Shown here: positions 1-30,161 of the stretch, in pieces | Layout: every line of letters begins with the position of its first letter | Numbering within the stretch: position 1 is the first letter of the stretch | Source of the DNA: a virus | Direction: 5' to 3' (one strand) | Length of the DNA stretch: 30,161 nt | IMG/VR virus record: IMGVR_UViG_3300035698_003139 | Span: 1 to 30,161 of that record | The notes under the pieces: model-generated | Databases searched by the model: none | What the model was told of the DNA's origin: nothing | What the model saw: only the letters and a program-made list of their open reading frames with translations | Program-made: the position numbers and the translations under genes

Positions 1-260
1 AAAAGGTCCGCCCCATGCCCTACGCTTTTCTCGCCCCATGCCTTGCAGTTGCCGTGGCCTATGTGCTTTTACAGCCACAGCTTAGTGTTATTTTAACCAC
101 ACTGGCTGTGTTGCCTTAAAGCCACACCACCCCGCCCCTAGTGTGGCTTAAATGCCACAGGGGCCACTGGCCGCTCGACCGTCCACCCCTCTTTCCCTAA
201 CCTTCCACAATCACCAACACCCCATCCCAAAAACAAAAACAAAAGATGGACTAATAAGAC
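1..260. other. Non-coding leader with inverted repeats
   Basis: No convincing gene is visible here. The stretch is C-rich on the plus strand and carries several GCCACA/TGTGGC motifs. Two inverted repeats can be read: ACAGCCA at 71-77 with TGGCTGT at 103-109, and AAGCCACAC at 119-127 with GTGTGGCTT at 141-149 (13-base loop). CGCCCCATGCC occurs twice, at 9-19 and 32-42. A weak promoter-like pair TTTACA (68-73), 17 bases, TTTTAA (91-96) lies inside. The position upstream of the packaging genes would suit a packaging site or an operator region, but nothing here proves either. Confidence 0.4.
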
Positions 261-554
261 TTGTCTTTTACCACTCACCAGCCCAATGTGGTAAATACCA
301 AAACAGCCGTTGATCTTTTAACCGACTTGCCGCGTGCAAGTGTCTTATTGGGTTTGAATATGGAACCAAAAACTGGAGACGTCTATTCTACTGGAGGTGG
401 CCGACGAGGCTACTGGCTCGTCGTCGCGATCACCGTTGTTTTAGGGCTGGATTTGGAGTTTAACATCGTCTCCGGAAACAGCTATAATCTGCATTATTTC
501 GCAAAGAAGGAAGCCATAGGTCATATTGATCTAAAAGAAGTGAGGTTCACATGA
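261..554 (+). CDS. Small conserved-type phage protein, unknown function
   Basis: The frame encodes 97 residues from a TTG at 261 and ends in an ATGA overlap with the next gene, which argues that it is translated. The likely conserved core is the C-terminal two thirds, from about residue 34: a GDVYSTGGGRRGYWLVVAIT stretch followed by FNIVSGNSYNLHYFAKKEAIG. The start is uncertain. TTG at 261 has only a weak GGA about 11 bases upstream, GTG at 288 is possible, and ATG at 360 would give a 64-residue protein. I recall similar short proteins near terminase genes in other phages, but no function is known to me. Confidence 0.6.
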   Translation: MSFTTHQPNVVNTKTAVDLLTDLPRASVLLGLNMEPKTGDVYSTGGGRRGYWLVVAITVVLGLDLEFNIVSGNSYNLHYFAKKEAIGHIDLKEVRFT

Positions 555-898
555 CAGTCTATGTAGATGAAGCTATTAATCCTTTTGGTAGGATGCTAAT
601 GTGTCACTGTTTCGCAGACACAAGGGAAGAATTATTCACAATGATGCGAGACATCGGGGTCCAGACCAAGTGGATCCAACATAAAGGTTCATATGATGAG
701 CACTTCGATATCGCCAAAGGGAAACGTGCCCTCGCCCTCAAGAGAGGAGCCGTTGCCATCACAAGGCGGCAAGTCGTTCTCCTCCTCAAGTCTCGCAGAG
801 AAGCTGCAAGTCCAATGGACAGAGAACATGGACCACGAAGCGGTTCTTTCTCTGTTCTACAAGAACAAGGGTATGTCCAGAGTTCACTATTGCCCTGA
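551..898 (+). CDS. DUF4031-family protein
   Basis: The first 75 residues fit the DUF4031 family: MTVYVDEA at the start, FGRMLMCHCFADTREEL, then HFDIAKGKRALALKRGAVAITRRQ. The family is common in phages and actinobacteria, and its function is not established. Domain-sized proteins usually end soon after the ITxRQ motif. Here the frame runs on for about 40 basic, low-complexity residues while the next gene is read in another frame over the same DNA, so the tail is probably not conserved. The start ATG at 551 overlaps the previous stop (ATGA). Confidence 0.8.
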   Translation: MTVYVDEAINPFGRMLMCHCFADTREELFTMMRDIGVQTKWIQHKGSYDEHFDIAKGKRALALKRGAVAITRRQVVLLLKSRREAASPMDREHGPRSGSFSVLQEQGYVQSSLLP

Positions 899-959
899 AT
901 GGGACTACATGGCGATCCACGACAAGTCACCAGAATTTGAGACCTGCACATGCTACTGA
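828..959 (+). CDS. Small Cys-containing phage protein, unknown function
   Basis: This 43-residue frame starts at ATG 828 inside the 3' end of the DUF4031 gene, overlapping it out of frame by 71 bases. Its second half, HYCPEWDYMAIHDKSPEFE followed by TCTCY, has the look of a real conserved peptide with three Cys (CPEWD and CTC), and I recall similar tails in small phage proteins. The open frame extends upstream to 693, but the Ser/Pro-rich sequence there is the shadow of DUF4031 codons, so the ATG at 828 was preferred. The next gene starts at 950 and overlaps it by 10 bases. Three Cys plus His could bind a metal; that is speculation. Confidence 0.6.
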   Translation: MDHEAVLSLFYKNKGMSRVHYCPEWDYMAIHDKSPEFETCTCY

Positions 960-1201
960 TCATCGTTGAAAATCACATGCAAATCAGTCACTGGTTGGAT
1001 CGTAAACTTCCAGAAGAATATAAGCATGGGACGAGAACCGGACGTCTGAAAGGTGTTCCATTCAGGATCGTTCATACCAGTGATCGTTATTGGCTGGATC
1101 GCCTTGTTGGGTTACGACTCACTGAATACAAAGTCATCTCACCCGCTCGGCTCAACACAGCGGAGGTCTCCGCCCTTAAAGCACGGATGCAACACGTATG
1201 A
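950..1201 (+). CDS. Hypothetical protein, 83 aa
   Basis: I do not recognise this protein. It starts with an ATG overlapping the previous stop by 10 bases and ends in an ATGA overlap with the following gene, so it sits inside a translationally coupled chain. It is basic and rich in Arg and Leu (HWLDRKLPEEYKHGTRTGR near the start, RYWLDRLVGLRLTEY in the middle), with no membrane segment. ATG at residue 10 is an alternative start. It lies where a small terminase subunit is often found, but its size and sequence do not support that call. Confidence 0.65.
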   Translation: MLLIIVENHMQISHWLDRKLPEEYKHGTRTGRLKGVPFRIVHTSDRYWLDRLVGLRLTEYKVISPARLNTAEVSALKARMQHV

Positions 1202-1413
1202 CGACAATACCGTTTCCGATCGATTTAAATCGTAAACTGACATTTGAACAATGTGTTTCAGTGTCACGGAACTCCGATCCAGTTAGTGGTATGTTGGTGT
1301 TCTATGATAAAGAAGACAATGTCTGCATCTATAATTTCGGAGACCTTCCGAGAAAAGATGCTTTATGGCTCGGCGAAAGTGTGAAGAGACACGCAATGGG
1401 AGACGAATTATGA
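1198..1413 (+). CDS. Hypothetical protein, 71 aa
   Basis: This is a small soluble protein, not recognised. It starts in ATGA with the gene before and its TGA lies inside the ATG region of the gene after (ATGA at 1410-1413). The middle, MLVFYDKEDNVCIYNFGDLP, reads like a short beta-rich fold, followed by a helical, charged end. The coupling and codon use like its neighbours support a real gene; no function is proposed. Confidence 0.65.
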   Translation: MTTIPFPIDLNRKLTFEQCVSVSRNSDPVSGMLVFYDKEDNVCIYNFGDLPRKDALWLGESVKRHAMGDEL

Positions 1414-1592
1414 TAATCGTGCGAGGTGATCGAAATGCCCACAGAGCCAGAATATTCTTGGACGGTGAAGAGACTTTCCACTGGACCCATGCTGGCGTCG
1501 GCACTCGATACAAGGTTGATGAGAAAGGCGAATTCTTGATCAGTGATGATGATGTCTGGGGTAAATTCGAGGTGAAATTCAAAGATGACTAA
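1410..1592 (+). CDS. Hypothetical protein, 60 aa
   Basis: The open frame extends back to 1365, but the ATG at 1410 overlaps the previous stop as ATGA, the same arrangement used by its neighbours, so this start was chosen. The product is short and acidic at the C-terminus (SDDDVWGKFEVKFKDD) with predicted beta strands. Its last eight bases overlap the terminase start at 1585. It is not recognised. It could be a small packaging accessory, but only its position suggests that. Confidence 0.6.
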   Translation: MIIVRGDRNAHRARIFLDGEETFHWTHAGVGTRYKVDEKGEFLISDDDVWGKFEVKFKDD

Positions 1593-3099
1593 GCAATTCC
1601 CCACCAATGTCATCTGGAAACCGATGCCGGGCAGTCAAGAAGCGTTCCTGAGCGCAACTCCGATCTTCGAAGTCCTGTTTGAAGGGACGCGGGGTGGTGG
1701 AAAGACCGATTGCCTCCTCATGTCATTCACAATGCACGTCGGTAAAGGATTTGGTCCAGCCTGGAAAGGTATCCTGTTCCGTCAGACGTATAAGCAGCTT
1801 GGAGACGTGATCTCGAAGACACAGAAGTGGTTCCCACAAATCTGGCCCGAGGCGAAGTTCAACCAGTCTGACTCCAGCTGGACTTGGCCCGGAGGAGAGA
1901 AGCTTCTTCTTCGTCAATTCATGAAAGCCGACGACTACTGGAATTATCACGGACACGAGTATCCATGGATCGGCTGGGAAGAACTCTGCAACTGGTCCAC
2001 CGACGAAGGTTTCAAGCGAATGATGTCGTGCTGTCGTTCCTCCACAAAGGGAATGCCACGTATGGTTCGCGCCACGACGAACCCATATGGTCCCGGCCAT
2101 AATTGGGTGAAGTACAGATTCAAGCCTGTTGTGATGAATATGATCGTCCGCAGGGACATGGTCGACGAACATGGTATGAAAGAACCGTCTCGGTTAGTGA
2201 TACATTCTCACATCGATGAGAATATAGCGTTACTCGAGGCTGATCCTGAATATAAGCAGAAAATCTCAGCCAGCGCCAGAAATGAGGCCGAAAGAAAGGC
2301 TTGGTTGGAAGGTTCTTGGGACATTGTCGCTGGAGGCATGTTCGATGACGTCTGGAACCCGAAATATAACGTGATTATGCCGTTCGATATCCCTGAAAGC
2401 TGGAGAATCGTCCGTTCTTTCGATTGGGGCGCTTCCAAGCCTTTCTCTGTTGGGTGGTGGGCCGTTTCTGACGGATCAGACTTCATGACGCCTGATGGAA
2501 AGTGGTATTCTTCAATTCGAGGTGATGTCTATCGTGTGAGAGAGTGGTATGGGTCCACAGGAAAGCCCAATGAAGGACTGGACCTATTGGCGTCAGACAT
2601 CGCCGAGGGTATTGTGCAACGCGAACTCGATTGGGGCTGGCGGCGTCCACACGAAAATTGGTGCCGTGTGAAGCCTGGAGTGGCCGACTCACAGATCTTT
2701 GCCGCTGAAAACGGAAATTGCATCGCCACGGACATGAAAACACGAATTCGGATGGACGATGGCTATCGTTATCCCGGTATTATCTGGAACCCGGCTGATA
2801 AGCGTCCTGGAAGCCGAGCAACTGGCTGGACGCAGCTTCGTCAGCGTTTGAAAGCCGCTCATCCCAATATAAGGGAGATTCGTGGAGAATTGCGAGTTTA
2901 TCCGCGTGAAATGCCCGGTCTCTTCATCTTCTCTACCTGTATTTCTTTCATCGAGACTATTCCAGTTTTACCTCGTGATGAGAAGAATATGGACGATATC
3001 AACACAGATGCTGAAGATCACGTCGCTGACGAGGCTCGTTACCTTATTCGTTGGGTTGCTCACCCCGCTTCTTCTGGGACGGTCACAGGACAACATTGA
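1585..3099 (+). CDS. terL: Terminase large subunit (packaging ATPase and nuclease)
   Basis: This is the DNA-packaging motor. It cuts concatemeric DNA and pumps it through the portal using ATP. The 504 residues match the usual size. The N-terminal ATPase shows Walker A GTRGGGKT at residues 34-41 and a Walker B-like stretch YPWIGWEEL at 126-134, with Glu132/133 in the catalytic position. The C-terminal RNase H-like nuclease shows Asp280 in SFDWG, Asp368 in VADSQ and Asp482 in VADEARYL, the expected triad spacing. The ATG at 1585 overlaps the upstream small gene by 8 bases. No recognisable small terminase subunit lies between here and the window start; it may be one of the small unknown genes or lie further upstream. 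Confidence 0.95.
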   Translation: MTKQFPTNVIWKPMPGSQEAFLSATPIFEVLFEGTRGGGKTDCLLMSFTMHVGKGFGPAWKGILFRQTYKQLGDVISKTQKWFPQIWPEAKFNQSDSSWTWPGGEKLLLRQFMKADDYWNYHGHEYPWIGWEELCNWSTDEGFKRMMSCCRSSTKGMPRMVRATTNPYGPGHNWVKYRFKPVVMNMIVRRDMVDEHGMKEPSRLVIHSHIDENIALLEADPEYKQKISASARNEAERKAWLEGSWDIVAGGMFDDVWNPKYNVIMPFDIPESWRIVRSFDWGASKPFSVGWWAVSDGSDFMTPDGKWYSSIRGDVYRVREWYGSTGKPNEGLDLLASDIAEGIVQRELDWGWRRPHENWCRVKPGVADSQIFAAENGNCIATDMKTRIRMDDGYRYPGIIWNPADKRPGSRATGWTQLRQRLKAAHPNIREIRGELRVYPREMPGLFIFSTCISFIETIPVLPRDEKNMDDINTDAEDHVADEARYLIRWVAHPASSGTVTGQH

Positions 3100-3145
3100 C
3101 AAATAATGCTTGCAAAGACTCTAACATCTAGGTAACGTCTCGGTC
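3096..3145 (+). promoter_or_regulatory. Possible promoter before portal gene
   Basis: A perfect TTGACA at 3096-3101 overlaps the terminase stop codon. The best -10-like hexamer, TAACAT at 3122-3127, is 20 bases away, longer than the optimum. This short gap before the portal gene could hold a weak promoter. The call is tentative. Confidence 0.25.
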
Positions 3146-4666
3146 ATGCCGCTAAGTATCTCATCACCGCATCCTCAATACTCGTTCGCTTCAGTGGACT
3201 GGGTGCTCATGCGTGACGCCTATAAAGGTGAGCGTCAAGTGAAGAGCAAGGGTGTAGTCTACCTGCCGATGACGAGCAGCCATATCGCTGATGGTGGTCT
3301 GAACAATTCGACATCGATCGGCTATAATGCTTATACCGCATACAAGATGAGAGCCCGGTTCGTCAACTATGTGCGGGAAGCCGTGCAGATGGCAATCGGC
3401 ATGATGCACTCACAGCCGCCTGAGATCAAGCTGCCTGCTGCGATGAAAGATATCAAGACCCGGCAAGGTGAGTCTCTACCGGTTCTTCTCCGACGGATCA
3501 ATACCGAGCAACTTCTCACGGGACGCATCGGTTTGATGGCTGATCTGCCGACTGATCCTCTCCCCGGTAGTGACATGCCGTATTTGGCAACCTATTACAC
3601 CGAGCGGGTGATCAATTGGGACGATGGTCGTGTGGAACAGCTTGTTCCACAGAAACTCAATCTTGTTGTGATGAACGAAAGTGAATTCGAACGTAGCAGT
3701 GATTTCACATGGGAGACGAAAGAGAAATATCGTGTCCTGGTGATTGGTGATCCTCTTGACAATGAGATCTCTGGTGTCTATAAACAGGGTGTCTTTGAAG
3801 AGACAGATTTCAACGTCGATGAACTCCAGGCTCCAGTCTGGCGTGGAACTGAACTCACCGAAATTCCATTCGTCTTCATCAACTCATGTGATGTGACTGC
3901 TGACGTTGATGATCCGCCTCTTCTTGCCTTGGGCAATCTCTGTATGTCTATCTACCGTGGAGAAGCTGACTATCGTCAAAACTTATTCATGCAAGGTCAA
4001 GATACTTTCGTTACGGTTGGCGCTAACTTTGATCAGACTGATGAAGTCCGTGTCGGCGCTGGTGCCCGACTTGATCTGCCTCTCGGTGCGAAAGCTGAAT
4101 ATGTCGGTGTCCAAAGTTCGGGTCTGTCTGAGCAACGTGATTCTGGACAACACCTAGAAAGTCTCGCCTCTTCAATGGGTGCGCAGACGCTAGACAGCAC
4201 TTCTCGCGAACGTGAGAGCGGTGACTCGCTCCGCATCAGAGTTGCGGCGCGAACTGCCGATATGAACCAAATCGCAGACACAGGTGCCGAGGGTCTCGAA
4301 CAAATCCTGAAGATCTGCGCTAAATGGATGGGAGAGAACCCAGACGAGGTCTCTGTTATTCCAAACAAAGAATTCGGCGAAATGCCACTCACAGGACAGT
4401 CAATGGTGGAAATCGCCACGGCTCGCAACCTCGGGTGGCCCATCAGTGCCAAATCAATGCACGACTTGTCTGTCAAGCGTCGCATCACTACCAAGACCTT
4501 TGATGAGGAATTGGCAGAGGCTACGGAGGAAGACGAGGAAGATTTCGTCTTCGGCAAGCCAGAGACTGGTGATCGGTCCTCGCTTCAACCAAACGACACT
4601 AACGCTCCAAAGGGACAGAACAAAGTTCCAGGGCAAACGACGAACCCTTCGGGGCGCGACACATAA
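3146..4666 (+). CDS. Portal protein, DUF4055 family
   Basis: The portal forms the dodecameric ring at one head vertex through which DNA enters and leaves. The 506 residues follow directly after the terminase, and the N-terminal third has the DUF4055 character: residues 57-100 with YNAYTAYKMRARFVNYVREA, then MMHSQPPEIKLP, and RINTEQLLTGRIGLMADLP near 117-135. The acidic C-terminus (EELAEATEEDEED) is typical of portals. The start ATG at 3146 has a modest AGGT upstream. No MuF-like or protease gene separates the portal from the scaffold. Confidence 0.9.
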   Translation: MPLSISSPHPQYSFASVDWVLMRDAYKGERQVKSKGVVYLPMTSSHIADGGLNNSTSIGYNAYTAYKMRARFVNYVREAVQMAIGMMHSQPPEIKLPAAMKDIKTRQGESLPVLLRRINTEQLLTGRIGLMADLPTDPLPGSDMPYLATYYTERVINWDDGRVEQLVPQKLNLVVMNESEFERSSDFTWETKEKYRVLVIGDPLDNEISGVYKQGVFEETDFNVDELQAPVWRGTELTEIPFVFINSCDVTADVDDPPLLALGNLCMSIYRGEADYRQNLFMQGQDTFVTVGANFDQTDEVRVGAGARLDLPLGAKAEYVGVQSSGLSEQRDSGQHLESLASSMGAQTLDSTSRERESGDSLRIRVAARTADMNQIADTGAEGLEQILKICAKWMGENPDEVSVIPNKEFGEMPLTGQSMVEIATARNLGWPISAKSMHDLSVKRRITTKTFDEELAEATEEDEEDFVFGKPETGDRSSLQPNDTNAPKGQNKVPGQTTNPSGRDT

Positions 4667-4707
4667 GGCTGAGGTGATCTCAGCTGAATTTATATAGGAG
4701 GCCGGAT

Positions 4708-5544
4708 ATGGATCCGCTAGAACTCGAATACGAAAACATGGAAGCCGTTCCCGAGGCATTCCGTGTTCTTTATACAGAAGACGGTGACAAAGCTGTTCTG
4801 ACACACGTCAACGGTATGAAAACCCAAACCGACATCACCAAACTCCAAGAGGCCCTTCGCAAACAGCGTGAGGACAACACCGAGGCTCGGAATGCTCTGA
4901 AGCCATGGAAGGCTCTTGGTGATGATCCTACTGCCATTCAAGCCAGTCTCGATCGCATGGGCGAACTCGAACTTGCTGCTGGTGGTAAACTCGACGAAGC
5001 TGCGCTGAACAAGATGGTCGAGGTCCGCCTTTCACAGAAGACCGCTCCTCTGGAACGTCAGCTTCGCGAAATGCAGGAGGCTCGTGATACACTCGAGCAA
5101 GAGACCATCGGCCTTCGTGGAGGCATGGTTGCCCGTGACCGCAGTGACGCTGTCCGTGCGATCGCCACCGAAATGAAGGTTCTGCCGACTGCTATCGCCG
5201 ATGTCGAAATGGTCGCAGCTAACTTCCTGGAACGTGATCCCAATACGAACGAATTCATCGTCAAGGCCGACGCTCGTGGAGTAACGCCCGGTGGTGACGT
5301 TCGCACTTTCCTGAAGGACATGCAGAAGACTCGTCCTCACTGGTGGCCACAATCTCAAGGTGGTGGTGCTGGTGGTGGTGCTGGTGGCTTTGATGGGGGT
5401 GATAATCCTTGGAGTGCTAAAGGCTGGAGCCTCACTGCTCAGGGAAAGTATGCGAAAGAGCATGGTATGGCGAAAGCTGAACTTGCTGCTAAAGCTGCGA
5501 ACTCTCGCATCGGTGCGACCAAAGCTACTGCGAGCGAGAAATAA
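4708..5544 (+). CDS. Head scaffolding protein
   Basis: Scaffolds guide capsid assembly and are then removed. The 278-residue product lies between portal and capsid genes and has the expected make-up: helical, charged, with coiled-coil-like stretches at about residues 43-65 and 105-140, a Gly-rich linker at about 217-232, and a C-terminal segment NPWSAKGWSLTAQGKYAKEH that resembles the conserved tail of phage scaffold/GP20-like proteins and probably contacts the capsid. A strong Shine-Dalgarno AGGAGG at 4696-4701 lies 6 bases before the ATG. No separate head protease is seen, so the mode of scaffold release is unknown. Confidence 0.85.
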   Translation: MDPLELEYENMEAVPEAFRVLYTEDGDKAVLTHVNGMKTQTDITKLQEALRKQREDNTEARNALKPWKALGDDPTAIQASLDRMGELELAAGGKLDEAALNKMVEVRLSQKTAPLERQLREMQEARDTLEQETIGLRGGMVARDRSDAVRAIATEMKVLPTAIADVEMVAANFLERDPNTNEFIVKADARGVTPGGDVRTFLKDMQKTRPHWWPQSQGGGAGGGAGGFDGGDNPWSAKGWSLTAQGKYAKEHGMAKAELAAKAANSRIGATKATASEK

Positions 5545-5652
5545 AACGATTGCTCAAGATGTGCTGGCCTGTTATGTGTTGCTAATGGCCCTTGGTGGTA
5601 TCGGTGTGGTAGCCTCCCTCCATAAGTCATAGGTCGCTGGCCCGGCCAAAAG

Positions 5653-5690
5653 AACGCCCCCGTCGAGTTTACTCCGGGGGCGTTTTCTTT
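5653..5690 (+). terminator. Rho-independent terminator between scaffold and capsid
   Basis: A 10-bp perfect stem AACGCCCCCG (5653-5662) with CGGGGGCGTT (5675-5684) encloses a 12-base loop and is followed by TTCTTT. This is a strong intrinsic terminator. It separates packaging/scaffold transcripts from the capsid gene, which has its own candidate promoter just downstream. Confidence 0.9.
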
Positions 5691-5702
5691 ACTAATAGAC
5701 TG

Positions 5703-5731
5703 TTGTCAATCTGCTTCCCTTGGGCTATGGT
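5703..5731 (+). promoter_or_regulatory. Candidate sigma-70-like promoter for capsid gene
   Basis: TTGTCA at 5703-5708 and TATGGT at 5726-5731 are separated by exactly 17 bases. The pair lies right after the strong terminator and before the capsid gene, where a dedicated promoter is expected. The element CCCTTGGGC at 5717-5725 sits directly before the -10 and recurs in the promoter near 26609. The rest of the 5545-5817 gap shows no other gene except a possible 23-codon peptide at 5561. Confidence 0.55.
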
Positions 5732-5817
5732 CTTTTCCATTCCCTGATGACATGGGTCATCGAACCCTTCGTTGCGAACATGGGTTCGCTTTTCACCCAA
5801 TCACAAAGGAAAATCAA

Positions 5818-6876
5818 ATGGCCGCTGGTCCCGCAACTCAGATCTCGGACGTCATCGTCCCGGAGATCTTTACCCCTTACATGCAGACGCTCACTGAAGA
5901 GAAGTCTCGACTGGTTCAGTCCGGCTTGCTCGCTCGTTCGCCTGCCATTGACGTTCTGCTCGCTGGTGGTGGTCTCACTTTCCAGGTGCCTTCGTTCAAT
6001 GATCTGGACAATGACGCTGACCGCATCTCCACCGATACGTCTGTTCCTTTCTCCGTTGCAGACGCCTCGATCCCCGGTGGTCAGGCTCGTCCACCTAACC
6101 CACTGAAAATCGGCACGAAGCGTGAAATCGCCGTTCGTATGAACCGCAACAACTCCTGGTCCTCAACTGACCTTGCTGCTGTTCTGGCCGGTGCTGATCC
6201 CATGAACGCCATCGCCACTCGCGTTGCCGCTTACTGGACTCGTCGTTTGCAGGCTGCTTTTATCGCGACCTGGAATGGCATTATCGCTGACAACGTCGCC
6301 AACGACTCCGGTGATTATGTCAACGACATCTCCGGCGCTGGCTTCACAGACGGTGTGACGAACTTCTCAGCCGAAGCGTTTCTGGACGCTGCACAGACGA
6401 TGGGTGATTCTTCGGAAGATCTGGTGGCTTGTGCTGTCCACTCAGTGGTCTACACTCGGATGCAGAAGAACAACCTGATCGACTTCATCCCCGACGCTCG
6501 GGGCGAGGTGAACATCCCGACGTTCCTCGGCCGCGAAGTCATCGTCGATGACGGTTTGCCGCGCACTGGTTCCGTCTACGACACTTGGCTGTTCGGCACT
6601 GGCGCGACTCAGTTCGGCGTGGGCACTCCGCCCGTCGCTGCTGAAGTGGATCGCAAGCCCGGTGGTGGTAACGGTGGTGGTCAGGACGTGCTCTACTCGC
6701 GCGTCATGTGGTCCATCCACGCGACTGGTCACGCATGGATCGGCACCGCTGGTGATGGTGGTCCTGCGAACACTGCTACTTCTGATGACGATCTCGACGA
6801 GGCCGCATCGTGGGATCGCCGCTACACTGAGCGGAAGCAGATCAAGTTCGCCCGTCTGGTCTCTCGCGAGGCATAA
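5818..6876 (+). CDS. Major capsid protein
   Basis: This is the main head shell protein, expected to have the HK97 fold. The open frame runs back to 5752, but ATG at 5818 has AAAGGA at 5805-5810 and begins with the sensible N-terminus MAAGPATQISDVIVPEIFTP, so a 352-residue product is called. Recognisable segments include YMQTLTEEKSRLVQSGL near residue 20, VAAYWTRRLQAAFIATWNGI in the spine-helix region at about residue 140, and a C-terminal WDRRYTERKQIKFARLVSRE. The pattern suits the gp13-like family of phage coat proteins. It is flanked by a terminator upstream and a UUCG hairpin downstream, consistent with high separate expression. No N-terminal delta domain or cleavage site is apparent, in line with the separate scaffold. 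Confidence 0.9.
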   Translation: MAAGPATQISDVIVPEIFTPYMQTLTEEKSRLVQSGLLARSPAIDVLLAGGGLTFQVPSFNDLDNDADRISTDTSVPFSVADASIPGGQARPPNPLKIGTKREIAVRMNRNNSWSSTDLAAVLAGADPMNAIATRVAAYWTRRLQAAFIATWNGIIADNVANDSGDYVNDISGAGFTDGVTNFSAEAFLDAAQTMGDSSEDLVACAVHSVVYTRMQKNNLIDFIPDARGEVNIPTFLGREVIVDDGLPRTGSVYDTWLFGTGATQFGVGTPPVAAEVDRKPGGGNGGGQDVLYSRVMWSIHATGHAWIGTAGDGGPANTATSDDDLDEAASWDRRYTERKQIKFARLVSREA

Positions 6877-6878
6877 GG

Positions 6879-6900
6879 GAAAGGGGCTTCGGCCCCTTTC
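6879..6900 (+). terminator. UUCG-loop hairpin after capsid gene
   Basis: A 9-bp stem GAAAGGGGC/GCCCCTTTC closes on a TTCG tetraloop, giving a very stable RNA hairpin right after the capsid stop. It is followed by the pyrimidine-rich TTCACCTTCTG rather than a clean T-run, so it may act as a partial terminator or an RNA end protector. Confidence 0.75.
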
Positions 6901-6929
6901 TTCACCTTCTGTTTCAAAAAGGAAACACC

Positions 6930-7445
6930 ATGACTAAAGGACTTCCCCGCTCTCTTTCACGAGCAAATCCTCAGGCCGCTGCGACGCAGAAAATTCGCCT
7001 TCAGGTGAATGAGGCAATGTCTTTCACTGGCATCGCCTCTGGTGCGATCATGGCGACCGCTAACCTCTCCGGTCTGCCCGAGGGCAACATTCTCCTCTTG
7101 GGCATCGTCTCCAACCTGACGTTCACTGGTCCGACTTCTGCCAACCTCGCCGACGACTTCCAAGGCGACTACGGTATTGGAACGACTCCTGCTGACGACG
7201 CAACGATCTCGGCAGCCGACGTTGATCTCATCGGTTCTACGGCGATTCCCGCCGCGACTGCCGAGGTCTCTGCCTCAGTTCGTGCGACGAATGCAACTCA
7301 GGCCATTATCGACAACACTGCCGCGACTGCCGAAATGAACCTTAACGTTCTGCTCGACACGACCGAAGTCGCTGATGGTGAAGTTGTTATCATCACTGTT
7401 ACCGGCACGGTGGACTTCGTCTACTCTGTTCTTGGTGACGATTAA
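6930..7445 (+). CDS. Probable capsid decoration or minor head protein
   Basis: The 171-residue product is rich in Ala, Thr and Val with alternating beta patterns (VNEAMSFTGIASGAIMATAN; VVIITVTGTVDFVYSVLG) and no Cys or membrane segment, as in small beta-sandwich virion proteins. It follows the capsid gene at once, starts behind AAGGAAA just upstream of the ATG, and is bracketed by hairpins on both sides, a layout shared with the capsid gene and suggesting an abundant virion component. Decoration protein is an inference from position and composition; no specific family was recognised. Confidence 0.6.
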   Translation: MTKGLPRSLSRANPQAAATQKIRLQVNEAMSFTGIASGAIMATANLSGLPEGNILLLGIVSNLTFTGPTSANLADDFQGDYGIGTTPADDATISAADVDLIGSTAIPAATAEVSASVRATNATQAIIDNTAATAEMNLNVLLDTTEVADGEVVIITVTGTVDFVYSVLGDD

Positions 7446-7451
7446 CTAACG

Positions 7452-7483
7452 ACGAGGCGGCGATACGTTTTTCGCCGCCTCGT
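7452..7483 (+). terminator. Strong hairpin after decoration candidate
   Basis: An 11-bp perfect stem ACGAGGCGGCG (7452-7462) pairs with CGCCGCCTCGT (7473-7483) around a 10-base loop. The following sequence AATCATAATCC is not a T-run, so this is a hairpin of terminator or processing type rather than a textbook intrinsic terminator. Confidence 0.65.
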
Positions 7484-7508
7484 AATCATAATCCTCTGGA
7501 GATATATC

Positions 7509-8147
7509 ATGGAAATCAAAGAAGCCCTCTCTCAAATGGACGTCCTGGACGATGATCAGTGGACCCAAGGTGGTGATCCTCTGATTTCCCATGTCTCCAC
7601 TCTGGTTGGCCGTGACGTCACTCGCAAAGAGATCATCGATGCGGCTCCGAAGTTCAGTAAGACGAATTTCGTTCTGGACTTAGAATCCAAAGAGCCAGAA
7701 ATCATCGTTGAAGAGCGTGAGACCAGTGATGGTTCCGCTCTTGAAGCTTTCTCGGTCGCCCGCTCAATTCAGCCAAGCAAGTTCGGCGCTGTCCTGGAAG
7801 CAATGCCTGTTGAAGACCTACCAGAAGTGGAGACTATCCTTCTCAAGCAGATGGAGACTATCCTCAAGCAAGAGAGGGCTCTGGAGGAACTGAAGCGTAT
7901 CACCAAGATGAACCTCTCCACAACCCGTCTCTGGATCAAGACGCTTCTACCAGACGTGTCTAATCAACAAGCGATCCAAGACTACATCAAGTCTTCGACT
8001 GCTGAGCGTCAACGCAAGGCCGGGGCTGTCGCGGCTGTCTTGGGTCAAATGAAGGTAGAGGACATCAAGGCTCTCGATCCTCGTGCGCCGATCGACAAAG
8101 CCTTTGCCCGCAAGACGGGCCGTGGTGCTGCAAGGCCGGTGCGGTAA
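7509..8147 (+). CDS. Conserved head-locus protein, unknown function
   Basis: The 212 residues start with MEIKEALSQMDVLDDDQWTQ and contain VSTLVGRDVTRKEIIDAAP near residues 30-48. This resembles a short N-terminal motif in phage proteins next to capsid genes, where a residue pair such as DxQWT is followed by GRDVTRxEI. The rest is helical and charged, with a basic C-terminus (FARKTGRGAARPVR). It could be a head assembly factor or minor capsid protein, and I know of no proven role. GGAG at 7498-7501 is the ribosome site, and the stop overlaps the next start as TAATG. Confidence 0.65.
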   Translation: MEIKEALSQMDVLDDDQWTQGGDPLISHVSTLVGRDVTRKEIIDAAPKFSKTNFVLDLESKEPEIIVEERETSDGSALEAFSVARSIQPSKFGAVLEAMPVEDLPEVETILLKQMETILKQERALEELKRITKMNLSTTRLWIKTLLPDVSNQQAIQDYIKSSTAERQRKAGAVAAVLGQMKVEDIKALDPRAPIDKAFARKTGRGAARPVR

Positions 8148-8962
8148 TGGGCATCTCCCGACCCAACGGAGGCCCTCAGAGCGGTGCCTTGCGGGCTGCA
8201 CTATACTATGCCCGCAAGCGGCGCTTGGCGCGTCTAGCGGCTTCCTCCGTAGTCTCGGGAGATGCTTCTCTAACCAGTGTGGAGTTCTATGCTGACTTTG
8301 CTGATTGGCAATCTGCGAAGGCTTCATACGGGCAAGCAGCTATGACTATTGCGGAAGAGAATACTCCCGCCTATTCGGCAAAAGGTGTGCGCAATACTTC
8401 CGCCGCGACTGGACCTTACTTCATCAGCGCAGACGATGGCTTCGCTCCCGCCGCTGCTGACTTCACCCTGGAGATTTTTGGATTAGAGTTCGTCACGTTC
8501 CGGAACAACACCCTGATCTGGAGCCTTGGTTATCGGGACACGGGAAGTCGCTCCATGAACATGTTGTTGGCGTCTGCTGGTGATACTATCACCATCGCCT
8601 ACGGCACCACGGGATCGAACGTTTTCTCAAGATCGGCGACTAGCCTAGGACTTTCCACCGGGGTAGCCTATGATATCTGCCTCGAAAAGAGCGGAAACGT
8701 ATGGCGGTTCTACATCGATGGTGCGATGGTCTACACTTTCAATGACGGAGCCGTCACGGTTTACACCTCTACTGTCCACAAGAATATGACCCTAGGATTT
8801 GAGATCACCGACGGAGGCGCTTCTAGGTCTGCCGGAGATCAACATGTTCTGGGTATGCGTCACACAGTCGGAGTTGCTCGTTATGATAATAATTCTGGTT
8901 ACACGGTTCCCACTTTTCCGATTGTAGGTGGCGTTCCTGCTACCGAATCCACTTTCCCGTAA
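8147..8962 (+). CDS. LamG/concanavalin-like protein in the head gene cluster
   Basis: After a basic N-terminus (YYARKRRLARLAA, residues 20-32), residues 38-260 form one LamG-like (concanavalin A lectin fold) module. Strands such as FTLEIFGLEFVTF, then AYDICLEKSGNVWRFYIDGA and VYTF, match the typical 'describe by a ligand, then yIDG' pattern of this fold. The module begins GDASLTSV and ends VARYDNNSGYTVPTFP, motifs also present in both LamG modules of the protein at 22054. LamG domains bind sugars or proteins. In this position it could decorate the head surface, or be a displaced adhesion gene. Start and stop are coupled to the neighbours (TAATG upstream, AAGGAA overlapping its stop for the next gene). 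Confidence 0.75.
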   Translation: MGISRPNGGPQSGALRAALYYARKRRLARLAASSVVSGDASLTSVEFYADFADWQSAKASYGQAAMTIAEENTPAYSAKGVRNTSAATGPYFISADDGFAPAAADFTLEIFGLEFVTFRNNTLIWSLGYRDTGSRSMNMLLASAGDTITIAYGTTGSNVFSRSATSLGLSTGVAYDICLEKSGNVWRFYIDGAMVYTFNDGAVTVYTSTVHKNMTLGFEITDGGASRSAGDQHVLGMRHTVGVARYDNNSGYTVPTFPIVGGVPATESTFP

Positions 8963-8971
8963 GGAACGAAT

Positions 8972-9865
8972 ATGGCTTTCTCAGTTGAAGACGGAAGCGG
9001 CATCTACGGCGCGAATGCTCTTGCTGGTCTTGGGTTCGTCCATCAGTATTTACATGCTCGTGGTCTTTCAACAACTTGGGATGCTGCGACCTCAGACTCT
9101 CAGAAAGAATGGATCATAGAAGCCACTGACTATTTTGAAAATCGTTGGGGACTTCGCGTTCAAGGTCAGAAAGCCGTGACCGATCTTGTAGTTACTGCTC
9201 ACAACTATCTGAACCTCACTGCTCTGCCGACTGAACTCGATACATTCACAATCGGCTCTGTGACCTATCGTTTCATGGGAACTGTTACGACAGCTTATGA
9301 TGTCACGATCGGTGCTACTGTTGCAGACGCAATTCTCAATGTGGTTGCTGCTATCAATCTGTCTGGAACAAACGATGTTGAATATGCGACTGGCACTCTC
9401 ATCAATGCTGATGTCACAGCATACAGCTACAATGAAAGTTCTATCAAGCTGACTTCCAAGCTGGCTGGTGAACTCGGCAATGAGACTACAGTCTTCTCTT
9501 CTGATACTGTAAACTTTGATTATGACAATCTTTATGGTGGTCTTGATCAGGTTGAACAGAACCTATCGTTTCCTCGTCTATATCTCTACACGAACAATGG
9601 TCAAGTCATAACTGGTGTTCCTCTGAAGATCAAACAGGCAATCGCTGAACTGGCTTATCGTGCCCAAACAGGCAGGCTGATGGCCGATCCTACAGTTGAT
9701 GATACTGGTCAGAGCGTAATTAAGACTTTTGATAAGGTCGGACCTATTGAGCAGGAACGGACCTATCAAGGTGGATCTCAGAACTCCTTCTGGAAGAGTT
9801 TTCCTACCGTGGAAAGTCTGGTTAAAGAATTCTTAACTGGTGTTCAAGGTGGAGTCATCAGGTAA
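8972..9865 (+). CDS. Head-tail connector (DnaT_2-like) with inserted domain
   Basis: The two ends fit the phage family annotated as putative DnaT-like (head-tail adaptor position): MAFSVEDGSGIYGAN at the start, EATDYFENRWGLRVQGQK at about 50-67, and then LSFPRLYLY, TGVPLKIKQAIAELAYRA and VGPIEQERTYQGG at 198-267. Between residues about 68 and 195 lies an extra domain, DTFTIGSVTYRFMGTV ... DVTIGATVADAILNVVAAIN ... IKLTSKLAGELGN, resembling a beta module widespread in phage structural proteins. The joined ends would give an uninterrupted family member of about 165 residues, so this reads as a domain insertion. The likely role is the adaptor ring under the portal. The DnaT name of the family should not be read as a replication function. 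Confidence 0.75.
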   Translation: MAFSVEDGSGIYGANALAGLGFVHQYLHARGLSTTWDAATSDSQKEWIIEATDYFENRWGLRVQGQKAVTDLVVTAHNYLNLTALPTELDTFTIGSVTYRFMGTVTTAYDVTIGATVADAILNVVAAINLSGTNDVEYATGTLINADVTAYSYNESSIKLTSKLAGELGNETTVFSSDTVNFDYDNLYGGLDQVEQNLSFPRLYLYTNNGQVITGVPLKIKQAIAELAYRAQTGRLMADPTVDDTGQSVIKTFDKVGPIEQERTYQGGSQNSFWKSFPTVESLVKEFLTGVQGGVIR

Positions 9866-10257
9866 TGGCGATTGACTATAATAAACTCGCAGTCTTGGCG
9901 GAGCGTCTCGTAACAGAGGCGGGTCGGACTGTGACGTTGGTCAGAGTCAGTGAAACTCCTGCTGATGTTGCTGCTCCATGGAATGGAGTAACAGGTGTCG
10001 AAACCACGCTCGTCGTTCCAGCGGTGCAACTCCTGCCGAATTCTGTCCGTGTCTTTGGGCTTTCTGCCTTGGGTGAAGCTGGTAAGCTGGACGGACTGGT
10101 GTCTGTCTCAGAACTGGTCTACATTATTTTCGCTGGTGAGAATGATCTCAAGCAATACACTCTTGTTCGTGATGGTCAAGACTATGGTATCATGGCAACT
10201 CAGTCTCTCAAGCCAGCGAATACCACGTTGCTCGGTTTCATAGGGGTGCGGTCATGA
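9865..10257 (+). CDS. Head closure / head-tail joining candidate
   Basis: This 130-residue beta-rich protein sits between the connector and the tail terminator, the usual place of the head-closure (stopper) protein. Features are an N-terminal helix (YNKLAVLAERLVTEAG), then RTVTLVRVS, APWNGVTG and a C-terminal IFAGENDLKQYTLVRDGQDYGIMATQ stretch that suits stopper-type folds. Pro/Trp at 'PWNG' is common in these proteins. The assignment rests on gene order plus size. It overlaps by 1 base upstream and by ATGA downstream. Confidence 0.65.
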   Translation: MAIDYNKLAVLAERLVTEAGRTVTLVRVSETPADVAAPWNGVTGVETTLVVPAVQLLPNSVRVFGLSALGEAGKLDGLVSVSELVYIIFAGENDLKQYTLVRDGQDYGIMATQSLKPANTTLLGFIGVRS

Positions 10258-10670
10258 GTTTAACATATCAGGAAGCTGTAGATGATATGCTCGCTTTGCT
10301 TCTTGCAGCATGGACTCCCACTGGTCATGAGATTGACTGGGAGAATACACGAAAAGCAGACGAAGCTGATAACTCGCCGTGGGCGAGTGTCGTTGTCCGA
10401 CATGCGTCAGGACTGCAAGATAGTCTAGGTGGTATCGGTGGTAGAAGTTTCTTACGCCTCGGTGTCATCATTATCACGATCCGTATTCCATCAGGTTCTG
10501 GGTTGTCAAGCCCATATGCCTTGGGTAAAGTGGTGGCCGACGCATATGAAGGCGTTTCTTCACCAAACGGAGTGTGGTTCCGTAACGTTCGTATCAATGA
10601 GCAAGGTCGTGATGGAAGTCATTTTATCACGAGTGTGTTAGTTGATTTCGAGTATACCGAAACTAAATAG
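10254..10670 (+). CDS. Tail terminator protein
   Basis: The 138 residues resemble gpU/DUF4128-type tail terminators: an N-terminal helix YQEAVDDMLALLLAAW, then HEIDWENTR, a strand pair FLRLGVIIITIRIPSGSG, a helix ALGKVVADAYEGV and a last strand FITSVLVDFEYTETK. Tail terminators cap the tail tube and form the tail side of the head-tail joint. The position directly before the tail tube gene supports this. The start overlaps the previous stop (ATGA), and its TAG stop forms part of the strong AGGAGG of the tail tube gene. Confidence 0.8.
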   Translation: MSLTYQEAVDDMLALLLAAWTPTGHEIDWENTRKADEADNSPWASVVVRHASGLQDSLGGIGGRSFLRLGVIIITIRIPSGSGLSSPYALGKVVADAYEGVSSPNGVWFRNVRINEQGRDGSHFITSVLVDFEYTETK

Positions 10671-10679
10671 GAGGCCATC

Positions 10680-12236
10680 ATGGCACAGGTCAACAAGATT
10701 GACTCCAATATCACCGGCCTTGCCTTTGCTGAGGAAGCGGTGCTTGGGAGTCTCCCAGGGGAAAACGGTCAAGCGGGTTCTCCCGTCTGGTATCGTCTGA
10801 ACCCAAATAGCTATAGCGACTTCGGCGGCGAGATCGTCACCGTTGCTCCAAATCCGATCAATCCTTCTCGTCAGCGTCGGAAAGGTCAGACTACCGATCT
10901 TAACGCAAACGGTGGGATCAACCACAACCTCAACTTCACGAATCTGACGACCCTGATGCAAGGTGTCATGTTTGCGAACACACGAACTAAGCCGAATCAT
11001 GTTGTGACGGCTGTCGACGTGGACACTTCTAACCCAGATGAATACGAAGTCGCCGCAACTGCTGGCTTCCTCGTCAACAGCATCGTTAAGGGTCGACTGT
11101 TCACGAACAGCGCAAACAACGCTGTCAATGTCGTGACTGCTATTGTCACTGACACCAGCGTCGAGGTCGCGGATGGTTTGCTTGTAACTGAGACTCCTCC
11201 TGCTGCTGCGAACATTGTCGTCGTCGGTTACTCCGGCGCTGCTGATGATCTCAATGTGGTGACCAGCGGCGATCTGCCGACGATCACTTCTGACGCCTCC
11301 TTCGACTTCACCACCTTGGGCCTCGTTGCAGGTCAGTGGATCTATATTGGTGGTGACATCGCTGCTCATGGGTTCGCTACTGCTGCGAACAATGGTTTCA
11401 AGCGTATTCGTTCTATCACTGCGACAGCAATCACTATTGACAAGTCGACTGCTGCTATGGTGACAGAGACTCTCGCTGGTGGTCAAACTGTTCGCATCTA
11501 CTTCGGCGATGTTCTGAAGAACGAAGATTCCACTGAAATCGTTCGTCGAACCTACAATATCGAACGGACGCTCGGTGTTCCTGATGATTCTTCACCGAGC
11601 GATGTGCAGTCTGAGGTTCTGGTCGGTGCAGTGCCCAATGAGTTCACACTCAATGTTCCACAGGCAGATCTAGCCAATGTGGACATGACCTTCGTCGCCA
11701 CTGACAACGTTCAGCGTGAAGGTTCTACGGGTCCAAAGCAGACCAGCGTTCAGACATTCGCAGCGGCGTCTGAATACAACACTTCCAGCGATATCGGCCG
11801 CATTCGTTTGTCGACTGTTTCTAATACGTCAGAAGCGCCGACTGCATTGTTCGCCTACGTCACAGAAGCCAGCATCGCGATCAACAACAACGTCACGCCA
11901 AACAAGGCTGTCGGTGTTCTCGGTGCATTCGACGTGACAGCCGGAACGTTCCAAGTCTCTGGTTCTGTCACAGCTTACTTCTCCAACGTCACGGCCACAC
12001 AGGCCGTTCGTAACAACGCTGATGTCACACTCGATATTAGCTTTGTTAAGGACAACACTGGCATGGTCTTCGATCTGCCTCTTGTCTCCTTGGGTGATGG
12101 ACGCCTCAGCGTTGAGATTGATCAGCCGATCACTCTGCCTCTGACTAACGAAGCTGCTTCTGGTGAAGACGTTAGTGTTGATCTCGATCACACACTTCTC
12201 ATCACTTACTTCAACTATCTGCCGACCGCAGCGTAA
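10680..12236 (+). CDS. Tail tube (major tail) protein
   Basis: The protein polymerises around the tape measure to form the tail tube. At 518 residues it is long for the group and probably contains extra beta domains. An N-terminal core (INKIDSNITGL-like start, ALQGVMF-like region near residue 95) is followed by a long middle insertion (about residues 105-280) and a C-terminal half with repeated beta strands ending HTLLITYFNYLP. The pattern 'ADLDINHNLNF ... LMQGVMFAN' and 'FQVSGSVTAYFSN' fits the phage tube family. AGGAGG at 10669-10674 gives strong initiation and a hairpin follows the stop, both as expected for a high-copy protein. Confidence 0.85.
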   Translation: MAQVNKIDSNITGLAFAEEAVLGSLPGENGQAGSPVWYRLNPNSYSDFGGEIVTVAPNPINPSRQRRKGQTTDLNANGGINHNLNFTNLTTLMQGVMFANTRTKPNHVVTAVDVDTSNPDEYEVAATAGFLVNSIVKGRLFTNSANNAVNVVTAIVTDTSVEVADGLLVTETPPAAANIVVVGYSGAADDLNVVTSGDLPTITSDASFDFTTLGLVAGQWIYIGGDIAAHGFATAANNGFKRIRSITATAITIDKSTAAMVTETLAGGQTVRIYFGDVLKNEDSTEIVRRTYNIERTLGVPDDSSPSDVQSEVLVGAVPNEFTLNVPQADLANVDMTFVATDNVQREGSTGPKQTSVQTFAAASEYNTSSDIGRIRLSTVSNTSEAPTALFAYVTEASIAINNNVTPNKAVGVLGAFDVTAGTFQVSGSVTAYFSNVTATQAVRNNADVTLDISFVKDNTGMVFDLPLVSLGDGRLSVEIDQPITLPLTNEAASGEDVSVDLDHTLLITYFNYLPTAA

Positions 12237-12242
12237 CGAACC

Positions 12243-12265
12243 GGCCTCCTCATAATGGGGAGGCC
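12243..12265 (+). terminator. Hairpin after tail tube gene
   Basis: GGCCTCC (12243-12249) pairs with GGAGGCC (12259-12265) around a 9-base loop. No T-run follows, so it is probably a partial terminator or a transcript-stabilising structure that sets tail tube expression apart from the chaperone genes. Confidence 0.6.
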
Positions 12266-12285
12266 ACATATCAAGGATATAGAAT

Positions 12286-12717
12286 ATGACAAGCATGTAT
12301 GACGTCTTCGGGACAGACGAAAATCTCGAAACAGCCGGTGTCTATCTCGACTACGGTGATTTCCGCATCCGGGTCGCCTCCGCCGGTCAAGGAAACAAGA
12401 AATATATCCGGGTCGCTGAGCGCGCTCTCAAGCCGATCCGCCGGGCGATGCAGGCTGGTGCAGTTTCCAACGAACGTTCCATGGCAATCATGTCCGAGGT
12501 CTATGCTAAGACCATCATCACCGACTGGCAGATCAAGGTCGACGGTGAATGGAAGACTGGCATCGATGGCCCGGATGGTGATGTTCTGCCGTTCAATGAG
12601 GAAGAGGTGATCAGGGTCTTCGTGGCTTTGCCGAACCTCTTCATCGACGTGCAGGAACAGGCTCAGTCGATCTCGAACTTCCGCAAGATCGAGCAAGAGG
12701 AAGACGGAAAAAACTAA
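12286..12717 (+). CDS. Tail assembly chaperone (G-type)
   Basis: The 143-residue acidic protein lies between the tail tube and tape measure genes, the fixed position of the lambda G chaperone. Contents suit the family: YGDFRIRVASAG near residue 23, RVAERALKPIRRAM near 42, MAIMSEVYAKTIITDWQ near 66, and a C-terminal FNEEEVIRVFVALPNLF. These chaperones coat the tape measure and recruit tube subunits. It has AAGGA at 12273-12277. It ends at TAA 12715-12717 immediately after a slippery A_AAA_AAC, so a share of ribosomes should continue in the -1 frame. Confidence 0.9.
   Translation: MTSMYDVFGTDENLETAGVYLDYGDFRIRVASAGQGNKKYIRVAERALKPIRRAMQAGAVSNERSMAIMSEVYAKTIITDWQIKVDGEWKTGIDGPDGDVLPFNEEEVIRVFVALPNLFIDVQEQAQSISNFRKIEQEEDGKN
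12708..12714 (+). promoter_or_regulatory. -1 programmed frameshift site A_AAA_AAC
   Basis: In the zero frame the codons are GGA AAA AAC TAA. The heptamer A AAA AAC at 12708-12714 is a classic -1 slippery sequence, and it lies directly before the stop. After slippage the next codon is CTA at 12714, and that frame is open with no stop to 13040. Known tail chaperone genes use the same device. Confidence 0.9.
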
Positions 12718-13040
12718 CGTCCGTCCTGGAGTATCAACTCCAAAGTGGCGGTGTCGAGCAGAACATCATTGAGCAGGCTGTGAAGAACGGCCTGCCCATA
12801 CCTGATCGCATAGAAAATGCCCCTAGTCTTTGGCCGGGGCTTGAGTTATACTATATAGGCTTTCTGGACTTAAATTCTTCTAGATCAATGGGAATGAGTC
12901 CAGGTCCTATAGGTTGGATAACAATCAATCAATATTCAGAAGCTAAGGGTTTAGATGAAGAGCAAATGGAAGCGATGCAATCTCATATCGCTGCTATGGA
13001 TTCTATCTTTCTAGAACATCAGAGAAAGAAACACAAGTGA
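12714..13040 (+). CDS. Frameshift extension of tail chaperone (T domain)
   Basis: Reading from CTA 12714 in the -1 frame gives LTSVLEYQLQSGGVEQNIIE, then QAVKNGLPIPDRIENAPSLW and on to KHK, about 108 residues. A GTG at 12780 could start a shorter frame of 86 residues, but the codons before it continue the same protein sense, which shows it is the T part made only by frameshifting. The fusion with the G part would be about 251 residues and should bind the tape measure. The stop TGA overlaps the next start as GTGA. Confidence 0.85.
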   Translation, partial: LTSVLEYQLQSGGVEQNIIEQAVKNGLPIPDRIENAPSLWPGLELYYIGFLDLNSSRSMGMSPGPIGWITINQYSEAKGLDEEQMEAMQSHIAAMDSIFLEHQRKKHK

Positions 13041-13507
13041 CCGATATAGCGCAGTTCAGTCGTAACATTCGGAAGCGAGGTCGGCAAGTCGTCAACTCCT
13101 CTTCTGAAGCTGTTCGTCGTTCTGCTCGTGTCGCCCTCAAGTCAGTTGTTCTCTCAACCAAAGTTGACACCGGTCAGGCTCGCTCTAACTGGAGAGTTGG
13201 TGCCGGAGCCGCTCCGACTGCTGTCATCAAGGCTTATGTCCAATATAGAAAAGGCAGCAAAGGAAACGGCGCTGGAATTGCTGAAAGTGCGAACGCGGCT
13301 GCTACAATCGCAGCGGGAGTTGCAAAGATCAATTCAGTGAGGGGTGTTTCTGGCGTCGGTCTGAAAACCGCTATTATTCTCACCAACAATGTTTCTTGGC
13401 TTGATAGAGCCACGCCAGCTGGAATTCTGCAAATCGCTACGAGAGAAGCCCAAGGGTCTCTAAGAGGCTTTCGGATCTTCAGCCGTGCAAATAGTGGTGA
13501 TAAATAA
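13037..13507 (+). CDS. Tail completion-type protein (gp10-like candidate)
   Basis: The 156-residue basic protein starts at GTG 13037 within GTGA and ends in TAATG with the tape measure. The segment KVDTGQARSNWRVGAGAAP near residues 42-60 is typical of HK97 gp10/neck-like minor tail proteins ('DTGxxRxNW'). Such proteins more often lie before the tail tube; here the gene sits between chaperones and tape measure, so the exact role is unclear. The rest is Ala-rich and helical with a C-terminal RATPAGILQIATREAQGSL. Confidence 0.65.
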   Translation: MTDIAQFSRNIRKRGRQVVNSSSEAVRRSARVALKSVVLSTKVDTGQARSNWRVGAGAAPTAVIKAYVQYRKGSKGNGAGIAESANAAATIAAGVAKINSVRGVSGVGLKTAIILTNNVSWLDRATPAGILQIATREAQGSLRGFRIFSRANSGDK

Positions 13508-16500
13508 TGGCAACCGAAGACCTTACCATCCGAGTGATCCAACGTGGTGCCGGTGCAGTAAAGGCCAAGATTGATGCAATCGGTAGTTCTGCTGATCGCG
13601 CCACTCGAGGTCTGTTCCTCATGCAGAGAGCCCTCTTCGTTATTGGTGGTGCTGGACTGATTGCAGGTCTGGTTCGTCAACTTGATGCTCTGACAAACTT
13701 TGAGAACCGTCTCAAGCTGGTGACATCTTCTTCTCGTGAACTTGAAGGGGTTCAGCAGAGCCTGTTCGAAGTTGCTAACAGATCAAGAAGTGCCTTCTCA
13801 TCGGCAGCTGAAGTCTACACCAGAACGGCTCTGTCTGTTCGTGGTCTTGGTCTTGAACAGAAAGAAACTCTCGCCTTCACAGAGTCTCTGCTCAAAGCAA
13901 CCATTCTCTCTGGTGCCTCAGCCCGAGAAGCCAACGCTGCACTGATCCAGCTTGGTCAGGGTCTTGCATCCAACAGGTTGTCGGGTGACGAACTTCGTTC
14001 CATTCTGGAGCAGTTGCCGTTCGTTGCTGACGTCATCGCGAAGTCGCTCGGTGTTACTCGTGGTGAATTGCGTAAACTTGGCAGTGATGGTAAGATCTCA
14101 GCTGAGGTCATCTTGACTGCGTTCCGTGAAGCTGAAGATGAAATCAATGAACTCTTCGCTGATACAATCCCGACTGTCAGTCAAGCACTGTCAGTCGCAG
14201 GTAACAATATCCTGAAAGCACTTGACGCATTTGATGATTCGGCTGGCTTCTCCTCTAAGCTGGCCTCTGGTATAATCTTACTCAGTGAAAACTTCGAGGC
14301 AATCGCTAAAACTATTGCGTTCGCTGGCTCTGTGTTCTTATTCTATTTTGCTGCTGCGAAGATCGGTGCGTTTACTTCGGCTGTTCTAGCTGCAACTTCC
14401 GCAACTTCTGCGTGGTCGTTAGCGCTCTCCCTTTTGGGTTTCAAAGCCGTCGCTGCTGGAGGTGCTGTTGCTCTTCTCCAAGGTGCTCTTGTTCTATTCA
14501 AAAGACTTGCTATCATTGCTGTCTTGACTGCTCTCGTGTTCAAATTGAACGAAGTGAGAACCGCTTCTCAGAATGCCGTTGAAGCACTGAGAAATCTTCG
14601 CTTTGGACAAGAAGACTTCGCTGAAGCGATCAACACTTATAATAGCGACAAAACAATAGAGAATCTCAGAGCAATCACAGAGACTGGTGAGAAAGCTAGA
14701 GACGAAATTCTCGGTGCGTTAGAAGTTGCCGAAGCAAGTCTCAGTTCTTTTGAAATTCTACCGGAAGGATTGGAATCTGGTGCTGTTGGAAGAGCAAGAG
14801 AGCAGGTTGAAGCACTCCGTGAGAGACTGGCCACTATTGAAGGAACGCTGGTCTCTGTTCAAGGAGAACTCGAAAACACTTTCGGTGCTGGTTTCGTTCA
14901 AGATATAACTGAATTTGCAGAGGCTCTTGGTGATGTCAACGAGCAGACATTCCAGCAGATACCACTTCTCGGAGAACTCTTCGAGCAATATGGTTTCCTT
15001 GCTGGTTCTGTTCGTGACGCATTGGTCGCCCAAAATGAACTGGCTGCTGCTCAATTCCAGCAGGGTGTTAACGGACTTCTAACCAATCTTGAAGGAATTA
15101 AGATTGCTATCGTTGATACAGCAGAAGAGACTGATCAGTTCAATCAGCTTCTCGCAGATCTTGGAAGTGCAAACAGTCTTGATCAACAGTCAAGGGCTGC
15201 TCTAGAACTTGCGAACTTTATTGCTGATGCTGCTGGTGGGGCTGGTCTTCTAGAGGGAGCCGCTGCTTCTGCTTATCAACAACTTCTTAACACTGTTATC
15301 GGTGCTGCTGAACTCAATGTTCAACTCGGTGGTGCATCTATCGCAGCCGGTGAAGTCTCAGGTGCTGTCGCTGGTATCGCTGCTAGTTTCGCTGGTCCTA
15401 TCACAAACGCTAATGTCTTGTTCGGCAAACTTCAGGGTATCCTTGCTCTTCTTGGAAGAGTTGGTTCTGGTCTGGCTTCTCTCGCTGGTGCTATCTCTGG
15501 TCTTGCTGGTGCTGGTGCAGCTATCTCCAGTGCTGCTACTTCACTCGGTGAAGCTGGCGGAAATGCTGTCAGTGGAATTACTGCTGCTCTCACAGGTGGA
15601 GCATTTGACACACTGGTCAATAATGTAACGGATCTCGCAAATGCTGGAAGCATGATAGATGCTCGTGGTATCATAACTGGTATCGATGAAGGTTTCGCTG
15701 CTGATGCGGCTGCTGCTGCTGGTGGTGGTGGTGGTGGTGGTGGTGGTGGTGGTGGTGGTGGTGGTGGTGGTCCAACCTTCGCAGAAAGAATTGCAGAATT
15801 GCAGCAAGAGATCGAACTGGCAACTCAGTTTGGTCTTGTGAAAGAACAAAACAACGAAATCTTGCAACTTGAAGACTCTCTCAAGAGAAGCTTAACAGAG
15901 GCAGAGAAGGCTCTTGTTAGTGAGAATATAAAAGCATTAGAAATCGCCACTCTCTATGGTGATGTCCTCCAAGATGTTCTCGGTCCTCAGGAAGAGTTGG
16001 AACTCGGAACCATCGCCATCACTCAGGCGCTTGATGAAGGCATCCTGTCGCTCGACATGTATAACGACAGGCTGAGAGAACTGCAAGAGAACGCCGATCT
16101 TGCTGCTGGTTCATTGTCTGGTGGTTTCCGATCATCTATCTCAGGAGCCATCCTATCTGCTAGTGAATTTGGTAGTGCTCTCGGTGATACTATTGTCGGC
16201 GCGGCTGGCAATGCCGCTGACGCCATTGTCGAGTTCGCTCAGACCGGTAAGTTAAACATCAGGTCGTTCTTCTCCGATCTGTTCTCGCAGCTTCTCAAGC
16301 TGGCCTCTCAACAGCTTCTGCTCTCTCTTTTGGGTTCAGTTTTGGGTGTTCCTGTAACGGGTCTCGGTGGTGGGGGCGGCGGTATCGGTGGTCTACTTGG
16401 GTTCGCAACTGGTGGTTCTATCCTTCCAAGCGGCACTGGCACCACAGACAGTGAAACAGTGATCTTCAACAAGCGACCTGATGAAAGGGTTGATATTCTT

Positions 16501-16698
16501 ACTCCAGCCCAACAGACAGCACAGAACTCTGCGATGCAGGGTGGTTCACAACAAGTAGCAGGAGTTACAAATTTCAACGTGGCTGTGGTTATGTCCGAGG
16601 ACGATGTCAGAAGTGCTTTCAAGGGTGAAGAAGGTGAGACAATCATTGTTCGTGCAATCCAGAAGAAAGCCTCAACAATTAAGAAGGTCATCGGCTAA
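13507..16698 (+). CDS. Tail tape measure protein
   Basis: The 1063 residues set tail length and are ejected with the DNA. The N-terminal 230 residues match the tape-measure N-terminal domain: FENRLKLVTSSSRELEGVQQ, then EVYTRTALSVRGLG, LIQLGQGLASNRLSGDELRS and KLGSDGKISAEVILTAFREA. Hydrophobic, Ala-rich stretches at about 265-350 and 635-690 could insert into the host membrane. Residues 739-755 are 17 Gly in a row encoded by (GGT)17. After that come helices and a Gly-rich C-terminus (GFATGGSILPSGTG) like that of lambda gpH-type proteins. The start is coupled to the gene before (TAATG) and the stop to the gene after. Confidence 0.93.
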   Translation: MATEDLTIRVIQRGAGAVKAKIDAIGSSADRATRGLFLMQRALFVIGGAGLIAGLVRQLDALTNFENRLKLVTSSSRELEGVQQSLFEVANRSRSAFSSAAEVYTRTALSVRGLGLEQKETLAFTESLLKATILSGASAREANAALIQLGQGLASNRLSGDELRSILEQLPFVADVIAKSLGVTRGELRKLGSDGKISAEVILTAFREAEDEINELFADTIPTVSQALSVAGNNILKALDAFDDSAGFSSKLASGIILLSENFEAIAKTIAFAGSVFLFYFAAAKIGAFTSAVLAATSATSAWSLALSLLGFKAVAAGGAVALLQGALVLFKRLAIIAVLTALVFKLNEVRTASQNAVEALRNLRFGQEDFAEAINTYNSDKTIENLRAITETGEKARDEILGALEVAEASLSSFEILPEGLESGAVGRAREQVEALRERLATIEGTLVSVQGELENTFGAGFVQDITEFAEALGDVNEQTFQQIPLLGELFEQYGFLAGSVRDALVAQNELAAAQFQQGVNGLLTNLEGIKIAIVDTAEETDQFNQLLADLGSANSLDQQSRAALELANFIADAAGGAGLLEGAAASAYQQLLNTVIGAAELNVQLGGASIAAGEVSGAVAGIAASFAGPITNANVLFGKLQGILALLGRVGSGLASLAGAISGLAGAGAAISSAATSLGEAGGNAVSGITAALTGGAFDTLVNNVTDLANAGSMIDARGIITGIDEGFAADAAAAAGGGGGGGGGGGGGGGGGPTFAERIAELQQEIELATQFGLVKEQNNEILQLEDSLKRSLTEAEKALVSENIKALEIATLYGDVLQDVLGPQEELELGTIAITQALDEGILSLDMYNDRLRELQENADLAAGSLSGGFRSSISGAILSASEFGSALGDTIVGAAGNAADAIVEFAQTGKLNIRSFFSDLFSQLLKLASQQLLLSLLGSVLGVPVTGLGGGGGGIGGLLGFATGGSILPSGTGTTDSETVIFNKRPDERVDILTPAQQTAQNSAMQGGSQQVAGVTNFNVAVVMSEDDVRSAFKGEEGETIIVRAIQKKASTIKKVIG
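15721..15771 (+). repeat. (GGT)17 microsatellite in tape measure gene
   Basis: Seventeen perfect GGT units follow a GCG(GCT)n run in the tape measure frame and encode 17 Gly (residues 739-755). The repeat is in frame, so unit gain or loss would change protein length without breaking the frame. Confidence 0.95.
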
Positions 16699-18269
16699 TG
16701 GCGTTCATGCTTATCCCGAGTGCAGGTGTTGAAGAGACTCTTGACTGGAAGACTGATATTATCATCTCTAGAAACGGATCTGAACAACGTATCTCGTTGA
16801 TTGACGAACCGCGTGTTAAACTATCAACGAGATTTGAACTAACCCAAGAAGAACGCATTGTTATCAATAAAGAACTTAACTCAAGAATTCAGACCGTGTC
16901 TGTGGTGCCGCTTTGGCAATACACTGCACGGCTTGCCGCATCCACCGGGTCCGGAGGAATTCGCATTTACTTCTCCAAAGATGTTATGTCTCTTAATGAT
17001 GGACAATACGTTGCTCTGATTGATCTTCGGACGAAAGCAGTCTATCAACACACTATCTTAAATGTTGAAACTGACGGTGTTACTCTTAACGAGACTCTCA
17101 CAGTAGATGTCGATAACAACTTTATCGTGATGCCTGCTATGCTTGCAACAATTGATACGAACGATATCGTTTTCAATACGATCACTGGAGAAGGGAGTAT
17201 TTCTTTCGTTTCCTTCGAGGACAACCTTCTCTTGGGTGAGGACAACGCTGCATCTCTCACAACTCTCGGTGGTCTACCAGTAGTTACAGAGATTTTCTCT
17301 CAAGGTGCTGGTGAAGCACGTAGCTTTGAGTATGAGATTCTTGATAATCAGATCGGTAAGAAAGAATTTCGTTCTCGTGATACTCTCGTAAGAATAAATG
17401 GTAGTAGATCCTTCACGTTTGAGCGTTATGCAAACTCTGCTAAGATGGAATGGTGGAGGCTCTTTCTTAATACAATCAAAGGAGCGTGGAAACCGTTCTA
17501 CATCTCGTCTCAACTTAATGATCTAATCGTAGCGAACAACAGTTCTGCTGGAGACGACTATATCCTGATCGCTGATCTTGATTACACTTACAGTGAAGCC
17601 TTCGGTGCTATTGAGATTCAATACAGTGATGGTAGTGTCAGCTATCATAGTATAGACAATGGAAGTCCACCAGTAATCCCAATCACTGTTGGTGAACCTT
17701 TTGAAACTTCGTATGTTAGCGTTGACGCAGCGGCACAACCCGGGATCACAACTATAGGCATCGACAATGGTCGCGTCACGGCTAACTTCCAGGTGTCGAT
17801 AGATTGGTTCTATCCAATCCCGACTGGCAACAATGGCAGCAACTCCCACGCTCTCGATATGGATTTCTATGAGTATGATCTCACACAAGTAACCAACAAC
17901 ACTTTCTCTTCCTTCACCAACACGGCTGGAGGAACTGTAACCGATGTTCTCGATCCACTAACCAGAATTGTGCAAGTTCGTTCTCGCAACCAATCCACTT
18001 ACGGTTGGACTGCTCCTTCTGGTGATGGCTTCGCAACCGCCCTGATATCTGAACTTCGCTTTGTCTTGGGCTCAGACGAGCATGTCGTTAGTGGCACGAC
18101 CTACAAGGCGCTTTCCATTGATCCAGTCCTGCCGAACGATTCAAAGGTTGAGAATATCTCAAGAGTTTCTTACTTGTATAAAGCCCGTATGGGTGATAGC
18201 GTAGTGCTTAATCACGATCACAGACAGACACAAGTAGCGATAAACCTCACCTCTACAAATCAGGGTTGA
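16698..18269 (+). CDS. Distal tail / tail-tip protein
   Basis: At 523 residues and directly after the tape measure, it is expected to be a distal tail component. The N-terminus, ETLDWKTDIIISRNGSEQR followed by ISLIDEPRVKLSTRFEL, matches a pattern seen in siphovirus tail proteins that precede BR0599-type genes ('WLTDV..s.dGTEQR..LR..PRr.fe'). The remaining sequence is beta-rich, with ERYANSAKMEWWRLFLNTIK near 240 and a C-terminal LSIDPVLPNDSKVENISRVS. The stop/start overlap with the tape measure and 1-base gap to the next gene fit a tail-tip operon. Confidence 0.75.
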   Translation: MAFMLIPSAGVEETLDWKTDIIISRNGSEQRISLIDEPRVKLSTRFELTQEERIVINKELNSRIQTVSVVPLWQYTARLAASTGSGGIRIYFSKDVMSLNDGQYVALIDLRTKAVYQHTILNVETDGVTLNETLTVDVDNNFIVMPAMLATIDTNDIVFNTITGEGSISFVSFEDNLLLGEDNAASLTTLGGLPVVTEIFSQGAGEARSFEYEILDNQIGKKEFRSRDTLVRINGSRSFTFERYANSAKMEWWRLFLNTIKGAWKPFYISSQLNDLIVANNSSAGDDYILIADLDYTYSEAFGAIEIQYSDGSVSYHSIDNGSPPVIPITVGEPFETSYVSVDAAAQPGITTIGIDNGRVTANFQVSIDWFYPIPTGNNGSNSHALDMDFYEYDLTQVTNNTFSSFTNTAGGTVTDVLDPLTRIVQVRSRNQSTYGWTAPSGDGFATALISELRFVLGSDEHVVSGTTYKALSIDPVLPNDSKVENISRVSYLYKARMGDSVVLNHDHRQTQVAINLTSTNQG

Positions 18270-18270
18270 T

Positions 18271-19080
18271 ATGCCATTCTCAGCAAATGAACTCAGTGCT
18301 GCCAACTCAAGCCCAATAGAACTGTATGAGTTCGTTGGAACTGATACAACTTGGTATCTAACGTCCTATGCGAAAGAGATCACTAACTCTGTCGGCACAT
18401 TCGTTCCCACCACAATCTCACGAGCGTCTGTCAAGAATGCTTCTCAAGATCAAGCTGATCTCGGCATTGATGTCACTATGCCATTTGATCATCCTATCAT
18501 AGCTTCATATGTTTTTGGGGTGGGACCTCCTTCTCTAGAATTAACCATCTATCGTTGTCACCGTGACAACTTCAACGATACAATCGTTCTATGGACAGGG
18601 AAGCCATTATCGTTCTCTGTAGAAGGTCGTGAAGCAACTCTACGAGTTCCTTCATTATTTGCTACTGCACTGACTGGCTCTCTTCCAGCACCGAGATTTC
18701 AAGGTCCGTGCAATCATGTTCTGTATGATACTCAATGCTCTCTGGATGATGCTGATGCTGCGAACTCTTTCGCTGCAACTGTAACTGGAGTGAGTTCAAC
18801 TTCTATTACTCTCGATACTAATTCGTTTGCAGATGGTCAGTGTAATGCTGGTGAATTAGTAGCTGATGGAAATGGTGATCGTCGTATGATTATCTCCAAT
18901 ACTGGTGGTGTTTTCGAAGTCTCATATCCTTTCAACAACCTAGCTGTCAGTGATACAGTCGTAGTCTATCGTGGTTGTGATCACTCTTTTGAAACATGCA
19001 GGACAAAGTTCTCAAACGGTGTGAACTTTGGTGGGTTCCCTCTGGTTCCGCCTGATAACCCATTTGCGAGTTCATTATGA
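18271..19080 (+). CDS. BR0599/DUF2163-type tail-tip hub protein, possible Fe-S binder
   Basis: The 269 residues have two parts: an N-terminal half of the DUF2163 kind (LYEFVGTDTTWYLTSYAKEI, RASVKNASQDQADLGIDV) and a C-terminal BR0599 kind. These occur in gene transfer agents and siphoviruses at the tail hub, where they join the tube to the tip protein. Cys147 and Cys156 (GPCNHVLYDTQCSLDD) and Cys236 and Cys243 (GCDHSFETCRTKF) fall where lambda tail-tip protein L has the cysteines that hold a 4Fe-4S cluster, and the end VNFGGFPLVPPDNP resembles gpL too. The cluster itself is an inference. It overlaps the next gene by ATGA. Confidence 0.8.
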   Translation: MPFSANELSAANSSPIELYEFVGTDTTWYLTSYAKEITNSVGTFVPTTISRASVKNASQDQADLGIDVTMPFDHPIIASYVFGVGPPSLELTIYRCHRDNFNDTIVLWTGKPLSFSVEGREATLRVPSLFATALTGSLPAPRFQGPCNHVLYDTQCSLDDADAANSFAATVTGVSSTSITLDTNSFADGQCNAGELVADGNGDRRMIISNTGGVFEVSYPFNNLAVSDTVVVYRGCDHSFETCRTKFSNGVNFGGFPLVPPDNPFASSL

Positions 19081-21620
19081 TCTGGGTCCAACTTGCTATC
19101 TTCGCAGTTTCATTCATCATAACTGCTCTTCTGGCTCCTAAGCCAGAGGTTGAAGATGCGCGTCCTGATGTGTTTGATGACAAAGGTATTCCTAGATCAA
19201 CCGAGGATGCGCCTATTCCTCTCATCTTAGGTAGGGTGCGTTTTAAGGCTCCGAACACAATCTGGTGGGGGAACTTCCAAGCTGTCGCAAGAACAGAACG
19301 TGTTCGGACTGGTCTGTTCTCAAAGAAGACTGTCATCTTAGGTTACACTTATTTCGTTTCTCTTCAGCTTGCTATCTGCTTGGGTAAGGCTCAACTTCGT
19401 AAGATCAGGATCGATGATAAGGTAATTCTTGAGCGTAGTTTCATCGAGTCTTCCTCACTTGGTCCAAGCACTGGAACTATCGACAAACCTGATCAATTCG
19501 GCGGTCCGGAAGAAGGTGGTGGTTTCATAAGTGATTACTCCTATTATCCAGGTGGATTCAGTCAAACTGCTAATGCTCATATTGAAAGCATCGTCGGTTC
19601 TGGTCTCGTTCCAGGCTATCGTGGAACTGCGAACATCGTATTTGAGAATGCGAACATCGGTGAGACTGCAAGTCTTCGTAAGATAGATTTTGAAGTGTCT
19701 TCTTATTCCAGAAACATCACAACTGGAAGTGACGTTCGTGTAAATACTGACGACGCAGAAGCTGCTGAGTGTCTCGTTGAAATTCTAACAAACAAATGGA
19801 GAGGTCTTGGTCATCCTTCTACTCTCATCAATACTGCTTCCTTTGCCGCTGTTCAAACGGTTCTTATCTCAGAAGGTCAAGGTGTTAATGTAGCTGTCTC
19901 TTCGACCCAAGATGCACAAAACATAATTACTGAAATCCTGCGTCAGATTGACGGTATCTTATATGAAGATCCTGAGGATGATGGTAAGATCAGCATTAAA
20001 CTTATTCGTGATGATTATAATGTCGCTTCTCTTCCAATTTTTGATGAAGACGATATCAAAGAAGTTCGTTCCTTCAATCGCACATCTTGGAAAGATCTCT
20101 ATAGTCAGGTTAAGGTATCTTACAAGAGTCTTTCAACAGAAGATGGTAAGACTGCTATCGCTCAAGATATGGCACTCACCAATCAGATGGGTCGTATCAG
20201 AACCAGCACCATAAGTTTTCCACTTTGCTATGATGACACTCTCGCTTCTGTCCTTGCTGCTAGAGAACTTTCACGTTTGTCTGTTCCTGTGTTCCGTATG
20301 CAAGTCGAAATGAACAGAGCTAGTTACTCTCTAAAGCCGGGGGCTGTGATCAAGATTAGCTGGCCTGAGTATGGTCTCGTTGAAGCTGTGGTTCGTATCC
20401 AAGAGATCGACAGTGGTGAACTCTTAGACAACAGAATTGTTCTAGAACTGGTTCAAGACATATTCTCTGTGAGCACTACGGTCTACGCCGCACCGACTGG
20501 AAGTTCTTGGACTGATACAAGAACTCTCCCTCTAGAGATCACAAATAGTATTGTCGTAGAAGCACCACAAACTATCGACCGCAAGTTGTCTGCTCCTTCT
20601 CTCGATGGTTTCAGTAACGTCTTTGTCTGGCCAATCAAGCCGCAGAGCGGTTCTACTTCTTATCGTGCTCTTTTGGGCTTGTCAACAGGTGTCTATGAAT
20701 GGGAAGAGCAAGAAGTCTATCCTATCTCTTTCACTACTGCTCAAGCATACACAAGAGACGAAGGTTTCTCTACTGGTTATGATGCGACTGGTTTCGATAT
20801 TGATAACGTGCTTGGTGGAGACCCAATAGCAGAGACTCTCTCCGATCTCAGAGCAGCAGAAGCCGGTCTCATCTACTTGAATGGTGAGTGGATCGGCTTC
20901 ACAGGTGTCACTGACAACGGTAGTGGTTCCTGGACTATCAGTGAAGTTTATCGTGGACTAATGGGAAGCAGACCTCTTGATCACGCTGATAATCTAGCTG
21001 GCTTCATCATTACTTCTGGTCAGTTCGGCACTGGTCAACTCTTTGATGAACTGGCTAGTGATGGCGATTTGTTCTACAAAGTTCTTGATCAAGTTGCGAC
21101 TACCAGCTTCGATGAGGCATCAGCAAGTGAAGTAACTTACGCGATGACTGGCTATCGTGAGAAACCTTATCGTCCAAGGAACTTGCAAGTCAGCAGCCTT
21201 CGCAGCGTCCGCATCACAGCAACCACTGTCTCCCTCTCTTGGGTTTCTAGTAATCGTAACGCAACCACTGTCTCTTTTGAAGATGATGCTACTCAAACTC
21301 CAAACTCTGCTGAGACTTATGATGTTGAGGTCTGGGTCGACGGTGTAGAAGAAGCTGCGTTCAATGAAACAGGTGCGACTTCTCCACAGGTAATCGATCT
21401 CACGACACTAGCTGATGGTTCTGTTGTTGAATTCCGTGTGTATGCTCATCGAACTTCTGATGATGCGATCTCAGCAGAATATGCTTTCATTGAGTGCCCA
21501 ATCGATGTAAACTTGTTGCTTCTGGCAGGTGATATGTCTGACACGGCTACTGACTCCATCCTTCTCTCTGGTGATGAGCAAGTCACCACCGAGGACCAAC
21601 TGAAACAGAGTGGCACATAA
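19077..21620 (+). CDS. Central tail-tip protein (J-like host specificity)
   Basis: The 847 residues follow the hub gene as lambda J follows L. A hydrophobic N-terminus, IWVQLAIFAVSFIITALLAP (residues 2-21), precedes DAPIPLILGRVRFKAPNTIW, the early motif of phage tail-tip (phage-tail_3 type) proteins. Middle segments ILRQIDGILYEDPEDDGKIS and WKDLYSQVKVSYKS fit the hub domains. From about residue 700 there is a fibronectin type III-like domain (RPRNLQVSSLRSVRI ... VSLSWVSSN ... YDVEVWVDG ... VEFRVYAH). It closes the tube before infection and probably contacts the receptor. The N-terminal hydrophobic helix may serve in membrane contact or simply pack in the tip. Confidence 0.85.
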   Translation: MIWVQLAIFAVSFIITALLAPKPEVEDARPDVFDDKGIPRSTEDAPIPLILGRVRFKAPNTIWWGNFQAVARTERVRTGLFSKKTVILGYTYFVSLQLAICLGKAQLRKIRIDDKVILERSFIESSSLGPSTGTIDKPDQFGGPEEGGGFISDYSYYPGGFSQTANAHIESIVGSGLVPGYRGTANIVFENANIGETASLRKIDFEVSSYSRNITTGSDVRVNTDDAEAAECLVEILTNKWRGLGHPSTLINTASFAAVQTVLISEGQGVNVAVSSTQDAQNIITEILRQIDGILYEDPEDDGKISIKLIRDDYNVASLPIFDEDDIKEVRSFNRTSWKDLYSQVKVSYKSLSTEDGKTAIAQDMALTNQMGRIRTSTISFPLCYDDTLASVLAARELSRLSVPVFRMQVEMNRASYSLKPGAVIKISWPEYGLVEAVVRIQEIDSGELLDNRIVLELVQDIFSVSTTVYAAPTGSSWTDTRTLPLEITNSIVVEAPQTIDRKLSAPSLDGFSNVFVWPIKPQSGSTSYRALLGLSTGVYEWEEQEVYPISFTTAQAYTRDEGFSTGYDATGFDIDNVLGGDPIAETLSDLRAAEAGLIYLNGEWIGFTGVTDNGSGSWTISEVYRGLMGSRPLDHADNLAGFIITSGQFGTGQLFDELASDGDLFYKVLDQVATTSFDEASASEVTYAMTGYREKPYRPRNLQVSSLRSVRITATTVSLSWVSSNRNATTVSFEDDATQTPNSAETYDVEVWVDGVEEAAFNETGATSPQVIDLTTLADGSVVEFRVYAHRTSDDAISAEYAFIECPIDVNLLLLAGDMSDTATDSILLSGDEQVTTEDQLKQSGT

Positions 21621-22054
21621 TGGCGAACAAACAGATCTCAGCCCTGACAGCGGCAACCTCTCCTCTCGCTGGAACTGAACTCATTCATGTGCAGGAGGGA
21701 GCGAACAGTCGACAATCAACAGTTCAAGAGATCGTTGATCTCTCAGATGTTCCAGTAACAGTAGAAGAAGTCACAGCGACTTCTTACACGACTGTCCTTG
21801 CAGACTTCGCAGGTGGTAAAGCAAAGAAGATGAACAATGCTTCTGCTCAAACTGTAACAGTCGCTCCATCTATCTCTGGAACTCAAGCCTGTTTCTTTTA
21901 TCAGCACGGCGCTGGAACTGTGACGTTCGCTCCTGGAGCAGGAGTCACGATTAACTCTCTGAGTTCAAATCTCGACTTAGCTGGTCAATGGGGTTCTGCT
22001 TCTTTAATACGAACTGCAACAGATGAGTATCTTCTCGTCGGAGCGTTAGCATAA
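21620..22054 (+). CDS. Small tail-tip accessory protein
   Basis: The 144 residues begin MANKQISALTAATSPLAGTE followed by LIHVQEG, a short adaptor motif widespread at the start of phage tail fibre and tip proteins, and continue with a beta-rich end (AGTVTFAPGAGVTINSLSSN, then LAGQWGSASLIRTATDEYLL) like the C-terminal strand module of many small tail proteins. It is coupled on both sides by TAATG. The likely role is a tip or fibre component; the exact role is unknown. Confidence 0.7.
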   Translation: MANKQISALTAATSPLAGTELIHVQEGANSRQSTVQEIVDLSDVPVTVEEVTATSYTTVLADFAGGKAKKMNNASAQTVTVAPSISGTQACFFYQHGAGTVTFAPGAGVTINSLSSNLDLAGQWGSASLIRTATDEYLLVGALA

Positions 22055-23532
22055 TGTCAGTTGGACTTCTACTTGCCAGTGTGGCTTCTTCAGGAACCAT
22101 CGGTGGCGGCGGTGGTGGCGGTGGTGATGCAAGTATAGCAGACGTCTTCCTAATGTCTCAGTTCGGTAATCCTATCGATACAAGTGATAATGCTTACACC
22201 TCCGATGTCCTGGGTTTCGCAGGGTTTAGCCCAACAGCAAAGTTCGACGGTGGGGCAGGCGACTTTGGTGCGTCTGCTAATGCTGCATGGAATCCCGGCA
22301 TCGTTCTAAATACACCGACTAACATTGTCTTAGGTTCAGGTGACTTCACTATCGAAGGGTGGGTCTCACTATCAGCAGAACCGTCTGACAGTCCAATGCT
22401 TCTCTCTCACTACCAGTTGTCAACCGCTGGTCGTGGCTTCCGTATCTATTATGCAGCCGCATCTGACAGGGTGATATTCGAGTTTACTACCGATGGAGAA
22501 AGCGCCACTGCTGACATCTCTGCCTATTTTCAAGTTCCAGGTGACGGTGTATCTCTTGCAACTCTGTTTGACGGTAACTTTCACCATGTTGCAGTAGTTC
22601 GCAACGGAACCAATATCTCCGTCTATGTTGATGGTTTCCAGGGCGCTGCACAATATACCGGATCAGCCACTATCTTCCGCCCTACTAACGATAACTTCAT
22701 GGTGGGTTCTTCCTCTAGTACTTCTGGAGGAAGTTTCAGGTCTATTCAATGGTGGGCAGGATCACATGATGAAGTGCGTGTATCCATAGGACATGCTCGA
22801 TATACGGCTGCATTCACGCCGACGACTTCTGATTTTCCAACGGGAGTAGGAGACGCTAATTGGGCCAATGTCGAATTACTTATGTCTTTCACTGATCCCT
22901 TTGGTCACTGGTATTTCTCAAGTGCTACTACACCAGTTAGAGGTCTTAGAGGAGACACGGCTGCTCGCTATCACAGCACACTCGGTTGGGAAGGCATTAC
23001 GAGCGGCAAGGGTCCATTCTGGAATGACACTACATCTCTCTATGATTTAGGGTCTGGAGACTTCTGCATAGAAATCTTCGGTTATCGTCCGAAGACGATT
23101 GTCAATGGTGGCGTCCTTCTTGGGCAACGACATACCTCAGCCCAAAGAGTCTGGCAGGTCTCACAGCTTACTGGTGGTGATATTCGTTTCAGTTATTCTA
23201 CTGATGGTGGAAGTGGTGGTGAAGTCAATCATGATTTCTTAACAGCGAACTTATCTGTCAGCACAACTTACGATATCACCATTGAAAGAAATGGAACGAA
23301 CCTTCGTTTGTGGATAGATGGCACGTTCATCGAGAACATCACTATGGCTTCTGCAACAATCTTTCATTCCACAACAACTCCAATCGGTGTGCTGGCTGCT
23401 TTCACGTCTGCTGGTTCTCCCCAAAATGGAAACAACGCATATCTTAAAGGTTTCCGTTTGACTAAAGCCACAAGATATGCCTCTGATGCTGATTACACTG
23501 TTCCCACTCTCCCACTCCCGAGGACTACATAA
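22054..23532 (+). CDS. Two-LamG-domain tail adhesin candidate
   Basis: The 492 residues start with a short hydrophobic stretch and eight Gly, then two LamG-like modules. Module 1 (about 24-262) starts GDASIADV and contains FTIEGWVSL, FDGNFHHVAVVRNGTNISVY, VDGF and ends HARYTAAFTPTTSDFP. Module 2 (about 266-490) starts GDANWANV and contains FCIEIFGYRP, TTYDITIERNGTNLRLWIDG and ends ATRYASDADYTVPTLPLP. 'HHVAVVRxGxxxxxYVDG' is the hallmark of LamG/concanavalin folds. As the last tail gene before lysis it is the best candidate for receptor binding. It is related to the head-locus LamG protein at 8147. Confidence 0.8.
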   Translation: MSVGLLLASVASSGTIGGGGGGGGDASIADVFLMSQFGNPIDTSDNAYTSDVLGFAGFSPTAKFDGGAGDFGASANAAWNPGIVLNTPTNIVLGSGDFTIEGWVSLSAEPSDSPMLLSHYQLSTAGRGFRIYYAAASDRVIFEFTTDGESATADISAYFQVPGDGVSLATLFDGNFHHVAVVRNGTNISVYVDGFQGAAQYTGSATIFRPTNDNFMVGSSSSTSGGSFRSIQWWAGSHDEVRVSIGHARYTAAFTPTTSDFPTGVGDANWANVELLMSFTDPFGHWYFSSATTPVRGLRGDTAARYHSTLGWEGITSGKGPFWNDTTSLYDLGSGDFCIEIFGYRPKTIVNGGVLLGQRHTSAQRVWQVSQLTGGDIRFSYSTDGGSGGEVNHDFLTANLSVSTTYDITIERNGTNLRLWIDGTFIENITMASATIFHSTTTPIGVLAAFTSAGSPQNGNNAYLKGFRLTKATRYASDADYTVPTLPLPRTT

Positions 23533-23747
23533 TGAAACCAGAATTCATCGCTCTTGTCACTCCATTTGTCAGGTATTCCTTGATATTTCTTTCCAGCTAT
23601 CTGATCACCCAAGGAGCAGACCCCACAACTGTCGGCATCTTGAACAGCCCTGACATTCTTGAAGCCGTTGTTGGTGTCGGCATCGGTATTGCGACCATCG
23701 TGTGGTATATCTACAGCAAATCGCGGGCTGCTCTGAAGAGCAAATAA
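23532..23747 (+). CDS. Candidate holin, two membrane segments
   Basis: The 71 residues hold two hydrophobic segments: YSLIFLSSYLITQGA at about 15-29 and AVVGVGIGIATIVWYIYSK at about 45-63, with a basic tail (SRAALKSK). This matches the small two-helix holin type (Pam3-gp28-like) often found before spanin and endolysin genes. Holins open the inner membrane at lysis time. The first helix is short and weak, which may delay triggering. It overlaps the adhesin gene by TAATG. Confidence 0.7.
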   Translation: MKPEFIALVTPFVRYSLIFLSSYLITQGADPTTVGILNSPDILEAVVGVGIGIATIVWYIYSKSRAALKSK

Positions 23748-23888
23748 GGCCGCTATGGTGGGGGGCTTGGGGCTTGGCTACCCTTGCCCCTGCCACCCCT
23801 AAACCCTGCCCCTGCCCCTGCCCTAGCGTGGTGCTGGCGGGTGGTAGGGCAAGCAATAGGTAGCAGCGTGTCCAGGGAGGTCGTAACA
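23748..23888. other. Structured C/G-rich spacer in lysis cassette
   Basis: This non-coding stretch between holin and spanin genes is compositionally unlike its neighbours. A G-rich run (23757-23776) is followed by seven C-runs of three or more bases between 23781 and 23823, including three tandem CCCTGC units (23804-23821), and then by GGGTGGTAGGGCAAG (about 23840-23854), which pairs imperfectly with CTTGCCCCTGCCACCC (about 23783-23798). The transcript should fold strongly; the minus strand could form a G-quadruplex. The ribosome site AGGGAGG at 23874-23880 lies just after it. Confidence 0.75.
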
Positions 23889-24227
23889 ATGTTGTCGATA
23901 CTATTCAAGGTTGTAATTAAACCTGCGATGCCGTATCTCCTTGGTATTGTTATCCTTTTTGCCGCTTATTCTTATGGAAGTTGGAGCGGCTCTTCTGAAC
24001 GGGATAGATACTACACGTCGCTCATGGAAGCAGAACGTGAACGAATATCGGAAATCAATATCCGAACTCGTGAATCAGCTAGGATACGAGAAATGGTTCT
24101 CGAGACACAGTTGGAACAACTCAGGAACCAGATTGAGAGAATAGGAAATGAATCCGTTCAAGATCCCAACGCTGATCGTCCCTCTCTTGGCGTTGACAGC
24201 CTGCGGCGACTTGATGAACTCCGTTGA
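23889..24227 (+). CDS. Rz: i-spanin (Rz-like)
   Basis: The start is ATG 23889, 8 bases after AGGGAGG, rather than the upstream open frame that only reads through the C-rich spacer. The 112 residues show one N-terminal membrane helix (AMPYLLGIVILFAAYSYGSW, about 13-32) and a long charged helical, coiled-coil-prone part (YYTSLMEAERERISEINI to QLEQLRNQIERIG). This is the inner membrane half of the spanin, which fuses inner and outer membranes in the last step of lysis. The Rz1-like gene is nested out of frame in its 3' end, as in lambda. Confidence 0.88.
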   Translation: MLSILFKVVIKPAMPYLLGIVILFAAYSYGSWSGSSERDRYYTSLMEAERERISEINIRTRESARIREMVLETQLEQLRNQIERIGNESVQDPNADRPSLGVDSLRRLDELR

Positions 24228-24429
24228 ACCTCCATCTCTTGAACCTCCACCTGTAAGTTTCACACAACCTTGTGAACGTCCTATCCTTCTTCCTAACAGG
24301 GAAGTCACACAGTCTGAAGTAGAAACGCTTTGGGCTGGAGATCGTGTGAGATTGATTACTTGTGCGAATCGCTATTCTGCACTCGTTGATTTTTATAAAG
24401 AGCGAGATCGCGAGATCTCCGGTGAATGA
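24148..24429 (+). CDS. Rz1: o-spanin lipoprotein (Rz1-like)
   Basis: The 93-residue product starts within the Rz gene (80-base overlap in another frame). It has a signal peptide with lipobox LTAC, the lipidated Cys being residue 19, followed by the proline-rich stretch EPPSLEPPPVS typical of Rz1. It is longer than lambda Rz1, with a further soluble part (EVETLWAGDRVRLITCANRY) like the longer o-spanins of other phages. It should sit in the inner leaflet of the outer membrane and pair with the i-spanin, which points to a Gram-negative host. Confidence 0.9.
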   Translation: MNPFKIPTLIVPLLALTACGDLMNSVEPPSLEPPPVSFTQPCERPILLPNREVTQSEVETLWAGDRVRLITCANRYSALVDFYKERDREISGE

Positions 24430-24670
24430 GGCAAGGACGGCAAAATTGGAACAAGAACTAGAGCGTCTCCGGAGGGATCTGGAAACAGAGAAACTCCAAC
24501 GGGAAAAGCTAGAACGAGAATGGATGGCAGACAAAGAGCAGCGTCAGCAGAACGAAGCTAAGAGACTTCGCACAGCTTTGATCGCAGCCGGTGGTATCAT
24601 CCTTGCTCTTGGTGGCTTCGTTTGGTCAGAGATAGTCTGGCCTGTAATTAACTCTGGAAGATCTCAATGA
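24422..24670 (+). CDS. XhlA-like coiled-coil, C-terminally anchored membrane protein
   Basis: The open frame runs back to 24362, but GTG at 24422, overlapping the Rz1 stop by 8 bases, gives an 82-residue product in the coupled style of the cassette. It is a charged coiled coil (KLEQELERLRRDLETEKLQR, residues 8-27 and on to about 55) and then one membrane helix (ALIAAGGIILALGGFVWSEI). This topology matches XhlA-type proteins, which in some phages help the holin. There is no clear ribosome site, so coupling is likely. It could instead be a second spanin-related or anti-holin protein. Confidence 0.6.
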   Translation: MNEARTAKLEQELERLRRDLETEKLQREKLEREWMADKEQRQQNEAKRLRTALIAAGGIILALGGFVWSEIVWPVINSGRSQ

Positions 24671-25194
24671 TAACTGAAAAGATCATCAAAACAGATATCA
24701 GGATTGGATTCTGGAAGAAGATCCTCAACAGCCTGTGGGTTCTTGTCTTCTTCCTATCCTTGATTTTGTTCTTCGCCTTTGGGCCAAGATGGGAAGTCAT
24801 CCTCAATCCCGTGGTCACATCGTTTGAGATATCTCACGTCGACTATTTGGGAGATGGAAAGTATTTTGCGACCGGCACTATGTTCAAGTCCAGAGGGAAC
24901 TGCACTCCAGTCTCGGTTTCAGCAACAGCCGGTGGAATTCCTGATGATGCAAATGCAAAGATCATTGATGTAATCTTTATAGATCGCGGTGAAGAAGCAC
25001 CAGTCATCGGAGAACTTCGAACCCGACCGGAAGGGGCTCAGTATTGGGGTCCATGGGAAATGATCTTTCCAGAAAAACCAGTTGGACCTATTATACAAAT
25101 CTATGTGATACACGACTGTCACATTCTGTGGAACACCACTCAACTTATCTACCAAGGATCGACACAGGAATTCTTCAAAGAAATGGATACTTGA
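24667..25194 (+). CDS. Unknown bitopic membrane protein of the lysis cassette
   Basis: The 175 residues have one strong N-terminal membrane helix (SLWVLVFFLSLILFFAFG, about 22-39) preceded by Lys/Arg, then a beta-rich domain of about 130 residues that should lie in the periplasm. It has two Cys (RGNCTPV and IHDCHIL) that could pair. I do not recognise a family. It is coupled by ATGA to the gene before and lies 1 base from the endolysin gene, so a lysis-related or superinfection role is plausible but unproven. Confidence 0.65.
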   Translation: MITEKIIKTDIRIGFWKKILNSLWVLVFFLSLILFFAFGPRWEVILNPVVTSFEISHVDYLGDGKYFATGTMFKSRGNCTPVSVSATAGGIPDDANAKIIDVIFIDRGEEAPVIGELRTRPEGAQYWGPWEMIFPEKPVGPIIQIYVIHDCHILWNTTQLIYQGSTQEFFKEMDT

Positions 25195-25195
25195 T

Positions 25196-25867
25196 ATGAA
25201 AGAGAACTTCGCAACGACAACTAGCTGGCTTCTGGTTCATGAGGGTGGTTACGTCAATCACCCAAGAGATCCAGGAGGGGCGACCAATCGCGGTGTGATC
25301 CAACGCACCTATGACGGCTATCGTCGTCGTATCGGCAAGACACTGCAAAGCGTTCGCGACATCACTGAAGCCGAAGTGATGGACATCTACAAGAGCCAGT
25401 ATTGGGACGCGATCCAAGGAGACCTCCTCCCTTCTGGGCTCGACTATGCAGTATATGACTTCGCTGTCAACTCCGGCCCGAGCCGCGCAGCCAAGCATCT
25501 GCAACGCATCCTCGGTGTCACTGTCGACGGTCAGATCGGAAACCTCACACTCGGTGCTATCCGCAAGCGAAATGACATCGAGGGCCTGATCGTTGCTCTG
25601 TGTCGTGGTCGCTGGAATTGGATGAAGACCCTCGGCACCTATGCGACGTTCGGCAAGGGATGGACTCGTCGTGTGATGGGCTACATTGTTGAAGGTCTGC
25701 AACCAGACTCTGACAGCGGTGTCATCGATCGCGCTGTCAAGCTGCACAGGGCAGAACCCAACATCTTGCCCCCTGTTTCTCCCGCACCGGGTAAAGCAGA
25801 GGACATTGATGTGAAGTGGATCGCCAGTATTTTGGCTGCGATTGCCGCTTTCTTTGCCTCACGGTAG
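25196..25867 (+). CDS. Endolysin, GH108 with C-terminal membrane segment
   Basis: The enzyme should cut the glycan of peptidoglycan. The N-terminus has the GH108 signature LVHEGGYVNHPRDPGGATNR with Glu16 as catalytic acid, then YKSQYWDAIQGDLLPSGLDY and DFAVNSGPSRAAKHLQ, and the middle (ILGVTVDGQIGNLTLGAIRK) matches the peptidoglycan-binding 3 type domain that usually accompanies GH108. The 223 residues include a Pro-rich linker (PNILPPVSPAPG) and a hydrophobic end, VKWIASILAAIAAFFASR, that looks like a membrane helix. There is no N-terminal signal, so export would depend on the holin, or on this C-terminal segment. Confidence 0.9.
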   Translation: MKENFATTTSWLLVHEGGYVNHPRDPGGATNRGVIQRTYDGYRRRIGKTLQSVRDITEAEVMDIYKSQYWDAIQGDLLPSGLDYAVYDFAVNSGPSRAAKHLQRILGVTVDGQIGNLTLGAIRKRNDIEGLIVALCRGRWNWMKTLGTYATFGKGWTRRVMGYIVEGLQPDSDSGVIDRAVKLHRAEPNILPPVSPAPGKAEDIDVKWIASILAAIAAFFASR

Positions 25868-25974
25868 GGTCCAGGTATTGCCAACCTGCTCAGGTATTGT
25901 CAGACATTACCCAATAAAAACAAGGTCTTGGGACGTTTGGCAATACCTGCGCCACTGGCAACACACAAACGCCA

Positions 25975-25996
25975 ACCGGGGCCTTTCCGGTGTTTT
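25975..25996 (+). terminator. Weak terminator after lysis cassette
   Basis: ACCGG (25975-25979) pairs with CCGGT (25987-25991) around a 7-base loop, followed by GTTTT. The stem is short, but the place, after the last late gene, suits termination of the late transcript. Confidence 0.4.
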
Positions 25997-26059
25997 ACCC
26001 CAAGAGCCTTTTCAGTATAGTTAGTATTACTTGTATTGTTTTTTAAAGAAAAAGAAGTG

Positions 26060-26088
26060 TTTACAATAGCTTAGGCTGGCAATACAAG
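26060..26088 (+). promoter_or_regulatory. Candidate promoter with overlapping operator
   Basis: TTTACA at 26060-26065 and TACAAG at 26083-26088 are 17 bases apart. The GGCAATAC repeat at 26078-26085 covers the spacer end and -10, as a repressor site would. The promoter points to the HNH gene and the genes beyond it. Confidence 0.5.
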
Positions 26089-26119
26089 GGCAGCACCACA
26101 AAAATATGGGGTGTCAGTA

Positions 26120-26605
26120 ATGCCAGCACAATCAGAAGTCCTTATTACTATGTTCGAGTATCTGCCCTCTATTGGGCTGGTATGGAAAGAACCAAGGAAA
26201 GGAAGTCGAGCAAAGGTAGGAACTCTAGTCGGTGGTAACACTACGAACACAACCATCAGACTATTCGGGAAACGTATTCTCGTTCACCACATAGTCTGGT
26301 TTCTACACAAAGGTTACTGGCCTTCAGATCGCAATGAATGGATAGATCACAAAGACGGAGACAGGCTCAATAACAAGATCGAAAATCTGAGAGTCGCGAC
26401 TCCTGCTCAGAACAATACTAACCGAGCGAACATGGGAAGATACAAGAAAGGTGTAGTTCTACAGAACGGAAAGTTCGCTGCCAGAATATATCAGAACAGG
26501 AAGCCGATCTTTCTTGGTTACTATCTGACCGAAGACGAAGCTGCTGCTGCCTATCGTGGTGCTGCGACTATCTTACACGGTGAGTTCTCTGTCTATGAGA
26601 GGTAA
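26120..26605 (+). CDS. HNH endonuclease with AP2 domain
   Basis: This is a typical phage homing-type endonuclease. An N-terminal part (ITMFEYLPSIGLVWKEPRKG) is followed by the HNH core with HHIVWFLHKGYWP and WIDHKDGDRLNNKIENLRVA, and an AP2-like DNA-binding domain at the end (GKFAARIYQNRKPIFLGYYL, then TEDEAAAAYRGAA). The His pair, the second HxxxD and the Asn-rich helix are the metal and catalytic parts. GTG at 26111 could start a protein three residues longer; ATG 26120 was chosen because neither has a strong ribosome site and ATG is commoner. Such genes often move on their own and insert between modules, as here between lysis and early genes. Confidence 0.88.
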   Translation: MPAQSEVLITMFEYLPSIGLVWKEPRKGSRAKVGTLVGGNTTNTTIRLFGKRILVHHIVWFLHKGYWPSDRNEWIDHKDGDRLNNKIENLRVATPAQNNTNRANMGRYKKGVVLQNGKFAARIYQNRKPIFLGYYLTEDEAAAAYRGAATILHGEFSVYER

Positions 26606-26608
26606 GAC

Positions 26609-26637
26609 TTGCTGCCGACCCTTGGGCCTTATATAAT
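26609..26637 (+). promoter_or_regulatory. Strong promoter before helicase gene
   Basis: TTGCTG (26609-26614), 17 bases, then a perfect TATAAT (26632-26637). The element CCCTTGGGC at 26619-26627 also occurs in the capsid promoter. The start at 26666 has AGGA at 26655-26658. Confidence 0.65.
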
Positions 26638-26665
26638 GGCACCATATAACATATAGGATATCACG

Positions 26666-28135
26666 ATGGAACTAGCCGAATACCCTCACGTCATAAAACC
26701 ATTCGGTCATCAGAAGGACCATCTCGAAAACCACCTACAGGAGAAGTCATGGGGTCTGCTCTGGGAGCAAGGCACCGCCAAGACCAAGCCGATCATCGAT
26801 ACGGCGGCGCTGCTGTTCTCGCAAGGAAAGATCAACGGTCTGCTCGTCGTCGCTCCTCCCGGAGTTGAGCGCAACTGGAACACCGACGAAATCCCAAAGC
26901 ACCTTCCCGATGAGTTCGCGCTAGACCTACGTGTGCAGGTGTTCAAAACAGCCAAGAAGGCGACACAGGCACACAAGCGGGCGATGAACAGTCTGTTCCA
27001 CTTCAACGGTCTGTCTGTGCTGCTCATCAGTTACAACGGTTTCATGACCAAAGAGGGCAAGGCTCTGGTCTGGAAGTTTCTCAAAGAACGGAAGTGTCTG
27101 TATGTTCTCGACGAAGCACACAACATCAAGACGCCCAATGCAAAGCGAACAAAGAGTATAGTCGCGTCTTCAAAATATGCAGAGTATCGCCGCATCCTCA
27201 CAGGGACTCCTGTTTCTATTGGGCCTTTCGATCTCTACTCACAGATCAGATTCCTTGATGAATGGTTCTGGAAGAATAAGGGTGTCCATGGAACCGTCGA
27301 GTTCCGTAACCTTTTCGGTCGCTGGTTCACCGCCGCTGAATGCAAACAGCTTCACGGATATGACCCCGGCTACGACAAGCTGATAGAGTATCAGAACCTA
27401 GACAAGCTGTCTGCTTGGATCAGTGAGATTACTGACCGAGTGCTCAAAGACGATGTCCTTGATCTACCACCGAAACTCTACCAGAAGCGTTACTTTGAAA
27501 TGTCGCGCGAGCAGAAGGCGGCTTATGGTCAGCTTGAAGACGAACTGATGCTGGAAATCGGTGATGTCCTCATCTCTGCTGAACTCCCTATCGTCAAGTT
27601 ACTCCGTCTCCAGCAAGTGTCATGTAACTATGTGCCTATCGGTGAGGACGAGCCTGTTCACATGTTCTCTACCAAGAACCCTCGCCTCGGAGCAATGGAG
27701 CAGATCCGTGATGAGACCAATAATCCTGGCATTATTTGGGCTCGCTTCCGAGAAGACATCAACCAGATCATGGACCTCTTGGGCGACAGTGCTGTTCGCT
27801 ATGATGGTGCCGTAGATGATGATCAAGCAGAACGGAACAAGTTGGCTTTCCAACGTGGTGATGCACAATGGTTCGTCGGAAATGCCCAAAAAGGTGGCTC
27901 CGGTCTGACGTTGACGCAAGCTAAGACTATGGTTTATTACTCCAACAGTTTCCGTCTGATTGACCGACTCCAATCAGAGGATCGTGCTCACCGTGGTGGA
28001 ATGGATGAGCATCCTGTGAATTACATCGACATTATGAGTGACTCTCCTATCGATGAGCATATCGTAAACAATCTCAGGAACAAAAGAGCAGTGTCGGCTG
28101 AAATCCTAGAGGATGATCTCAAAGAATGGATCTAA
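26666..28135 (+). CDS. SNF2/DEAH-type helicase
   Basis: The 489-residue superfamily 2 ATPase contains Gln16 upstream (Q motif position), a motif I EQGTAKTK at residues 34-41, motif II DEAH at 149-152 (VLDEAHNIK), motif III LTGTP at 178-182, and motif VI QSEDRAHR at 436-443. The C-terminal lobe also has GNAQKGGSGLTLTQAKTM, typical of SNF2 proteins. The Walker A has Ala where most have Gly (TAKT for TGKT), as in some phage relatives. It is short for SNF2, as phage versions usually are. The role is likely remodelling or unwinding DNA during replication or recombination. It is led by its own promoter. Confidence 0.92.
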   Translation: MELAEYPHVIKPFGHQKDHLENHLQEKSWGLLWEQGTAKTKPIIDTAALLFSQGKINGLLVVAPPGVERNWNTDEIPKHLPDEFALDLRVQVFKTAKKATQAHKRAMNSLFHFNGLSVLLISYNGFMTKEGKALVWKFLKERKCLYVLDEAHNIKTPNAKRTKSIVASSKYAEYRRILTGTPVSIGPFDLYSQIRFLDEWFWKNKGVHGTVEFRNLFGRWFTAAECKQLHGYDPGYDKLIEYQNLDKLSAWISEITDRVLKDDVLDLPPKLYQKRYFEMSREQKAAYGQLEDELMLEIGDVLISAELPIVKLLRLQQVSCNYVPIGEDEPVHMFSTKNPRLGAMEQIRDETNNPGIIWARFREDINQIMDLLGDSAVRYDGAVDDDQAERNKLAFQRGDAQWFVGNAQKGGSGLTLTQAKTMVYYSNSFRLIDRLQSEDRAHRGGMDEHPVNYIDIMSDSPIDEHIVNNLRNKRAVSAEILEDDLKEWI

Positions 28136-28138
28136 ATC

Positions 28139-28477
28139 ATGACTGTTTATGCAGTGCAGAAACAAATGAAGTTCGACCAAGAGAAGAAGGAACTTGTCCC
28201 TCGTTTCACTTCTATCAACAAGGCAGAGCGGTGGGGTGAAATCGTTTATCTTCTTTCTCCAAGCGCGCATCCGTTTTCCCCTGAACTTGTCTTGGGTGAT
28301 ATACACGAGAAACTTTCATCCTTCTCTGATGATGATCATCTTCTTCTAATCGGTAATCCTGGTCTTATCGGAATGACAACCGCTATTGCTTGTTACTACA
28401 ACGAAGGAAGAGTGAAACTTCTTCAGTGGAGTGGTCGTCACAATGAATATACAGAGATCATCTGTAAAGTTCACTAA
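28139..28477 (+). CDS. Conserved small phage protein, unknown function
   Basis: The 112 residues follow the helicase by 3 bases. The pattern KAERWGEIVYLLSPSAHPF, then DDDHLLLIGNPGLIGMTTAI and GRVKLLQWSGRHNEYTEI, matches a small protein that I recall near SNF2 helicases and single-strand DNA-binding-like genes in many siphoviruses. Its function is not known to me. The 'GxPxxIG' turn and 'W' strand suggest a compact alpha/beta fold. Coupled expression with the helicase is likely. Confidence 0.7.
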   Translation: MTVYAVQKQMKFDQEKKELVPRFTSINKAERWGEIVYLLSPSAHPFSPELVLGDIHEKLSSFSDDDHLLLIGNPGLIGMTTAIACYYNEGRVKLLQWSGRHNEYTEIICKVH

Positions 28478-28489
28478 GACAAATAGTTG

Positions 28490-28518
28490 TTGTCTTTTGT
28501 GGTGGCTGGTGCTAATAT
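28490..28518 (+). promoter_or_regulatory. Candidate promoter in 28478-28547 gap
   Basis: TTGTCT at 28490-28495 and TAATAT at 28513-28518 are 17 bases apart, in the only gap of the early module long enough for a promoter. The next gene starts 30 bases after the -10. Confidence 0.5.
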
Positions 28519-28547
28519 CATCAAGCATCTACTGAAAAGGGGCTACC

Positions 28548-29096
28548 ATGCAAGACGATTATGCAGCATTTCGTGATGAACGACCAAGTGACAATCTTAC
28601 TGCTGTTCTACGCTCACTAGCAGACGACTATTTGAAGGCAGAAGCAGAGGTCACACGGATTGAAGAAGAACTGGCCGTCGCTAAGACCGCTCTCAAAGAC
28701 ATCGCTGAAGTAACCATTCCGCAGGCTACTGATGGTATGGACGGTGAGTTTAACCTTGGTGATGGTCGCAAGCTAATTATCAAAGAAGAGATCCGCTCCA
28801 GCATAGCAGGTGAAAAACGCATTCCTGCTATCCAGTGGCTTGACGAAAACGATTACGGTCACATCGTCAAACGCGAGGTTATATTCTCCTTCGGTAAAGG
28901 TGATGAAGAACGGTGTAGGAATTTCATAGACGCTGTGAAGAAGTTGTCTCTGAATTTGGTCTTCAAGTCCAATGATGCTGTCCATCATGCAACCCTCAAC
29001 TCTTGGGTCAAGGAGCGCCTCGGTGAAGGGGACACTCTGCCCAATGACATCTTTGGCATCTTCCGCCAACGCACAGCTAAGGTGAAAGAGATATGA
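28548..29096 (+). CDS. Conserved phage protein with N-terminal coiled coil
   Basis: The 182 residues have a helical coiled-coil start (KAEAEVTRIEEELAVAKTAL, about 31-50), then a small beta part FNLGDGRKLIIKEEIRSSI, WLDENDYGHIVKREVIFSFG and finally HHATLNSWVKERLGEGDTLP. The last element, 'P..LF/IFG.f..' (PNDIFGIFRQRTAKVK), recalls a protein family found next to phage replication genes, whose role is not established. Ribosome site AAAAGGGG at 28535-28542. It overlaps the next gene by ATGA. Confidence 0.7.
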   Translation: MQDDYAAFRDERPSDNLTAVLRSLADDYLKAEAEVTRIEEELAVAKTALKDIAEVTIPQATDGMDGEFNLGDGRKLIIKEEIRSSIAGEKRIPAIQWLDENDYGHIVKREVIFSFGKGDEERCRNFIDAVKKLSLNLVFKSNDAVHHATLNSWVKERLGEGDTLPNDIFGIFRQRTAKVKEI

Positions 29097-29290
29097 ACGA
29101 GGCAAATAAAGCAATTTCTACAGCAGAGCGAGAAGCTAATTTATTGGCTCTCAAATCTGCTTTGACCTATGAACCCAAAATAGCGGACTTGATAGCTGAA
29201 CAACGTAAAATTCACTATGATGCTTCAATTCGTAAAGGGTTCACAAAGCAAGAAGCCTTGGTGCTTTGCATGAAACCAACTTTCAAATAA
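29093..29290 (+). CDS. Small helical protein, unknown function
   Basis: The 65-residue product is helical and charged, with ATGA overlap to the gene before. The end, IRKGFTKQEALVLC, is a frequent ending in small phage proteins. No function is known to me. It may accompany the neighbouring coiled-coil protein. Confidence 0.65.
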   Translation: MNEANKAISTAEREANLLALKSALTYEPKIADLIAEQRKIHYDASIRKGFTKQEALVLCMKPTFK

Positions 29291-29362
29291 AGAATCCTGT
29301 CACCTAGGATAGTGGTGAGACTGGAGTGCTTCTCCAACAACCGATAGCCGAAAGGAGCCATC

Positions 29363-30161
29363 ATGGCTGGCAAAACTGAAGTAACTGAGACCAAGAACAC
29401 CGCAGTCGGTGCTTCTGTGGGATATGACTACGGCGACGACTCCCACGCAGGTTTTGAAGGGACGACGATCAACGACCTGTCGATCCCGTTCATTACGATC
29501 CTGCAATCGAACTCTCCCGAGGTCGAAGATGAACTGATCGAAGGGTGCAAGCCCGGTGATCTGGTCAACTCCGTGACCAAGGAAATCCTCAAGCAGCCGG
29601 TGGTTCTGATCCCCGTCTACAAGGAAGCGGCAATCGTCGAGTGGGTTCCCAGGACCAAGGGCGGCGGCATGGTCGATCGTCACGAGATGGATTCACAGGT
29701 GTTCAAGGACGCGCTGGCGAAGAACGGTGGGTCACGCATTCCACCCAAGGATGCAGACGGGAAGCGTATCTCGTTCAAGTCACCGGCCGGAAACGATCTC
29801 GTCGAGACGTACTATGTCTACTGCCTCATCATGGACGAGACCGGCACCGAGTCCGAGGGCTACTGCGTCCTTAGCTTCTCGTCAACCAAGATCAAGGTCC
29901 ACAAGGACTGGATGACTGCGATGTATACGATCAAGGGTCGGCCTCCGATCTTTGCGAACCGTGTGCATGTGTCGACTGTCAAGCAGAAGAACGACAGTGG
30001 CACCTATTTCAACTACAAGATCAGCCCGATGGCCGAAAGCTGGCGCTCCAGCTTGATCGATCCGGCTGAACATATGGATCTCCTCACCGAGGCCAAGGAA
30101 TTCGGCAACATGATTGAGAACGGTCTGGCTCGCGCTGACTTTGACTCGGTCGCCGGCTCCG
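29363..30161 (+). CDS. Conserved DNA-metabolism-region protein, 3' end outside window
   Basis: ATG 29363 with AAAGGAG at 29351-29357 opens a frame that stays open to the window end (at least 266 codons). Readable segments are LSIPFITILQSNSPEVEDEL near residue 39, VVLIPVYKEAAIVEWVPRTK, then GGGMVDRHE, and VLSFSSTKIKVHKDWMTAMY further on. The start 'lPFi.ILQ..SPEv....p.GakpGdlvn.vt' and 'EWVPR.kGGG' fit a protein common in siphovirus replication regions, sometimes labelled as single-strand DNA-binding-like. I cannot confirm that label. The gap 29291-29362 before it holds only a small 5-bp hairpin. Confidence 0.8.
   Translation, partial: MAGKTEVTETKNTAVGASVGYDYGDDSHAGFEGTTINDLSIPFITILQSNSPEVEDELIEGCKPGDLVNSVTKEILKQPVVLIPVYKEAAIVEWVPRTKGGGMVDRHEMDSQVFKDALAKNGGSRIPPKDADGKRISFKSPAGNDLVETYYVYCLIMDETGTESEGYCVLSFSSTKIKVHKDWMTAMYTIKGRPPIFANRVHVSTVKQKNDSGTYFNYKISPMAESWRSSLIDPAEHMDLLTEAKEFGNMIENGLARADFDSVAGS

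Follow-up and report, generated by a model that had tools for sequence, protein, structure and literature searches.

The window, the whole stretch of 30161 nucleotides analysed here, is a 30-kb fragment of a virus record whose genes run from terminase through portal, tail and lysis genes to a replication module. An endolysin gene (GH108, 25196-25867) lies directly before a gap, past which come genes for an HNH endonuclease, an SNF2-type helicase and homologues of Pam3 gp32, gp33 and gp34. This order bears out the proposal of a first-pass annotation that the locus is the boundary between late and early genes. Protein comparison of the helicase and gp32 proteins puts the window beside the Pam3 / YuA (Mesyanzhinovviridae) replication module. 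The annotated phage collection gave no DNA-level match to the window, and no relatives of the helicase were found in bacterial genomes; a search with the helicase protein led to 35 IMG/VR loci. The gap (25868-26125) and the region to its right contain the following features.

25875-25883, plus strand: site L-a (GTATTGCCA), within the inverted-repeat arm 25872-25884
25894-25902, plus strand: site L-c (GTATTGTCA), 19 bp from L-a
25938-25946, minus strand: inverted site I1 (GTATTGCCA), within the other inverted-repeat arm, 25937-25949
25956-25964, minus strand: second inverted site (GTGTTGCCA), 18 bp past I1, as in relatives L058 and L079
25974-25997, plus strand: GC-rich stem ACCGG/CCGGT followed by GTTTT, seen in the sequence
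26009-26068: AT-rich island, 80% AT, the AT-richest 60-mer of the window
26015-26041, plus strand: degenerate triplet with a 9-bp period (GTATAGTTA, GTATTACTT, GTATTGTTT), where relatives have their middle triplet
26077-26085, minus strand: inverted site I2 (GTATTGCCA)
26108-26125, plus strand: right site pair, a degenerate GGGGTGTCA at 26108 and GTAATGCCA at 26117
26111-26605, plus strand: HNH endonuclease gene, inserted at the right repeat pair
26609-26637, plus strand: promoter-like sequence of the helicase, past the HNH gene: TTGCTG-N17-TATAAT and the CTTGGGC element shared across the family
26666-28135, plus strand: SNF2-type helicase gene, the first conserved gene of the replication module

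The first-pass annotation had described a perfect 13-bp inverted repeat (CAGGTATTGCCAA at 25872-25884 and its inverted copy TTGGCAATACCTG at 25937-25949), a direct copy (CAGGTATTG(TC), beginning at 25891) and a fourth copy (GGCAATACA, 26078-26086, the present I2), and all of these exist. It had overlooked the minus-strand site at 25956, the plus-strand site at 26117, the triplet at 26015-26041 and the AT-rich island. The promoter that it placed under the fourth copy (TTTACA at 26060, N17, TACAAG) did not hold up: the match is weak, a consensus scan did not return it and, judged by eye, it is inconsistent in relatives. For the helicase, the sequence at 26609-26637 is the better promoter candidate. 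The GC-rich stem at 25974-25997 might, at a stretch, be a late-gene terminator; a terminator scan did not list it. A packaging site is unlikely here, with the terminase gene about 23 kb off at the opposite end of the window.

The 30-kb record contains two exact copies of the word GGTATTGCC, each inside the gap. Allowing one mismatch gives 8 matches, against 3.4 +/- 1.9 by chance, and half of them (4/8) fall within 213 bp. With the site consensus derived from relatives, GT[AG][ATG][ATG]G[TC]CA or in short GTnnnG(T/C)CA, six sites lie in the 258-bp gap (all within 25875-26125) and ten across the other 30 kb of the window, where no 258-bp segment holds more than two. The Poisson probability of this clustering is about 5e-10, for a pattern picked after the fact. 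Between L-a and L-c, the position near 25885 is degenerate.

The likely start of the HNH gene is an ATG at 26120, inside a repeat and in frame. Five phages (the window, L062, L063, L085 and L087) have an HNH reading frame at the right repeat pair, a position suggestive of a homing gene that has the array as its target and uses the ATG of the repeat as its own. Upstream of the helicase, nearly all relatives from YuA to Pam3 have (C)TTGGGC(T)A followed by a -10-like TATAAT or TATACT, which in the window lies at 26620-26637. Between this promoter element and the helicase, four loci (L081, L082, L083 and L088) carry a small reading frame for 71-95 aa that contains ISEAERRR motifs (duplicated in L083 and L088).

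Array geometry across related phages

About 20 related IMG/VR contigs have the array in the same gap, leading from a late or lysis gene to the SNF2 helicase. The word GGTATTGCC itself is absent from the 35 loci of the helicase search and is private to the phage of the window. The gap of most of the 35 loci instead contains arrays of an asymmetric word, (C/T)AAGTnnnG(T/C)CA, whose core triplet is ATG, GAT, GAA, AGA, ATA or ATT depending on the phage, sometimes with two cores in one gap. On the left, up to three direct sites are spaced about 10 bp apart and an inverted site follows 52-54 bp further on. In the middle, three direct sites with a 9-bp period end 92-95 bp past the first inverted site, and on the right another inverted site lies 45-46 bp past the triplet, followed by two direct sites. 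Over roughly 250 bp, spacer lengths in different phages agree to within 1-3 bp (for L059, I2 was positioned by hand and two values are omitted from this range), whereas spacer identity is only 39-55%. The left pair, I1, the 25956 site, I2 and the right site of the window match the registers of the relatives within a few bases, and the middle triplet of the window is degenerate. The array and its geometry are established, and what is conserved is the layout and not the word GGTATTGCC. The exact inverted repeat gave seven hits in IMG/VR, which were discarded as chance or unrelated repeats: none of them encodes relatives of the seven window proteins tested.

More distant members show repeats of their own at this place. 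Before the same helicase, direct as well as inverted repeats reach significance in YuA, RHph_I65 and Epa43; they are made of other words and in places have a 9-bp period (YuA 630/639, RHph 4749/4758, Epa43 1318/1327). The Pam3 gap has significant inverted repeats and the PaMx11 gap significant direct repeats; in the gap of phage Simon there is no excess of inverted repeats and a weak excess of direct ones. The lineage-specific repeats of YuA, RHph_I65, Epa43, Pam3 and PaMx11 imply that the words change while the place stays. In YuA (L094:416-466), a long near-perfect hairpin, GCGCTTGGG...CCCAAGCGC, opens the gap at the position of the left inverted repeat of the window.

The first-pass annotation had proposed looking for the motif elsewhere, and both this record and eight near-complete relatives answer on the side of an origin, with sites almost confined to the gap. 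In the eight relatives the density of strict sites in the gap exceeds that of the remaining genome by a factor of 26 to more than 200, and a weight-matrix scan finds just one or two scattered strong sites per genome outside it, compared with the many dispersed sites of a stoperator system. No sites were found at other promoters of the near-complete relatives. Repeated sites clustered at one locus, where a protein would bind, are what is expected of an iteron origin, as is an adjacent AT-rich region. The island at 26009-26068 is a candidate unwinding element. In six of the eight relatives its counterpart overlaps the 9-bp-period triplet and ranks with the one to three most AT-rich places genome-wide; it is unremarkable in G002 and G010.

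GC skew, also proposed earlier as a check, showed no flip, which says little because the genes run almost wholly one way. DnaA boxes (TTATNCACA, at most one mismatch) are absent from the gap of the window and of five relatives, which argues against a DnaA-dependent origin.

Candidate readers

Either of two phage proteins may read the array, a small tandem-HTH protein or the primase-helicase, and the two are equally good candidates. The window, ending at 30161, is too short to hold either gene. Directly before the primase-helicase gene, nearly all relatives that cover the region encode a small protein with two XRE-type HTH units, which corresponds to YuA gp25 and is found in 77 phage records. 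An AlphaFold model shows the two HTH units (pLDDT 87.7), with a second half similar to 434/P22-type repressors and to Aca proteins. The primase-helicase, gp26 in YuA, combines a RepB_primase-like domain with DUF5906; for its helicase part there is a match to the solved chains 6k9c/6k9e, which are named Primase. Of the phage or host regulator suggested earlier, the host option is disfavoured, since the words differ between phages.

Pam3 (gp55, L130) and RHph_I65 (L131) have a stand-alone DnaA domain-IV protein (PF08299) and no tandem-HTH protein, and the other members tested are without DnaA domain IV. The pattern is suggestive of a swap that may be a single evolutionary event. HTH proteins and site cores showed no significant covariation once relatedness was removed, so the assignment of a reader is a proposal.

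Individual members depart from the usual arrangement. On the 25.7-kb fragment of G016 (L152) the tandem-HTH gene is missing between the RecU-like gene and the primase-helicase gene, and G016 nonetheless has a full array upstream of its helicase (L059). The tandem-HTH gene of G004 (L139) lacks most of the first HTH unit, and that of G018 (L147) has a frame broken in the first unit, either by assembly error or in reality.

Origin, operator or structural element

In this phage, whose replication module is of the Pam3/YuA type, the gap is probably an iteron-type replication origin, possibly combined with a control region. We infer origin status, protein binding and the choice of reader from the arrangement of sites and genes. 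In the proposed mechanism, a phage-encoded protein would bind direct and inverted sites, in fixed arrangement, on both sides of the AT island; the bound array would open the island; and the primase-helicase (RepB-type primase plus SF3-like helicase) would be loaded there and prime synthesis.

The first-pass annotation had left the choice between operator and iterons open, and the confinement of the sites to almost a single gap tips it toward an origin and makes an operator less favoured. Further support comes from the layout kept in about 20 relatives with spacers constant to 1-3 bp, from the AT island inside the array, from the position of the gap at the opening of the replication module, from the tandem-HTH gene that precedes the primase-helicase gene or is replaced by DnaA domain IV, and from the other repeat words that distant relatives have in the same gap. 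The array also persists where the HNH gene moves the helicase promoter by about 500 bp. Counted against an origin are the GC skew without a flip, the absent DnaA box, the HTH/core covariation that was not significant, the G016 array without a tandem-HTH gene, the unremarkable islands of G002 and G010 and the scant repeat signal of Simon. XRE-type HTH proteins are mostly transcription repressors, which counts on the same side.

A multi-site operator, on which the tandem-HTH regulator would switch the early (helicase) unit or separate late from early transcription, is the strongest competitor, though an unlikely one. The two XRE/434-repressor-like HTH units of the likely reader and the repressor or regulator annotations of its relatives speak for it, as do L079 and L064, two phages without the HNH gene in which the helicase promoter closely follows the right sites or overlaps them. 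A two-domain phage repressor acting on an asymmetric site also has precedent (PMC9283540). However, other promoters are without sites, and a 250-bp array round an AT island exceeds what an operator needs. The sites hold no fixed position relative to the promoter either: the TGGGC promoter element lies 21-40 bp beyond the last repeat in the absence of the HNH gene and about 500 bp beyond it where the gene is present, although spacing inside the array is rigid. Because of this displacement and variation, array and promoter do not form one rigid unit.

The left inverted repeat might alternatively act as a stem-loop, either a DNA cruciform or RNA, serving as a pRN1-like origin hairpin, a primase start like RSF1010 ssiA/ssiB or a signal for processing or termination of the late transcript; this is improbable. 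The RNA fold of 25860-26005 beats 200 of 200 shuffles (z = -3.6), and the L3 and I1 arms stay complementary within phages despite core changes, in a permutation test that takes no account of relatedness and in which one row (L063) is mis-registered. For pRN1, too, the putative origin is a stem-loop poorly conserved in sequence, and the pRN1 replication protein has a similar primase-SF3 build. One stem, however, cannot explain the same word in the direct repeats, I2 and the right pair, and since the arms are copies of the binding word, their complementarity follows from shared specificity. No match to an Rfam family was found.

That the repeats have no role for the phage, having spread by slippage or gene conversion or been kept as targets of the homing endonuclease, is very improbable: an HNH gene at the right pair in five phages, starting inside a repeat, and cores that look partly homogenised within one gap would fit, but in most relatives the array occurs with no HNH gene, and spacings kept to 1-3 bp in diverged phages are not what slippage would produce.

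If the origin reading is right, the geometry of this origin has been conserved through a turnover of its recognition words. The literature searched yielded no origin for YuA-type (Mesyanzhinovviridae) or Pam3-type phages, and the gap provides an exact, testable candidate place, shared with lytic Pseudomonas phages that can be grown in laboratory strains, with named candidate readers. A bolder and rather doubtful extension is that exchangeable origin-binding proteins, mostly the tandem-HTH protein with DnaA domain IV in Pam3 and RHph_I65, would serve one primase-helicase at a Pam3/YuA-type origin of fixed geometry whose words have been replaced repeatedly.

Comparison with known systems

At oriV of RSF1010, RepC reads iterons, RepA unwinds and RepB' primes (PMC4980987, PMC4234260). 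The gap resembles this origin in having direct repeats beside an AT-rich stretch, and the phage primase-helicase has a RepB_primase-like domain, with a separate small DNA-binding protein that would act as RepC. In contrast to the long iterons of plasmids, the words here are about 11 bp, with a 9-10 bp period and inverted copies. The array also lies far from the gene of its candidate reader, the words differ by phage and the function is putative.

ColE2 Rep and the alpha protein of phage P4 are initiators that also act as primases (PMC4980987, PMC4234260). The phage primase-helicase could likewise bind repeats at its own origin, and the repeats are few and short as in those systems. In the phages, by contrast, binding is putative, and so would be any winged-helix or PriCT domain of the reader.

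In pRN1, the small DNA-binding protein orf56 and the primase-helicase orf904 are accompanied by a putative stem-loop origin (PMC4234260). The phages share with it an operon in which the gene of a small DNA-binding protein comes before that of a primase-SF3 protein, and an inverted repeat with a loop of about 50 nt in which the sequence changes and the pairing stays. In pRN1 the stem-loop sits immediately 3' of the replication gene without any repeat array, unlike the array and AT island described here. The gap precedes the SNF2 helicase; where a relative has both the gap and the primase-helicase gene, they are thousands of bases apart. The arms covary as compensatory change would have it, but they are also copies of the binding site.

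The operators and stoperators of Cluster A mycobacteriophages are, like the present sites, short and asymmetric, with phage-specific words (PMC9283540). Stoperators are spread genome-wide (PMC9283540), whereas here the sites occur almost only at one locus. The Cluster A reader, a two-domain monomer (PMC9283540), is nevertheless a good model for how the tandem-HTH protein may recognize its sites.
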